64,000 bases of DNA from NCBI RefSeq assembly GCF_011393335.1, contig NZ_CP049865.1:3304722-3368721 (forward strand), written 5' to 3'. A program made the translations under genes and the position numbers. Under the pieces are notes generated by a model. The model ran no database searches. It had not been told where the DNA came from and was given only the letters and a program-made list of their open reading frames with translations. This DNA comes from Propioniciclava coleopterorum (lineage in GTDB: Bacteria > Actinomycetota > Actinomycetes > Propionibacteriales > Propionibacteriaceae). This document shows, one piece after another, positions 1 through 64,000 of the stretch (its first letter is position 1; each line of letters begins with the position of its first letter).

Positions 1-1
1 C

Positions 2-445
2 CTGGCCGACGAGCTGGGGCCCGCCAGCGGGGCCGACCCCGTGACGGGTCCGGGCGTGCGGCTCATGCTCGACGACGGCGCCGACGCGGCCATCTCCGGC
101 AGCCGGGTGGTGGACGCCGACCTGCGGATGGCCGCCAACGGCCTGTGGGCGGCGGGCGCGGAGGCGGTCGCGATCAACGGCCACCGACTCTCCTCGCGCA
201 CGGCGATCCGCAACGCGGGCGGCGCCATCACGGTCGACTACCGTTCCCTGACAAGGCCGTACACGCTGGAGGCGGTCGGCGACGTCGACGCGCTGCGCAC
301 CGGCTTCGCCGACACCGACGGCGGCCGGTGGCTCACCGGCCTGCGGGACCACTACGGCGTCGGGTGGCGCCTCGACCGGGCTGGACAGATCAGACTGGAG
401 GCCGACCCCGGCCTCGGCGTCGACCGCGCCACCCCGGTCCGATAG
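2..445 (+). CDS. DUF881 family protein, C-terminal part (5' end outside window)
   Basis: This reading frame is already open at the window edge, so only the last ~147 codons are present. The visible part matches the C-terminal DUF881 core and aligns loosely with the second DUF881 protein at 787-1707: a GAEAVAINGHRLSS-like segment here corresponds to GAEVLAVDDVRLVASS there. The family is membrane-anchored with an extracytoplasmic domain and no established biochemical function. It is followed 16 bases later by the small basic protein gene and then by another DUF881 gene, the order of Rv1823-Rv1824-Rv1825 in M. tuberculosis, so the three are probably co-transcribed and may act together at the envelope. 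Confidence 0.85.
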   Translation: MADELGPASGADPVTGPGVRLMLDDGADAAISGSRVVDADLRMAANGLWAAGAEAVAINGHRLSSRTAIRNAGGAITVDYRSLTRPYTLEAVGDVDALRTGFADTDGGRWLTGLRDHYGVGWRLDRAGQIRLEADPGLGVDRATPVR

Positions 446-461
446 GAGGAGAGAGGGAACC

Positions 462-794
462 GTGTTCGCCATCCTGGGACTCATCGTGGGCATCGTGCTG
501 GGCATCCTGCTGCAGCCAAGCCTGCCCCCGCAGCTGCAGCCCTACCTGCCGATCGCGATCGTGGCGGCCATGGACGCCGTCTTCGGCGGGTTCCGCGCCT
601 ACCTGGACCGCATCTTCGACGACAAGGTGTTCGTGGTCTCGTTCATCTCCAACGTCCTGATCGCCGCGCTCATCGTGTGGGTCGGGGACCTGATCGGCGT
701 CGGCGCGCAGCTCTCCACCGCCGTCGTGGTGGTGCTCGGGATCCGGATTTTCACCAACGTGGCCGCCATCCGACGCAAGTTGTTCCATGCCTGA
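462..794 (+). CDS. sbp: Small basic protein (Sbp, DUF1290), membrane protein
   Basis: A 110-residue very hydrophobic protein with three likely membrane segments (about residues 2-18, 25-42 and 64-92) and a basic C-terminus (AAIRRKLFHA). Length, hydrophobicity pattern and the conserved MDAVFGGFRA stretch fit the DUF1290/Sbp family, which lies near division or DUF881 genes in Gram-positives. The GTG start at 462 is chosen because AGGAGGAGAG precedes it and the protein then begins MFAILGL, as in homologs. The end overlaps the next gene by 8 bases, implying translational coupling. The biochemical role is unknown. Confidence 0.9.
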   Translation: MFAILGLIVGIVLGILLQPSLPPQLQPYLPIAIVAAMDAVFGGFRAYLDRIFDDKVFVVSFISNVLIAALIVWVGDLIGVGAQLSTAVVVVLGIRIFTNVAAIRRKLFHA

Positions 795-1707
795 GCCGCG
801 CGATCCCGACGCGACGACCGCGCCTGACGCGAGGCCCGAGCCCGCGCCCGACGCGACGCCGGCGCCCGAGTCTGAGCCCGCGCCCGAGGCGACGCCGGGG
901 GCGGCCGCGCCGGACGACCGGGCGCGCGGGGAGGACTTCGGTGGCGCGCCGGTCGACGATCGCACGGCGCAGACCCCGACGGGCCCGATGCCCCCGCGCA
1001 CCTGGCGCGAGATCGGGCGCGACATCGTGCGCCCCGGCCGCTCGCAGCTGATCTTCGCGCTCATCCTGCTGCTGTGCGGCCTCGCCGTCACGATGCAGCT
1101 GACCGCCCAGCGCGACCAGCGCTACACCAACCTGCGCCAGGACGAACTGGTGGCGATGCTGGACGACGTGAGCGCCGAGACCCGGCGGCTGGAGTCCGAG
1201 GTCGGCCAGCTCGAACGCACCCGGGACCGCCTCGCCAGCGGGGCCGACGCCGACCAGGTGGCGCGGGAGGAGGCCCACGAGCGGCTGGACGCCCTCGAAC
1301 TCCTGGCCGGCACGGTGCCGGCTCGCGGGCCCGGGGTCGAGATCACCATCGATGACCGGTTCGGCAAGGTCACCCCCGAGGTGCTGCTCAACGTGATCGA
1401 GGAACTGCGCGACGCGGGGGCCGAGGTGCTCGCCGTCGACGACGTGCGGCTCGTCGCGAGCAGCGCCGTGATCGTGAGTTCCGGGGGAGCCCTGCAGATC
1501 GACGGGGTGACGCTGCGGCGTCCGATGACGATCCTGGCGATCGGCGACGGGCCGACGCTCGCGGAGGCGACCCGGTTCCGCGGCGGGCTGGTGAGCACGA
1601 TCGAGGGCGACCGGATCAAGGGGCACGTCACGGTCAAGGAGCGGGACGTCATCGACATCACGGCGACCGCGACCCCGCGTCCACTGCGGTACGGGCGCCC
1701 GGGCTGA
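787..1707 (+). CDS. DUF881 family protein with Pro/Glu-rich N-terminus
   Basis: 306 residues. The first ~75 are rich in Ala, Pro, Asp and Glu (alternating PAPD/PESEPAPE) and probably cytoplasmic and disordered. One membrane segment follows at about 86-103 (LIFALILLLCGLAVTM), then a likely coiled coil (about 112-150) and the DUF881 core (about 165-300). The family is exported/anchored and of unknown activity. The ATG overlaps the end of the sbp gene. It ends the DUF881-sbp-DUF881 unit, and gcvH behind it has its own promoter-like element. Confidence 0.88.
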   Translation: MPEPRDPDATTAPDARPEPAPDATPAPESEPAPEATPGAAAPDDRARGEDFGGAPVDDRTAQTPTGPMPPRTWREIGRDIVRPGRSQLIFALILLLCGLAVTMQLTAQRDQRYTNLRQDELVAMLDDVSAETRRLESEVGQLERTRDRLASGADADQVAREEAHERLDALELLAGTVPARGPGVEITIDDRFGKVTPEVLLNVIEELRDAGAEVLAVDDVRLVASSAVIVSSGGALQIDGVTLRRPMTILAIGDGPTLAEATRFRGGLVSTIEGDRIKGHVTVKERDVIDITATATPRPLRYGRPG

Positions 1708-1752
1708 CCGGTGATCCCGTCCCCCGGGGCGGCACGGGCGTCGGTTTGTGAT

Positions 1753-1758
1753 TAGGCT
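1753..1758 (+). promoter_or_regulatory. Candidate -10 element (TAGGCT) for gcvH
   Basis: TAGGCT lies in the 95-base gap between the DUF881 gene and gcvH, about 45 bases before the GTG start. The predicted leader ends with a strong GGAGGAGGAG ribosome site. No convincing -35 hexamer is visible. Confidence 0.4.
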
Positions 1759-1802
1759 GGCGTCACACGATGCGGCCAGGGCGGCCGACAGGAGGAGGAG
1801 AC

Positions 1803-2183
1803 GTGTTCCCCGAGGATCTTCGCTACACCGACAAGCACGAGTGGGTCCGCGCCGGCAACGGTGACACCGTGCGCATCGGCATCACCAGCTTCGCCGCCGA
1901 GGCGCTGGGTGACATCGTGTACATCACGCTGCCGCAGGTGGGCGAGGAGGTCGCCGCCGAGGACACGGTCGCCGAGGTCGAGTCCACCAAGAACGTGTCC
2001 GAGGTGTACGCGCCGCTGTCGGGCGTCATCACCGCCGTGAACGAGCAGCTCACCGACGCCCCCGACACCGTCAACGCGGATCCGTTCGGCGACGGCTGGT
2101 TGTTCGAGATGGAGCTGACCGATCCCGGCCAGCTCGACGACCTGCTGGACGCCGACGGTTACGCGGCGGTCGCGGGGGAGTAG
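1803..2183 (+). CDS. gcvH: Glycine cleavage system H protein
   Basis: 126 residues, the normal size for the lipoyl carrier that shuttles the aminomethyl group between P, T and L proteins of the glycine cleavage complex. The lipoyl-attachment motif ESTKNVSE is present, with the modified lysine at residue 63. The start is placed at GTG 1803, directly behind GGAGGAGGAG; a longer in-frame start at 1770 would add 11 residues not found in the family. gcvP lies about 2.6 kb downstream, with regulator and nuclease genes between. No gcvT is seen here; a dihydrolipoamide dehydrogenase gene is at 54692-56092. Confidence 0.97.
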   Translation: MFPEDLRYTDKHEWVRAGNGDTVRIGITSFAAEALGDIVYITLPQVGEEVAAEDTVAEVESTKNVSEVYAPLSGVITAVNEQLTDAPDTVNADPFGDGWLFEMELTDPGQLDDLLDADGYAAVAGE

Positions 2184-2195
2184 TGTGGTGGGCTC

Positions 2196-2215
2196 CGCCC
2201 CGGTGCGCCGGGGCG
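2196..2215 (+). terminator. GC-rich hairpin between gcvH and garA
   Basis: A perfect 8-bp inverted repeat (CGCCCCGG / CCGGGGCG) with a 4-base loop lies 13 bases after the gcvH stop. No T-tract follows, so it may be an attenuator or processing site rather than a full terminator. Confidence 0.45.
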
Positions 2216-2245
2216 CCGCCATGCTGATGATCTGAGGGGAGTGCC

Positions 2246-2740
2246 ATGTTCCGGTGTCCAGAGTGCGGCCACGAAACCGCGGAGGCCGTCAACTTCTGCC
2301 CGAACTGCGGCGCTGCCCTGAAGTCGAGCACGGGGGACACGACCCGCGTCATCTCCATCCCGCCGCAGCTCAGCGAGGATTCCGGCGAGCACACCGACCC
2401 GCACCTGCCCGCACTGGCCGACGTGCCGCCGGGCGCGTCCGTGCTCGTGGTGGTGCGCGGCCCCAACGTGGGCGCGACGGTCCTGCTGGACCAGGAGACC
2501 ATCACCGCGGGGCGGCACCCGCAGTCCGACATCTTCCTCGACGACGTGACGGTGTCCCGCCACCACGCCAAGTTCACCGAGCGCGGCGGCCATCACTGGG
2601 TCGGCGACCTGAACAGCCTGAACGGGACCTACGTCAACCGGACGCTGATCGACGGCGAGGTCGCGCTGCGTCCCGGCGACGAGGTGCAGATCGGGAAGTT
2701 CCGCCTGGCCTACCTGGTGGCGCCGACCGGGCGTAGCTAG
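2246..2740 (+). CDS. garA: GarA/OdhI-like FHA regulator with N-terminal zinc ribbon
   Basis: 164 residues. The C-terminal FHA domain (about 68-155) is nearly canonical, with GRHPQSDIFLDDVTVSRHHA and SLNGTYVNR motifs that bind phosphothreonine. GarA/OdhI proteins switch 2-oxoglutarate metabolism by binding 2-oxoglutarate dehydrogenase and glutamate enzymes, and are turned off when a Ser/Thr kinase phosphorylates an N-terminal TT motif. Here a TT pair occurs at residues 32-33 (GDTTRVIS). In front is a four-cysteine zinc ribbon (C4, C7, C18, C21) that mycobacterial GarA lacks. Position between gcvH and a MerR gene is the same as Rv1827. The ATG of the next gene follows the stop directly. Confidence 0.9.
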   Translation: MFRCPECGHETAEAVNFCPNCGAALKSSTGDTTRVISIPPQLSEDSGEHTDPHLPALADVPPGASVLVVVRGPNVGATVLLDQETITAGRHPQSDIFLDDVTVSRHHAKFTERGGHHWVGDLNSLNGTYVNRTLIDGEVALRPGDEVQIGKFRLAYLVAPTGRS

Positions 2741-3433
2741 ATGCCCGCTCCCAGCACGCGGAGCATCGGGCAGGTCCTCAAGGTGCTCAAGGAGGACTTC
2801 GAGGACATCAGCATCTCCAAGATCCGCTTCCTCGAGGGCGAGGGCCTGGTCTCACCCGAGCGTGCACCGTCGGGCTACCGGCGGTATTCGGAGCAGGACG
2901 TGGCGCGGCTGCGCTACATCCTGGAGGTGCAGCAGAAGCACTACCTGCCGCTGAAGGTGATCCGGGAGCACCTGGAGAAGCTGGACGCCGGCGAGCAACC
3001 CGTCACCGCCTCGGCCGCCGAGCCGCCGCCGCTCGAGCCCGTGGTCACCCCCACGCCGCCCGAGCGGCAACCCCCGGCCAAGCGACCCATCAACATCTCG
3101 CGCCGGGAACTGCTGCGGCTCTCGGGGCTCTCGGACGCGCAACTCTCGGAGCTGGAGCGGCACGCGCTGGTCCTGCCGCGGCGCGGCTCGGTGCAGTACG
3201 GGCGCGACGCCCTCACCGTCGCCGTCGCCGCCCGCAAGCTCGCCGTCTACGGCATGGACGCCCGTCACCTGCGCGCCATCAAGCAGGCCGCCGAGCGGGA
3301 GGCGTCCCTCATCGACCAGAGTCTCGCCGCGCACGGTCGCCGCCGCCCCGGTTCTCGACAGGCGGTGGTCGACGTGATGCAGTTGGTGCTGCACGCGCAC
3401 GCGGCGCTGCTGCGCTCCTCGATCACGTCGTGA
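2741..3433 (+). CDS. ftsR: MerR-family regulator, FtsR/Rv1828 type
   Basis: 230 residues. An N-terminal MerR winged helix (about 5-75: SIGQVLKVLKEDFEDISISKIRFLE, then SGYRRYSEQDVARLRYI) recognises DNA. A Pro-rich linker (about 85-115) leads to a second small helical domain (about 118-215) instead of a cysteine-containing metal site, so it is not a metal sensor. The family member in Corynebacterium glutamicum (FtsR) controls ftsZ; Rv1828 is the syntenic mycobacterial protein. The start codon abuts the garA stop, so the two are translated together. Symbol assigned by synteny and architecture only. Confidence 0.8.
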   Translation: MPAPSTRSIGQVLKVLKEDFEDISISKIRFLEGEGLVSPERAPSGYRRYSEQDVARLRYILEVQQKHYLPLKVIREHLEKLDAGEQPVTASAAEPPPLEPVVTPTPPERQPPAKRPINISRRELLRLSGLSDAQLSELERHALVLPRRGSVQYGRDALTVAVAARKLAVYGMDARHLRAIKQAAEREASLIDQSLAAHGRRRPGSRQAVVDVMQLVLHAHAALLRSSITS

Positions 3434-3447
3434 ACGGAGGCGGACCC

Positions 3448-3966
3448 ATGATCCCGATGATCTTCAGCGAGGTGCGCGTCACGGCGGTTGCCGACTCGCC
3501 GCTGCTGCTGCTGCGGGAGGCGCGCGGCGAGCGCTACCTGCCGATCTGGATCAGCGCTGCCGGCGCCAACTCGATCCTGTCCGCGCTGGAGGACGCCCCC
3601 GACGACAACCCGGGCACGCACGACTTCATCATCGAGGCGCTGGCCGCGCTGGACGCGGTCGTCACCGAGGTGCACATCCTCGACATCGTGGAGGGGGTGT
3701 ACACCGCGGCCGCCGTGGTGTCGGGGCACACCGTCCCGTGCCGCGCCTCGGACGGCGTCGCGCTGGCGCTGCGCTGCGGCGCGACCGTCTTGGCGCGCGA
3801 GGAGGTGCTCGACAAGGCGGGCACGACCGTCGCCGCCGACGTGCCCGAGGCGAGCCTGGGGGGCGGCTCCGACGAACAGATGGAGCAGTTCCGCGCGTTC
3901 CTCGACACCATCAACCCCGAGGACTTCGAGGCCGGCCCCGCGGGCGACGGCGACGAGCAACCCTGA
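3448..3966 (+). CDS. Bifunctional nuclease family protein (DUF151)
   Basis: 172 residues. The N-terminal half (about 1-130) matches the BFN/DUF151 domain, with the conserved LPIWI.. motif (YLPIWISAAGANSI) and the DGVALALR stretch; the tail is acidic. Plant members were reported to have DNase and RNase activity; the bacterial role is not settled. The ATG at 3448 is preferred because GGAGG sits 7 bases upstream; an upstream GTG at 3430 has no ribosome site. It sits between two MerR genes, as Rv1829 does. Confidence 0.9.
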   Translation: MIPMIFSEVRVTAVADSPLLLLREARGERYLPIWISAAGANSILSALEDAPDDNPGTHDFIIEALAALDAVVTEVHILDIVEGVYTAAAVVSGHTVPCRASDGVALALRCGATVLAREEVLDKAGTTVAADVPEASLGGGSDEQMEQFRAFLDTINPEDFEAGPAGDGDEQP

Positions 3967-4080
3967 GTCGACGCTTGAGGGTTGCGGCGGTGTCGGCCCC
4001 GTCGCGGCGTGTCGGGGAACTGGGCGGACGCCGACCGCTACCGTCATACTGGATCGAGGACGAAGGACCACGCAGGAGGC

Positions 4081-4656
4081 ATGGTGAACGCATCGGAGGC
4101 CAAGGTGCCGAGCACGGCGGGGCTGCAGGACGTCCTCTTCGAGGGCGATTTCGCACCCATGCCCGAGGACATCGGCTTCCGCGGTCCGATCGCCTGCAAC
4201 GCCGCCGGGATCACCTACCGGCAGCTCGACTACTGGGCCCGCACCGGGCTGGTGGTGCCGAGCATCAAGGCCGCGGACGGGTCGGGCACCCACCGGCTGT
4301 ACGGCTTCCGCGACATCCTCATGCTCAAGGTCGTCAAGCGGCTGCTCGACGTGGGCATCTCGCTGCAGCAGATCCGGGCCGCGATCCTGCACCTGCGCGA
4401 GCGCGGCGTCGAGGATCTCACCTCCGTCACCCTCATGAGCGACGGCGTCTCGGTGTACGAGGCCATCTCCGATGAGGAGATCATCGACCTGGTCCACGGC
4501 GGCCAGGGCGTCTTCGCCATCGCCCTGGGGCGCGTCTGGCACGACCTGGAGGGCAACCTCGCGGCGCTGCCGACCGAGCGCGCCGTCGAGCAGCCGGCCG
4601 CGCCCACCCGCGTCGACGAACTCGCGGCCCGGCGCGCCGCCCGCACCGCGGGCTGA
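4081..4656 (+). CDS. MerR-family transcriptional regulator (Rv1830 type)
   Basis: 191 residues. The MerR helix-turn-helix lies at about 40-110 (AGITYRQLDYWARTGLV, then LYGFRDILMLKVVKRLLD), followed by a C-terminal region containing VYEAISDEEIIDLVHGGQGVFAIALGRVWHDLE, typical of the Rv1830-like regulators encoded just before gcvP. No metal-binding cysteines. AGGAGG ends only 1 base before the ATG at 4081 and 4 bases before an in-frame GTG at 4084, so the true start could be either. Confidence 0.88.
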   Translation: MVNASEAKVPSTAGLQDVLFEGDFAPMPEDIGFRGPIACNAAGITYRQLDYWARTGLVVPSIKAADGSGTHRLYGFRDILMLKVVKRLLDVGISLQQIRAAILHLRERGVEDLTSVTLMSDGVSVYEAISDEEIIDLVHGGQGVFAIALGRVWHDLEGNLAALPTERAVEQPAAPTRVDELAARRAARTAG

Positions 4657-4696
4657 CGCGTCCCGCGCCGTGGCCGAAGCACTCCCGGCCGCGCGA

Positions 4697-4702
4697 TAGG
4701 TT
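4697..4702 (+). promoter_or_regulatory. Candidate -10 element (TAGGTT) for gcvP
   Basis: TAGGTT lies 60 bases before the gcvP ATG. The predicted leader is about 55 bases and contains a CCACCCGGGTGG palindrome, too short to be a glycine riboswitch. Confidence 0.35.
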
Positions 4703-4762
4703 GGGGGCAGTCTCTCCACCCGGGTGGCAGGCGCCCGGCCCCGGCGAGGCGAGGAGTGAGCC

Positions 4763-7606
<2,844 letters not shown>

Positions 7607-7628
7607 CGGCCGCGCGCCCCGCGGGTGG

Positions 7629-7657
7629 GTGACCGCGGGGCGCGCCGCCGTTAGGGT
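7629..7657 (+). promoter_or_regulatory. Promoter of yihY-like gene (leaderless layout)
   Basis: GTGACC at 7629-7634, a 17-base spacer and TAGGGT at 7652-7657. The -10 ends 7 bases before the ATG at 7665, so the mRNA would start at or next to the start codon. Confidence 0.6.
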
Positions 7658-7664
7658 GTTCGGC

Positions 7665-8783
7665 ATGGTCGAACGCCTGCAACGCCTCCTGCAGATCCCC
7701 TGGATCGCTCACCTCGTCCGCACTTTCGAGCGGTTCGGGCAACGGTTGGGGTCCCAGTTCGCCGCCGCGATCACCTACTTCTCGGTGCTGTCGCTGGTGC
7801 CCATCCTCATGGTGGCGTTCGCGATCCTCGGCCTGACGCTGACGGTCTTCATCCCCGACGTCCTGGACCAGGTCAGCGCCTGGATCAAGGACGCGGTCGC
7901 GGGCCAGGGCGAGCTGGGCGAACAGCTCGCCGAGGTCGTCAACCAGGCCCTGCAGGGCTGGCGCGCCATCCTGGGCGTCGGCCTGGTGGTGGCGCTGTGG
8001 TCGGGCGCGAACTGGGTGAACAACATCCGGCAGGCGGTGCACGCCCAGATGCGGCCGGTGTTCGACATGACCGAGCAGAAGACCAACATCGTCGTGCAGA
8101 CGCTGATCAACATCGGCATCCTGCTGGGGCTGTTCCTGCTGGTCGGCGTCATGATGGCGCTCAGCACCGTGGCCACGGGCGCGCGGGACGCCGTCGTCGC
8201 CTGGCTCAAGCTGGAGGGGACGATCTGGGCGGGGCTGCTGGCCTGGGCGCCGCTGCTGGGCATGCTGCTGGCCGGCTACGTGCTGTTCGTGTTCATGTTC
8301 GCGGTGTTCACCGAGCGCGGCTTCCCCAAGCGCCTGATCGCCAAGGGCGCGGTGATCGGAGCGGTGGGCACGACGATCCTGCTGTGGGCCGCCGGGTTCG
8401 TCGTCGGGATCTTCTCCAACAACGCGGCGGCGGCGGTCTTCGGCAGCGTCATCATCGTGATGCTGTACTTCAACCTGTTCGCCACGCTCACGCTGATCGT
8501 GGCGGCGTGGATCGCCACCGACACCAGCCAGCTCGTGGCCGAGCCCGAGATCGTCCTGACCGACGACGCCGCCCGCACCCCGTCGAACTACGCCAGCAAG
8601 GAACTCGTCGCGATCCTGCGGGCCGGCGAGGAGCGCGCGCGGCAGGATCGGGTCCCGCGCGAGGCGGCGGTGACCGCCGCTCGGGTGAGCGGGGGAGTCG
8701 GCGCCGCCGTGGGGGCGGCCGTGGTGGGCGTCATGGCGACGATCGCCGCGGTCGTGTCCGGGCTCCTGGCCCGCCGCTCCTAG
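7665..8783 (+). CDS. YihY/BrkB family inner-membrane protein
   Basis: 372 residues. About six membrane segments are evident, beginning near residue 35 (FAAAITYFSVLSLVPILMVAF), a signature of the YihY/UPF0761 family once mislabelled ribonuclease BN. The C-terminal tail is charged and ends in another short hydrophobic stretch. The molecular function of the family is unknown. The start at 7665 is supported by the leaderless promoter geometry; an upstream GTG at 7629 lies inside the -35 region. It is convergent with the PFK gene, with a hairpin between. Confidence 0.88.
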   Translation: MVERLQRLLQIPWIAHLVRTFERFGQRLGSQFAAAITYFSVLSLVPILMVAFAILGLTLTVFIPDVLDQVSAWIKDAVAGQGELGEQLAEVVNQALQGWRAILGVGLVVALWSGANWVNNIRQAVHAQMRPVFDMTEQKTNIVVQTLINIGILLGLFLLVGVMMALSTVATGARDAVVAWLKLEGTIWAGLLAWAPLLGMLLAGYVLFVFMFAVFTERGFPKRLIAKGAVIGAVGTTILLWAAGFVVGIFSNNAAAAVFGSVIIVMLYFNLFATLTLIVAAWIATDTSQLVAEPEIVLTDDAARTPSNYASKELVAILRAGEERARQDRVPREAAVTAARVSGGVGAAVGAAVVGVMATIAAVVSGLLARRS

Positions 8784-8842
8784 CCGCGGACGCCGGCGGC
8801 CGGCGCTCGCGCGTGGCGCCAGCGACCCTGACCGGACGCACG

Positions 8843-8875
8843 CGTGGCGCGCACCCGCGAGGGGTACGCGCCACG
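8843..8875. terminator. Inverted repeat between convergent yihY-like and pfp genes
   Basis: Perfect 9-bp arms CGTGGCGCG (8843-8851) and CGCGCCACG (8867-8875) with a 15-base loop, in the only gap between two convergent genes. Probably a shared terminator; no T-tract. Confidence 0.5.
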
Positions 8876-8893
8876 GCGGTGAGGTCGAACGGG

Positions 8894-10120
8894 TCAGTGC
8901 TCCGCGGGCGGCGCGGCGACCGGGGCCGCCTGGCCGATGGCGGCGAGCAGGTCGAGGTACCAGTCCTGACCGATGTCGAACGGCTTGCCGCCCTTGATCC
9001 GGGAGAACTCGATGCAGCGCAGCTCGTCGCCCTGCTCCTCGTCCTGGCCCACGAGGCCCGGCTCGCCGCGCAGGGCGGCGTCCACGGCGAAGGTGGCCAT
9101 GGTGTCGATGAGGTCCAGGTCGAACTGATCCGAGGCCGCCGACCGGGCGAAGTAGCCCGACTTCTGCACCAGGGTCTTCTCCGCGCCCAGCTTCTTGGCG
9201 AACTGCTCGCCGAACCAGGCGCCCGGGTTCACCTTGTCGAGGCGGATGTGGCCGAAGGCGTCCCGGGCGATCTCCTCGCCGGCGGCCTCCATCTCGGCCA
9301 CGATGCTCTCCACGCCCGCGCCTTCGGAGATGAACAGGTTGACGCAGCCCACCTCGTCCATGATCGCGGTCAGGCGCTGCGCCTCCGCGGCGATGTCGAT
9401 GACGGCCTCGGGCACGTAGACGCCGTGGATGTCCCAGGCGCGCTTGTCCAGGCCGATCGCCGGCACCCAGGTCTGCTCGTCGAGCCACTCCCGGTACTTG
9501 CGCGCCGTGGCGGCGGTCAGCCAGCCGCAGTTGCGGCCCATGATCTCGTGCACGATCAGCATCCGGCCGCTGGCGTTGTGCTCGGCCAGCACGTTCTGCG
9601 CGAACTGCGAGCCCTCCTCGGCGGCGGTGTCGGCGCCCAGGCTCTGCCGGATCGGGATGATGTCGTTGTCGATGGTCTTGGGCAGCCCGACGACGGTGAG
9701 CTCGTAGTCGTGCTCGTGCAGGTACTGCGCCAGGTCGGCCGCGGTCGTGTTGGTGTCGTCGCCGCCGATGGTGTGCAGGATCGTGACGCCGTCGGCGACC
9801 AGGCGGTCGGCGGCGAACTTCAGCGGGTCGGCGCCCTCGGGCACCAGGCCGCGCTTGACCAGGTCCTTGGTGTTGGTCAGCTTGACGCGGCTGTTGCCGA
9901 TGGGGGACCCCCCGAAGCGGCGCAGGACGTCGGCGTTCGCGCGGACCTCGTCGGTCACCTCCAGGGCGTCCCCGGTCAGGAGCCCCTGGTAGCCGTTGCG
10001 GTAGGCGATGATCGGCACCTCGGGGGCCAGCTCGGTGTAGCGGCTGATCAGCGAACCGATCGCGGTGGACAGACACGGGGCGAAACCACCGGCGGTGAGC
10101 AGTGCGACCTTCTGAGTCAT
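8894..10120 (-). CDS. pfp: Pyrophosphate--fructose-6-phosphate 1-phosphotransferase
   Basis: 408 residues. Converts fructose 6-phosphate to the 1,6-bisphosphate using PPi, reversibly, so it serves both glycolysis and gluconeogenesis. The GGFAP loop (residues 11-15), the GGDDT motif (119-123) and PKTIDND (147-153) are intact. Asp in the GGDD position in place of the Gly of ATP-dependent enzymes is the hallmark of PPi use. The sequence is strikingly like the P. freudenreichii enzyme throughout (KLTN.KDLV.RGLV, HEIMGRNCG, VQKSGYF.RSA). AGAGG precedes the ATG. Single gene, convergent with the YihY gene. Confidence 0.95.
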   Translation of the reverse strand: MTQKVALLTAGGFAPCLSTAIGSLISRYTELAPEVPIIAYRNGYQGLLTGDALEVTDEVRANADVLRRFGGSPIGNSRVKLTNTKDLVKRGLVPEGADPLKFAADRLVADGVTILHTIGGDDTNTTAADLAQYLHEHDYELTVVGLPKTIDNDIIPIRQSLGADTAAEEGSQFAQNVLAEHNASGRMLIVHEIMGRNCGWLTAATARKYREWLDEQTWVPAIGLDKRAWDIHGVYVPEAVIDIAAEAQRLTAIMDEVGCVNLFISEGAGVESIVAEMEAAGEEIARDAFGHIRLDKVNPGAWFGEQFAKKLGAEKTLVQKSGYFARSAASDQFDLDLIDTMATFAVDAALRGEPGLVGQDEEQGDELRCIEFSRIKGGKPFDIGQDWYLDLLAAIGQAAPVAAPPAEH

Positions 10121-10354
10121 CGGGGACCTCTCGCGTGAGACGACAATCGGGTGGCGCGCACGCGCGCCGCTCGTCCCAGCCTATTGCCGTCCGAGCCGAT
10201 CCGCTCGCCCGCGCCAGGATCGCAGGGCCGGCGTCCTGCGGCGGCTGCGTGGGCCCCCGTGGGCGCTGAACCGGTCGCCGGGCTGTGGATGACCCGCGCG
10301 GCGCGGGCGGCCGGGTGGCACGATGGTGCCGTTCCACCCCCGAAGGAGCCTGCC

Positions 10355-10750
10355 ATGGCATCACCCCGCCCCGACGAGCGCGGCCAGTCACTCTCGGCCC
10401 TGGTCGCGGTCGTCCTGCTCGCCCTGTTCCTGGTGACCGGCCTCGTCGTCGACGGCGGGCGTCAGGTCGCCGCGGCACGGGAGGCCGAGGCGGGTGCCGC
10501 GCAGGCTGCCCGCGCGGCCGCCGACGAGAGCACCGTGGCGCGCGCCGCCGGCGCGCCGTCCGACCTCGGCGCGGTCCGGGCCGCGGGGCAGCGCGTCTTG
10601 GCGGAGCGAGGGCTGGCCGGCGACGTGCGCATCGAGGGCGGCCAGATCCACGTGCGCGCCGAGACGCGCAGCCCGACCGTGTTCCTGTCGGTGCTCGGCA
10701 TCGGCTCGGTCGGCGGCAGCGGGGAGGCGACCGCCTCGCTGCTGGACTGA
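10355..10750 (+). CDS. TadE/TadG-like pilus-assembly small protein
   Basis: 131 residues. It opens with a charged stretch ending in ERGQS, then one long hydrophobic helix (about 12-33) followed by a GGRQVAAAREAEAGAAQAAR segment. This is the N-terminal pattern of TadE/TadG-like Flp pseudopilin proteins, in which the helix anchors the protein and the rest is outside. No other tad genes are near. The ATG at 10355 follows AAGGAG; a longer frame back to 10151 exists but has no ribosome site. Function unproven. Confidence 0.7.
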   Translation: MASPRPDERGQSLSALVAVVLLALFLVTGLVVDGGRQVAAAREAEAGAAQAARAAADESTVARAAGAPSDLGAVRAAGQRVLAERGLAGDVRIEGGQIHVRAETRSPTVFLSVLGIGSVGGSGEATASLLD

Positions 10751-10774
10751 CGCGCGCCGCCGGGCTCCGCGTGG

Positions 10775-11898
10775 CTAGACGCTGGCCGCCATCGCGGCCA
10801 CGGCCCGCTCGATGAGCTCCGGGTTCGCCGCCAGGTTCAGCCGCACGAAGCTCTCGTAGCCCGGGCCGAAGGTGGCGCCGTCGTTGAGGGCGACGCGGGC
10901 ACGCTCGACGAAGTGCTGCGCCGGGTGGGCGAGCCCCAGCGCGGAGCAGTCCAGCCAGGCGAGGTAGGTGCCCGGCTGCCGCTGCCAGGTGATGCCCTCC
11001 AGGCGCTCGGCGAGCAGGCGCGCCAGGAGGCCCTTGTTGGCGGCGACCTCGGTCATCACCTCGTCCACCCAGTCCTGGGCGTGCACCAGCGCCGCGGTGT
11101 GGGCGAGCGTCGCGAGTTGTCCGGTGGACTGGTTGGCCAGCGGGGGGAGCCGGTCGAGAGCGCCGAGGGCGTCCGTGCCGGCGATGTAGAGCCCGCCCTT
11201 GAACGCGGCCAGGTTCCAGCCCTTGCCCGCGGAGAACGCCACCACGGCGTTCTGCGCCTCGGGCAGAGCCAGGATCGGGGTGAAGCGGGCGCCGGGGTCG
11301 ACCAGCACGGCGTGGATCTCGTCCACGACCAGCAGGACGTCGTGCTCGCGGCACAGCCGCGCCACCGCCGTGAGCTCCTCGGCGGTGTGCACCGTTCCCG
11401 TCGGGTTGTGCGGGGAGCACAGCAGGTACGCCGTCGGCCGCTCCGGTCCGGCGAACGCCTCGGCGAGGGCGGCCAGGTCGAGGCGGCCCTCCCCAGTGAG
11501 CGGCACCTGCGTGATGTGCCGGCCGTAGCCCTCGATCACCTGCCAGAACGGGGGTACACCGGCGGGTTGATGACGATGTGGTCCCCGGGTGCGGTGTTGC
11601 CCAGCAGCAGCCCGAGGATAGCGTTCATGACGTCACCCGCACGGCGCAGTTGGGTATCGGCGGGCCGCCAGCCCCAGCGGCGCTCGGCCATGGCGGCGTA
11701 CGCGTCGGCGTACTGCGTCCCGAACGGGTAGCCCGTGTCGCCGGCGTCCATGGCCGCGGCCACGGCGTCCCGGACGGCCGGGTGCGGCAGGACGTCCATC
11801 TCGGCGACGAACAGCGGCAGGACATCGTCGGGGTAGGACCGCCACTTCAGCGACGTGCGCGCCCGCAGCTGCGATTCGGACAGGTTGAACAGCGACAT
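10775..11898 (-). pseudogene. malY: MalY/PatB-type aminotransferase (cystathionine beta-lyase), frame broken
   Basis: Two frames together give one fold-type I PLP enzyme of 374 residues. The first (from ATG 11898) has SLFNLSESQLRARTSLKW and LPLFVAEMD; the second continues with SPHNPTG, VVDEIHAVL and the PLP lysine in FSAGKGWNLAAFKGG, the MalY/PatB C-S lyase pattern. They meet at a run of five Gs (11550-11554): adding one base restores NPPVYPPFWQVIEGYG. The total of 1124 bases plus one is a whole number of codons. Probably a functional gene with a sequencing error. Likely substrate is cystathionine or another cysteine S-conjugate. Confidence 0.85.
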
Positions 11899-11995
11899 GC
11901 CCGCATTCTTCCACGCGTCTTGGGTGGGTTCGGGCCCGCCACATCGTCGACGGACGCCGCGGGCGGGCCGTCCCAGGGACTCCCGCGAAGGCATC

Positions 11996-12024
11996 TTGTT
12001 TCCAAACACGAAAGTAGTTACTGT
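11996..12024 (+). promoter_or_regulatory. Promoter of CPBP protease gene (leaderless layout)
   Basis: TTGTTT (11996-12001), a 17-base spacer and TACTGT (12019-12024), ending 6 bases before the ATG. The segment is unusually AT-rich for this window. Confidence 0.65.
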
Positions 12025-12030
12025 GAAGCC

Positions 12031-12783
12031 ATGAACAAGACCGGTCACCCCCACGACGCCACCCCGACGGCGGTCGCGTCCGTCCCCGCCTCCACGGCGC
12101 TGGCGCTGCTGTTCCTGCGCCCCTTTCTGCTGTTCTGCTCGTTCGCCGTCCTGTGGCTGATGCCGTCGGCGAGCGGCGATCCGGGCGACAACCTCCTGTG
12201 GCAAAACGTCGCGATCGTCGGCGTCGACCTGGTGTCGCTGGCCGTGGCGACGGCGATCCTGCGCCGGCACGGCGGCACGCTGCGCGGCCTCATCAGCCCG
12301 CGGGTGGCCGATGTCGGCTGGGGCCTGCTCGCCGCCGTGATCGCGATCGCTGGCTTCTTCGCCGCCTCGTTCGTGGCCAACTTCATCGCCTACGGCGGGC
12401 CGCCCCCCGCCCCGACGGGCGCCGCCCCCACCATCCCGCTGTGGTTCGGCCTGTGGTGCCTGCTGGTGATGCCCGTCACCATCGCCGTCGCCGAAGAGGT
12501 CGTCTACCGCGGCGTGGGCCAGGGTGCCCTGTCGGCGCACTGGGGCCGCTGGGCGGGGCTGCTGGTGATGGCGGCGGTCTTCGGCCTGCAGCACCTGGCT
12601 CTGACCCCGCCCGACCCGCAGGCCTGGGTGGCGCGCTACCTGACCACGTTCCTGGCCGGGTTGATGTTCGGCTTGCTGTACTGGTGGTTCAAGCGCCTGA
12701 GCCCCCTCATCGTCGGGCACTGGCTGCTGGACGTCCTCGGGCTCGGCCTGCCGATGTTCCTGGCGGCGACAGCCGCCCTGTGA
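12031..12783 (+). CDS. CPBP family intramembrane glutamic protease
   Basis: 250 residues with about six to seven membrane segments. The CPBP (Abi/CAAX) motifs are in order: EEVVYRG (EExxxR) near residue 155, FGLQHL near 185, and HWLLD near 230. These supply the glutamate and histidine residues of the active site. Actinobacterial substrates of such proteases are generally unknown. The ATG at 12031 is set by the -35/-10 pair directly upstream and by an N-terminus free of charged repeats. It is divergent from the MalY-type gene. Confidence 0.9.
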   Translation: MNKTGHPHDATPTAVASVPASTALALLFLRPFLLFCSFAVLWLMPSASGDPGDNLLWQNVAIVGVDLVSLAVATAILRRHGGTLRGLISPRVADVGWGLLAAVIAIAGFFAASFVANFIAYGGPPPAPTGAAPTIPLWFGLWCLLVMPVTIAVAEEVVYRGVGQGALSAHWGRWAGLLVMAAVFGLQHLALTPPDPQAWVARYLTTFLAGLMFGLLYWWFKRLSPLIVGHWLLDVLGLGLPMFLAATAAL

Positions 12784-12808
12784 CCCCCTGGGTCGAGCCT
12801 GGCGGGCC

Positions 12809-12814
12809 TAGGGT
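12809..12814 (+). promoter_or_regulatory. -10 element (TAGGGT), leaderless layout
   Basis: TAGGGT ends 6 bases before the ATG at 12821 of the YciO/Sua5-like gene. Confidence 0.55.
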
Positions 12815-12820
12815 GGTGCC

Positions 12821-13444
12821 ATGGCCCGCTACTTCGACGTCCACCCCGCCAATCCGCAAGCCCGCTCGCTGGCCCAGGTCGCGCAGATCATCCGGGACGG
12901 CGGCCTGGTCGTGTACCCGACCGACTCCGGCTTCGCGCTGGGCTGCTCGCTCGGCAACGCCGACGGCCTCGCCCGCATCCGCAGCATCCGGCACCTCGAC
13001 CGCCACCACCACTTCACCCTGGTCTGTTCCGAGTTCGGGCAGTTGGGGCAGTACGTCGAGATGGGCAACGACGTGTTCCGCGCCATCAAGGCGAACACGC
13101 CCGGCCCCTACACGTTCATCCTGCGGGGCACGCGGGAGGCGCCCAAGGTGATGCTGCAGGAGAAGAAGCGCACCGTGGGCGTCCGGATCCCCGACCACGT
13201 CACCGCGCGTGCGCTGCTCGACGAGTTGGGCGAGCCGCTCATGTCCAGCACGCTGATCCTGCCGGACTCCGAGGACGCCCCCACCGACGGCTGGGCGATC
13301 GCGGAGGCGCTGGAGCACCAGGTGGACGCGGTGCTCGACTCCGGCGACGTGGGCGTCGGCCCGACCACGGTGATCGACTTCACCGCCGAGGACGACCCGA
13401 TCCTGCGGCGCGGCGCCGGCGACACCGCGCCGTTCGAGGAGTGA
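12821..13444 (+). CDS. YciO/Sua5-family protein (threonylcarbamoyl-AMP synthase-like)
   Basis: 207 residues covering the whole YrdC/Sua5 core. GGLVVYPTDSGFALGC, then KAN-PGPYTFIL and KKRTVGVRIPDH are the expected nucleotide- and RNA-binding blocks. Lacking the C-terminal Sua5 domain and showing GFALGC in place of the typical TYGLGC, it is closer to YciO than to the essential TsaC/Sua5 enzyme. It may make threonylcarbamoyl-AMP for the tRNA t6A modification, but the YciO branch has not been shown to replace Sua5. Convergent with ppk2. Confidence 0.88.
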   Translation: MARYFDVHPANPQARSLAQVAQIIRDGGLVVYPTDSGFALGCSLGNADGLARIRSIRHLDRHHHFTLVCSEFGQLGQYVEMGNDVFRAIKANTPGPYTFILRGTREAPKVMLQEKKRTVGVRIPDHVTARALLDELGEPLMSSTLILPDSEDAPTDGWAIAEALEHQVDAVLDSGDVGVGPTTVIDFTAEDDPILRRGAGDTAPFEE

Positions 13445-13451
13445 GCCCGGC

Positions 13452-14216
13452 TCAGTCCTCCGGGTCCCGGTAGGGCGGCCGCTTCCCGCCCGAAGTCAGC
13501 GTCGCTGCGTAGTCGGGGACCTCGAGTTGCAGCGACCGCTCGGTGCGCCGGTAGCCGGTGCTCGGCGGACGCTCCGGCAGTTCCAGCGTCGGTCGCTCCA
13601 CCGGCTCGTAGGGGATCGACGCCAGCAGGTGCTGGATCATGTTGAGCCGCGCGCGCCGCTTGTCCTCGGCCTCCACGACGTTCCAGCGGGCCGGCTGGAC
13701 GTCGGTGTGGACGAACATCTCGTCCTTCGCGCGGCTGTAGTCCTCCCAGCGCGCCAGCGACTGCACGTCGGTGGGGGAGAGCTTCCACTGCCGCATCGGG
13801 TCGGTGAGCCGGGAGCGGAACCGCTTCTCCTGCTCCTTGTCCGAGACGGAGAACCAGTACTTGCGCAGCATGATGCCGTCGTCGATGAGCATCCGCTCGA
13901 AGATCGGGCACTGCCGCAGGAAGCGGATGTGCTCCTCGGCGGTGCAGTAGCCCATCACCTTCTCCACGCCGGCGCGGTTGTACCAGGACCGGTCGAAGAA
14001 CCGGATCTCGCCGGCGGCGGGCAGGTGCTCCACGTAGCGCTGGAAGTACCACTGCGTGCGCTGCCGCTCGGTCGGGGCCGGGAGCGCGACGACACTGGCG
14101 ACGCGCGGGTTCAGGTACTCGGTGATCCGCTTGATCGCCCCGCCCTTGCCGGCGGCGTCGCGCCCCTCGAAGATCACCACGATCCGGGCGCCGGCGCTGC
14201 GCACCCACTCCTGCAT
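13452..14216 (-). CDS. ppk2: Polyphosphate kinase 2 family protein
   Basis: 254 residues as open from the first ATG. Walker A GRDAAGKGG (residues 18-26) and Walker B-like FFDRSWYNR identify a PPK2 that moves phosphate between polyphosphate and nucleoside diphosphates. WKLSP, DVQPARWNV and the lid helices are present. About 24 in-frame codons upstream encode KKLPKSLYEAELSRLQ, the usual family N-terminus, but contain no start codon. One extra C in the run at 14280-14283 would join them to an ATG at 14287, giving 278 residues. The real gene therefore probably extends to 14287. Confidence 0.9.
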   Translation of the reverse strand: MQEWVRSAGARIVVIFEGRDAAGKGGAIKRITEYLNPRVASVVALPAPTERQRTQWYFQRYVEHLPAAGEIRFFDRSWYNRAGVEKVMGYCTAEEHIRFLRQCPIFERMLIDDGIMLRKYWFSVSDKEQEKRFRSRLTDPMRQWKLSPTDVQSLARWEDYSRAKDEMFVHTDVQPARWNVVEAEDKRRARLNMIQHLLASIPYEPVERPTLELPERPPSTGYRRTERSLQLEVPDYAATLTSGGKRPPYRDPED

Positions 14217-14422
14217 CTCGACGAGCTCGGACTGCAGCCGGCTCAGCTCAGCCTCGTACAGGGACTTGGGCAGCTTCTTGGGGCCATCGCCCCATTCTGA
14301 CGCGCCCGGGCGCCGCGCGCACCCGTTCCGGGTGGGCGGTTCCGACGCTCACCGCGGCGGGAAGGGGCGGCTGGGCGGCTCACCTCCCGCACGCCGACGG
14401 CGGGCGCGGAAGCCTGAAGGCG

Positions 14423-15928
14423 TCAGGCCGACGTCCCCAACCGGCGCGTCACGGAGTAACCGTCCTCGAGGTCGGTGAGCGTCGCCGTGATGACGCCGCG
14501 GGCGTCCACGCGGTACTCCTCCTGGATCAGCGGGCCCTCCCCGGTCCGCACGACCGGGATCCCGGCCGGGTCGGCGGCGTCGCGCAGCGTGCGGTCGAAG
14601 GGGAAGAACACCGGCTCGAGCGGGACGACGTCGCCGGTCGGCTCGCCCGAGGCGCCCAGCCGTGCGTGCTCCACGAAGCGGAAGACGCCCAGGTTGTGGG
14701 CGGCCCGGTAGCGGCGGGTGACCGTGACCTCCGCGTCGGGGCTGGTGCGCTGGTCGCGGCGGATCAGCGGGTCGAAGGCGAGTTGCGCGCCGGCGTCCGC
14801 GTCCCGGAAGACGCCGAAGCCGCGCGAGAGCCGGTCGGTGAGCCGGAACCCCGACTCGGGATCGGCGGCGATCGCCAGCCCGATCGCTGTGGACGCCGCG
14901 GCGTGCGGCGAGCGCTTCACCCGCCGCCCGAAGCGTGCCCGCAGCTCGCGGGCCACGAGCGGCAGCTCGGAGGAGCCTCCCACGAGGTAGAGCCCGGCGA
15001 CCTGGGCGGCCTCGAGCCCGGCGGCGTCGGCGCTGCCCAGCAGCGGCTCGAGCGCCTCGACGGTGCGGGCGATCAGCGGGGCGGCCGCGGCGTAGAAGTC
15101 GTCGACGTCCACCACGACGTCGGTCGTCCCCACCCGCAACGGGATGCGGCGCGACTGCGGCGACAGCGACTCCTTCGCCGCCCGGGCCTCATCCAGGAGC
15201 GCGGTCGAACCGGCCGCGTCGAGGACGGGGTCCCCGGCGGCGGCGCGCGCCAGGTCGGCCAGGACGGCGTCCAGGTCGTCTCCGCCGAGCCGGTTGATGC
15301 CGAGGGAGGACTCCACCTCGTGGGCCAGGTCGGCCACCTGGACCAGCGACGCGTCGAACGTCCCGCCGCCGAGGTCGTAGACGACGACGCGGGTGCGCCG
15401 CGCGTTCAGCGTGCGGGCCTGGCGGTGCGTGTACTCGAACGCGGCGGCCGAGGGCTCGTTCAGCAACCCCACCACGGTGAAGCCGGCGGCGGCGAAGGCG
15501 TCCAGGGTGAGGAGCCGCTGCGCGGAGTGCGCGTGGGCCGGGACGGCGACCATGGCCTCCAGCGGCGCCTCCGGATCCACGTCGGCGAGCGTGGACGCCG
15601 AGGCGAGCGCCTCGCGCAGCGCGCGCAGGAATCCGGTCACGAGGTCCGCGAGCGGGACGTCCGCCTCCCCGACCCGCACGGTCGCGTCGGGGCGGACGCT
15701 GCCCGCCGCCAGCGCGCGCTTGAACGAGCGCACCAGCGGCGCGCCCGCCCGCGCGGCCGCGAGGGCGTCGAAGCCGAAGACGAGGCGACCCTCGACCAGG
15801 GCGGCGACCGAGGGGAAGTGGTCGACGCTGTCGCCGTGCTGATCCTCGAACGACACGACCGGGTAGTTGCCGCGGTCGACGACCGAGACGATCGTCCTGG
15901 TGGTGCCGAAGTCGATGCCGAGTCTCAT
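14423..15928 (-). CDS. Hsp70-like ATPase without C-terminal lid
   Basis: 501 residues. The actin-like ATPase domain is complete: GIDFGTTRTIVSVV at the start, a phosphate-2 loop YDLGGGTFDASL near 215 and an adenosine loop YLVGGSSELPLV near 345. After it comes only a short beta-rich region (about 390-500), so the DnaK substrate domain is shortened and the helical lid is absent. No dnaJ or grpE is near. It is divergent from a large helical protein, and both starts face each other with leaderless-type promoters 131 bases apart, hinting at a shared pathway. Substrate unknown. Confidence 0.85.
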   Translation of the reverse strand: MRLGIDFGTTRTIVSVVDRGNYPVVSFEDQHGDSVDHFPSVAALVEGRLVFGFDALAAARAGAPLVRSFKRALAAGSVRPDATVRVGEADVPLADLVTGFLRALREALASASTLADVDPEAPLEAMVAVPAHAHSAQRLLTLDAFAAAGFTVVGLLNEPSAAAFEYTHRQARTLNARRTRVVVYDLGGGTFDASLVQVADLAHEVESSLGINRLGGDDLDAVLADLARAAAGDPVLDAAGSTALLDEARAAKESLSPQSRRIPLRVGTTDVVVDVDDFYAAAAPLIARTVEALEPLLGSADAAGLEAAQVAGLYLVGGSSELPLVARELRARFGRRVKRSPHAAASTAIGLAIAADPESGFRLTDRLSRGFGVFRDADAGAQLAFDPLIRRDQRTSPDAEVTVTRRYRAAHNLGVFRFVEHARLGASGEPTGDVVPLEPVFFPFDRTLRDAADPAGIPVVRTGEGPLIQEEYRVDARGVITATLTDLEDGYSVTRRLGTSA

Positions 15929-15935
15929 GCCTGCG

Positions 15936-15941
15936 AGGCTA
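15936..15941 (-). promoter_or_regulatory. -10 element (TAGCCT on minus strand) of Hsp70-like gene
   Basis: The hexamer ends 7 bases before the ATG at 15928, the leaderless layout. Confidence 0.5.
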
Positions 15942-16045
15942 ACCCGACAACGCGCCCGGCTGACGCCCCACCGGCAGGACTGGACGCCGCCGGCACCACC
16001 GTCGATCCCGTGCTGGGCACCCGGGTTCGGAGGCGCTGCCGCCGG

Positions 16046-16051
16046 TAGCCT
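16046..16051 (+). promoter_or_regulatory. -10 element (TAGCCT) of the 826-residue protein gene
   Basis: The hexamer ends 8 bases before the ATG at 16060. It faces the Hsp70-like gene's promoter, so a 105-base segment between them carries control for both genes. Confidence 0.5.
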
Positions 16052-16059
16052 TGCTGGGC

Positions 16060-18540
16060 ATGACCCGCCCCCACGTCGTGACGCTGCTCCTGCGCTGGCT
16101 GACGCTGCCCGTCCATCCCGCCGACCTCGGGCGCGAGCACGACGCCCTGGTCGACGCCCTGCTGGACTCGCCGGAGCGCGAGACCGCGCACGCGCACGCC
16201 CTCGGAACGCTGCTGGCAGCGACCACGGGGGAGGAGCCGCCGCCCGGCCACCCGGCCGCCGACGACCTCGGGACGGCGCTGTCGCTGCTGACCCGCGCGG
16301 AGGCGGCCGCGATCGCGGCGGCGCGATCCCAGGAGGAGGCCGACGCGCGCGGCGGGTCGGTCCCACCGTCCGACGCCGTGGCCTCCCTGGCCGCGCAGCT
16401 GGACGCGCTGGCGTCCCGCTCCTTCGAACTGTCCGATCTCGGGCTGGCGCGCCCCCTGCAGGCCCAGGCCCGCCTGTGGCTGGTGGGCGCCGCCCAGGAC
16501 CCGCTCGCGCCGGCCACGCTCACGCTCCTGCGGCAAGCGATCGGCGACGTCGAGGGGGAGCGGCACCGCCGGGTGCTGGGCCAGAGCTTCGCCGTCCTGG
16601 CGCGGGCCGCCGCCGCGGGCGGCCGGGCCGACCTGTGGCAGGACGCCGTCGAGATGCTCGACGCCCGGCTCGGCCCGCTGATGCCCCGCGATCTGGCCTG
16701 GTGGGTGGCCGGCTGGGCGAGGCAGGTCGTGCGGCTCGACTCCCGCTGGTTCCGGGCGCAGCGGACGCGGGAGCAGGCCGAGGCGCTGCTGGCGCCCGCG
16801 CTGGCGTCCGGCACGCCGGTGGAGGTCGAGCGGGCCGAGGCCGTCCGGGTCGAGCTCGGCGTCGCGTACGCCCTCAACCGGGACCACGACGAGCGGCCCT
16901 TCCTCGACGTCCTGGACGAGGTGACCGCGGGGCTGATCGCCGACCTGGGCACCGCGCCGGCGCGCGAGCACATCCTGTCGCGATCCGCCGCGCTCGCGCT
17001 GCGCGCCCCGTCCCGGCCCGAGCGGATCTCCACCGCGTTGACCGCGTGGCTGGACGCGGCCCGGGCCCGCGGCCCCCTCGGCCCGGAACTGATCGAGCAG
17101 TACCGCAGCCATCTCGAGCGGCTGGATGCGGCCCGGGACGGCACGTCGCCGGGGCAGGATTCCCAGGGCGACGCCGCCGACCTGCCGCCCGACGCGGTGC
17201 CGGGCGTACCGGCCGGGCTGTACTCGCCGCACGCGGGCGTCCGGGTGCGCACCCTGCGCAGCCAGTTCGGAGCCTGGGCCTTCATGACCGCCAACGCGTC
17301 GGAGGGGGACGCCTTCTACGAGGCGGTGCCGATCCTCGCCGAGTTGTACACGCGGGGGATCGCCGACCCCGTGGAGGACGTCCGGGAGGAGGCCGTGGTC
17401 TTCGCCCGGCGCCTGATCTACGGCTACAGCCACCGGGGGCGCAACCCGGACGGCATGACCTGGGTGCGGCGGGTCATCGCCGACACGGCCGGGATGACGT
17501 CGATCCGCTGCCACCGCGCCCACGTGCTGGCGCTGGCCGACTACCGCACGATGGACACCGACCGGCTGGCGATCCTGGCCGCCAACGATCGCCTGGACGC
17601 CGCCCTGGTCGGATCCCAGGCCGACTACGCGATCTGCCAGCGGGCCCTGCTCGCTCTGTGGCGGATGCGGGAGATGGACGACGACGACCCCGACAAGGTC
17701 TGGGCCAGCGAGCGGGTCGTCCCGATGCTCGTGGAGAGCATCGACAACGACGAGTACGAGCAGCACGACTGGCCCGACCTGATCCGCACGCAGGCACGGT
17801 GGCTGATGTACCGGCACATCCAGGCCGAGCGGTGGGACGACGCGTTCCGCAACGCGCGCACCTACGCCCAGTGGATGGACGCCGAGCCCGACACCGAGCA
17901 GCTGCGCGTGGTGGGGATCTACCACCTGGGGGAGTTCGCGGCGCTGGCGGGCGACCCGGCCTCCCCGCACCGCGACGAGGCCCTGGCGATGATGGACACC
18001 GCCCGGCGGATCCTCGCGAAGGAAGATCCAGACGTGCTGGCGATCCACGAGGCCAGGGCGACGATCCAGATGGCCGGCGCCACCTGGGGCCGGGATCGCT
18101 CCCTCGCGCTGGCCGAGTTCGACCGCGGGCTCGGGATGGGTGTGCGTGCGCTGCCCCACGATCCCGACGGGACCCACCAGTTGGCCTCGTGGATGACCGC
18201 CTGGGGGCGCTGGGCCTTCATCGAGGCCGAGCGTTGGGACTCGGGGGATCACGACGGCACCGAGCGGCCCTACACCGACACGGCGCGGGCGGCGCTGCTC
18301 TACCTGCGGCATCGCCTCCACGCCATCGACCCGGAGGCCGAGGCCCACACGCGCGATCTGGTCCGGCTCGCGGCGCACCCTGGCACGTTCCTGACCTCGC
18401 AGAGCGACGACGACGTCCGGGAGCTGTACGCCCTGCTCGTCCCGCTGCTGGACGACCGACGCGACGGCGCGGACGCCGCCAAGGTGCGCGAGCTGGCCAA
18501 GAAGGCGGGACGCCGCGGGCGCGGCTGGTTCGGCCGCTGA
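16060..18540 (+). CDS. Large cytosolic helical protein of unknown function
   Basis: 826 residues, no signal peptide or membrane segment. Composition (Ala, Leu, Arg, Glu) and spacing of aromatic/hydrophobic residues suggest helical repeats of the TPR/HEAT kind; for example AEVWDDAFRNARTYAQWMD-like helices occur around 585-605. A low-complexity linker (about 355-390, DGTSPGQDSQGDAADLPPD) separates two halves. I do not recognise the family. The basic tail (KKAGRRGRGWFGR) may contact nucleic acid or membrane. Divergent from the Hsp70-like gene and convergent with the PAC2 gene; a chaperone partner or client-recognition role is a guess from position only. Confidence 0.8.
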   Translation: MTRPHVVTLLLRWLTLPVHPADLGREHDALVDALLDSPERETAHAHALGTLLAATTGEEPPPGHPAADDLGTALSLLTRAEAAAIAAARSQEEADARGGSVPPSDAVASLAAQLDALASRSFELSDLGLARPLQAQARLWLVGAAQDPLAPATLTLLRQAIGDVEGERHRRVLGQSFAVLARAAAAGGRADLWQDAVEMLDARLGPLMPRDLAWWVAGWARQVVRLDSRWFRAQRTREQAEALLAPALASGTPVEVERAEAVRVELGVAYALNRDHDERPFLDVLDEVTAGLIADLGTAPAREHILSRSAALALRAPSRPERISTALTAWLDAARARGPLGPELIEQYRSHLERLDAARDGTSPGQDSQGDAADLPPDAVPGVPAGLYSPHAGVRVRTLRSQFGAWAFMTANASEGDAFYEAVPILAELYTRGIADPVEDVREEAVVFARRLIYGYSHRGRNPDGMTWVRRVIADTAGMTSIRCHRAHVLALADYRTMDTDRLAILAANDRLDAALVGSQADYAICQRALLALWRMREMDDDDPDKVWASERVVPMLVESIDNDEYEQHDWPDLIRTQARWLMYRHIQAERWDDAFRNARTYAQWMDAEPDTEQLRVVGIYHLGEFAALAGDPASPHRDEALAMMDTARRILAKEDPDVLAIHEARATIQMAGATWGRDRSLALAEFDRGLGMGVRALPHDPDGTHQLASWMTAWGRWAFIEAERWDSGDHDGTERPYTDTARAALLYLRHRLHAIDPEAEAHTRDLVRLAAHPGTFLTSQSDDDVRELYALLVPLLDDRRDGADAAKVRELAKKAGRRGRGWFGR

Positions 18541-18569
18541 GCGACGAAGGAGGGCAGCCGCGAGGGGCC

Positions 18570-19570
18570 TCAGCCGTCCTGCGGATCGGCCGGGCCCCGG
18601 TCCTCGGATCCGGGGTCGGCGTCCGTCTCAGGCCCGTCGAGGCCCGTGGTGTCGGGGTCCGCGGCGTCCGGGGCGTCGTCCCCGAGCCCGGCGAGGAAGT
18701 CCTCGAACTGGCGTCCGATCTCGTCGGCCGACGGCAGGGACTCGCTGCGCGTGCTGCGGAGGCTGCGCTCCGACATGAAGCGCTCGTAGTTCTCCTCCAG
18801 CGTGCGCACCATCTCGGTGAGCTCCTCCGAGGCCTGCACCTGCTGGTCGATCTGGGCGCGGACCAGGCTCGCGGCCAGGTCGAAGCCCCCGGTCGGCAGC
18901 GCCAGGTGCGTCCCGGCCTTCAGGGCCTTCATGAGCGCGCCGGCGGCGGCCGGGTAGTCGGCGTCCGCGATGTAGTGCGGGACGTGCGCGAGCAGCCCCG
19001 TCACGGGGTGGCCTGCCTCGCCGAGCCGCAGGGTCAGGACGCTGGGGAAGGACGCCTTCAGCGCGAACGTGCCGAGCATCAGGTCCTCCTCGGCGACGCG
19101 GTCGGGCTCGCCGGCGTACTGCGTGACGGCCACGGGACGGGTGTGGGGGCCGGCGCCGGGATCGCCTGGACGAGCACGGTGCTACGGACGTCCAACTGCT
19201 CGATGACGTGCGTGACGCCGGCGGCGAGCCGCTCCCACTGGAAGGACGGCTCGGGTCCGTTGAGCAGCAGGAAGTCCCGGCCATCGGCGTCGGTCACGAG
19301 GTGGAGTGCGATCTCCGGCTTGGCGTAGCTGTCGAAGTGGTCGCGGTCGAACACGATCTCCGGCCGGCGCCCGCCGTAGTCGATGAGCTGGTCGGCGTCG
19401 AAGCGGCCCAGCAGGCGGTTGGGCAGCTGATCCAGGAGGTGGGCGTCGACCATGCGCTGGGCGTGCCCCGCGTCGAGGTAGCTGCCGAGGGTCACGACGA
19501 GGGTGTCGGCGTGCAGACGGCGCTGGTCGACGTGTGGCTCCCACGTGAACAGGCTGATGGGGTCGAGCAT
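18570..19570 (-). pseudogene. PAC2 (proteasome assembly chaperone) family protein, frame broken
   Basis: Two overlapping frames form one 333-residue protein. The first, from ATG 19570, has LFTWEPHVDQRR, VVTLGSYLDAGH and the PEIVFDRDHFDSYAKP stretch typical of actinobacterial PAC2 proteins; the second has VAVTQYAGEPDRVAEEDLMLG and LLAHVPHYIADADYPAAA. They meet at five Gs (19145-19149); one more base restores APHTRPVAVTQY. 1001 bases plus one is 334 codons. The tail is acidic and disordered. PAC2 proteins assist proteasome assembly in eukaryotes; the bacterial role is uncertain. Probably intact in the organism. Confidence 0.85.
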
Positions 19571-19670
19571 GAGGAAGCTCCCCTCCGTTCCGGTCTGGCT
19601 GCTGGTGCTGATCTTCTCCTCAACGCCGGTGGGCGGGCCGGCATTCCGGGTTCTCCCACGGCGAACGGCG

Positions 19671-19690
19671 CCGGCACGTCGTCGTGCCGG
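19671..19690 (-). terminator. Hairpin downstream of the DoxX gene
   Basis: Perfect 8-bp arms CCGGCACG/CGTGCCGG around a TCGT loop, 62 bases past the DoxX stop and before the PAC2 start. Possible intrinsic terminator without T-tract. Confidence 0.45.
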
Positions 19691-19751
19691 GCGCGCGCGT
19701 CGGCGTCCGCGGCCGGGGCGCACCGCTCGGCCGCGGCCGACGGCGGATGGC

Positions 19752-20465
19752 TCAGCCGCGCCGCGCGTACCGCTTGGTGACGCGCCGGTCGGCCGCCCGC
19801 TCCCGACGGTCGGTGCCCAGGCCGTGATCGACCGACACCCGGCCGGCGCCGGTGAACACCAGGGGCAGCGCCAAAGCGCCGTACAGCAGAGCCCCCTCGT
19901 TGGCCAGCCCGCCCGTGGCGGCGTCCAGCACCGGCGCGCCGGTCCACAGCCCGAGCCCGTAGAGCAGCCCCATGATCGCGGCGAGCAGGAGCGCCGAGAA
20001 CCGGGTGAAGAGGCCGACGGCGATCAGGACGGGCAGCACCACCCCGGCGGCGCCGAGGGCGACCGCGGCGATGTCCGGCGCCTGGTTCAGGAGGGGGAGC
20101 TCGCGCATCTGCGCCGTCAGCGGGCCCAGGTGCATGAGCTGGTAGAGGCCGCGCAGCACCAGCGGCAGGATCATCAGGCGCAGCAGGAGCAGACCCAGGT
20201 CGGTGAGGCGCCGGTTCTGCATGCGCTCGAGTTCGTAGGCGTATTCGGGCAGGTCGCGGGGATCCACGTCCGCCGCGTCCCGCTCGGGCGGCCGGGGCGG
20301 CGGCGTCTGCTGCAGGGCGGCGACGTCCATCACCTGCGTGCGCTCCGCCGGGGTCTCGAAGGCCGGCGCCACGTACGGCACCGACTGCGTGGCCTCCGTG
20401 CCGATCACGACGGTCGGCTCGTTGTCGTCCTCGCGTCGCCCCATGGGCTGCCACTCACTCATCAT
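19752..20465 (-). CDS. DoxX family membrane protein
   Basis: 237 residues. An acidic cytoplasmic N-terminus of ~85 residues (contains a PPPRPPERDAADVDPRDLPEY stretch) precedes four membrane helices (about 93-110, 128-150, 155-172 and 190-208). The helix order and the G-L-F-TRFSA motif fit DoxX-like quinone-associated proteins. Start codons ATG ATG at 20465/20462 follow AGGGGGA. Same strand as PAC2 but separated from it by 181 bases and a hairpin. Function in this organism unknown. Confidence 0.85.
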   Translation of the reverse strand: MMSEWQPMGRREDDNEPTVVIGTEATQSVPYVAPAFETPAERTQVMDVAALQQTPPPRPPERDAADVDPRDLPEYAYELERMQNRRLTDLGLLLLRLMILPLVLRGLYQLMHLGPLTAQMRELPLLNQAPDIAAVALGAAGVVLPVLIAVGLFTRFSALLLAAIMGLLYGLGLWTGAPVLDAATGGLANEGALLYGALALPLVFTGAGRVSVDHGLGTDRRERAADRRVTKRYARRG

Positions 20466-20506
20466 TCCCCCTGACTTCGCGGCGTCCTTGCCCGGAGGCT
20501 ACCGCG

Positions 20507-22162
20507 TCACCAGCCCAGCGGGTAGGCGTCCGCGCGGGGCTCGGACCCGGCGACCAGCGTCCCGTTCTCCAGGCGCCAGATGGCCTGGCCCCGACCGAAC
20601 GTGGTGGCCCGGTCGGTGGCGAGCGCGTCGTGGCCGCGGGCGGCGAGCGCCGCCACCACCGGGGTCCCGGCCGTCGACTCGACGTCGACCCGCCCCGTCT
20701 CCGCGTCCCAGAACCAGCGCGGACGCCCCAGGGCGGTCTGCGGGTCGTCGCCGTGCTCGACGGCGTCCAGGACCACCTGGACGTGGCCCTGGGCCTGCAT
20801 GTGGCCGCCCATGACACCGAACGGCCCGACGGGTTCGCCGCCGCGGGTCAGGAAGCCGGGGATGATCGTGTGGAAGGGCCGCTTGCCGGGCGCGAGTTCG
20901 TTGGGATGCCCGGGCTCCAGCGAGAAGCCCCAGCCGCGGTTCTGCAGCGAGATCCCGGTCCCCGGGACGACGATGCCCGCCCCGAAGCCGGCGAAGTTGG
21001 ACTGGATGAAGCTGACCTGGTTGCCCTCGTCGTCGGCGGTGCACAGGTAGACGGTGTCCGAGGAACGCGGGTCGACCGCGACCGGGCGGTGGGCCCGCTC
21101 GCCGAGGGCGGCGCGGCGGCGTCCGATGTGCGCGTCGGCCAGGAGCGCGGCGGTCGGCACGTCGGCGTGCGCGGGGTCGGCCACGAACGCGTGCGTGTCG
21201 ACCAGCGCCGCCTTGACGGCCTCGATGGCCCGGTGCCACGAGGCCGGACGCGGCGGGGCGTCGGCGGCGGCGACCCCGGGCGCGCCGAACGGCGCCACGT
21301 CGGCGGGATCGTGCCCGTCCAGGATCCGCAGCGCGATGAGCGCGGCGATGCCCTGACCGTTCGGCGGGATCTCCCACACCTCGTGGTCCCGGTACGACAC
21401 GCCGATCGGATCGACCCACTCCGAGCGGTGCGCGGCGAGATCGTCGGCGTCCAGGAAGCCGCCGGTGGCCGCGGCGAACGCGACGAGGCGGTCGGCGGCG
21501 GCGCCGGTGTAGAGGTCCTCGCCGCGGCTCGCCCCGAGCGCCCGCAGGGTCGCCGCCGTGGTCGCCGAGCGCCACACCTCCCCGATGGCCGGGGCGCGCC
21601 CGAGCGGGGCGAAGTGCGGCAGGAAGGCGTCCTCGGCGGGGTCGTGGTGCGCGCCGCGGCGGGCCTCGGCGAGCGCGACGGCGCGTTCCCACGCGGCCGC
21701 CACGACGCCGGAGACCGCGAACCCCTCCTCGGCCAGGACGGCCGCGGGCTCGAGCAGCGCGGCGAAGTCCAGGCGGCCGAAGCGGGCGTGCAGATCGGCC
21801 CACGCGCGCACCGCCCCGGGGACCGTCACCGCGTCCCAGCCGTGCTGCGGCATGGCGGTGCGGCCGGCGTCGACCAGATCCCGCGCGGTGCGGCGCCGGG
21901 TGGAGCGGCCCGAGCCGTTGAGGCCGTGGGGGCGTCCGTCGTGCCAGACCAGCGCGAACGCGTCCGAGCCCAGGCCGTTGCTGCACGGCTCCACCACGGT
22001 GAGGGCGGCGGCGGTGGCGATGGCGGCGTCCACGGCGTTGCCTCCGGCCTGCAGGACCGAGAGACCCACCTGCGCCGCCAGCGGCTGGGAGGTGGCGACG
22101 GCGCCGCGTCGCGCGAAGACCGGTTGGCGGCGTCCCGCGACGCCGAGCGGGGACAGATGCAC
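20507..22162 (-). CDS. Gamma-glutamyltransferase family protein
   Basis: 551 residues of the Ntn-hydrolase GGT family. The chain should cleave itself before the nucleophile threonine in SSDTVYLCTADDEGN (Thr 370), followed by QSNFAGFGAGIVVPGTG, the pattern of the CapD/YwrD-like branch. The N-terminal AGGNAVDAAIATAAAL motif is intact. No signal peptide, so it may be cytoplasmic and not a glutathione-degrading periplasmic enzyme; amide or acylated substrates are possible. The GTG at 22162 is preferred because a TAGCCT hexamer ends 7 bases upstream. Divergent from ferritin. Confidence 0.9.
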   Translation of the reverse strand: MHLSPLGVAGRRQPVFARRGAVATSQPLAAQVGLSVLQAGGNAVDAAIATAAALTVVEPCSNGLGSDAFALVWHDGRPHGLNGSGRSTRRRTARDLVDAGRTAMPQHGWDAVTVPGAVRAWADLHARFGRLDFAALLEPAAVLAEEGFAVSGVVAAAWERAVALAEARRGAHHDPAEDAFLPHFAPLGRAPAIGEVWRSATTAATLRALGASRGEDLYTGAAADRLVAFAAATGGFLDADDLAAHRSEWVDPIGVSYRDHEVWEIPPNGQGIAALIALRILDGHDPADVAPFGAPGVAAADAPPRPASWHRAIEAVKAALVDTHAFVADPAHADVPTAALLADAHIGRRRAALGERAHRPVAVDPRSSDTVYLCTADDEGNQVSFIQSNFAGFGAGIVVPGTGISLQNRGWGFSLEPGHPNELAPGKRPFHTIIPGFLTRGGEPVGPFGVMGGHMQAQGHVQVVLDAVEHGDDPQTALGRPRWFWDAETGRVDVESTAGTPVVAALAARGHDALATDRATTFGRGQAIWRLENGTLVAGSEPRADAYPLGW

Positions 22163-22169
22163 GGCAGGC

Positions 22170-22175
22170 AGGCTA
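22170..22175 (-). promoter_or_regulatory. -10 element (TAGCCT on minus strand) of GGT gene
   Basis: Ends 7 bases before the GTG at 22162, the leaderless layout, and supports that start. Confidence 0.5.
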
Positions 22176-22213
22176 CCTTGTGGGGCGCCCCGCCCGATGG
22201 AAGAGTTGTGGGC

Positions 22214-22729
22214 ATGAAGCTCACCGACAAGTTGTCCCACGCGTTCGACCAGCAGATCACGCTGGAACTCTCCGCCGCGGTCGTCTACCGGCAGCTCTCC
22301 ATCGCCATGGGGGTGGCCGACCTGCCCGGCCTGGCGCAGTGGCTGCGCGCCCAGTCCGACGAGGAGGTCGTGCACGCCGACAAGTTCATCACCCACGTGG
22401 TCGACCGGCAGGGCTCGCCCAAGATCGGCGCGATCGAGGCGCCGAAGGTGAAGGCCGACGCGACCCCGCAGGACGTCTTCGCCGCCGCGCTGGCGCACGA
22501 GGAGAAGGTGTCGGAGGCCATCCGCAACCTGTACCGCCTCGCCGACGCCGAGGGCGACCTCGACAGCCGGCCGCTGCTCAACTGGTTCCTGGATGAGCAG
22601 ATCGAGGAGGAGGCGACGGTGGGGGAGATCCTCGCCCAGATCAAGATGGTGGGCGACGACGGCCCCGGGCTGCTGCGCCTGGACGCCGAGCTCGGACGCC
22701 GCACCGGCGGGGGCGCCGAGGAGGCCTGA
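22214..22729 (+). CDS. Ferritin
   Basis: 171 residues, a four-helix ferritin-like protein that oxidises and stores iron. Ferroxidase ligands are visible in [12 protein letters not shown] (Glu), the [10 protein letters not shown] helix (Glu, His) and [15 protein letters not shown] (Glu pair). It lacks the haem-binding methionine pattern of bacterioferritin, so the bacterial non-haem ferritin is favoured. Start at ATG 22214; the region upstream has only a weak -10-like AAGAGT at 22201. Convergent with the GH13 gene 25 bases later. Confidence 0.95.
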
Positions 22730-22754
22730 GCCCGCGCCCGGGCATCCGGTGCGG

Positions 22755-24975
<2,221 letters not shown>

Positions 24976-24981
24976 CGCACC

Positions 24982-24987
24982 ACCGTA
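24982..24987 (-). promoter_or_regulatory. -10 element (TACGGT on minus strand) of GH13 gene
   Basis: Ends 6 bases before GTG 24975, favouring that start over ATG 24996, which lies upstream of the hexamer. Confidence 0.5.
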
Positions 24988-25024
24988 GCCAGCCATCGCC
25001 GCTCACAGAACGTTCGCGCGCCGC

Positions 25025-25030
25025 TATTGT
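25025..25030 (+). promoter_or_regulatory. -10 element (TATTGT), leaderless layout
   Basis: Ends 6 bases before the ATG at 25037 of the P-loop protein gene. Confidence 0.55.
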
Positions 25031-25036
25031 GCAGGA

Positions 25037-25599
25037 ATGCCCGCCGCGACCCTGGCCGACGTTATGCGCGCCCGCCGGATCCTGGTGTACGGCTGCACCG
25101 GGTCGGGCAAGTCGACCCTGGCGCTGGCGTTGGGCCGACTCCGGGGCCTGCAAGTCACGCTGATCGACGAACTGACCTGGGAGCCGGGCTGGGTCTCGAC
25201 GCCGCCGCAGGAGAGGGACGCCCGCGTGCTGCCCCGCTACGCCGCGGAGGAGTGGGTGATCGACACCGCCTACGGGGTCCATCGCCACGCGGCCCACGCG
25301 CGCGCCGACGTGATCGTCGGGCTCGACTACCCGCGGGTGCTGTCGCTGGGCCGGCTGCTGCGCCGCACCGCCCGCCGGATCGTGCGGCGCGAGCCCTGCT
25401 GCAACGGCAACATCGAGACGCTGGGGAGGACGCTGTCGCGGGACTCGATCATCGCCTGGCACTTCCGCTCGTGGGCGCGCAAGCGCGCGGTGATGCGCGG
25501 CTGGGCCGCCGCGGCCGAGGGGACGCCCGTGCTGCTGCTGGATCGCCCCCGGGACGCCGACCAGCTGCTCGCCGCGCTCGCCGCGGGTGCGGGTTCGGG

Positions 25600-25612
<13 letters not shown>
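25037..25612 (+). CDS. P-loop adenylate-kinase-like NTPase
   Basis: 191 residues. Walker [12 protein letters not shown] (about 19-29) near the N-terminus, then [11 protein letters not shown], and a C-terminal FRSW-KR segment, the pattern of short kinase-like proteins often labelled topology modulation protein or AAA family. The ATP site is intact, but the phosphate acceptor is unknown. The gene is divergent from the GH13 gene and overlaps the 3' end of the UvrA-like gene by 13 bases on the opposite strand. Confidence 0.82.
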
Positions 25613-27958
<2,346 letters not shown>

Positions 27959-27966
27959 AGCGCACC

Positions 27967-27972
27967 AGGGTA
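27967..27972 (-). promoter_or_regulatory. -10 element (TACCCT on minus strand) of UvrA-like gene
   Basis: Ends 8 bases before the GTG at 27958. Confidence 0.4.
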
Positions 27973-28022
27973 GGGCACGGCGCGGACGCCGCGGCGCGGA
28001 GGGGAGGCCGCGCCGCGGCGGG

Positions 28023-29300
28023 TCAGGGCTGCCGGTAGACGCGGCGTGCCACCAGGACGCCGACCAGGGACAGGACGCACATCGCCGCGTAGTAGAACCC
28101 CGGGACGGTCAGCAGACCGGTCAGGCCGACGAGCCAGGTGAGGATGAACGGCGCGAACCCGCCGAAGATCGCCACGCCGAAGCTGTACGCGATCGTCATG
28201 CCGGAGCTGCGGACCTGGACCGGGAAGATCTCGGACAGCAGCGCCGGCATGGGGGCGAAGTAGAAGCACATCAGGACGCCGACCAGGATCTCGCAGACCG
28301 TGAGCATCGCGACGGAGGGGTTCGCCGCCAGCAGCAGGAAGATGGGCCAGCCGGCGAGGATGCCGACCACGGCCGCCGGGATCATCACGGTGGTCGGGCC
28401 GACCCGGTCGGCCAGGCGTCCGACGAACGGCGAACCCAGGAACGTGATGACGCCGGCGACGACCGCCCCCGGGAACGCCGACCAGGCCGGGAGCCCCAAA
28501 TTCTTGACCGCGAACTGCGGCAGGTAGGTGATCAGGTAGACCGAGATGGTCGCCATCGCGATGATGAGGAACGACGCGACCAGGCGGCCACCGTAGCGGC
28601 GGATCAGCGTCCGCACCGGGTGCGGGTCGGGCGTGGACGCCTCGAACTCGGGCGTGTCCGTCATCCGGGTGCGGACGTACCAGCCCACGGGGCCGATCAG
28701 CAGGCCGATCGCGAACGCGATCCGCCAGCCCCAGTCGTGCAGCATCTCCACAGGCATCAGGGCGGTGAGAAGCCAGGAGATTCCGGCGGCCAGGAACATC
28801 GAGATGCCCTGGGTCGCCACCTGCCAGGACGCGTAGTAGGCCTTGCCGTGCGCGGCGTTCTCCGTGAGGAACGCCGTCGCCGACCCGAACTCGCCTCCGG
28901 CGCTGATGCCCTGGATGATCCGGGCGATCGCCAGGATGAGCGCCGCCCAGCCACCGATGACCTGAGCGCCCGGGGTCACGACGATGATGAACACGCCCAG
29001 GGTCATCAGGCCGATGGTGAGGCTGAGCGCGGCCTTGCGGCCGTGACGGTCGGCGTACCCGCCGATCAGGACGGCGCCGAGCGGACGGACGACGAAGGTG
29101 ATCGCGAAGGTCGCCCAGGTCATCAACTGGCCGGCCAGCGTGTCGCCGGGGTAGAACACCGCGGCGATGGTGCCGGCCATGAATCCGAACAGCACGATGT
29201 CGTACCACTCCAGCGCGTTGCCCAGCGACGCGGCGACGACCGCGCGCCTGGCCCGACTGCGTTCCTCCGCGCTCTGCAGGGAGGCGGTGTCGTGGGACAT
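28023..29300 (-). CDS. MFS transporter, metabolite:H+ symporter (MHS) type
   Basis: 425 residues with twelve predicted membrane segments. The MHS signature is clear: SLGNALEWYDIVLFGFMAG in helix 1, RPLGAVLIGGYADRHGRK in the loop after helix 2, and QGISAGGEFGSA further on. Relatives import citrate, proline/betaine, shikimate or dicarboxylates with protons; the substrate cannot be read from sequence. ATG 29300 follows GGAAGGAAG. It stands alone, divergent from the sugar-binding lipoprotein gene. Confidence 0.9.
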   Translation of the reverse strand: MSHDTASLQSAEERSRARRAVVAASLGNALEWYDIVLFGFMAGTIAAVFYPGDTLAGQLMTWATFAITFVVRPLGAVLIGGYADRHGRKAALSLTIGLMTLGVFIIVVTPGAQVIGGWAALILAIARIIQGISAGGEFGSATAFLTENAAHGKAYYASWQVATQGISMFLAAGISWLLTALMPVEMLHDWGWRIAFAIGLLIGPVGWYVRTRMTDTPEFEASTPDPHPVRTLIRRYGGRLVASFLIIAMATISVYLITYLPQFAVKNLGLPAWSAFPGAVVAGVITFLGSPFVGRLADRVGPTTVMIPAAVVGILAGWPIFLLLAANPSVAMLTVCEILVGVLMCFYFAPMPALLSEIFPVQVRSSGMTIAYSFGVAIFGGFAPFILTWLVGLTGLLTVPGFYYAAMCVLSLVGVLVARRVYRQP

Positions 29301-29485
29301 GGTCCACTTCCTTCCGAGGGATGGGTCCTCCGCTGGGGACCACTCCTCATGTTGCCACGGGTTGCCAGCGTCCCGGCGGACCGTCACCCCTGATGAAGGC
29401 CGGATCAATGGCGCGGGTCACTCTCGGCAGGTCACGACTGGGGCACGCCTGCGGCATGGCTCTATCCGCGGAGCGCCGGGCGACT

Positions 29486-29491
29486 TACGCT
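29486..29491 (+). promoter_or_regulatory. Candidate -10 element (TACGCT) of the solute-binding gene
   Basis: Lies 42 bases before the ATG at 29534, whose ribosome site is AGGAGG. The rest of the 233-base divergent region shows no other clear element. Confidence 0.35.
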
Positions 29492-29533
29492 GATTCGCAA
29501 GGTCGGGCAACAAATCTGATTCAGGAGGAATCA

Positions 29534-30832
29534 ATGGACCGTAGGACTTTCCTGGGGGTGGGCGTCGGCATCGGAGCCGGTGCCGTCCTCGCGGGGTGTG
29601 CGCAGGGCGGCGGGGGAGCCGCGACCCCCACCGGCGATCCGACGAACGCCACGCTGCGTTTCACCTGGTGGGGCAACGACACCCGCACCAAGCTGACCAA
29701 TGCTGCCATCGCGCAGTACATGAAGGACTTCCCGGGCGTGAAGCTCAGCGGGGAGCCCGGTGAGTGGAGCGGCTACTGGGACAAGCTGGCCACGCAGGTG
29801 GCGGCCAACGACGCCCCGGACATCATCCAGATGGACGAGAAGTACATCGCCGACTACGGCGCCCGCGGCGTCCTGCTGGACCTGGAGAAGGCCGGCGTCA
29901 AGACCGACAAGTTCATGGCCGGCACGGTCGACACCGGGCGCCTGCCCAAGGGCCTGTTCGGCATCAACGCGGGCGTGAACGCGCCCACGATCGTCGCCAA
30001 CCCGGCGCTGTTCGAGCAGGCCGGCGTCGCGATCCCCGACGACACGTCGTGGACGTGGGACGACCTGCGCAAGACGGCCCTGGAGGTCACCCAGAAGCTG
30101 AACAAGTCCGGCACCTACGGCGCCGGCAACCTGTTCGGCCAGGACGGCCTGCTGAAGGCGTTCGTCCGGCAGAAGGGCGGCCAGCAGTGGACCGCCGACG
30201 GCAAGATCGGCTGGAAGAACGAGGACGTCGAAGAGTTCTTCACGATGCTGATGGCGATGCAGGACGACAAGTCGATCCAGCCGCCGTCGGAACTCGCCGA
30301 GGAGGACACCAAGTCCATGGACCAGTCGGCGATGGCCGGCGGGCGCGTCGCCATGACGTTCCTGTGGTCCAACCAGATCAAGGCCATGGACGCCGCGTCC
30401 GGCCAGAGCATGAAGATCCTGCGTCCGCCGGCCGCGGCGGCCTCGCCGAAGTGGCTCTGGTACAAGGCGTCGATGTACTGGTCGGCGTCCGCACGCTCGA
30501 AGAACCCGGCGGCCGCCGCGGCGCTGGTGAACTGGCTGTCCAACACCCCCGAGGCGGCCAAGATCCTCACCGCCGAGCGTGGGCTGCCGGCCAACACGGA
30601 GTGCCGGGCGGCGATCGCCGGCACGCTGGAGCCCTCGGACAAGAAGGTGTCGGACTTCCTGACCAGCATCGAGAAGGACGTCACGGACGCCGGCGGCATC
30701 ACGCCGGTGGGCGGCAGCCAGTTCCAGACGGTGATGCAGCGCAAGTACCAGGACATCCTGTTCAAGCGGGCCACCATCCCGGACGCCGTCAAGGCGCTCC
30801 GCGACGAGGTGCAGAGCGGCCTGAAGTCCTGA
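29534..30832 (+). CDS. ABC extracellular sugar-binding lipoprotein
   Basis: 432 residues. The signal peptide has a twin-arginine start (MDRRTFLG) and a lipobox LAGC at 19-22, so export by Tat followed by lipidation is likely. The remainder is a family-1 solute-binding protein: TLRFTWWGNDTRT, APDIIQMDEKYIADYGARG, then RLPKGLFGINAG. It should capture a sugar or oligosaccharide for an ABC importer, but no permease or ATPase gene is adjacent. A strong hairpin terminator follows the stop directly. Confidence 0.93.
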   Translation: MDRRTFLGVGVGIGAGAVLAGCAQGGGGAATPTGDPTNATLRFTWWGNDTRTKLTNAAIAQYMKDFPGVKLSGEPGEWSGYWDKLATQVAANDAPDIIQMDEKYIADYGARGVLLDLEKAGVKTDKFMAGTVDTGRLPKGLFGINAGVNAPTIVANPALFEQAGVAIPDDTSWTWDDLRKTALEVTQKLNKSGTYGAGNLFGQDGLLKAFVRQKGGQQWTADGKIGWKNEDVEEFFTMLMAMQDDKSIQPPSELAEEDTKSMDQSAMAGGRVAMTFLWSNQIKAMDAASGQSMKILRPPAAAASPKWLWYKASMYWSASARSKNPAAAAALVNWLSNTPEAAKILTAERGLPANTECRAAIAGTLEPSDKKVSDFLTSIEKDVTDAGGITPVGGSQFQTVMQRKYQDILFKRATIPDAVKALRDEVQSGLKS

Positions 30833-30842
30833 CCCGACCGGG

Positions 30843-30872
30843 AGCGGGGCCGACCATGCGGTCGGCCCCGCT
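30843..30872 (+). terminator. Intrinsic terminator after the solute-binding gene
   Basis: Perfect 13-bp stem AGCGGGGCCGACC / GGTCGGCCCCGCT with a 4-base loop, followed by TCTGTTC. It isolates the upstream gene from the lectin gene. Confidence 0.85.
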
Positions 30873-30920
30873 TCTGTTCGCCCGTTCGGCTTCGGCAGGG
30901 GGCGCCGCGCGGATGGTCCC

Positions 30921-30949
30921 TTGACAGCGTTATGGCGTCACCCTCAGAT
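30921..30949 (+). promoter_or_regulatory. Promoter of the secreted lectin gene
   Basis: Consensus -35 TTGACA (30921-30926), a 17-base spacer and a weak -10 TCAGAT (30944-30949), ending 7 bases before the ATG. Confidence 0.6.
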
Positions 30950-30956
30950 TTGGCGC

Positions 30957-31436
30957 ATGCACCGCACCCTCAGGCTTCTGCTCACCGCCCTCGCCGGCGT
31001 GTTCCTCTCGCTGTCGCTCGTCATCACGAGCGCGCCCTCCGCCTCGGCAGCCCCCGGATCCTCCTCGGAGATCAGGACCGTCGGCGGCACCCAGACCGTC
31101 TGCATCCAGGCCAGCGGCCGCTACAACAACGTGTTCACCCAGCAGTGCTGGATCGATCGCCACCTCGGCTACTGGTCGTTCACCAAGGTCGGCGGCTACT
31201 GGCGCATCACGCACAAGTACTCGGGCAAGCGGCTCGACAGCAACGCGGCCGGGTCGGTCTACCTGCACGCCCCGAACACCGGCAACTATCAGCTGTGGGT
31301 CGTCCAGGACCGCGGCAACGGCCAGTACCGGCTGTTGAACCGGGGGACCGGCCGCTGCCTCAACAACGGCTACTGGCTCGGCCGCGTGACGACCCAGCCC
31401 TGCAGCACGAGCAAGGACCAGCTCTACCGGATCTGA
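30957..31436 (+). CDS. Secreted ricin-type beta-trefoil lectin domain protein
   Basis: 159 residues. A Sec signal peptide (about 1-35, RTLRLLLTALAGVFLSLSLV then SASAAPG with an AxA cleavage site) leads to one ricin B-like domain, with QLWVVQDRGNGQYRL (the QxW element) and TGRCLNNG. There is no catalytic domain, so it is a free secreted carbohydrate-binding protein or an adhesin. ATG 30957 is preferred because the promoter overlaps any earlier start. It is followed at once by the repeat array at 31437-32341. Confidence 0.85.
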   Translation: MHRTLRLLLTALAGVFLSLSLVITSAPSASAAPGSSSEIRTVGGTQTVCIQASGRYNNVFTQQCWIDRHLGYWSFTKVGGYWRITHKYSGKRLDSNAAGSVYLHAPNTGNYQLWVVQDRGNGQYRLLNRGTGRCLNNGYWLGRVTTQPCSTSKDQLYRI

Positions 31437-31510
31437 CCGAGCTGGCCCTCCCGGCCGTCCCCGAGCCGCCCGCGTTTGCGACGAGCCGCCCCGGTTTGCG
31501 ACGAGCCGCC

Positions 31511-31608
31511 CCGCTTGGGGCAGTTGCCCCCGTTCCTGCGTGGGCAACTGGCGGAAACGGGGGCGTCTGCGTGGGGTGGGGCAGCGCGTGCTGGGGCCGC
31601 CCGCGTTT
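31511..31608. repeat. Long repeat unit 1 (with hairpin)
   Basis: Contains perfect arms CAGTTGCCC (31521-31529) and GGGCAACTG (31542-31550) around a 12-base loop, then AACGGGGGCGTCTGCGTGG. Confidence 0.85.
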
Positions 31609-31841
31609 GCGACGAGCCGCCCGTGCTTGTGACGAGCCGCCCGCGTTCGCGACGAGCCGCCCGCGTTCGCGACGAGCCGCCCCCGCCAGCGACGAACCGC
31701 CCCCGCCAGCGACGAACCGCCCCCGCCAGCGACGAGCCGCCTCCGCTCGCGACGAGCCGCCCCCGTTTGCGATGAGCCGCCCGCGTTTGCGACGAACCGC
31801 CCCCGCTCGCGATGAGCCGCCCGCGTTCGCGACGAGCCGCC
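31609..31841. repeat. Uninterrupted array of twelve 20-bp direct repeats
   Basis: Core GCGACGAGCCGCC starts at 31609, 31629, 31649, 31669, 31689, 31709, 31729, 31749, 31769, 31789, 31809 and 31829, with substitutions (GACGAACC, GATGAGCC) but strict 20-base spacing. The 7 bases between cores vary (CGCGTTT, CGCGTTC, CCGCCAG-type, CCGCTCG-type). Confidence 0.9.
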
Positions 31842-31943
31842 CCCGCTTGGGGCAGTTGCCCCCGTTCCTGCGTGGGCAACTGGCGGAAACGGGGGCGTCT
31901 GCGTGGGGTGGGGCAGCGCGTGCTGGGGGGCCGCCCCGCGTTT
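31842..31943. repeat. Long repeat unit 2
   Basis: Nearly identical to unit 1 over its first 80 bases, including the CAGTTGCCC/GGGCAACTG hairpin. Confidence 0.85.
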
Positions 31944-31996
31944 GCGACGAGCAGCCCCCGCTTGCGACGAGCCGCCCGCGTTCGCGACGAGCCGCC

Positions 31997-32095
31997 CCCG
32001 CTTGGGGCAGTTGCCCCCGTTCCTGCGTGGGCAACTGACGCTAACGGGGGCGTCTGCGTGGGTGGGGCAGCCCGTGCTGGGGGCCGCCCGCGTTT
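31997..32095. repeat. Long repeat unit 3
   Basis: Same hairpin as units 1 and 2, but GACGCTAACGGGGG replaces GGCGGAAACGGGGG after it. Confidence 0.85.
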
Positions 32096-32128
32096 GCGAC
32101 GAGCCGCCCCCGTTTGCGACGAGCCGCC

Positions 32129-32228
32129 TCCGCTTGGGCCAGTGGCCCCCGTTCCTACGTGGGCGACTGACGCTAACGGGGGCGTCTGCGTGGGGTGGGG
32201 CAGCGCGTGCTGGGGAGCCGCCCCTCTA
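32129..32228. repeat. Long repeat unit 4
   Basis: Hairpin arms are diverged (CAGTGGCCC / GGGCGACTG); the downstream half matches unit 3. Confidence 0.8.
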
Positions 32229-32241
32229 GCGACGAGCCGCC

Positions 32242-32330
32242 CCCGCATGGGTCAGTTGGGCCCGTTCCTGCGTGGGCGGCTGACGCAAACGGGGGCGACT
32301 GCGTCGGTGGGTCAGCGTGCGACCGTCGGG
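32242..32330. repeat. Long repeat unit 5, degenerate end copy
   Basis: Recognisable by CCCGTTCCTGCGTGGGC and CAAACGGGGGCGACTGCGT, but the arms no longer pair well. It ends just before the SDR gene's stop. Confidence 0.7.
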
Positions 32331-32341
32331 ACGCGAGACGG

Positions 32342-33103
32342 TCAGCGGACGTAGACGCCGCCGTTGATGTCGATGATCGTGCCGGTCACGAACCCGGCGG
32401 CGTCGCTGGCGAGCCACAGCACCGCGCCGGCGCAGTCGGCGGGGATGCCCGGCCGGCCGACGGGGATGCCCGCCACGATCTGCTTGCGGGCCTCGTCGGC
32501 GGTGAAGGTTTCGTGGAAGGGCGTGTCGTCGATGAAGCCGGGGGCCAGCGCGTTGACGGTGATGCCCTGGGGCGCGAGCTCGCGGGCCAGTCCCTTGGTG
32601 AGGCCGAAGACGGCCGCCTTGGAGGTGGCGTAGGCCGTCGCCCCGGGGCCGCCGCCGTTGTGGCCGGCCAGCGATGCGACGTTGACGATGCGTCCGCGGC
32701 CGTCGCTGAGGAACGGCTGCACGGCGCGGGTGACGTAGTAGGCGGAGTCGAGGTTCACCGCCATCACCTGGCGCCACAGGTCGGCGTCCAGCTCGGGCAG
32801 CGGCGCGCGCCGGACCATGCCGCCGGCGTTGTTCACCAGGATGTCGAGGGCGCCGAACTCGTCGCGCAGTTCGGTGGCGAACGCCTGGACGGCGGCTTCG
32901 TCGGTGGCGTCGAGCGGGCGCGCGAACGGCTCGTGCCCGGCGGCGGCCAGCGCGTCGAGCAACTCGGCGTCCGGCTCGTGGGTGCGGTAGGTGACCGCGG
33001 TGCGGACGCCGGCGCGGGCCAGCGCGATCGCGATGCCGCGGCCGATGCCGACGCCGCCGCCCGTGACGAGGGCGGTGCGGCCGGCGAGGGTGTCGTTGCT
33101 CAT
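32342..33103 (-). CDS. SDR-family NAD(P)-dependent oxidoreductase
   Basis: 253 residues, a classical short-chain dehydrogenase. The cofactor loop TGGGVGIGRG (about 14-23), NNAGG near 90, the catalytic Ser in VASLAGHN and YATSKAA (Tyr-x-x-x-Lys) near 155 are intact. It resembles FabG/glucose dehydrogenase types; the substrate is unknown. The start has AGGAG upstream, and TAGGGT (33132-33137, minus strand) gives a leader of about 25 bases. Confidence 0.92.
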   Translation of the reverse strand: MSNDTLAGRTALVTGGGVGIGRGIAIALARAGVRTAVTYRTHEPDAELLDALAAAGHEPFARPLDATDEAAVQAFATELRDEFGALDILVNNAGGMVRRAPLPELDADLWRQVMAVNLDSAYYVTRAVQPFLSDGRGRIVNVASLAGHNGGGPGATAYATSKAAVFGLTKGLARELAPQGITVNALAPGFIDDTPFHETFTADEARKQIVAGIPVGRPGIPADCAGAVLWLASDAAGFVTGTIIDINGGVYVR

Positions 33104-33131
33104 GGGAACTCCTGGATCGAGGCTTTCCTCG

Positions 33132-33137
33132 ACCCTA
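33132..33137 (-). promoter_or_regulatory. -10 element (TAGGGT on minus strand) of SDR gene
   Basis: Twenty-eight bases before the ATG at 33103, with AGGAG in between, so this one is a leadered promoter. Confidence 0.45.
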
Positions 33138-33142
33138 GCGAT

Positions 33143-34033
33143 TCACGCGGTCCGCAGGGACGCCGCCGCCGCGTTCACCACATCCTGGGCGTCGGCCCGC
33201 ACGCTGCCGGCCGCGGTGGCGCCGGAGACGGCGAGGTAGGCGTCAGCGATCCGGTTCCCCGCCGCGTAGCCGGCGCCGGTCGGCAGCCCCACCGGGGCGG
33301 CGCCGAAGCGGGCGGCCGAGGCGTCCCCGAGCACCCAGGGCATCAGGTTCTGCATGCCGGCGATGTCCAGTCCGGCCCACACCCGGTCCAGCAGGACATC
33401 GTCGTCGAGGTGGGGGAGCGCGAATGGGGTGTAGCCGGCGTCGCCGTGCAGTTCGCGGGCGAACGCGTCGGCCAGGCCCTCCGCGACCACCTGCTCGGCC
33501 ACCGTCACGGTCACCGGGTTCCATACGACGCCGCCGGGCGCGTAGCGCACGTTGTGGTGGAGCTCGTGGGCGGCCAGCGCCTCGAGGCGCTCCAGGTTCC
33601 GCGGCGTCGGGAGCAGGGTCAGTTCGATGAAGCCGGTGATGCCGCCGAACGCGGCCAGCCCGAGCACTTCGTCGCGGAAGTGGGGGTCGGCGCCGTCCCC
33701 GACCGTGAGCAGCACCGTGACGTCCGGGACGCTGAGCCCCGGGTTGGCGGCCTCCAGGGCGCGGGACGCCTCCGTCAGCCCCTGCTCGAGCCGCGACCAT
33801 GCGTCGGCCGCCTCGAAGGTCTCCAGAGCGGCAAGGGAGAGGTCCTCGTCGCGATCGAGCGGGAAGCCGAACCCGCCGCTGTGGATCTGCGCCTGATCGA
33901 CGCCGCCCGGGACGAACCGGTACGCGCCCGCCAGCGGAGCGCGCATGCCGCGCAGAAGATCGGGGCGGTCGGCGGGGGGCGCCTGCAGGATGGTGCGGGT
34001 GGCGGTGGCGGTGTCGAGGACTCGGATGGCCAT
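33143..34033 (-). CDS. DUF2268 putative Zn-dependent protease
   Basis: 296 residues. AAHELHHNVRY holds the HExxH-type zinc motif (HELHH), and AEGLADAFAREL further on supplies the conserved glutamate of DUF2268 metallopeptidases. No signal peptide, so cytosolic. ATG 34033 is supported by TACCGT ending 7 bases upstream; a longer frame to 34069 would cross that element. The SDR gene follows 40 bases later on the same strand and has its own promoter-like element. Substrate unknown. Confidence 0.85.
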   Translation of the reverse strand: MAIRVLDTATATRTILQAPPADRPDLLRGMRAPLAGAYRFVPGGVDQAQIHSGGFGFPLDRDEDLSLAALETFEAADAWSRLEQGLTEASRALEAANPGLSVPDVTVLLTVGDGADPHFRDEVLGLAAFGGITGFIELTLLPTPRNLERLEALAAHELHHNVRYAPGGVVWNPVTVTVAEQVVAEGLADAFARELHGDAGYTPFALPHLDDDVLLDRVWAGLDIAGMQNLMPWVLGDASAARFGAAPVGLPTGAGYAAGNRIADAYLAVSGATAAGSVRADAQDVVNAAAASLRTA

Positions 34034-34040
34034 GTCCGCC

Positions 34041-34046
34041 ACGGTA
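34041..34046 (-). promoter_or_regulatory. -10 element (TACCGT on minus strand) of DUF2268 gene
   Basis: Ends 7 bases before the ATG at 34033, the leaderless layout. Confidence 0.5.
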
Positions 34047-34073
34047 GCCGGGGCGCGCTGGGGCCCCAACCGG

Positions 34074-34310
34074 TCAGGCGCGAGGACGCCAGGTGCGGAT
34101 CGCCTTGATGAGCTGGCGGACGCCCATCACCATGAGGAGGACGGCGACGACGATGCCGATCATGTTCTGGTCGGTGGTGAGCATCAGGCCCAGCAGCGCG
34201 ATCCCCGCCAGCAGGATGCCCGCGGCGATGACCAGGCCCAGGAGCTTCTCGGTGAGCGTGCGCTCGGGTGCGGGGGCGGACTGGTCGTCTGGGCGGTCGC
34301 TGCTGGTCAC
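34074..34310 (-). CDS. Small two-helix membrane protein
   Basis: 78 residues. A charged N-terminus (about 20 residues) is followed by two hydrophobic helices (about 24-43 and 48-65) and a basic tail (KAIRTWRPRA). No family recognised. The GTG start at 34310 has TAGGGT ending 6 bases upstream. It lies just downstream of nurA on the same strand but with its own promoter. Confidence 0.7.
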   Translation of the reverse strand: MTSSDRPDDQSAPAPERTLTEKLLGLVIAAGILLAGIALLGLMLTTDQNMIGIVVAVLLMVMGVRQLIKAIRTWRPRA

Positions 34311-34316
34311 GGGGGC

Positions 34317-34322
34317 ACCCTA
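34317..34322 (-). promoter_or_regulatory. -10 element (TAGGGT on minus strand) of small membrane protein gene
   Basis: Ends 6 bases before the GTG at 34310. Confidence 0.5.
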
Positions 34323-34333
34323 CTGGACCCGGG

Positions 34334-35287
34334 TCAGCGGGTCGCGGCGAACAGCCCGCGACGGAGCAGCGCCTGGTCGCCCAGCCGGTGGCGCAGCGTC
34401 CGCTCCAGCCCGCTGATCGGGTACAGGTTCTGCGGGGCGCGGGGTTCGCGGAACGGCTCGCTGGCGTACCGGGGCAGCACGGCCTGCGACAGGGACGCCA
34501 GGGCGACGGCCTCCTCGCGAGGCAGGTCGGGGGAGCACTCGATCCGGACCACGCCCGAGCGCGGCGTGGCCGCCCCGCCCGGCAGCCGGAGGTACCAGGT
34601 GTAGCGCTCCCACGTCGTGCCGAGCAGGAACACCGGGGTGCGCTCGCCGGGCTCCAGCGCCGACACGACGTGGTTCAGCTCGGGCGGCAGGTAGGTGGTG
34701 TGGTGCGACTTCACCAGGCCTATCGCGCGCGGGACCTTCGTGCGGCCCAGCAGGGGGCCGTCGATGACGAGCAGGTCGTCGGTGTCGTCGCCCGATCGGG
34801 CGCGGGCGTTCGCCGCGCAGATGATCTCCAGCTCGCCCAGCTTCTGCTGCAGGGCCAGCGACAGCACGTCGAAGATCTGCTTGCCGGGGTCGGGCTTGGC
34901 GTGCACGGCGGCCCAGGTACCGAACCTGGTCGGGATGTCCTCGGCCTCGTCGGCGGTGGTCAGCAGCGCGCGGCGGACCTCGGCCATCTCGACGCTCGCC
35001 CCCTCGGCGGTGGAGCGGACGATCCCGGCGGCGTAGGAGGCGCAGAGCGCGGGCTCGGCGTCCGGCCCGCCGTCGGGGCTGATCCACAGCCGCGCCTCCT
35101 CGCGGCGGATCCCGTCGACGAAGAGCAGGGTGCCCGGCACCCGCGCGCCCGCCGGCGCGACGGGCCCCCAGCGCTCCGGCGGGACCTCGACGGCCGGGTC
35201 GAGCTGGGCCACCGACTGCGCCAGCTCCTCGGCTTCCTGGACGCTGGAGCCGTAATCGGGCGCCCAGCCGTCGACGGAGAAGCGCAT
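34334..35287 (-). CDS. nurA: NurA-like nuclease domain protein
   Basis: 317 residues. Two acidic motifs match the NurA active site: LLFVDGIRREEARLWI (Asp 58) and LLVIDGPLLGR (Asp 176). NurA is a 5'-3' nuclease that works with the HerA translocase in end resection in archaea and some bacteria. It is the last gene of the herA-sbcD-sbcC-nurA run, its ATG overlapping the sbcC stop (ATGA). Similarity to archaeal NurA is limited to motifs and context, so nuclease activity is an inference. Confidence 0.75.
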   Translation of the reverse strand: MRFSVDGWAPDYGSSVQEAEELAQSVAQLDPAVEVPPERWGPVAPAGARVPGTLLFVDGIRREEARLWISPDGGPDAEPALCASYAAGIVRSTAEGASVEMAEVRRALLTTADEAEDIPTRFGTWAAVHAKPDPGKQIFDVLSLALQQKLGELEIICAANARARSGDDTDDLLVIDGPLLGRTKVPRAIGLVKSHHTTYLPPELNHVVSALEPGERTPVFLLGTTWERYTWYLRLPGGAATPRSGVVRIECSPDLPREEAVALASLSQAVLPRYASEPFREPRAPQNLYPISGLERTLRHRLGDQALLRRGLFAATR

Positions 35288-38200
35288 CAGCCCTCCCGCA
35301 CGACGGTCGAGGACCGGGAACTGCGCGACACGTTGAACCGGGTCGGGATCCGCTCGGCGAGCCCCTGCACGTGGGTGACGACCCCCACCAGGCGGTCGCC
35401 CTGGGCCAGCCGCTCCAGCGTGAGGGCGACGACCTCCAGGCTGTCGGGATCCAGGGAGCCGAAGCCCTCGTCGAGGAAGATCGACTCCAGCCGGCCGGCC
35501 TTCGACGACATCGACCCGAGTTCGGCCGACAGCGCCAGGGCGAGCGCCAGGCTGGCCTGGAACGTCTCGCCGCCGGACAGCGTGCGGACCGAGCGTCGCG
35601 CCTCGGCGTCGGTGTGGTCGACGACGTGAAACTCGCCGTTGTCGTGCCCCAGCGTGAACTGGCCGCCGGAGAGCTCCAGCAGCGAGGACGACGCCGACTC
35701 GACCAGGACGTCCAGGGCGGCGCCGGCGAGCCAGCGCTGGAACTTCCGTGCGTTCATGTGCTGGGCGAGCAGATCGGCGACCTGGCGGCGCGCCTCGGTG
35801 TCGGCCCGGGCGGCGCGCAGCGTCACGAGCTTGTCGAGGTCGTCCACGATCCTGCGGTGCAGATCGTGCGCTAGGGCCTGCTGCGCGGCCACGGCGGAAG
35901 CGACCTCGCCGGACGCCGTCACCTCGACGCCGCGGGTGAGGGCCGCGTCCAGCAGGGCGAGATCCGCCGCGGCGACGCCCTCGTCGGCCGCGACGACGGC
36001 GTCGCGGGCACGCTGCAGCGACTCCGCGGCGTCCGCGCGGGTGTCGTGCGCCCACGCCGCCAGGGCGGCCCAGGCGGCCGGCAGGTCCGAGGGGTCCACG
36101 GCGGGCGCGCCGAGCGGGATGAGGGGCTCGCGCGTCTCGCGGAGCAGCGCGCCGGCTGCTGTCACCTCCCGGCCCAGCGCTGCCTGGCTGGCCAGGGCGG
36201 CGTCCCGGGCGCGACCGGCATCGGTCCGCGCGGTGAGCGTCACCCGCTCGCGTTCCTCCAGCCCGGTCAGCAGGTCGAGGTCCTGGGCCGTCTGCTCCGC
36301 GTCGGGCGCGCCGTCGAGGGCGGAGGCGAGCTCGTCGCGGCGGGCCCGGGCACGCGCGAGGGTGTCCTCGGCGCGCACGGACGCCGCCCCGGCCACGCGC
36401 ACGGCGTCCGCGGCGCGCTGCCGTTCGGCGGCTGCTCGTTCGAGCGTGGCCCCGGCGGCTGCTAGGGCGTCGGCCGCGGCGTCCCGTGCCGACCGCGCGT
36501 CGGGCAGGGCGTCGTCGTCGAGCCGCGCGACCTCGGTGGCGGCCCAGCCGGCGAGCTGCCGCCACGCCTCGTGCAGCGGCAGGGCGTCGGTGTCGGGTGC
36601 CCCCAGCGGGGCGACCCCGGCGCGCGCCGAACGCAGGCCTGCGAGGGCGGCGTGCCGCTCGGAATCGAGGGCGCCGGCGGCCCGGGTCGCGCCCGCGAGC
36701 GCGTCGCGGCGGGCGAGGCGCTCGGCGTCGGCCAGGTCGGCGGCGGCGCGGGCCTCGTTGGCCCTGGCCAGCGCGGTCGCCGCGGCCTCGCGCAGCGCGG
36801 CCGGGTCGCCGCCGTCGGGCAGCAGGGTGGCCAGCTGCTCCCGCGCCTGCGTGACGGCGCGGGCGTGCCCCCTGACCTCGGACTCCGCGCGGGTCGCGGC
36901 GTCGCGGGCGCTGCGGGCGGCGGCCTCGGCGTCCCGGAGAGCGGAGCGGGCCGCGTCCGCCTCGGAGGAGTCGAGGGGGGAGGGGAGCGTCGCGACGGTC
37001 GCGGTGCAGACCGGACACGCGTCGCCGACGCGCAGGTGCCCGCGCAGGCCCGCGGCGGTCGCCACCTCGAGGGCGGCGTCCGCCCGGACACGCGCGCGCT
37101 CCAGGTCGGCGTCGGCCGTCTCAGCGTCCTCGCGTGCCCGGTCGAGCGCGGCGCGGGCCGTCTCGTGGTCGCGCTCCAGCCCCGCGGCCGTGGCCGCCAG
37201 TTCGAGCGCCTCGCCGTAGCGCCGTTCCTCGGCTGCGAACGCGTCGCGGTCACCGGCCGCCCGCAGGGCGCTCCGGGCCAGCTCGTCGGCCGCCTCGGCC
37301 TCGGCGTGCGCCCGCGTGGCGCCCTCGACCTCCGCGGCGGCGGCGTCCAGGCGCGCGGCCAGGTCGTCGAGCCCGTCGGGCGGGGTCAGCGCGGCGACGG
37401 TGGTGCGGCGGCCGAGCAGGCCCGTCAGGGCCGCCTCGGCGTCGGCGTCGGTGCGCTCCGCGGTGAACCGGGCCGCGACGGCCTCGGTGTGGGCGATCTC
37501 TGCGGAGGCCAGCGACTCCCGGGCCGACGCCTCCTCGTCGCGGACCCGGACGGTTGCCTCGGCCAGGGCGGGCAGCGCCGCGTCCAGTTCGGCGTGCTCG
37601 GTCCATTGCTCCCGGCGGCGCTCCAGCACCGACCGGGTGCCGGCGGCCTCGAGGGCCTCACGGGCAGCGGTGAAGGCGTCCTCGGCGTCGGCCGCGGCGG
37701 CGGCGAGCCGCTCGGCCTCCGCCCGTGCGGCGGCGGAGCGCTCCGCCAGGTCGGCCACGCCGTCGGGGATCGTGACGGCATCGAGCCGGGCGACGGTGTG
37801 CTGGGCGGCGGTCAGGGCGTCGGCGGCAGTCCGGGAGCGGTCGCGCGCCGCGTCCAGGTCGCGCCGCAGCCCCTCGGTGAGCGTGCCGAGCGCCTGCAGG
37901 TCGGCCAGGCGTGCGGCCGCCCGCTCGGCAGCCTCGGGGGTGGCGTCGGAGAGATCGTCGATCCGGGCGTCGGCGGTGGCCAGCTCGGCGTCGGCCTGGC
38001 TGCGGCGCGCGCCGGCGGCGCGCCCGATGGCGTCGTACTGGAAGGCGCCCAGCAGCTTGAGCAGGATGTCCTGCCGCTCGCGGCTGGTGGCGTTCAGGAA
38101 CTCGGCGAACCGGCCCTGCGGCAGGACGACGGCCTTGGTGAAGTCCTCGAAGCTCAGCCCCAGCAGCTCCTGCACGGCAGGGGTCACCTCGCGCACCTCG

Positions 38201-38580
38201 GTGGCCAGCGGCTGCACGTGGTCGCTGTCGGCCGTGGCGCTCGTGGGGTCGTCGAACCGCTCCAGGGTGGCCGACTTCTGCAGCGGCTTCCCCCCGACGC
38301 GCCGCACCTCGCGGGCGACCTGATAGCGCTCGCCGCCGACGTCGAACACGAAGCGGACGGTGCCGCTGTTGACGGTGGGCGCAAGGGCGTACTGGACCGA
38401 CGCGGCCCGATCCCAGCGAGGTGCCGTGCCGTACAGCGCGAACACCATGGCGTCGATCACGGTCGACTTGCCGGCGCCGGTGGGGCCGACGAGCGCGAAG
38501 TAGTCCGCACCCTCGAAGTCGACGGTGGTGGCGGTGCGGAACGACGCGAAGCCGTTCATCTCCAGGCGGACCGGGCGCAT
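35287..38580 (-). CDS. sbcC: SbcC/Rad50-like ATPase of the DNA-end nuclease complex
   Basis: 1097 residues. Walker A GPTGAGKST near 33, then very long Ala/Glu/Arg-rich coiled coils broken at the centre by the CPVC zinc hook (residues 522-525). The C-terminal ATPase half has LSGGETFQASLALALALS and IFLDEGFGSLD. With SbcD (Mre11) it forms the clamp that opens and cleaves hairpins and protein-blocked DNA ends. The ATG overlaps the sbcD stop and the stop overlaps the nurA start, so all are translationally coupled. Confidence 0.96.
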   Translation of the reverse strand: MRPVRLEMNGFASFRTATTVDFEGADYFALVGPTGAGKSTVIDAMVFALYGTAPRWDRAASVQYALAPTVNSGTVRFVFDVGGERYQVAREVRRVGGKPLQKSATLERFDDPTSATADSDHVQPLATEVREVTPAVQELLGLSFEDFTKAVVLPQGRFAEFLNATSRERQDILLKLLGAFQYDAIGRAAGARRSQADAELATADARIDDLSDATPEAAERAAARLADLQALGTLTEGLRRDLDAARDRSRTAADALTAAQHTVARLDAVTIPDGVADLAERSAAARAEAERLAAAAADAEDAFTAAREALEAAGTRSVLERRREQWTEHAELDAALPALAEATVRVRDEEASARESLASAEIAHTEAVAARFTAERTDADAEAALTGLLGRRTTVAALTPPDGLDDLAARLDAAAAEVEGATRAHAEAEAADELARSALRAAGDRDAFAAEERRYGEALELAATAAGLERDHETARAALDRAREDAETADADLERARVRADAALEVATAAGLRGHLRVGDACPVCTATVATLPSPLDSSEADAARSALRDAEAAARSARDAATRAESEVRGHARAVTQAREQLATLLPDGGDPAALREAAATALARANEARAAADLADAERLARRDALAGATRAAGALDSERHAALAGLRSARAGVAPLGAPDTDALPLHEAWRQLAGWAATEVARLDDDALPDARSARDAAADALAAAGATLERAAAERQRAADAVRVAGAASVRAEDTLARARARRDELASALDGAPDAEQTAQDLDLLTGLEERERVTLTARTDAGRARDAALASQAALGREVTAAGALLRETREPLIPLGAPAVDPSDLPAAWAALAAWAHDTRADAAESLQRARDAVVAADEGVAAADLALLDAALTRGVEVTASGEVASAVAAQQALAHDLHRRIVDDLDKLVTLRAARADTEARRQVADLLAQHMNARKFQRWLAGAALDVLVESASSSLLELSGGQFTLGHDNGEFHVVDHTDAEARRSVRTLSGGETFQASLALALALSAELGSMSSKAGRLESIFLDEGFGSLDPDSLEVVALTLERLAQGDRLVGVVTHVQGLAERIPTRFNVSRSSRSSTVVREG

Positions 38581-39734
38581 CAGTGGACCTCCGTCGTCTC
38601 GTCGAGCAGGTCGGAGAACAGGGCGTCCAGACGGGGATCGTCGATGCCCACCTCCTGGCAGTAGGCGGCGAACAGCTCCCGCGGGGAGCGGCTGGTGTTC
38701 TGGGCGGAGTGGCGGGGGCGCTCCTGGGTGAAGTCGGGGTGGATGCGGACCTCGAGCGCGTTGGGCAGCAGGTCGAGGACCTCGTCGCGCAGCCCGGCGC
38801 GGGTGGGCTCCTCGACGACGACGCGCAGGTAGTCGTCGCCGTACTCGGCGGCCGTGGCGCGCAGGTGCGCGACCGTGCCCGAGACGGTGCGCAGCCGCTT
38901 GCCCGCCGTGATGGGGACGTCGGTGACCCGGGCGGGGGCGTGCGGGCTCGCCTCGACGAGGCAGACCACCGGGGTGTTCTCCTGCTCGCCGAAGTCGACG
39001 GCCAGGGGAGCGCCGGAGTAGTGCACGGGCGCGGGCGCGGGGATCTGCTGGCGCCGGTGCAGGTGCCCGAGCGCGACGTAGTGCGCGGTGTGCGGGAAGG
39101 ACTGCGCCGACACGTGGTACTCGAAGATCGACTGGGCCTCGCGCTCGCCGCCACCCATCACGCCGCCGGTGCAGGTGAGGTGCGCCATGACGATGTTGAC
39201 GGTGTCGGTGCCGAACGACCCGGCCAGCGTCGCGATGATGTCGCGGACCGACTGCTCGTAGCGTCCGGCGTTCTCCGACGGGGTGCCGGTGACGATCTCC
39301 TCGGTGCCCACGATGTGCCGGCGGGAGACGAACGGCACGAGCGCCACGACGGCCTCCTCGCCGGTGGAGCGGGCCGTGAAGCGGTGCACGCCGCCGTCGA
39401 CCGCGGCCCGGATCTGGCCGGTGTAGCTGATCCCGGCGGCGGCCATGAGCTGCCGCAGCGCCTCGAAGGTGCGCGCGTGGTCGTGGTTGCCCGCGATGAC
39501 GACGACCTCGATGCCGGACGTGGCGAGCTTGAGCAGCGCCCCGTTCACCAGGCGCTGCGCCTCGGCGCTCGGTGCCGCGGTGTCGTACAGGTCCCCGGCG
39601 AGGAGGACGGCGTCCACCTGCTCGCGCAGGGCGACGTCGATGATCTCGGCCAGGACGGCGCGCTGCTCGTCGAGGCGGCTGCGGCCCTTCAGGGTCTTGC
39701 CGACGTGCCAGTCGGCGGTGTGCAGGAGCTTCAC
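38580..39734 (-). CDS. sbcD: SbcD/Mre11-like nuclease
   Basis: 384 residues. The calcineurin-like phosphoesterase motifs are in order: LLHTADWHVGK at the start, LLAGDLYDTAAPS, VVIAGNHDH, VMAHLTCTGG and VALGHLHRRQQ. These bind the two metal ions of the Mre11/SbcD nuclease. The GTG start at 39734 follows AAGGAG, and the N-terminus then matches the family exactly. About 50 bases separate it from herA upstream; downstream it overlaps sbcC by 1 base. Confidence 0.95.
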   Translation of the reverse strand: MKLLHTADWHVGKTLKGRSRLDEQRAVLAEIIDVALREQVDAVLLAGDLYDTAAPSAEAQRLVNGALLKLATSGIEVVVIAGNHDHARTFEALRQLMAAAGISYTGQIRAAVDGGVHRFTARSTGEEAVVALVPFVSRRHIVGTEEIVTGTPSENAGRYEQSVRDIIATLAGSFGTDTVNIVMAHLTCTGGVMGGGEREAQSIFEYHVSAQSFPHTAHYVALGHLHRRQQIPAPAPVHYSGAPLAVDFGEQENTPVVCLVEASPHAPARVTDVPITAGKRLRTVSGTVAHLRATAAEYGDDYLRVVVEEPTRAGLRDEVLDLLPNALEVRIHPDFTQERPRHSAQNTSRSPRELFAAYCQEVGIDDPRLDALFSDLLDETTEVH

Positions 39735-39783
39735 TGCTCTCCTTGTCGAACGATGGGACTTACTCAGTAGGGGGCGGGTCGGC

Positions 39784-41489
39784 TCAGAAGGGGGCGGGGT
39801 CGGCGTCGCGCGCCATGCGCGACATGATGTTCGAGGCCCCGGACGCCTCGGGCGCGGTTTCGGACTGTCGGGTCGCCCACGCCGGGAACGGGAACTCCAC
39901 GGCCAGCGGTACGGGGAGTTCGGGCTGCGACACGAACATGGCGCCGGGCTTGGCCAGGGTGGCGCGCTGGCGCTGCGAGGTCGGCAGGAAGCCGTACTCG
40001 GGGCGTCCCGCCTCGGCCGGGTCGAGGCGTCCGACGATCCGGATCGAGGAGTTGGACACGATCCGCCGCTCCACCTCGGACGCCGTCTGCTGCGCGCCGA
40101 TGAGGATGATCCCCAGGGACCGGCCGCGCTCGGCGATGTCGAGCAGCACCTCCTTGATGGGGGAGTTGCCCTCGCGGGGGCGTGCTTGTTGAGCTCGTCC
40201 AGCATGGTGAACAGCAGCCCGCCCGCGCCGGCGCGCTCCTTGGCCTCGGTCTCGGCGCGCAGGACGACGCCCACGACGAACCGCTGGGCGCGCTCGGGGA
40301 GGTTGTGCAGGTCGACGACGGTGACGCGGCTGTTGCCGGTGGAGACGCGGCGCTTCGCCTCGTGGCCGGCCAGGTCGCCGCGGAGGAGGCGTCCGAGGGG
40401 CTTGAGCGAGGAGCGCAGCCGGCGGATGAACGCGTTGACCGACCCCATCGTCGTGGCCGCCCCCGCCCAGTCGGGGCGGGTGGCGTCGTCGGAGAGCCGG
40501 TCGACGATGAAGTCGACGAGCTGGTCGTAGGTGCGGAGCTGCCGGCCCTCGATGGTCACCGCGCCGTCGGTCCCCGCGGGCTGGGCCTCGCGGCGCAGCC
40601 GGGCGGCGACCTGGTGGATGACGAGGGTGTACTGGTTGCGGTCGTCCTCGGCGTCGGCGAACACGTAGGGGAGCAGTTCCTGTTGGCAGAACTCCGCCAG
40701 CGTCCACCAGAAGGCGTCCACGCCGCTGGTGCGCCCGGCGACGTGCGGGCGCCCCGTCAGGTCGCCCGGGGTCGGGGGAGCGAAGAAGCGCACCGAGTCG
40801 AATGGGGCGGCCGGCAGCCCCAGTCGCGCGTAGGCGGCCCGCAACGGGTCGTCGAGTCGCGCGTTGGCCTTGTCGAGGAACATCAGGTCCTCGCCCTTGA
40901 CCGCGAAGATCAGCGCCTTGGCGACCAGCGCCCGGTCGCCGAGCACGCCCGAGGAGAACAGTGAGTGGAGCAGGAACAGCGCGAAGCTGGTCTTGGTCGC
41001 GACACCCGAGATGCCGGAGATGGACACGTGCGCGCCCCGGGTGCCGTCGAGGAAGTCCAGGTTGATGTAGACGGGCTCCCCGTCGCGTCCGAGCCCGACG
41101 ACGACCTTCTTGTCCATCGTGTCGAAGTAGAGTGCGCGGTCCCGGACGGCCCCGGTCGCCCGGCGCGCGATCGTGCTGGGCAGCGGCGGCACGTACACCT
41201 CGGGGTCGACCCGCGTCGTGGTGACCTCGGCGACCTCCTGGGTGTGGGCGGGCAGGACCCCGTCGGCGATCAGGAAGGCGTCGGACCCGTAGCTGGCCCC
41301 CTCGTGGCGGGCGACCACCTGCGTGACCACACCGGACGTGCGCACCGGCCCGACACCGGGGACGTCGCGCTCGGTGGTGACCACGTCGTCGAGTTGCAGG
41401 TAGGCGTCCGGGCCGACGGCCACGCTGAACTTCAGGGGCGTCGAGTCGCTGGTGCCGGCGACGAGGCCGACGGGATCGTCGAGGGTCAT
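39784..41489 (-). pseudogene. herA: HerA-like DNA-translocase ATPase, frame broken once
   Basis: Two frames form one 568-residue protein. An N-terminal beta-rich domain resembles the HAS barrel. Walker [10 protein letters not shown] ends at Thr 167, with Lys 166, Walker B-like [12 protein letters not shown] follows, and [31 protein letters not shown] is the arginine-finger region of HerA/FtsK-type pumps. The break is at G5 40176-40180; one added base restores [18 protein letters not shown] and makes 569 codons. It begins the herA-sbcD-sbcC-nurA set, the archaeal resection gene combination. Probably intact in the organism. Confidence 0.82.
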
Positions 41490-41821
41490 GGAGCCTTCCA
41501 CGCGAGGGATCAGGGTTCGTCGTCACGATAGCGCCGCCCACCGACAGAATCCGGCGAATCCCGGCGGGGTCGCCCGGGCGCGGGGCGGCATGCGACCGGG
41601 GCGCTGCAGCAGGGGCCGCTCGGAGGGGGTTCCGGCGGGCCAGGAGCGCGCCGGTTGGAGGGACGCGCCGGGGCGGGCGCCGCACCGGTGGGAGGGGGCG
41701 CCAGGGTCGGACGCCGCCCGATGGGAAGGGCGCGCCCGAGGGAGGACGCCGCACGGCGTCCACGGCTGACGGCCGTAGTCGCAGCCTTGACGGCCCGCAC
41801 AACGGCGTCCACGATGCTGAG
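41490..41821. other. Divergent intergenic region upstream of herA
   Basis: A 332-base gap. Near herA, a TATCGT hexamer (minus strand, 41525-41530) is a likely -10 with a ~35-base leader and GGAAGG ribosome site. The rest is GC-rich with imperfect GGAGGGCGCC-type repeats; I see no gene in it. Confidence 0.5.
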
Positions 41822-42178
41822 ATGCAGACTCAGGGAGCGCCCCCGCCCGAGCCGACCGACTCCGCCGCGCGCCGCGCCACCGCGTTGGCCGCCAGCGCGT
41901 TCCTGCTCCCAGTGGCGCTCGGCTACGTGTTCACCGCGATCATCAAGCTCATCAACCCGGCCGACGTCGACGTGACCCAGGGGCTCGCGTACCTCACCGA
42001 GATCCTGACCGTCACCTGGGGGGCCGCCCTGATCTGGGTCGTGCTCGTGGTCGTGCTGCTCTGGCGCGTGGGCTCGCGGCTCGGACGCCCGGCGGTGCGC
42101 AGCGCCTGGACGGTCCTCGCGGTCCAGGGCGTCCTGATCGTGGTGATCATCATCGCGTCCCTCGTCGCGCCCGGGTGA
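41822..42178 (+). CDS. Small three-helix membrane protein
   Basis: 118 residues. A short acidic, Pro-rich N-terminus is followed by three hydrophobic helices (about 24-46, 58-82 and 94-115). No family recognised. It is divergent from herA. There is no good ribosome site at the ATG, so the start may be slightly off. Confidence 0.65.
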
Positions 42179-42759
42179 CCGTGGGGGCGAGTCTCGGGCG
42201 TGCAGGGATGATCGGCATCGTGCGTCGGCGCGGTCGCGTCAGCGGGGGAGCGCGCCCCCGATGAGCCCACCGGCCTCGTCCCTAGGTGGGCAACTGCACT
42301 GAACGGGGGCAACTGCACGTGGTCCAGGCTCGCGGGAAGGCGTTCACGACCAACCGGGCTACCTGGATGGAAACTGGCAGGACTGGCGCCGGCGTCGTGC
42401 GCACGGAGTTTGGTCAGGGGCGATCACTCGACGACGTCGATGCGGAGTTGGCCGCAACGCCGAAGGCCAGCCAGGGCGACCGAGGCCTCCGGCAGCACCA
42501 TCGCGGTCCTCGTCGCCAGGGATCGTTCGCAGAGTCGGGGAGTGATGCTCGTCGCTTCAGTGGCCGACGTCTGCCAGGGGGAGACTCTTTGGCGTGCGTA
42601 ATGTCATAATGCATATTATCGGACAAGGATGTGCGGTGGACGGAGGCGCGCTCGAAGCCACTTCTCAGCCCTCCACTCCGCTTCGGGTGCAGCGTCGTCA
42701 GCCCTCTGTTGGCGCGTTCCTTCAAGTCGTTCCACATCCGGCGGTGCCAGCATGGTGTC
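42179..42759. other. Gene-poor region with a repeat fragment and an AT-rich palindrome
   Basis: A 581-base gap with no convincing gene. At 42288-42318 it holds two copies of GGGCAACTGCAC 19 bases apart around AACGGGGGC, related to the long units of the 31437-32341 array. At 42606-42619 is ATAAT-GCAT-ATTAT in a stretch far more AT-rich than its surroundings. Short open frames on both strands lack ribosome sites and recognisable domains. Confidence 0.6.
42288..42318. repeat. Dispersed copy related to the long array unit
   Basis: GTGGGCAACTG followed by AACGGGGGC, as in the long units near 31542 and 32033; here the 12-base GGGCAACTGCAC is repeated directly (42288-42299 and 42307-42318). Confidence 0.6.
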
Positions 42760-43155
42760 ATGACCACCACTCACGCCCAGGGCACCTTCGACATCGACAT
42801 GCGACCCACCGAGCCGGTGGCCGACGGCCGCATCGGCCGGTTCGACCTCTCCAAGAACTTCCACGGCGATCTCAGCGGCACGGCGGAAGGCGTCATGCTG
42901 GCCGTCGGCGATCCGACCAGCGGGAACGCGGGCTACGTGGCGCTCGAAGTCCTGCAGGTCGAGCACGACGGCCGCTCCGGGACTTTCGCCCTCCAACAGT
43001 TCGGCAAGATGCGTGGCGGCGAGTCGACCCTCGACTACATCGTCGCGCCGGGGTCCGGCACCGGCGACTTCGCGGGTATCGGCGGCGTCTTCACCCTGAC
43101 CGTCGACGCGGACGGCGTCCACCACTACGACCTCGCCTACGAACTCCCTGAGTGA
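42760..43155 (+). CDS. DUF3224 domain protein
   Basis: 131 residues, the usual length of DUF3224, a single beta-barrel-like domain. It contains AQGTFDID near the N-terminus, SGTAEGVML and GSGTGDFAGIGGVF near the C-terminus. Function unknown; relatives are single-gene, stand-alone proteins. ATG 42760 matches the family start. The gene is flanked on both sides by segments of much lower GC, which suggests arrival by transfer. Confidence 0.88.
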   Translation: MTTTHAQGTFDIDMRPTEPVADGRIGRFDLSKNFHGDLSGTAEGVMLAVGDPTSGNAGYVALEVLQVEHDGRSGTFALQQFGKMRGGESTLDYIVAPGSGTGDFAGIGGVFTLTVDADGVHHYDLAYELPE

Positions 43156-43171
43156 TCCACGCCGAGGCTTG

Positions 43172-43192
43172 GAAACAATGTTTTATTGTTTC
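43172..43192. terminator. AT-rich hairpin after the DUF3224 gene
   Basis: Perfect arms GAAACAAT and ATTGTTTC with a GTTTT loop, 16 bases past the stop codon. Could be a terminator or a palindromic operator. Confidence 0.5.
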
Positions 43193-43320
43193 GACAACCA
43201 CTGAAGAAGGAATGTCGCCCTTTCGACGAAATAGCCATGTCCGAGGCGCAATAGGCTTTCTGGCAAGGCCTGTCCCCCGCGCCGGCGACCGGGAAAGTGA
43301 GCGTCCGGGACGCGGTGCGC

Positions 43321-44487
43321 TCAGGCGCCGTTCGCCAGCACCAGTTCATTGCCCTCCGGATCGGCCAGGTGGGCACTCCCCTCCCCCTCCGACAGGAGCG
43401 ATCCCCCGGCCGCCAGCGCTGCGGCGACGCGGTCGGCCAGCGTGTCGGCGGGGACCGTCAGCACCACATGGACGCGGTTGCGCTGGCCGCGCCGCTCGGT
43501 GTCGTCGGTGTCGAGTCGCTGGAACGCGAACACGGGGTTGAGCCGCCGCGGGTCGACGATGTCGGTGAGACCCTCCCGGCGATCGTGCTCGTACCCGAGC
43601 GCCGCGACCCAGAACGCCCGCACCGCCGCCACGTCCGCGGCGTCGAGGAACACCTGGACGAAGCGGGCAGCCTCCGGATCGGCCACGGCTCCCCCGGCCC
43701 GCGCCGCGGACTGCAGGCGCCCGGCCAGTTCGCCGAACTCCAGGTCGAGGCCGTGCGCGTCGGCGTCCCAGCGGTCCTTGCCGCTGTCGAGGATCACCCA
43801 GCCCGGACGCAGGTCGATCAGCAACGGGAAGCCGACCTCCTGCGCCAACGCGGCGGACGCGGCAGCGACCTCGGTCTGCCGCGCCACGGTCTCGACGCGG
43901 TAGCACGCGACGGCGCTGAAGACCGCCTGCCAGTCCTCGGTGCCCGGCGCGTCCAGCGGATCCCCCGGCACCAGGTCGACCTCGTTGCCGTCGGGGTCGG
44001 CGTGCCGGACGCCGTAGGGCCCGGAGCCCTCGCCGAGGCCCGCCCGGGCGACGACCTCCGCCGGACGCACGACGTCGAGATGGATCCGGGAGCGGAGCGG
44101 GCGCGCCTCCTCAGCGGCCGCCACCAGCAGCGCGGGGTCACGGCGCCACGGATCCCGCAGTTCGTCCTCGCCGGCAGGCCGGCCGAGGGCGGCGGCCCAG
44201 AAGCCGGCCACGCCGGGGCGGTCGGTGGCCTCGATCACGACGTCGAGTTCCTGGAGCGCTGCGGGATCGGCTGTCAGGCCGAGATCCCGTGCCGCGCCGG
44301 AGACGGCGTCGACAAGGCTCGGGTCGGCCACCCGTACCCGCACCCCGGTGGGGCGGACGTCGATCAGGCTGTCGGGCGCCAGGGCGAGGATCCGCTCGGC
44401 CAGGAGCGCGCTCTGCGTGAGTGAGCCGGTGTCGAACCACGCCGTCGCGAGCCGGTTCAGGGTGCGCCAATCCGAGGGTGTCGTCAT
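43321..44487 (-). CDS. VOC (glyoxalase-like) multidomain protein
   Basis: 388 residues. The N-terminus (about 1-75: SDWRTLNRLATAWFDTGSLTQSA) looks like a pterin-carbinolamine-dehydratase-type fold, as in other actinobacterial VOC proteins. Two VOC-like segments follow, each ending in a DP(E/D)GNE(V/L) motif (HADPDGNEVDLV near 165 and LADPEGNELVLA at the C-terminus). Such proteins bind metal and small molecules and can give resistance or act on antibiotics, but no specific reaction can be assigned. ATG 44487 has TAGAGT 6 bases upstream. Confidence 0.82.
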   Translation of the reverse strand: MTTPSDWRTLNRLATAWFDTGSLTQSALLAERILALAPDSLIDVRPTGVRVRVADPSLVDAVSGAARDLGLTADPAALQELDVVIEATDRPGVAGFWAAALGRPAGEDELRDPWRRDPALLVAAAEEARPLRSRIHLDVVRPAEVVARAGLGEGSGPYGVRHADPDGNEVDLVPGDPLDAPGTEDWQAVFSAVACYRVETVARQTEVAAASAALAQEVGFPLLIDLRPGWVILDSGKDRWDADAHGLDLEFGELAGRLQSAARAGGAVADPEAARFVQVFLDAADVAAVRAFWVAALGYEHDRREGLTDIVDPRRLNPVFAFQRLDTDDTERRGQRNRVHVVLTVPADTLADRVAAALAAGGSLLSEGEGSAHLADPEGNELVLANGA

Positions 44488-44493
44488 CTGGGC

Positions 44494-44499
44494 ACTCTA
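44494..44499 (-). promoter_or_regulatory. -10 element (TAGAGT on minus strand) of VOC gene
   Basis: Ends 6 bases before the ATG at 44487. Confidence 0.5.
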
Positions 44500-44632
44500 G
44501 GCCCGCCCTCCGACACTTCGCACTCGCGCACGCGGCGCCAGGGTTCACCCCTTCCGGACGCGTGACAGACTGCGTCCGTCGTCCGCACCCCGGTCGACGC
44601 CCCTGAGACCCCTCCCCCAAGGAGTTGTGACC

Positions 44633-45262
44633 ATGGCCCGCCGCATCGATCTGGGAGCCCGCCGATTCTGGTGGGGACTGCTCGCCGGGGCCGCCATCGG
44701 CACCACGACTTAGCTGTTCACCGCCCGTTGGGAACTGGGGCTGCTCGTGCTGGTGCTGGCCACCGCGCTGGTGCAGGTCGTCTGGACGCTCGCACTGCTG
44801 TGGCCGATGGACGCCGCCCAGACCAAGGAACGCGCCGAGGTCGAGGACCTGCGCGGTGAACTCGGCGACTTCGCGCTCCTGCTCATCATGGTGGGCAGCC
44901 TGACGGTGATCGGGATCCTGCTGTTCAACGGCGGGCCGAGCAAGGTGCTCAACGCGGGGCTCGCGCTGGCCGCGATCGCCTCGGTCTGGATGATGCTGCA
45001 CTCGATCTACACGGCGCGCTACGCCCGCGCCTACTACCGAGGCACCGACGGCGGCATCGACTTCAACACCAGCGAACCTCCGTGCTACAAGGACTTCTAC
45101 TACTTCTCCTTCAACCTCGGCATGACGTACCAGGTCTCCGACACCAACGTCACCTCGACGGCCCTGCGCACGGAGATCCTCCGGCACTGCCTCTACAGCT
45201 ACGTGTACGGCACCGGCATCATCGCCGTGACGATCAACCTCGTGATGAACGTGGTCAGCTGA
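44633..45262 (+). pseudogene. DUF1345 membrane protein interrupted by an in-frame amber codon
   Basis: ATG 44633 (AAGGAG upstream) opens MARRIDLGARRFWW and the first membrane helix, but codon 27 is TAG (44711-44713). The same frame then continues for 182 codons with further helices and the DUF1345 features LLVLVLATALVQVVWTL, GELGDFALLLIMVGSL and FNLGMTYQVSDTNVTS. Restart at GTG 44747 would give a 171-residue protein lacking the first helix. Unlike the other broken genes here the fault is a substitution, not a base loss, so real inactivation or a base-call error are both possible. Confidence 0.75.
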
Positions 45263-45275
45263 GCGTCCGCGACGA

Positions 45276-46358
45276 TCATCCGAACACGCGCTTGACGTAG
45301 GGAAGGACGTAGCTGGAGCCGTACTGGGGCGTGTAGCGCCGCACGCCGGCGGTCGGCCCGTAAGCCTCCATCATCGTGCCGTCGCCCAGGTCGATCGCGA
45401 CGTGATGGACGACGCCCGCCTTGCTCCCGAAGAAGATCAGGTCGCCGCGCCGCCGCTGCTCGAGCGGGATGCTCGCGAAGTTCCTGTGCGCGTACAGCTG
45501 CTGGGAGGTGCGATAGGTCGGCTCGGCGTGCTTCACCACCGAGATGGGCTGAGGGTCGTAGCCCGCCGCGTAAATCGCCTGCAGGACCAGGCCCGAGCAG
45601 TCGAACCCGAGTTCGTAGGGACCTGCGCCGCCCCACGTGTAGCGAGACCCCTTCTGGGAGAGGGCGTACTCGATCATGGTCGCGGTGCGCTGGGCCGGCG
45701 TCGCTGAGAGCGGAAGCCGCGGCGCGACCTGGTACGCGTCGGCCGTCCACGGGTGCCCGGTGTCGAGCGCGTTCCACGTCGTCTTGTCGACGATGCCCGT
45801 CGCCGGCAGGCCGTGCTGCTGCTGGAATGCGAGCACCTTCGCGCGGGTCGCGGCGTCGTAGGTTCCGCCCTTGGACGTGGGCGCATCGATGCCGAACTCC
45901 TTGCGGATCAGGTAGACGCGGGTGCCGTTCCACCCGTCCCTGATGGTGACGCCGCCGGTGACCGGCGTGATCGAGGTCACGAACCGCGGCGCCCGTGCAG
46001 ACGTGCGCGCCGGGGCGGCCGGGGACGGTCGCGCGCTGGTCGTCCGGGCCGCCGTCGCGCGCGGCGTGCGCGAGGCCGTGGTCGCCCGCGGCGAAGCCGG
46101 CCGCGTCGAAGGGGCTGCCGTGGCGTCTGCGGTGGTCGGCGAGTTCTTCGGGGTCGGCGTCGGCGTCCCCGTGGCGGAGGCGGTCGTAACCGGTGCGGGA
46201 GTGGGCGCGGCGGTGGGCGGCGGGGTCGTCGAGACCGACGGGGCGGGCACGGCGAGCGACGGCCGGGCCGCCTCGATGACGGACGGCAGCCCCGCCAGCA
46301 CGACGAGTCCGAGGGCGACCGAAAGCGTCAATCCGACAATGCCGACCTTGGTCGTCAC
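45276..46358 (-). CDS. Secreted NlpC/P60 peptidoglycan hydrolase with peptidoglycan-binding domain
   Basis: 360 residues. An N-terminal signal/anchor helix (about 4-28) is followed by a long Thr/Pro/Ala-rich linker (about 35-125), likely cell-wall spanning. A peptidoglycan-binding domain (about 140-200, RKEFGIDAPTSKGG then FQQQHGLPATGIVD) comes next. The NlpC/P60 domain has its nucleophile in FDCSGLV (Cys 254) and the histidine in VVHHVAIDLG. It should cut stem peptides of peptidoglycan. GTG start with GGGAGG upstream. Its long leader may hold an RNA switch (see 46375-46470). Confidence 0.92.
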   Translation of the reverse strand: MTTKVGIVGLTLSVALGLVVLAGLPSVIEAARPSLAVPAPSVSTTPPPTAAPTPAPVTTASATGTPTPTPKNSPTTADATAAPSTRPASPRATTASRTPRATAARTTSARPSPAAPARTSARAPRFVTSITPVTGGVTIRDGWNGTRVYLIRKEFGIDAPTSKGGTYDAATRAKVLAFQQQHGLPATGIVDKTTWNALDTGHPWTADAYQVAPRLPLSATPAQRTATMIEYALSQKGSRYTWGGAGPYELGFDCSGLVLQAIYAAGYDPQPISVVKHAEPTYRTSQQLYAHRNFASIPLEQRRRGDLIFFGSKAGVVHHVAIDLGDGTMMEAYGPTAGVRRYTPQYGSSYVLPYVKRVFG

Positions 46359-46374
46359 GAGACCTCCCTGTCAC

Positions 46375-46470
46375 TCGCCCGGGCTCATCATGGACGTAAT
46401 TCCCACACGACTCAACAATCGGGTCCCCCGGATCGATGAATGGGTCGTCGCGGCGACCGGAATAACCCGA
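46375..46470 (-). promoter_or_regulatory. Possible structured 5' leader (c-di-AMP riboswitch-like) of the NlpC/P60 gene
   Basis: On the minus strand the leader contains CCGGGGGACCCGATTG and, about 20 bases on, GTGGGAATTACGTCC and GAGCCCGGGCGAGTGACAG. These recall the conserved GGGGGACCC and GGGTGAAT blocks of the ydaO (c-di-AMP) element, which often controls wall hydrolases in actinobacteria. The match is by eye and incomplete, and the spacing to the start is short. Confidence 0.25.
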
Positions 46471-46733
46471 AAAGGGGGATATCGTGGGATGTTTTCCCGC
46501 CGAGATTCCCCGGGGGGCCCGGAGAACGGCCCTCCCTTCCAGCGGTAGACGCTTCGCAGCGGGCCGTTCGACCTCGGCCCTGGACGCAGGCGCCGCCCGC
46601 GGGGCCGCTCCCCTGTGGTTGGAACTCGCGCCATGAGGCTCACCGCCGGGACTCCTGCGAGTCTCCGGCTGGAGTACCCGCCCGATCCGCCGACGCTCGA
46701 TCGGGGCCGCCGAAGGCCCCTGGTCGGCCTGGG

Positions 46734-46739
46734 TAGGCT
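46734..46739 (+). promoter_or_regulatory. -10 element (TAGGCT) of the ankyrin lipoprotein gene
   Basis: Lies 33 bases before the ATG at 46773; GAGGAGG precedes the start. Confidence 0.45.
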
Positions 46740-46772
46740 TCGGCCCAGACGCCACCCCGAGGAGGACTCCCC

Positions 46773-48010
46773 ATGCCCACCGCGCCAGCCCTCGGCGTCC
46801 TCGTCGGGATCGTCGCCGGCGCCGTCCTGACGGCGTGCACCCCTGGCCCGGCGGCCGAGGACGGGTCGCACCGCACCGACGCAGCCGGCCCCGAGTCGCC
46901 CCGCCCCGAGTCGACCGACGCCGAGGCGGATGGACGCCTGCGGGACGCCGCGTGGGCCGGCGACGTCGACGCGGCGACGCGCCTGATCGCGGCCGGCGCG
47001 GACGTCGACGCGAAGGACGCGACCGAGCAGTCCGCCTACCTGATCGCGACGAGCGAGGGACACCTGGACCTGCTCGAGCTCACCCTCTCCCACGGCGCCG
47101 ACGTGGCGGCCCTCGACTCCTGGAACGGCACCGGCCTGATCCGCGCGGCCGAACGCGGGCACTGGCTGGTGACCGGGCGGCTGCTGCGGGCGGGGATCGC
47201 GCGCGACCACGTCAACCGGATCGGCTACCAGGCGATCCACGAGGCGATCTGGTTGGGCCGCGACGACGACGCCTACGTGGCCACGGTGCGGATCCTCGCG
47301 GCGGGCGGGGCCGACCTGACGCGCGCCTCGGGCAGGAGGGCCTCACCCCCGCCGCGATGGCCGCGCAGCGCGGACACGACCGCCAGGCCGCCGCGCTGGC
47401 GGCGATCCTCGCGGCGCCGACGCCCACCGATCCCGACGCCGCCCTGCTCGATGCCGCCGGTCGCGGTGACGCCGATGCCGTGACGGTCGCGCTGCGCGCC
47501 GGCGCCCACCTCGATACCCGGGACGCTGCCGGCCGCACTCCCCTGCTGCTCGCCTCGGCCGGCGACCACGTCGCGGCCGCACGCGTCCTGGTGGCGCTCG
47601 GCGCCGACCCCGACGTCTACGACGGCCGGCGCGACACGCCCTGGCTGGTGACCGGAGTGACCGGCAGCGTCGCCATGGCCGACGTACTGCTGCCGGTCCA
47701 CCCCGACCTGAGCCTGACCAACCGCTTCGGTGGCGTCTCGATCATCCCGGCGTCCGAGCGGGGGCACGCCGCCTACGTCCGGCGCGTGGCCGCGGCAGGG
47801 ATCGACGTGAACCACGTCAACGACCTGGGGTGGACGGCGCTGCTGGAGGCCGTGATCCTGGGCGACGGCGGGCCCGCGCACCAGGACGTGGTCGCCGCGC
47901 TGCTCGGCGCCGGCGCCGACCCCCGCATCGCGGACCGGGACGGCGTCACCGCGCTGGAGCACGCACGTCGTCGGGGCCAGGCGGCCGTCGTGGCCCAGTT
48001 GGGCGGCTGA
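46773..48010 (+). pseudogene. Ankyrin-repeat lipoprotein, frame broken once
   Basis: Two frames give one 412-residue protein. A lipoprotein signal (VGIVAGAVLTACTPG, lipobox LTAC) is followed by ankyrin repeats such as AAGADVDAKDATEQSAYLIATSEGH-like units. Residues ~55-195 and ~225-410 repeat each other (DAAWAGDVDAATRLIAAGA versus DAAGRGDADAVTVALRAGA; HVNRIGYQAIHEAIWLG versus HVNDLGWTALLEAVILG), so the gene arose by internal duplication. The break is at GGG 47330-47332; one base restores SGQEGLTPAAMAAQRGH and 413 codons. Extracytoplasmic protein-binding role inferred. Confidence 0.85.
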
Positions 48011-48011
48011 C

Positions 48012-48296
48012 GTGGCGCGACTCGTCGATCCCGACACGCCGCTCGGCGACCTCACCGGCTCGTCCCTGCTCGCGGAGGGCACCACCTGGAAGGGCGTCCC
48101 CGTCCGGTTCGCGATCTTCGTCGAGCCGGCGCCGGGCGGCCGCTGCCGGCTGCGGGCCGACCTGCTCGACGTGCTCGCCCGGCGTGCCGAGGCCAGCGGG
48201 CAGGGAGCCCTGTTCGATCCGGACGGGGCCGACGGCGTCCTGCCTGCCGCGACGCCGCTGCGCTACGCGGTGCAGGGGTGGCCGAGGTCGACCTGA
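48012..48296 (+). CDS. Unknown protein, probably the N-terminal part of the next gene
   Basis: 94 residues from GTG 48012, one base after the ankyrin stop. No known domain; it reads like a small alpha/beta segment (KGVPVRFAIFVEPAPGG). One added G in the G4 run at 48275-48278 would fuse it in frame to the following protein (RYAVQG-VAEVDLIRATP), and the joined length is a whole number of codons. I think the two are one 337-residue gene. Confidence 0.5.
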   Translation: MARLVDPDTPLGDLTGSSLLAEGTTWKGVPVRFAIFVEPAPGGRCRLRADLLDVLARRAEASGQGALFDPDGADGVLPAATPLRYAVQGWPRST

Positions 48297-49024
48297 TCCG
48301 GGCCACACCCGCCGAGGTCACTCGACCGCTGCCTCGCGGCGTCAAGGCGGCCGGCTTCGCGCTGCTGATGGCGGCGGGACTGTTCGCGGTCGTGGTGGCC
48401 TTCCCCCTGGAGCGCACGATCGGGCAGTTCCTGCTGATGGCCGGCGGCCTGCTCACCGCCGCCACGGGCGCCATCCTCGGCGCCCGGCAACTCGGCGAGG
48501 GCGATCCGCGGCCCCGCGTCCTCACCGACGGCGAGCCCGTGAGCCGGGTCGACGAGGGTGCGCTGCTGGCCCGGGCCGGCGCCGGTCCCACCCCCGCAGA
48601 ACGGGTCGACGTCGTGCAGGCCGCCTACGGCGAGTTGCTCAGCGACATCGTGTACCGGATCGAGAACTCGGCGCTCTTCGACGCTGCGGTGCCTCAGACG
48701 CAGCGATTCCAGATCGCTCTCGTCACCTGGGACGCCGACGCTCCCGACGCGCCCGCGTTGGCGACCGAGGTGGAGGAATCCTTCGCCGCAGCCCGCGCCC
48801 ACGCCGAAGAACGCGGCCTGGATCACCTGCCGCAGACCGCCCGCGAGCCTGCCCGGCGCGCGGTGAAGGCGGCCATCACCGCCCTGGCCAGCGCCGACGC
48901 CGAGCGGGAGGCGGCGGCACAAGCGGCCGCCGGCCTCGTCGCCGGCCTGAGCCTGTACTACCTGCCGGTGATCGACCCCCGCACGCCGTCGCTGGTCGCC
49001 GCCCGCCGCGAACTCGACCGCTGA
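48278..49024 (+). CDS. Membrane protein of unknown function, paralog of the next gene
   Basis: 248 residues from GTG 48278. Two adjacent membrane helices (about 22-42 and 46-66) are followed by a helical domain (about 105-235). That domain matches the C-terminal half of the protein at 49070-49885: SDIVYRIENSALFDAAVPQTQRFQIALV aligned with GDLVYRIENAALFDPDAPLTRQFETALV in shorter blocks. No ribosome site precedes the GTG and the gene overlaps the previous one, so it is probably the continuation of that frame. Function unknown. Confidence 0.7.
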   Translation: MAEVDLIRATPAEVTRPLPRGVKAAGFALLMAAGLFAVVVAFPLERTIGQFLLMAGGLLTAATGAILGARQLGEGDPRPRVLTDGEPVSRVDEGALLARAGAGPTPAERVDVVQAAYGELLSDIVYRIENSALFDAAVPQTQRFQIALVTWDADAPDAPALATEVEESFAAARAHAEERGLDHLPQTAREPARRAVKAAITALASADAEREAAAQAAAGLVAGLSLYYLPVIDPRTPSLVAARRELDR

Positions 49025-49069
49025 CTCGGGGTGCGCGAGGAGGCCCTCCGGTGTGATTGTCTGGTGGTC

Positions 49070-49885
49070 ATGAGCCATCGATCCTGGGACACCCTGCCGC
49101 TCGACACGTCGATCGGCGCCCTGGAGGGCACGTCGTTCCTGGCCGCGGCGGACCGCGACAACCACGTCGTCGGCTCGGTGCTGCGGCCCCGGACCGCGAC
49201 CTCGTCCGCCCGCTTCGTCGAGACGCTCACCACCCGGGGCGGCTCGAGTGGACGCCGCAGCCGCGAGGTCAATCCCGGGCTCTCCCTGGCGGCGCTGTGC
49301 GCGCTGCTCGGCGTCGCACCCATGTCGGCGATCGCGCTGCCGGCCGTCGACTGGCTGAACGTCAGCACCGACAGTGTCCGGGCCGGGGAGAAGTTCTGGC
49401 GGTTGCCCACGCTCCTGGACCGGGTGCCCACGCCGCAGAACCGGCTCGAGCAGTGTCGCGCCCGTGTCGAGGCGGTCAAGCAGTCCTACGGCCGGCTGCG
49501 CGGCGACCTGGTCTACCGGATCGAGAACGCCGCGCTGTTCGACCCCGACGCGCCGCTGACCCGGCAGTTCGAGACCGCGCTGGTGCTGTGGGAGGACGTG
49601 GACGCCACCACCCCGGACTCCGAGATGCTCCGACGCGCGGGCATGGTCGAGGTGACGTTCGACACCGCCCGGGCGGCGGCCGAGACGGTCGGCCTGGCGC
49701 ACCTGCCCGAGACGACGCGCGGCGACGCGGACCGCGCCGCCAAGGCCGCGCGGCTCGCCCGCGCCACGGACGTGGACGCCGAGCGCGCCATCGCCACCGA
49801 CCGGGTGGCCGGCATCCTCCGCCGGCTCGACCTGCCGTACCTCCCCGATCCGACCGTGCTGGACCGCGCGCTGACCCGGGGCTGA
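49070..49885 (+). CDS. Unknown protein paralogous to 48278-49024
   Basis: 271 residues. The N-terminal part has a hydrophobic segment (about 75-95, LSLAALCALLGVAPMSAIALP); the C-terminal ~150 residues repeat the helical domain of the upstream protein, with YRIENAALFD, the following ETALVLWED and the LAHLPETTR motif. I do not recognise a family. ATG 49070 is the first ATG; a longer frame to 49031 lacks a ribosome site. The pair plus the ankyrin lipoprotein upstream look like a lineage-specific surface cluster. Confidence 0.75.
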   Translation: MSHRSWDTLPLDTSIGALEGTSFLAAADRDNHVVGSVLRPRTATSSARFVETLTTRGGSSGRRSREVNPGLSLAALCALLGVAPMSAIALPAVDWLNVSTDSVRAGEKFWRLPTLLDRVPTPQNRLEQCRARVEAVKQSYGRLRGDLVYRIENAALFDPDAPLTRQFETALVLWEDVDATTPDSEMLRRAGMVEVTFDTARAAAETVGLAHLPETTRGDADRAAKAARLARATDVDAERAIATDRVAGILRRLDLPYLPDPTVLDRALTRG

Positions 49886-49917
49886 ACCGCGGCCGTCGCG
49901 CCGCCGGACGCCGTCAG

Positions 49918-49923
49918 TAGAGT
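49918..49923 (+). promoter_or_regulatory. -10 element (TAGAGT), leaderless layout
   Basis: Ends 7 bases before the ATG at 49931. Confidence 0.55.
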
Positions 49924-49930
49924 GCGCGAC

Positions 49931-50581
49931 ATGGCACGCCCCCTCCGAGCCGCCGCCGCGCTGGCCGCCCTCGCGCTCACCCCGGCGCTGACAGCCTGCC
50001 TGGGCCCGCGGCCCTCCGGCGCGTGGGACGCGCCGGCCGTGACGGCGCGGGCCGCCATGACCGACCACACCGACGCGCTGATGCAGCGGCTCCAGGCGGG
50101 GCCGTCGCTCACCCGGGGCGTGTACGACGCGTGCCGGCAGGGCCAGCACAACTGGAAGATCGACGATCCGTTCGACTGGCTGTGCCGCCGCCAGATCACG
50201 GACGTGACCCGCGCGGACGGCGCCGACACCGCCGCGGTGATCGCCGCCACGGTGGAACGGGTGCGCGCCGCGGGCTGTGCCCCCGAGGCCCGCGAGGTCG
50301 ACATGGTCACCCGGTACTGGGCGAACTACGGGCTGCGGGGCAGCACCGACTCGGGAAGGCCCTACGGCATCGACGACCTGCCGTCGTTCCGGGCGGCGTG
50401 CGCCGACGGGATCACGCTCGAGTCGTCCTTCAACTCCGCCGCCGGCGTGCCGCGCGCGCTGTTCCCCTACACCGCCGACGAGCAGATCGAGGCGGTGCCC
50501 GCTGAGGCGTCCGGGTTGCCGGAGGGGACCTACGTGATCTTCGAGGCGGCCGCGGTGTACCACCGGGTCCCGGCGCGCTGA
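49931..50581 (+). CDS. Lipoprotein of unknown function
   Basis: 216 residues. Signal peptide with lipobox LTAC (Cys 23), so attached to the outer face of the membrane. The mature part has several cysteines (YDACRQG, WLCRRQ, AAGCAPEA, AACADG) that may form disulphides. No domain recognised. It is convergent with the membrane-anchored protein at 50586-51507, only 4 bases separating the stops. Confidence 0.75.
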   Translation: MARPLRAAAALAALALTPALTACLGPRPSGAWDAPAVTARAAMTDHTDALMQRLQAGPSLTRGVYDACRQGQHNWKIDDPFDWLCRRQITDVTRADGADTAAVIAATVERVRAAGCAPEAREVDMVTRYWANYGLRGSTDSGRPYGIDDLPSFRAACADGITLESSFNSAAGVPRALFPYTADEQIEAVPAEASGLPEGTYVIFEAAAVYHRVPAR

Positions 50582-50585
50582 GGCC

Positions 50586-51507
50586 TCACTCGAACAGCAC
50601 GTACTCCGGCGTGGGCGTGAGCGCCATCACCTCGGCCGGCGACATTAACCGTCGGCCGTTGCGGGTGTCCTCCTCGAAGAACAGCTTGAAGCCGAGGTGG
50701 ACCCCCGGCGGCGTCCTGGCCACGATCCGGCGCCACGTGTCCGTCTTGGCCTCGGGCGACCCGATCCCGTCGATCGACTTGACCAGGACCACGCCCGGAC
50801 GAGCGGCGATGCCCGCCTCGTCGGTGATGATGTTCTCGTGCAGCTGGTGGTACAGCAGCACCTTCTCGGGCAGGTCGTGCTCGGCCACCAGGCCGCCGAC
50901 GTAGGCGGAGATCGCGTCCAGTTCGGCGCCCGAGGTGCGCCCGAACACCTTGCCCGGCACCTGGTCGGGGCCGACCGCCCACTCGGGGTCGAGCGCGAGC
51001 CCGACGTCGGGGTGGACCAGCCACTTCTCCAGGTGCTTGACCTCGTCGAGGAAGGCTGCGCGGCCGGGCTGGATGTTCAGCAGCAGGATCGCCCGGTGCC
51101 GGCGGGCGGCGTCGAGCCAGCGCTGGATGATGTCGTCGGACGCGCGGGTCCGGTAGGTGCCGTCGGCGCCGGGGTCGCATGCACGGTGACGGCGATCAGC
51201 TCCATGACGGGCAGGAGCTCGCGGTCCCCCACGTAGTCGGCGCCGGCCCGCTCGATCTCCGCCATCCGTTCATCCAGGTCGCCGGTGCCGAGGCGCCCCA
51301 GCGCCGTCGACCCGGGTAGCCCGAGTACCCGAACAACCGGTACTCCGGGAAGATCGTCCGGCCGCCGCGCGGCAGTTCGGGCGGCTTGGGTCGGCTCAAC
51401 TCGCCCACGAGCGCGGCCCCGCCCCAGATCACCGCGATCAGCCCCGCGAGCACGGCCAGCACGACGAAGAACCGGGGTTGGATCTTCCAGCGGTAGGAGG
51501 CCTCCAC
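50586..51507 (-). pseudogene. Membrane-anchored conserved unknown, frame broken twice
   Basis: Three frames read in turn give a 307-residue protein. One N-terminal helix (about 12-32, FFVVLAVLAGLIAVIWGGAAL) anchors an outside domain with RGGRTIFPEYRLFGYSGYPG, LLLNIQPGRAAFLDEVKHLE, LALDPEWAVGPDQVPGK and VLLYHQLHENIITDE. Similar conserved hypothetical proteins with a TIM-barrel look occur across actinobacteria. Breaks fall at CCC 51311-51313 and GGGG 51171-51174; two bases make 308 codons. GTG start with TAGCCT 6 bases upstream. Function unknown. Confidence 0.75.
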
Positions 51508-51513
51508 GTCTCG

Positions 51514-51519
51514 AGGCTA
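51514..51519 (-). promoter_or_regulatory. -10 element (TAGCCT on minus strand)
   Basis: Ends 6 bases before the GTG at 51507. Confidence 0.5.
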
Positions 51520-51594
51520 GCGCCCCATGACGGCGTTTTCCGGGACGACACACAAAGTGGCCGCGACGGATTCGAGAACGGGCACATGCGGTGC

Positions 51595-51600
51595 TACGGT
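51595..51600 (+). promoter_or_regulatory. -10 element (TACGGT) of the molybdate operon
   Basis: Ends 7 bases before the ATG at 51608, the leaderless layout; the likely promoter for the regulator and modABC. Confidence 0.55.
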
Positions 51601-51607
51601 TCGAATC

Positions 51608-52003
51608 ATGACGCAAATACGGATCAGGGACGCCGCGGAGCTCCTCGGAGTCAGCGACGACACCGTTCGCCGCTGGATCGACGAGGGCCGCCTCGACGCG
51701 GCCAGCGATGCCGCGGGCCGCCGCGTGGTGGACGGGGTGTCGCTGGCGGCCCTGGCCCAGGAGCGGGCCACCGCTCCGGGGACACCGGACCGGCGGATGT
51801 CGGCACGCAATCGCCTCGCCGGGCTGGTGACGAAGGTGACCTCGGATCCCGTGATGTCGCAGGTCGAGCTGCAGTGCGGCCCGTTCCGCGTGGTGTCCCT
51901 GCTGTCCACCGAGGCGGTCCAGGAACTCGGACTCGCGCCCGGCGTCGTGGCCGCCGCGTCGGTCAAGGCCACGAACGTGGTCGTCGAACGGCTGGATCAG
52001 TGA
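51608..52003 (+). CDS. Molybdate-responsive HTH-TOBE regulator/molybdopterin-binding protein
   Basis: 131 residues. An excisionase/MerR-like helix-turn-helix (about 3-45, IRDAAELLGVSDDTVRRWIDEGRL) is joined to a TOBE/Mop domain (about 62-131, ARNRLAGLVTKVTSDPVMSQVEL) that binds molybdate. It probably senses molybdate and controls the transporter encoded next. The stop TGA overlaps the GTG of modA, so regulator and transporter are translationally linked, and the regulator can act on its own promoter. Confidence 0.88.
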   Translation: MTQIRIRDAAELLGVSDDTVRRWIDEGRLDAASDAAGRRVVDGVSLAALAQERATAPGTPDRRMSARNRLAGLVTKVTSDPVMSQVELQCGPFRVVSLLSTEAVQELGLAPGVVAAASVKATNVVVERLDQ

Positions 52004-52788
52004 GGCTCCGCATCCGCCGCGTCGGCGCCGTCCTCGCCTCGCTCGCCGTGCTGGGCGGCTGCGCCGCGTCCCCCGCCGTCCCCTCGGCCACGCCCACGGG
52101 AACGGGCCCCGCCGCGGTCTCCGGCGAGATCACCGTGTTCGCGGCCGCCTCCCTCAAGGGCGCCTTCAGCGACATCTCGGCCGAGTTCGTCAAGAAGCAC
52201 CCCGAGGCGAAGGTGACGTTCTCGTTCGACGGCTCCAACTCGCTGGTCGACCAGTTGGACGGCGGCGCCCGCGCCGACGTGTTGGCCACGGCCGACCAGC
52301 CCAACATGGACCGGGCCGTCGCAGCTGAGCTGGTGGGTCCCCCGCAGCCCTTCGCCACCAACGTCCTCACCGTCGTCACTCCGCCGGACAACCCCGGCCG
52401 GATCACCGGCTTCGACGCCTCCCTGGACGGCAAGCGGCTCGTGATCTGCGCGCCGGCCGTGCCGTGCGGCAACGCCACCGCGAAGCTCGCGCAGGCGTCC
52501 GGGCTGACGCTCAAGCCCGTCTCGGAGGAGAGCAAGGTCACCGACGTGCTGGGCAAGGTCACCTCGGGCGAGGCCGACGCCGGACTGGTGTACACCACCG
52601 ACGCCGCGGGTGCGGGCGCGAAGGTGAAGGCCTTCCCGATCGCCAACGCCGACGTGGCCAGGAACGACTACCCGATCGCCGTCGTCACCGGGGCCGGGAA
52701 CGCGGCGGGCGGCGAGGCGTTCTCCGCCTACGTGCGCAGCGCCGACGGGCGGGCCGTCCTGGCCACGTACGGCTTCGGCGAGCCGTGA
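52000..52788 (+). CDS. modA: Molybdate ABC transporter, substrate-binding lipoprotein
   Basis: 262 residues. Signal peptide with lipobox LGGC. The mature protein begins ITVFAAASLKGAF, the ModA motif, followed by FSFDGSNSLVDQL and VICAPAVPCGNA, which form the oxyanion pocket. The GTG start overlaps the regulator's stop. It delivers molybdate (possibly tungstate) to ModB. Confidence 0.95.
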   Translation: MRLRIRRVGAVLASLAVLGGCAASPAVPSATPTGTGPAAVSGEITVFAAASLKGAFSDISAEFVKKHPEAKVTFSFDGSNSLVDQLDGGARADVLATADQPNMDRAVAAELVGPPQPFATNVLTVVTPPDNPGRITGFDASLDGKRLVICAPAVPCGNATAKLAQASGLTLKPVSEESKVTDVLGKVTSGEADAGLVYTTDAAGAGAKVKAFPIANADVARNDYPIAVVTGAGNAAGGEAFSAYVRSADGRAVLATYGFGEP

Positions 52789-53579
52789 TCCGTCCCCCGC
52801 TCCCCCGCTGGGTGCGGGCGGGGGCGCTGCTGGCCGTGATCTTCCTCGGCGTGCCGATCATAGGCGTCCTGGTACGCATCCCGTGGGCCGAGGTACCGCG
52901 GCTCCTCTCGGCCCCCGCCTCCCTGGACGCCCTCGGACTGAGCCTGGCCACCTGCCTGGCGGCCACGGTCGCCTCGGTGCTGCTGGGGCTGCCGCTGGCC
53001 CTGGTGCTGTCGCGCGGCACCGGCAGAGTGACGGTGGCGCTGCGGACGCTGACCGCCCTGCCCATGGTGCTGCCGCCGGTCGTCGCTGGCCTGGCGCTGC
53101 TCGTGACGCTCGGACGCCGCGGCGTCGTCGGCCAGCACCTCTCCGTGCTCGGCATCGAGATCGGCTTCACGACGCTGGCGGTCGTGATCGCGCAGACCTT
53201 CGTGTCGATGCCCTACTTCGTGGTGAGCGTCGAGGCGGCGCTGCGCGGCACCGACCCCGGCCTGGAGCGGGTCGCCTCCCAGCTCGGCGCCGGCCCCACG
53301 ACGGTGCTGCGCCGCGTCACCCTGCCGCTGCTGGCCCCGGCGCTCATCGGCGGCGCGACCATGGCGTTCGCCCGGGCGTTGGGTGAGTTCGGCGCCACGC
53401 TGACGTTCGCGGGCTCGCTGCAAGGCCGGACGCGGACGCTTCCGCTGGAGATCTACCTGCTGCGCGAGTCCGACACCGACGCCGCGCTGGCGCTCGCGCT
53501 GGTCCTGATCGTCGTGGCCGCGACGCTGATGGCGCTCACCACGTGGCTCACCCGGACCAGCGCGGCGGCGCGAGCATGA
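52785..53579 (+). CDS. modB: Molybdate ABC transporter, permease
   Basis: 264 residues with about five to six membrane segments. The cytoplasmic EAA-like loop is seen as VEAALRGTDPGLERVASQLGA, and ARALGEFGATLTFAG is typical of ModB. GTG 52785 overlaps the modA stop; the stop overlaps modC. It forms the membrane channel of the importer. Confidence 0.95.
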   Translation: MIRPPLPRWVRAGALLAVIFLGVPIIGVLVRIPWAEVPRLLSAPASLDALGLSLATCLAATVASVLLGLPLALVLSRGTGRVTVALRTLTALPMVLPPVVAGLALLVTLGRRGVVGQHLSVLGIEIGFTTLAVVIAQTFVSMPYFVVSVEAALRGTDPGLERVASQLGAGPTTVLRRVTLPLLAPALIGGATMAFARALGEFGATLTFAGSLQGRTRTLPLEIYLLRESDTDAALALALVLIVVAATLMALTTWLTRTSAAARA

Positions 53580-54627
53580 CCGGGGACCTGCGGGTCCGCG
53601 CCGTCATCGGGCAGCGCGGCTTCGACGTCGACGTGACGATGCCCGGCGGGCGCACCACGGCGGTGATCGGGGCCAACGGCGCCGGCAAGTCCACCCTGAT
53701 CGACCTCGTCGCGGGCGGTCTGCGGCCGCCCGGCACCGTGGTGCGGCTCGGCGAGGTCGACCTCAGCGACGTGCCCGCCCACCGCCGCCGCGTCTCGATC
53801 CTGAGCCAGCAACCGCTGCTGTTCCCGCACCTCAGCGTCCTCGACAACGTCGCGTTCGGCCCGCGATCCTCCGGGACGCCGACCGCCGCTGCCGCCGTCC
53901 GGGCCCGCGCCGAGCTGGCCGACGTCGGCTGCGCCGACTTCGAGCCGCGCCGCCCCGCGCAGCTCTCGGGGGCCAGGCGCAGCGCGTGGCGCTGGCCCGC
54001 GCGCTCGCGATCGACCCGCGCGTCCTGCTGCTGGACGAGCCGCTGTCGGCGCTGGACGTCGCCGCCGCCGGCCAGGTACGGGCGGTGCTCGCCGAGCGGC
54101 TGGCCGGCCGGACGTGCCTACTGGTCACCCACCACCCCCTCGACGTGTGGACGCTGGCCCACCACGTGGTGGTGCTGGACGCCGGCCGCGTCGTGGATCA
54201 GGGCACGCCACAGGAGGTGCTGGCTCGCCCCGCCACCGGGTTCGTCGCGCAGTTGGCCGGCCTGTCGGTGCTGCGCGGCCGGGCGTCCACCGGCGGCCTC
54301 ACGCTGCCCGACGGCACCGAGGTGGCCGGCATGCCGCAGGAGGGCTGGACCGGGAACGGAGCCGGACTGGCGACCATCCCCCCGGACGCCGTCGCGCTGT
54401 ACGCCACCCCGCCCGAGGGCAGCCCCCGCAACCGATGGCCGGTCACCGTGGCGGCCGTCGAACCCCGGGGCGCGGTCGTCCGGGTCGGCGTCACGCTGCC
54501 CGGCGGCGACACGCTCGCCGTCGACGTCACGGCCGCGGCCAGCGCCGCCCTCGGCCTGGCGCCCGGCGTGACCTGCTGGGCCGTCGTCAAGGCCACCCAG
54601 GTGTCCCTGCACCCCGGCCACGACTGA
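53576..54627 (+). pseudogene. modC: Molybdate ABC transporter ATPase, frame broken once
   Basis: Two frames give a 350-residue ModC. The first has Walker A GANGAGKST and the Q-loop LSQQPLLFPHLSV; the second has LARALAIDPRVLLLDEPLSALD and the H-loop VTHHPLDVW, then a TOBE domain (GLAPGVTCWAVVKATQV) that senses molybdate. They meet inside the ABC signature at G5 53968-53972: one more G gives LSGGQAQRVALARAL and 351 codons. The gene is therefore almost surely intact; losing the signature would destroy transport. Confidence 0.9.
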
Positions 54628-54639
54628 CCCGGACGCCAC

Positions 54640-54673
54640 GCGGCCCCGCACCCGACGAAGGGTGCGGGGCCGC
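54640..54673. terminator. Shared terminator between modC and lpd
   Basis: Perfect 14-bp stem GCGGCCCCGCACCC / GGGTGCGGGGCCGC with a 6-base loop between two convergent genes, usable in both directions. Confidence 0.85.
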
Positions 54674-54691
54674 GGCCGCTGTGGCGTGCGA

Positions 54692-56092
54692 TCAGAGGTT
54701 GATCATGTGGCCGGCGACGCCCTCGACAGCCTCCTTGATGGCCTCCGACAGCGTCGGGTGCGCGTGGACCGAGCGGCCGACCTCGTCGGCGGTCAGATCC
54801 CACATCTGCGCCAGCACCAGCTCGGGCAGGAGCTCGGTGACGTCGGGGCCGATCATGTGGGCGCCCAGGATCTCGTTGTGCTCGGCGTCGGCGACGACCT
54901 TGACGAAGCCCACGGCGTCCCCCAGGCCCCAGGCCTTGCCGTTCGCGGAGAACGGGAACTTGCCGACCTTGACGTCGAAGCCCTTGTCCTTGGCCTGCTG
55001 CTCGGTGTACCCGAACGAGGCGATCTGCGGCTGACAGTAGGTGGCCCGCGGGATCATGTCGTAGTTGATCGCCATGGTCTCGGCGCCCGCCAACGTCTCC
55101 GCGGCCACGACCCCCTGCGCCTCGGCGGTGTGGGCCAGCATCAGCTTGCCCGTGCAGTCGCCGATGGCGTAGATGCCGGGCACGTTGGTGCGCATGAAGT
55201 CGTCGATCTCGATGACGCCGCGGTCGGAGACGGCGACGCCGGTGTTCTCCAGGCCGTAGCCCTCCACGCGCGGGGCGAAGCCCATCGCCTGCAGGAACTT
55301 GTCGGCCTCCAGCACCTGCGGCTCGCCGCCCTTCGCCGGGGCGACGGTCACCTTGACGCCGGAGCCGGTGTCCTCGACGGTCTGCACGGCCGTCCCGGTG
55401 AGCACCTTGATGCCGAGCTTCTTGTACGCCTTGGCCAGCTCCGCCGACACCTCCGGGTCCTCGTTGGGAACCATCCGGTCGAGGAACTCCACGATCGTGA
55501 CGTCGACGCCGTAGCTGTTCAGGACGTAGGCGAACTCGGTGCCGATGGCGCCCGACCCGCCGATCACGACCGAGCCCGGGAGGGCATCGGCCAGGATCTG
55601 CTCCTTGTAGGTGATGACGTTCGGGCTCAGCGACGTGCCGCGCAGCAGCTTGGTCGTGGCGCCCGCGGCGATGATGCAGTTGTCGAACGTGAGGGTCTCG
55701 GTGGAGCCGTCCTCCAGGGCGACCGAGATCGAGTGCGCGTCGACGAACGTGCCCCAGCCGTTGAACTCCTTGATCTTGTTCTTCTTCATCAGGTAGTGGA
55801 TGCCGCCCACCATGCGCTCGGACACCTTGCGCGAGCGCGAGAACGCGACGCCGTAGTCCACGGTGATGTCGCCGGAGATGCCGAACTGCTTGGCCTCCTT
55901 GGTCACGATGTGCGCCAACTCGGCGTTCCGCAGGAGCGACTTGGTGGGGATGCAGCCCACGTTGAGGCAGACACCGCCCCAGTACTCCTTCTCGATGATG
56001 GCAACCTTCTTGCCCAGCTGCGCGGCACGGATGGCGGCCACATAGCCGCCCGGGCCGGCGCCGAGAACAACGACGTCGAAGTGAGAGCTCAT
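54692..56092 (-). CDS. lpdA: Dihydrolipoyl dehydrogenase
   Basis: 466 residues, standard length. The FAD site [10 protein letters not shown], the redox-active pair Cys 42/Cys 47 in [16 protein letters not shown], the NAD site [11 protein letters not shown] and the C-terminal [13 protein letters not shown] interface (His-Glu) are intact. It reoxidises lipoyl groups of the pyruvate and 2-oxoglutarate dehydrogenases and of GcvH. ATG 56092 with GAAGG upstream; a longer frame to 56668 lacks support. Confidence 0.95.
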
Positions 56093-56148
56093 GGCCTTCA
56101 CTTTAGGGCCTGACCCCGGGGCCGGACGACCGGCGTTGGCCCGTGCAC

Positions 56149-56154
56149 TAGAAT
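56149..56154 (+). promoter_or_regulatory. -10 element (TAGAAT) of the XRE-MurA gene
   Basis: Ends 8 bases before the GTG at 56163 and lies 57 bases from the lpd start on the other strand. Confidence 0.5.
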
Positions 56155-56162
56155 CGCCCCTC

Positions 56163-57686
56163 GTGACATCGAAAACTTCCACCGGCATCGGCAGGCTCAT
56201 CCGGGACGCCCGCATGCAGCGGGGTCTGACGCACGCCCAGGTCGCCGACGCGCTCGACCTCGAGCCGACCGACGTCCGCGAGATCGAGACCGGGGGCACG
56301 TCGCTCGACCTCGACCAGATCGCCCGCATCGCCTCGGTCCTGCAGGATCCCTCGCTCGCCCCGGTCGGCCGCACCATGCATCTGCGGATCAAGGGGCCGA
56401 CGACGCTGCGCGGCAGCATCGACGTCCGGTCGTCCAAGAACGCCGCCGTCGCGCTGCTGTGCGCGTCCCTGCTCAACAAGGGACGCACCGTCCTGGAGGG
56501 CGTGGCGCGCATCGAGGAGGTCAACCGCATCCTGGAGGTGCTCTCCTCGATCGGCGTCAAGGTCACGTGGTCGCCGGACAAGTCCGAGCTGGAGCTCGTC
56601 CGCCCCGAGATGCTCGACCTGGCGGCCATGGACGTCGCCGCCGCGCGCCGCACCCGCAGCATCATCATGTTCCTGGGCCCGCTGCTGCACCTGCTCCCCG
56701 AGTTCCAGCTGCCCTACGCGGGCGGCTGCAATCTCGGCACCCGCACCGTCACCCCCCACCTGCAGGCCCTGCAGCTGTTCGGCCTGGACGTCAAGGCGAC
56801 CGAGGGCTGGTACCAGGCGGCGGTCCGCGAGACCGACGACGGCGTGCGTCACATCACGCTCACCGAGCGCGGCGACACCGTCACCGAGAACGTGCTGATG
56901 GCCGCGGCGCTGTTCCCCGGCACCACCGTCATCCGCAACGCGTCGCCCAACTACATGGTGCAGGACCTGTGCTTCTTCCTGGAGGCCGTCGGCGTCACGG
57001 TGGAGGGCATCGGCTCCACCACCCTCACGGTGACCGGCGTCGAGGAGATCGCCACCGACGTCCGGTTCGCGCCCTCGGAGGACCCGATCGAGGCCATGAG
57101 CCTCATCACCGCGGCCGTCGTCACCAAGTCGGAGATGACCGTGCGCCGGGCGCCCATCGAGTTCCTCGAGATCGAGCTCGCGATCCTCGGCGACATGGGG
57201 CTGCGCTACGACCTCAGCGAGGAGTACCCGGCCCACAACGGCCGGACGCGCCTGGTGGACATCACCGTGCACCCCAGCGCCCTGCACGCGGCCCAGGACA
57301 AGATCCATCCGATGCCGTTCCCGGGCCTCAACATCGACAACCTCCCCTTCTTCGCGGTGATCGCGGCGGAGGCGGAGGGGCGCACCCTGATCCACGACTG
57401 GGTGTACGAGAACCGGGCCATCCACCTGCTCGAGCTGGGCAAGCTCGGCGCGACGACCCAGTTGCTCGACCCGCACCGCCTCGTCGTCGAGGGCCCGACC
57501 AGCTGGCGCAGCCAGGAGCTCGTGTGCCCGCCGGCCCTGCGCCCGGCGGTCTGCCTGCTGCTGGCCTCGATGGCGGCGCGGGGCGTGACCGTGCTCCGGG
57601 ACGTCTACGTCATCAACCGCGGCTACGAGGATCTGGCCAACCGACTCAACAAGCTGGGCGCCGACATCCAGGTCTTCTACGACTGA
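56163..57686 (+). CDS. XRE helix-turn-helix fused to UDP-GlcNAc enolpyruvyltransferase-like domain
   Basis: 507 residues. The first ~62 form an XRE/Cro helix-turn-helix ([20 protein letters not shown], then [19 protein letters not shown]). The remainder (about 72-507) is a MurA/EPSP-synthase fold with SKNAAVALL (Lys 92) and the fosfomycin-target cysteine in [10 protein letters not shown] (Cys 189), so catalysis seems possible. MurA makes enolpyruvyl-UDP-GlcNAc, the first committed step of peptidoglycan synthesis. The DNA-binding head suggests a moonlighting regulator or a second MurA. Without seeing the rest of the genome I cannot tell if it is the only MurA. Confidence 0.88.
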
Positions 57687-57702
57687 TCGCCCGCGTACGC
57701 AG

Positions 57703-57730
57703 CGATGCCCCGGCCTTCGCCGGGGCATCG
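57703..57730. terminator. Shared terminator between XRE-murA and pdxY
   Basis: Perfect 11-bp stem CGATGCCCCGG / CCGGGGCATCG with a 6-base loop, between convergent genes. Confidence 0.8.
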
Positions 57731-57790
57731 TCGCGTTCGGGACCGCTCAGCGCACTCGTCGGGAACCCGACGCGGCCGCGATCGGATCGC

Positions 57791-58645
57791 TCAGCGCAGC
57801 CGTTCGACCTCGAAGCTGTGCGTCGGGGAGACCAGGTCGTCCTGCGCCGGTACGAGCGCGAGCTCGCGACGGTCGAGCCGGGTGGTCTTCTCCAGCACCG
57901 AGTAGACGACGTCGGCGGTGCGGCCCACGGCGTCGGCGAGCGAGGCGCCCCCCAGCAGCGATGCGAGGAAGATGCTCGCGGTGAGGTCGCCGGAACCGGT
58001 GAACGAGCGCTCGAGCATCGGGGTGGTGACGCCCCAGGCACCGTCCTGGTCCACGGCCACCATCATCACGGTGTCCGGTGCGGCGCCCTTGGCGACCACC
58101 GAGGTCACCAGCACGACCCGGGGCCCCTGGGCGCGCAGCGCGTCCGCCGCGGCGAGCACGTCCTCGACCGTCTCGGTCTCCCGCCCCGTGAGGAAGTCGA
58201 GTTCGTAGTGGTTCGGCGTGAGGATGTCGGCGGCCGGCACCACATGGTCGCGCATGAACTCGGGGATGCCCGGCAGCACGTACATGCCCCGCCCCACGTC
58301 GCCCATCACGGGATCGCAGCACCACACCGCGCGCGGGTTGCGCTCCTTGACCAGCCCGACGATCTTGAGGATCTCCGCCCCCATCGCCGGCGCGCCCTGG
58401 TACCCGGTCAGGACGGCGTCCACCTCGGGCAGCACCCCCAACTCGTCGATGCCCTGCACGACGTCGGCGACGTCGGAGGGCGCCAGCAGCGGGCCGCGCT
58501 TGCCCGGGTAGGACGTGTTGTTCGAGAAGTGCACCGTCAGCACCGGCCACACCTCGAAACCGAGCCGCATCAGCGGGAACGTCGCCGCGCTGTTTCCGAC
58601 GTGGCCGTAGGCCACCGAGGACTGGATCGAAAGAATCGTCGTCAC
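57791..58645 (-). CDS. pdxY: Pyridoxal kinase
   Basis: 284 residues of the ribokinase-like PdxK/PdxY family, which phosphorylates pyridoxal to PLP. ILSIQSSVAYGHVGNSAA at the start, VLTGYQG, WCCDPVMGD and the catalytic GSGDLTASIFLA loop (Asp base) are intact. GTG 58645 gives the family N-terminus; the promoter is not obvious. It could supply PLP for GcvP and the MalY-type enzyme. Divergent from glpQ. Confidence 0.93.
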   Translation of the reverse strand: MTTILSIQSSVAYGHVGNSAATFPLMRLGFEVWPVLTVHFSNNTSYPGKRGPLLAPSDVADVVQGIDELGVLPEVDAVLTGYQGAPAMGAEILKIVGLVKERNPRAVWCCDPVMGDVGRGMYVLPGIPEFMRDHVVPAADILTPNHYELDFLTGRETETVEDVLAAADALRAQGPRVVLVTSVVAKGAAPDTVMMVAVDQDGAWGVTTPMLERSFTGSGDLTASIFLASLLGGASLADAVGRTADVVYSVLEKTTRLDRRELALVPAQDDLVSPTHSFEVERLR

Positions 58646-58703
58646 GGACGCCCATTGTGCTCCCTCTCGGCCGGGTCTTCATCACCCGTTCACGCCCGAT
58701 CCC

Positions 58704-58709
58704 TAAGGT
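58704..58709 (+). promoter_or_regulatory. -10 element (TAAGGT) of the glpQ-like operon
   Basis: Ends 7 bases before the ATG at 58717. Confidence 0.55.
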
Positions 58710-58716
58710 GAGCCCC

Positions 58717-59496
58717 ATGCGCGCCGACGCCTACGAGTACTTCGCCCCGCCGTTCGCGGCCCTGGCGCACCGCGGCGGGTTCTCCCCCGACGCCCCACCC
58801 GAGGTCGAGAACAGCCTGCGCGGGTTCGCCGCTGCCGTCGCGCTGGGCTTCGGGTACCTCGAGACCGACGTGCACACCACCGCCGACGGCGTCCTGGTGG
58901 CCTTCCACGACGACCGCCTCGACCGGGTGACGGACGCCGCGGGCGCGATCGCCGACCTGCCCTGGTCGGAGGTCGCCCGCGCCCGGATCGGCGGCAGCGA
59001 GCCGATCCCCCGCTTCGTCGACCTGCTCGACGCCCTGCCCGGCGCCCGGTTCAACGTCGACCTCAAGCATCCGAGCGCCGTCGAACCCCTCGCCGACCTG
59101 CTGGGCCGCCGCGACGGCGAGCGCGTCTGCGTGTCGAGCTTCACCACCGCCAGCGTCCGCCGGTTCCGGGCGCTCACCGGCGGGCGGATCGCGACGGGCG
59201 CGTCCCCGAAGGAGGTGGCCGGCTTCGCCGTGCCGGGGCTGCGGCGGGTGTGGCCGCTGGCCGGGCAGGCGTTCCAGATGCCCACCCACGAGCCGCGCAC
59301 CGGCGTCCCGCTGCTGACCCGCGGGTTCCTGGCGGCGGCGCACGCCCGCGGCGCCCGCGTCCACGTGTGGACCATCAACGACCGCCCCGAGATGGAGCGG
59401 CTGCTCGACCTCGGCGTGGACGGTATCGTCTCCGACGACCTCCTGACCCTGAAGGACGTCCTGATCGACCGTGGCCTGTGGGAAGGGGACCGATGA
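58717..59496 (+). CDS. Glycerophosphodiester phosphodiesterase family protein
   Basis: 259 residues. AHRGG near 17 and ETDVHTTADGVLVAFHDDRLDR hold the catalytic His and acidic residues of the GDPD fold, and NVDLKHP supplies another metal ligand. No signal peptide, so it is cytosolic and probably splits glycerophosphodiesters from lipid turnover into glycerol 3-phosphate and an alcohol. Its stop overlaps the ATG of the MFS gene, so the two are co-translated. Confidence 0.92.
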   Translation: MRADAYEYFAPPFAALAHRGGFSPDAPPEVENSLRGFAAAVALGFGYLETDVHTTADGVLVAFHDDRLDRVTDAAGAIADLPWSEVARARIGGSEPIPRFVDLLDALPGARFNVDLKHPSAVEPLADLLGRRDGERVCVSSFTTASVRRFRALTGGRIATGASPKEVAGFAVPGLRRVWPLAGQAFQMPTHEPRTGVPLLTRGFLAAAHARGARVHVWTINDRPEMERLLDLGVDGIVSDDLLTLKDVLIDRGLWEGDR

Positions 59497-60824
59497 GCGA
59501 GCACGCGACGACGGCGCTGGAGGCGTCCCTGCCGGTCCCCCGGCGCAAGGTGTGGGCCTGGGCGATGTGGGACTGGGGCACCCAGCCGCTGAACACCGTC
59601 ATCATCACCTTCGTCTTCTCGGTCTACATCACGAGCAAGGCGTTCGGCCCGGAGAACACGACCTCGATCGCGCTGTCGGTGTCCAACGCCGTGGGCGGCC
59701 TGATCGTCGCGCTGATCGCCCCGGTGCTGGGGCAGGCCTCGGACCGCTCGGGCAACACCGTGCGGAACCTGCGGTGGCAGACCTGGGCGATCGCCGCCCT
59801 GGCCGCCTGCCTGTTCTTCGTGGCGCCCGCCCCCGCGTACCTGTGGCTGGGACTCGGCATCCTGGCCGCCGCCTCGATCGTCGGTGAGATCGCCAACGTC
59901 AACTACTACTCGCTGCTCGACGACGTGGCCACCAAGCGCGACGTCGGCCGGGTTTCCGGCTTCGGCTGGGGCATGGGCTACCTCGGCGGCATCGTGGCGC
60001 TGATGGCGCTGTATTTCGGCTTCATCCAGCCCGAGGTGGGGCTGTTCGGGGTCACCGACGCCGGCGGGATGGACATCCGGGTCTCGATGCTTTTCTGCGC
60101 GGTGTGGATCGCGCTGTTCACCATCCCGACGTTCGTCGCGCTGCGCGACAAGCCCAAGCAGGCCGCGCCCCGCGTCGGCGTCGTGGCGTCCTACCGGCTG
60201 CTGTTCGCGTCGCTGCGTCGGCTCTGGGGCACCAGCCGCAACACCGTCCGGTTCCTGATCGCGTCGGCGCTGTTCCGCGACGGCCTCGCGGGGGTGTTCG
60301 CGTTCGGTGCGGTGCTCGCGGCCACCACCTTCGGGTTCTCGGCCGGCCAGGTGATCATCTTCGGCGCCGTCGCCAACGTCGTGGCGGGCGTCTCGACCAT
60401 CGCCTTCGGCTATCTGGACGACCGGATCGGGCCCAAGCGCGTCATCATGATCTCGCTGGTCGCGCTGTGCGTGTTCGGCGTGGGCGTGTTCGCGCTCCAC
60501 GACCGCGGCCAGATCGTGTTCTGGACGCTCGGACTGGCCATGTGCGCCTTCGTCGGTCCCGCCCAGTCGGCGTCCCGGTCCTTCCTGGCGCGCCTCATCC
60601 CCGAGGGCAGGTCGGGCGAGATCTTCGGGCTCTACGCCACGACCGGGCGCGCGATCTCGTTCCTGTCCCCGGCGCTGTTCGGGCTGGCGATCTTCCTGGG
60701 CTCGCTGGCGACCGGGAGCGACAACACCCAGTACTTCGGCATCCTCGGCATCGTCGTAGTGCTGATCGCCGGCCTGGTCATGATGCTGCGCGTCAGCGAC
60801 CCGGCCGCCGACGAGACCCTCTGA
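59493..60824 (+). CDS. MFS transporter, UMF1/Atg22 type
   Basis: 443 residues with about twelve membrane segments. WAWAMWDWGTQPLNTVI near 20 is the start of the UMF1/Atg22-like family, and ANVNYYSLLDDVATKRDVGRVS lies in the central part. Yeast Atg22 effluxes amino acids from the vacuole; bacterial substrates are unknown. ATG 59493 follows GGAAGGGG and overlaps the GDPD stop, suggesting export or uptake of a product related to that enzyme. Confidence 0.88.
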   Translation: MSEHATTALEASLPVPRRKVWAWAMWDWGTQPLNTVIITFVFSVYITSKAFGPENTTSIALSVSNAVGGLIVALIAPVLGQASDRSGNTVRNLRWQTWAIAALAACLFFVAPAPAYLWLGLGILAAASIVGEIANVNYYSLLDDVATKRDVGRVSGFGWGMGYLGGIVALMALYFGFIQPEVGLFGVTDAGGMDIRVSMLFCAVWIALFTIPTFVALRDKPKQAAPRVGVVASYRLLFASLRRLWGTSRNTVRFLIASALFRDGLAGVFAFGAVLAATTFGFSAGQVIIFGAVANVVAGVSTIAFGYLDDRIGPKRVIMISLVALCVFGVGVFALHDRGQIVFWTLGLAMCAFVGPAQSASRSFLARLIPEGRSGEIFGLYATTGRAISFLSPALFGLAIFLGSLATGSDNTQYFGILGIVVVLIAGLVMMLRVSDPAADETL

Positions 60825-60873
60825 GGGCCCCGGCGGGTACGACCGTGGTCCACAACCCCTCGCGGGCAGGGGC

Positions 60874-60900
60874 GGGAACAACGCGCCGACCGGTAGCGTT
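60874..60900 (+). promoter_or_regulatory. SigR/SigH-type promoter of rbpA
   Basis: GGGAAC (60874-60879), an 18-base spacer and GTT (60898-60900) match the GGAAT-N18-GTT consensus of the thiol-stress sigma factor SigR. rbpA is a known SigR target in Streptomyces coelicolor. A TAGCGT overlaps the -10, so housekeeping transcription is also possible. Confidence 0.6.
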
Positions 60901-60921
60901 GAGGCCACGAAGGGAGGACAC

Positions 60922-61254
60922 ATGGCAGACAAGGCACTGAGGGGGCACGGTCTGGGCTCCAAGAGCCTCGCCGATCCGTCCGGAGTCGAGATGGCCGCCC
61001 GGCAGGAGATCGCGTTCGATTGTCCCAAGGAGCACCACTTCTCCATCACGTTCGCGGCGGAGGCCGAACTCCCCACCGAGTGGGAATGCCCGCGTTGTGG
61101 GCAGATGGCGCGCCGCTCCGACGGCGTCGAGCCCGAGCCCAAGGAGGTCAAGCCGGTGCGCACGCATTGGGACATGCTCCGCGAGCGCCGTTCCATCGAG
61201 GAACTCGAGGACATCCTCGCCGAGCGGCTGGGCGAGATCCGGCAGGAGCCCTGA
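60922..61254 (+). CDS. rbpA: RNA polymerase-binding protein RbpA
   Basis: 110 residues, the typical actinobacterial length. RGHGLGSKSLADPSGVEMAARQ is the N-terminal tail; the core has a zinc site (Cys 34, His 38 or 39, Cys 56, Cys 59); the C-terminal sigma-interacting helix is in RTHWDMLRERRSIEELEDIL. RbpA binds group 1 sigma factors and stabilises the open promoter complex. GGGAGG precedes the ATG. A SigR-type promoter is upstream and a T-tailed terminator downstream. Confidence 0.97.
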   Translation: MADKALRGHGLGSKSLADPSGVEMAARQEIAFDCPKEHHFSITFAAEAELPTEWECPRCGQMARRSDGVEPEPKEVKPVRTHWDMLRERRSIEELEDILAERLGEIRQEP

Positions 61255-61277
61255 CCCGGCACCCGAACAGACGACGA

Positions 61278-61308
61278 GGGCCACGCACCGCAGGTGCGTG
61301 GCCCTTTT
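61278..61308 (+). terminator. Intrinsic terminator after rbpA
   Basis: Perfect 12-bp stem GGGCCACGCACC / GGTGCGTGGCCC, 3-base loop, then TTTT. The best intrinsic terminator in the window. Confidence 0.92.
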
Positions 61309-61328
61309 CCGTGTCCGGGGCTCGTCGG

Positions 61329-61847
61329 TCAGGGTTCGATCTCGCCCTTGATGACCGTCGGGTCGTCGGGCTTCGGCGTGTTCCGGTCGGGACGCTCGGG
61401 ATCGCGCACCGTCTCCCCCTCCACGACCGAGCCGGGATCCATCTGGGCCAGCAGCAGGTCCATCTGGTCGCGGTAGGGCCGCGTGATCCCCGCGAACAGG
61501 GCCTTGACGCCGCGGCGCGCCAGCGGCCGGGTCGCCGGGATGATGAACATCAGCCCCACGACGTCGCTGAGGATGCCGGGCAGCAGGAACAGCAGGCCGC
61601 CGGTGAGGACCAGCGCGGCGTCGGACATCCGGGCCGAGGCCTCGTCCGGGTGCGCCTGCGCGTCCCGCAGCGACGCCCACGCCTTGCTGCCCTCGTGCCG
61701 CCAGATCAGGCCCCCGACGACCCCGCCGGCGAGCAGGAGCAGCAGGGTCCAGCCGACCCCGATGCCCTGGGCGATCCAGGCGAGCAGCGCGATCTCCGCG
61801 ACCGCGAGGACCGCGAGCACCACCAGGGTCACCCGGGACAGCGACAT
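61329..61847 (-). CDS. fxsA: FxsA family membrane protein
   Basis: 172 residues. Two to three membrane helices (about 6-28, 30-46 and 75-100) with the FxsA features GGVVGGLIWRHEGSKAW and LLFLLPGILSDVVGL. E. coli FxsA affects phage exclusion when overproduced, but its normal role is unknown. The C-terminal tail is acidic and disordered. The ATG overlaps the mannosyltransferase stop, so it is translated from the same message. Confidence 0.9.
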   Translation of the reverse strand: MSLSRVTLVVLAVLAVAEIALLAWIAQGIGVGWTLLLLLAGGVVGGLIWRHEGSKAWASLRDAQAHPDEASARMSDAALVLTGGLLFLLPGILSDVVGLMFIIPATRPLARRGVKALFAGITRPYRDQMDLLLAQMDPGSVVEGETVRDPERPDRNTPKPDDPTVIKGEIEP

Positions 61848-62713
61848 CAGGAGTCGCTCCCCTTGCCCGCGCGGCGGGCGCGGACGGCGTCCTGGGTGGC
61901 ACGGGAGAACGCGCCGACGAAGCGGCCCGCCTTCTCGCCGGCCTTCGCGGCCTTCTCCCCCAGCGTCCCACCGAGTTCGGCGAGCTGGGCGCCGCGGTGC
62001 TTGACGCCCCAGCGCGCGGTCTGCACGGCGGCCTCGAGGATGATGTCGGAGTTCATCTTGGAGACGCCGTGCTCGCGCTCCATGAACTCGATCGGCACCT
62101 CGACGACCTTGTAGCCGCGCTGCAGGGCGTTCCAGGTCAGGTCGACCTGGAAGCCGTAGCCGTAGGTGGAGATGTCGTCGATGATCGCGCGCAGCACGGG
62201 CGCCTTGAACAGGTTCAGGCCGCCGGTCGGGTCCTTGACGCCGATCCCGAGCCACAGCCGGGTCCACAGCGAGCCGCCGCGCGAGAGCAGTTCGCGGCTC
62301 TTGGGCCAGTTCACGACGCTGCCGCCGCGCACCCAGCGGCTGCCCTTGACCATGTCGGCGTCCACGAGCGCGTTGAGCAGCTTGGGCAGTTCCTCGGGCT
62401 GGTGCGAGCCGTCGGCGTCGTGCTCGACCAGCACGTCGTAATCGCGGTCCAGGCCCCAGCGGAAGGCGTCCAGGTAGGCCTTGCCGAGGCCCTCCTTGCC
62501 CTGGCGGTGCACGACGTGGATGTGGTCGTCGGCCGCGGCGAGTTCGTCGGCGCGCTTGCCCGTGCCGTCCGGGGAGTTGTCGTCGGCGATGAGCAGGTGT
62601 GCCTGCGGCACCGCAGCCCGCAGCCGCGAGGTGATCATGTCGACGTTCTCGATCTCGTTGAAGGTCGGGATGATCACCAGGATCCGACCGAGCCCTTCGT
62701 AGGGCTGTGCCAT
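61847..62713 (-). CDS. Polyprenol-phosphate mannosyltransferase (GT2)
   Basis: 288 residues. GT-A glycosyltransferase with IPTFNEIENVDMI, the metal-binding HDADGSHQPEEL, and the dolichol-phosphate-mannose-synthase motifs GSRWVRGGSVVNWP and PTGGLNLFKA. It should move mannose from GDP-mannose to polyprenyl phosphate for lipoglycans and protein mannosylation. In mycobacteria this domain is fused to Lnt (Ppm1); here lnt is a separate gene, 9 bases upstream on the same strand. The C-terminus is basic and helical. ATG 62713 follows AAGGAG. Confidence 0.92.
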   Translation of the reverse strand: MAQPYEGLGRILVIIPTFNEIENVDMITSRLRAAVPQAHLLIADDNSPDGTGKRADELAAADDHIHVVHRQGKEGLGKAYLDAFRWGLDRDYDVLVEHDADGSHQPEELPKLLNALVDADMVKGSRWVRGGSVVNWPKSRELLSRGGSLWTRLWLGIGVKDPTGGLNLFKAPVLRAIIDDISTYGYGFQVDLTWNALQRGYKVVEVPIEFMEREHGVSKMNSDIILEAAVQTARWGVKHRGAQLAELGGTLGEKAAKAGEKAGRFVGAFSRATQDAVRARRAGKGSDS

Positions 62714-62722
62714 GTTCGCTCC

Positions 62723-64000
62723 TTAAGCGCGTCTCGGGGAAGACTTACCCTCCATTGTTCCACCCCGACGCGCCGCGACCCGCCTCGACAGGCCCCACAC
62801 CATCCCGGACGCCGCGATCAGGGACAGCCCGTACTCCAGCCACGACTGCAGTCGCATGGCGGGCGTCGCGGGGGTGGTCTCCAGGGGCAGAACGTCCACC
62901 CCGGACGCCGCGACCGAGTCCGGCGCCTGCCGCAGCACCTGGCCCTGCGGCCCGATCAGCCCCGACACGCCCGAGGTGGTGACCACCTGGATCGTGCGCC
63001 GCATCTCCGCCGCCCGGACGCGGGTCGCGGTGAACTGCTGCGCGATCTGGTTGGTGCCCTGGTACATGGCGTTGCTGCTCTGCACGATCATGACCTGCGC
63101 GCCGGCGTCCACGGCCTGGTAGAGCGTGCCCGGGAAGATCACCTCGTAACAGATGGCGACGCCCACCTCGACGGTGCGGCCGTCCGGCAGCCGGGCCGGG
63201 AACGAACCGGGCTCGGTGCCGGGCACCGACTGGGCGCCGACGTAGCGCAGTTCGGGGATGAGGGGCAGCAGCAGGTCGCGGCCCGGGATCCACTCGCCGA
63301 ACGGGACCAGGTTGCGCTTGGCGTAGGTGAGGTCGGCGCCGGCGTCGGTCCACCACAGCGCGACCGTCTGCCGGGTCTCGGCGGCGACGTCCTCGTAGAT
63401 CGACCCGACCAGGATCGGCACGCCCGCGACGGCGACCGCCTCCTCGACCGCGGCCCGGGTCGGCACGTCCGCGCGCGGGTCCATGTCGGTGGAGTTCTCC
63501 GGCCACGCGATGAACTGGGGCCGGGGCAGTTCGCCCGCGTCCACCCGGCGCATCAGCGCCGCCGTCTCGTCGCGGGAGTTGTAGGTGATCGTCCGGGCCG
63601 GACCCAGGCCGTAGACGCCCCCGCCGGGGGCGCCGCCCTGCACCCAGCCGACCGCGACCTCGCCGTCGCTGGTGGGCCGGATCAGGCTCCCACCCGCCCC
63701 GGCGGCGAGCACCGCGACCAGCACCCACGCGACGGTGCTCCCGGTGGACCAGCCGGGCGCCTCGAGCAGCGCCAGCAGCACCTGCCCCAGGGCGGCGACC
63801 ACGAACGTGACGCCGGCGGCGCCGACCAGCGGGTACAGACCCGCCAGCGGGGTGTCGAGCTGGGTGTAGCCCAGCCGCATCCAGCCGAACCCGTCGAACG
63901 GCCACACGGAGATCACGAACTCGCACAACGACCAGGCCGCCGCCCCGAAGATCGGCCAGGCGCGCAGGTCGCGGGTGAGGAAGCCGGCCAGGGCGACCCC
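62723..64000 (-). CDS. lnt: Apolipoprotein N-acyltransferase (5' end beyond window)
   Basis: About 425 codons are present; the frame is open to the window edge. Membrane helices in the visible N-terminal part lead to a nitrilase domain with the catalytic set Glu in FIAWPENSTDMD, Lys in AKRNLVPFGEWI and Cys in VAICYEVIFPG. A final helix and basic tail follow. Lnt adds the third acyl chain to lipoproteins, of which several are encoded in this window. It is followed by the mannosyltransferase and fxsA as an operon; gene order matches the split form of mycobacterial Ppm1. Confidence 0.93.
   Translation of the reverse strand, partial: GVALAGFLTRDLRAWPIFGAAAWSLCEFVISVWPFDGFGWMRLGYTQLDTPLAGLYPLVGAAGVTFVVAALGQVLLALLEAPGWSTGSTVAWVLVAVLAAGAGGSLIRPTSDGEVAVGWVQGGAPGGGVYGLGPARTITYNSRDETAALMRRVDAGELPRPQFIAWPENSTDMDPRADVPTRAAVEEAVAVAGVPILVGSIYEDVAAETRQTVALWWTDAGADLTYAKRNLVPFGEWIPGRDLLLPLIPELRYVGAQSVPGTEPGSFPARLPDGRTVEVGVAICYEVIFPGTLYQAVDAGAQVMIVQSSNAMYQGTNQIAQQFTATRVRAAEMRRTIQVVTTSGVSGLIGPQGQVLRQAPDSVAASGVDVLPLETTPATPAMRLQSWLEYGLSLIAASGMVWGLSRRVAARRGGTMEGKSSPRRA

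Follow-up and report, generated by a model that had tools for sequence, protein, structure and literature searches.

Results

A composite repeat array between two convergent genes

The window, i.e. the whole stretch of 64,000 nucleotides that was analysed, corresponds to positions 3304722-3368721 of the Propioniciclava coleopterorum genome (one contig, 3,671,901 bases) and harbors a repeat array between two convergent genes. The forward-strand gene on its left (30921..31436, stop at 31436) encodes a small protein with a ricin-type beta-trefoil lectin-like domain (PF14200), which is likely secreted judging from its signal-like start, and the reverse-strand gene on its right (32342..33103, stop at 32342) encodes a short-chain dehydrogenase/reductase (SDR, PF13561). 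The gap between the two stop codons extends from 31437 to 32341, as already described in an earlier interpretation based on the letters alone (the sequence-only reading), but the repeats do not occupy it completely, as had been proposed, and fill the part from 31458 to 32310.

The array contains 21 copies of a 20-bp unit, in agreement with the approximately 20 copies reported before, and these are arranged in runs of 3, 12, 3, 2 and 1, so that the previously given range of 2 to 12 per run does not hold for the single unit. Each run is closed by a palindromic hairpin module, which confirms the composite architecture of 20-bp units and five hairpins. All runs and modules lie on the forward strand; the runs were delimited by TRF and by reading, the modules by matches to the covariance model R1 (see below). 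Run 1 (31458..31517) comprises three units, of which the first is degenerate and the third enters module 1 (31498..31578), a palindrome with a core of ~60 nt. After a locus-specific spacer with approximate limits (31579..31595, by reading), which has varied repeats after modules 2-4, run 2 follows with twelve units and a partial one (31596..31848; TRF: 31596-31847, period 20, 12.6 copies) and leads into module 2 (31829..31910). Run 3 (31930..32003, three units and a partial one) precedes module 3 (31984..32065), run 4 (32083..32136, two units and a partial one) precedes module 4 (32116..32197), and a single unit followed by module 5 (32229..32310, unit by reading) completes the array.

From start to start, consecutive modules are 332, 155, 132 and 113 bp apart. 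What had been taken for five hairpin units of ~100 bp are indeed five hairpin modules, but the ~100 bp consist of a module of ~60 nt, which occurs genome-wide, and a locus-specific spacer. Likewise, the stem considered as conserved, CAGTTGCCC/GGGCAACTG, is matched exactly by modules 1-3 only, whereas the stem is CAGTGGCCC/GGGCGACTG in module 4 and CAGTTGGGC/GGGCGGCTG in module 5.

The module, but not the direct unit, folds into a stable hairpin

Over all clusters of the genome, the unit has the consensus G[C/G]GACGAG[C/T]CGCCC[C/G]CG[T/C]T[T/C], with the best conservation at positions 11-14 (GCCC, 1.65-1.83 bits) and the least at positions 2, 9, 15, 17, 18 and 20. Among the 503 neighbour steps shorter than 45 bp, 435 measure 20 bp, 29 measure 19 bp and 10 measure 21 bp. 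Open reading frames cross the array on both strands, yet a step that is not a multiple of 3, together with the 19- and 21-bp variants, excludes a conserved frame, and the translation into a conserved protein, which would have spoken against a repeat element, can thus be dismissed.

The module is a palindrome of ~60 nt that forms a long G+C-rich hairpin and reads, by eye, AGNCGCCCCCGYTTGNGTCAGTTGCCC-loop-GGGCAACTGACGCAAACGGGGGCGWCT. The 20-bp unit recurs as its outer arm, from which we conclude that the direct run is an extension of one palindrome arm. The RNA folds of 31830-31905 (module 2; −46.7 kcal/mol, z −3.54) and 31985-32060 (module 3; −50.1 kcal/mol, z −5.18) are strong, and overall five modules of this genome and one hairpin of the congener G006 folded better than all of 200 shuffled sequences (z −3.5 to −7.3), whereas one 80-nt stretch of direct units alone showed no folding excess over shuffles (z +0.45). 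Within the genome, the palindrome showed no covariation beyond the column make-up (80.5% paired compared to 80.1% with partners shuffled), and a selection on RNA structure within the genome is therefore unsupported by this test. A search against Rfam yielded six weak matches, all far below the gathering threshold (best 21.3 bits compared to 77 needed).

At least 39 clusters are dispersed in the genome

The genome was searched with the unit core, with the module as DNA and with a covariance model (A1, R1) derived from 60 modules set in array orientation. The array turned out not to be an element of one site, as the sequence-only reading had treated it, since at least 39 similar clusters with altogether 592 units and 20,424 bp are present in the same genome; 35 of the 37 examined regions hold these clusters with at least one module each, whereas L079 and L082 have no more than a chance occurrence of the core within coding DNA. 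As the clusters are located at separate sites and the genome is assembled in one contig, an assembly artefact is excluded as well. The genome-wide core search that had been suggested gave 57 occurrences of the 13-base core compared to 14 for the reversed control pattern, some of the 57 being single hits in coding DNA as in L079 and L082, and the hairpin pattern gave 43 + 43 matches compared to 0 + 0 for its control. With 144 strand matches of R1 among 150 scored candidates, the number of modules is at least ~72. The cluster positions along the chromosome did not depart from a uniform distribution (KS p 0.55).

Most modules are preceded by runs of the 20-bp unit, and blocks of run, module and spacer repeat within a locus; in the loci inspected, the spacer after the module recurs inside a locus and differs between loci. 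Modules and units share one orientation inside each of the clusters inspected. The asymmetric loop of the 60 modules occurs in one orientation in 21 cases, in the opposite one in 23 and in other forms in 16, and it is uniform inside each cluster, considering that the two modules of L065 sit in two separate clusters. This pattern fits a local duplication of whole blocks and an indifference to which arm bears the run. Units within a locus are also more alike (0.737) than with shuffled locus labels (0.701; maximum of 200 shuffles 0.709), which indicates local homogenisation, and the earlier statement that the array is not a fresh slippage product stands. We found no clear gradient that would mark growth of the runs from one end, the neighbour identity being 0.76-0.81 by distance from the module.

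Two regions, L128 and L065, contain oppositely oriented cluster pairs that enclose ~580 bp and ~1.1 kb, respectively. At L068:1833-2163, a solo module directly adjoins what is left of an M20 peptidase gene, namely 78 residues of the C-terminus (PF01546, profile 145-205 of 206).

Clusters prefer convergent over divergent gene pairs

According to gene calls from a home-made codon-score script, the clusters are intergenic with one doubtful exception, L068, which overlaps an ORF whose call is itself doubtful. Of the 39 clusters, 17 lie between convergent genes, 18 between tandem genes and 4 between divergent genes. Since a circular chromosome has the same number of convergent and divergent pairs, the ratio of 17 to 4 reflects a bias towards convergent sites (p 0.007). 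In 29 of the 39 clusters the closest gene end is a 3' end, although ~26 would be expected by chance, given that 3' ends make up 52 of the 78 ends adjoining the clusters. Within the tandem pairs (18), the distance to the 3' end (median 64) was not significantly shorter than that to the 5' end (median 177.5; p 0.21), and the array orientation equaled the direction of transcription in 9 pairs and opposed it in the other 9. No shared neighbour function was apparent, with no Pfam family in more than 3 of the 75 flanking ORFs, and no intrinsic terminator with a T-run was detected in 31300-32450.

Solo hairpins, a near-empty site and differently spelled arrays in congeners

We compared a genus set of 13 genomes (the P. 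coleopterorum genome and 12 congeners) and a family set of 198 genomes. At E 0.01, R1 matched G006 (11 matches), G001 (4), G002 (4) and G012 (3), with no match in the other eight congeners including the closest one, G011. In the search of relatives that had been proposed, G006 was found to carry clearly homologous hairpins, the only such case among the 12 congeners, which occur as solo copies at at least 5 places and score up to 66 bits against the model; the matches in G001, G012 and G002 are weak and may be unrelated G+C-rich hairpins. In the family set, the hairpin pattern was present only in the P. coleopterorum genome and in G006 (2 + 2 matches). Among genome_contigs, eight stretches showed the hairpin pattern, of which one is the G006 contig and seven belong to unrelated organisms with at most 39.5 bits. 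One stem position is C-G in the P. coleopterorum genome (C in 7 of 9 rows, G in 9 of 9) and T-A in G006 (4 of 5 rows).

The ybeY-corC site illustrates the difference in length at an array locus: in the P. coleopterorum genome the aligned flanks are 1,233-1,315 bp apart and split by an array of ~1.1-1.2 kb, and of the nine congeners that align on both sides, seven have a gap of at most 165 bp (G011 52, G001 9, G009 165, G002 67, G012 about −19, a slight overlap, G005 54 and G006 32 bp, the latter measured at a second, less similar copy), while the gaps in G008 and G004 measure 823 and 744 bp and are filled with other DNA that R1 does not match. L062 was considered as a further empty site and discarded as unclean, since an alignment in G001, G009 and G011 was obtained for its right neighbour but not for its left one. 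G001 (L097) and G012 (L093) share one orthologous convergent gene pair, which carries long hairpins of different sequence in the two genomes; no such hairpin is present at the orthologous gene end of G006, and G005 and G002 carry other sequences there.

G002 contains composite arrays of its own with a 19-bp unit, ACGCTCCCCTTGGNNNCAN, and hairpins among the units, on five contigs (regions L094, L103, L108, L231 and L232, one of which ends near a tRNA gene). This unit had 14 + 4 matches with up to 3 mismatches in G002, and it was absent from the P. coleopterorum genome and the other 195 genomes of the family set, apart from one hit with 3 mismatches in G003, which lies inside a small hairpin and is followed by a short direct repeat. 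The evidence for these arrays is independent of the weak R1 matches in G002. They resemble the family of the window in architecture and might be homologous to it. As G002 has 7% contamination, another organism could be the source of its arrays.

Discussion

The repeat family described here is REP/BIME-like in kind. REPs are extragenic palindromes that form clusters with repeated flanking segments and include transposase-less families (CGTC), and REP-like families without a tag occur in M. tuberculosis and D. radiodurans, according to PMC3733652 and PMC2817692; a preference for unidirectional and convergent gene pairs is reported in the former. The present family is also palindromic, hairpin-forming, extragenic and dispersed, lies mostly between unidirectional or convergent pairs, forms clusters with locus-specific intervening segments and differs in related species. 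Its copy number (at least ~72 modules in 39 clusters) is compatible with such a family, yet below the more than 100 copies given as usual for REPs in PMC2817692. It differs in two respects, namely in the lack of a RAYT gene in its genome, unlike RAYT-associated REPs, and in the module orientation, which does not alternate as in BIMEs (PMC2817692). Moreover, the module of ~60 nt is longer than the 20-40 nt of REPs, and, by reading, CGTC was seen inside the stem or unit and no unpaired GTAG/CGTC end tag was recognised. Long direct runs of 20-base units that precede the hairpins are unusual compared to REPs, whose head-tail dimers are reported as absent or rare in most genomes (PMC3733652), and to BIMEs (PMC2817692), and so is a neighbouring species with a differently spelled version.

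A second point of comparison is the neisserial dRS3 (ATTCCC-N8-GGGAAT), a 20-bp repeat, which according to PMC2911385 builds large intergenic arrays that have expanded in only part of the species of a genus. The P. coleopterorum repeats are likewise 20 bp long and joined into large intergenic arrays, but dRS3 is an inverted repeat with A+T edges, which by reading is absent from our unit and module consensus, whereas our units are direct, G+C-rich and end in a hairpin module. The pneumococcal BOX/RUP-type elements are small interspersed modular repeats as well (PMC3049150), a likeness by description only. The earlier assertion that no described element has this architecture was therefore too strong, as the REP clusters and BIMEs and the neisserial dRS3 mosaic arrays are close in kind (PMC3733652, PMC2817692 and PMC2911385). 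In the open-licence literature, we found no report of this repeat family or of such arrays in Propionibacteriaceae.

From these results we consider it probable that the window array is one member of an extragenic repeat family which is lineage-specific and REP/BIME-like and which was dispersed by an unspecified route and amplified locally. The module might have spread by a transposase acting in trans or by copying through recombination or template switching at hairpins. Searches for Y1_Tnp (PF01797; RAYT or IS200/IS605) gave no match in the P. coleopterorum genome and matches in the control genomes, which means that the best-known mover of REPs is missing, and neither a target-site duplication nor an exact insertion boundary was readable. 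Further points that speak against this reading are the lack of covariation within the genome, the other DNA of G008 and G004 at ybeY-corC and the 3' distances in tandem pairs, which are not significantly shorter. At each site, slippage or unequal exchange would then multiply the 20-bp unit and subsequently whole blocks. The modules could build up 3' of genes because they are tolerated there, and perhaps because a long hairpin does no harm, or is of use, where transcripts end.

A stronger version of the latter idea would be a selected bidirectional 3'-end element, whose hairpins stop or protect the transcripts of converging genes and which was kept and spread for that reason. The bias towards convergent sites, the strong folding, the exchange of C-G for T-A between this genome and G006 and the different-sequence hairpins at the orthologous convergent site of G001 and G012 are consistent with it, as are the nearest 3' ends, although these hardly exceed their chance expectation. 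We nevertheless regard this as unlikely in view of the missing T-run terminators, the lack of covariation within the genome, the 18 tandem and 4 divergent sites and the other states of the G001/G012 site in G006, G005 and G002, and because the model has no room for runs of direct units of up to a dozen or more.

Quite unlikely in our view is a genus-wide class of species-specific composite satellites, in which one architecture (a direct unit of 19-20 bp and long hairpins at gene ends) would be kept per species while its sequence is replaced, by a fast-evolving hairpin-recognising enzyme or DNA-binding protein that writes and homogenises the repeats without RAYT. The 20-bp arrays of P. coleopterorum and the 19-bp arrays of G002 would be two such cases, the latter with the reservation about their origin given above.

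The arrays could also bind a protein (a nucleoid protein, or one of iteron or partition type), each 20-bp unit representing a site, which is suggested by the dominant 20-bp step, the well-conserved GCCC and the half-palindrome GCGAC-GA-GTCGC in the T variant. However, the steps of 19 and 21 bp, the variable unit positions and the even spread of the clusters without any clustering argue against it, as does the absence of the units from the closest congener (0 matches of R1 in G011). The DNA helical repeat is 10.5 bp per turn, so that 20 bp amount to 1.905 turns and the cores rotate by ~34 degrees per unit; the helical phase is lost, contrary to the earlier proposal of cores on one DNA face. The genes flanking the window array, inspected for a linked cognate binding protein, encode the lectin-like protein and the SDR. 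Nothing was found pointing to iterons, partition or a decoy as envisaged in the sequence-only reading, and we consider a binding array decidedly improbable. Finally, non-autonomous transposons or phage/IS target sites (MITE-/NIME-like), with modules as ends or targets and the enzyme elsewhere or lost, might account for the opposed cluster pairs of L128 and L065 and for the solo module beside the truncated peptidase gene of L068, but are very unlikely, given that Pfam gave no match for the ORF enclosed by the L065 pair, that transposases are missing from the 25 most shared of 126 neighbour families, and that the lack of any phage match, the absence of the exact patterns from viral_contigs and a single weak plasmid match (Embleya, 67% over 24%) also rule against phage or plasmid carriage.

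An REP/BIME-like family with local amplification explains the observed facts without any function for the 20-bp run, and the modules may play a role at the ends of transcripts. REP-like repeats have become known mainly from proteobacteria, and RAYT transposases are their usual explanation. Here, an actinobacterium without a Y1_Tnp domain carries dozens of composite hairpin and tandem arrays, with solo copies in one congener and differently spelled arrays in another, which makes the spread and uniformity of such repeats without RAYT directly testable. The arrays also represent hypervariable loci for strain typing.

An SbcC-like ATPase ORF (PF13558, PF13476) is located at 35287-38580 on the reverse strand of the window, ~3 kb from the array. 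Hairpins are cut by SbcCD in E. coli, and the position of this ORF is of interest given the hairpin-rich genome, but may be a coincidence. At 41647-41754 of the window, TRF identified a separate 34-bp tandem repeat with 3.2 copies.
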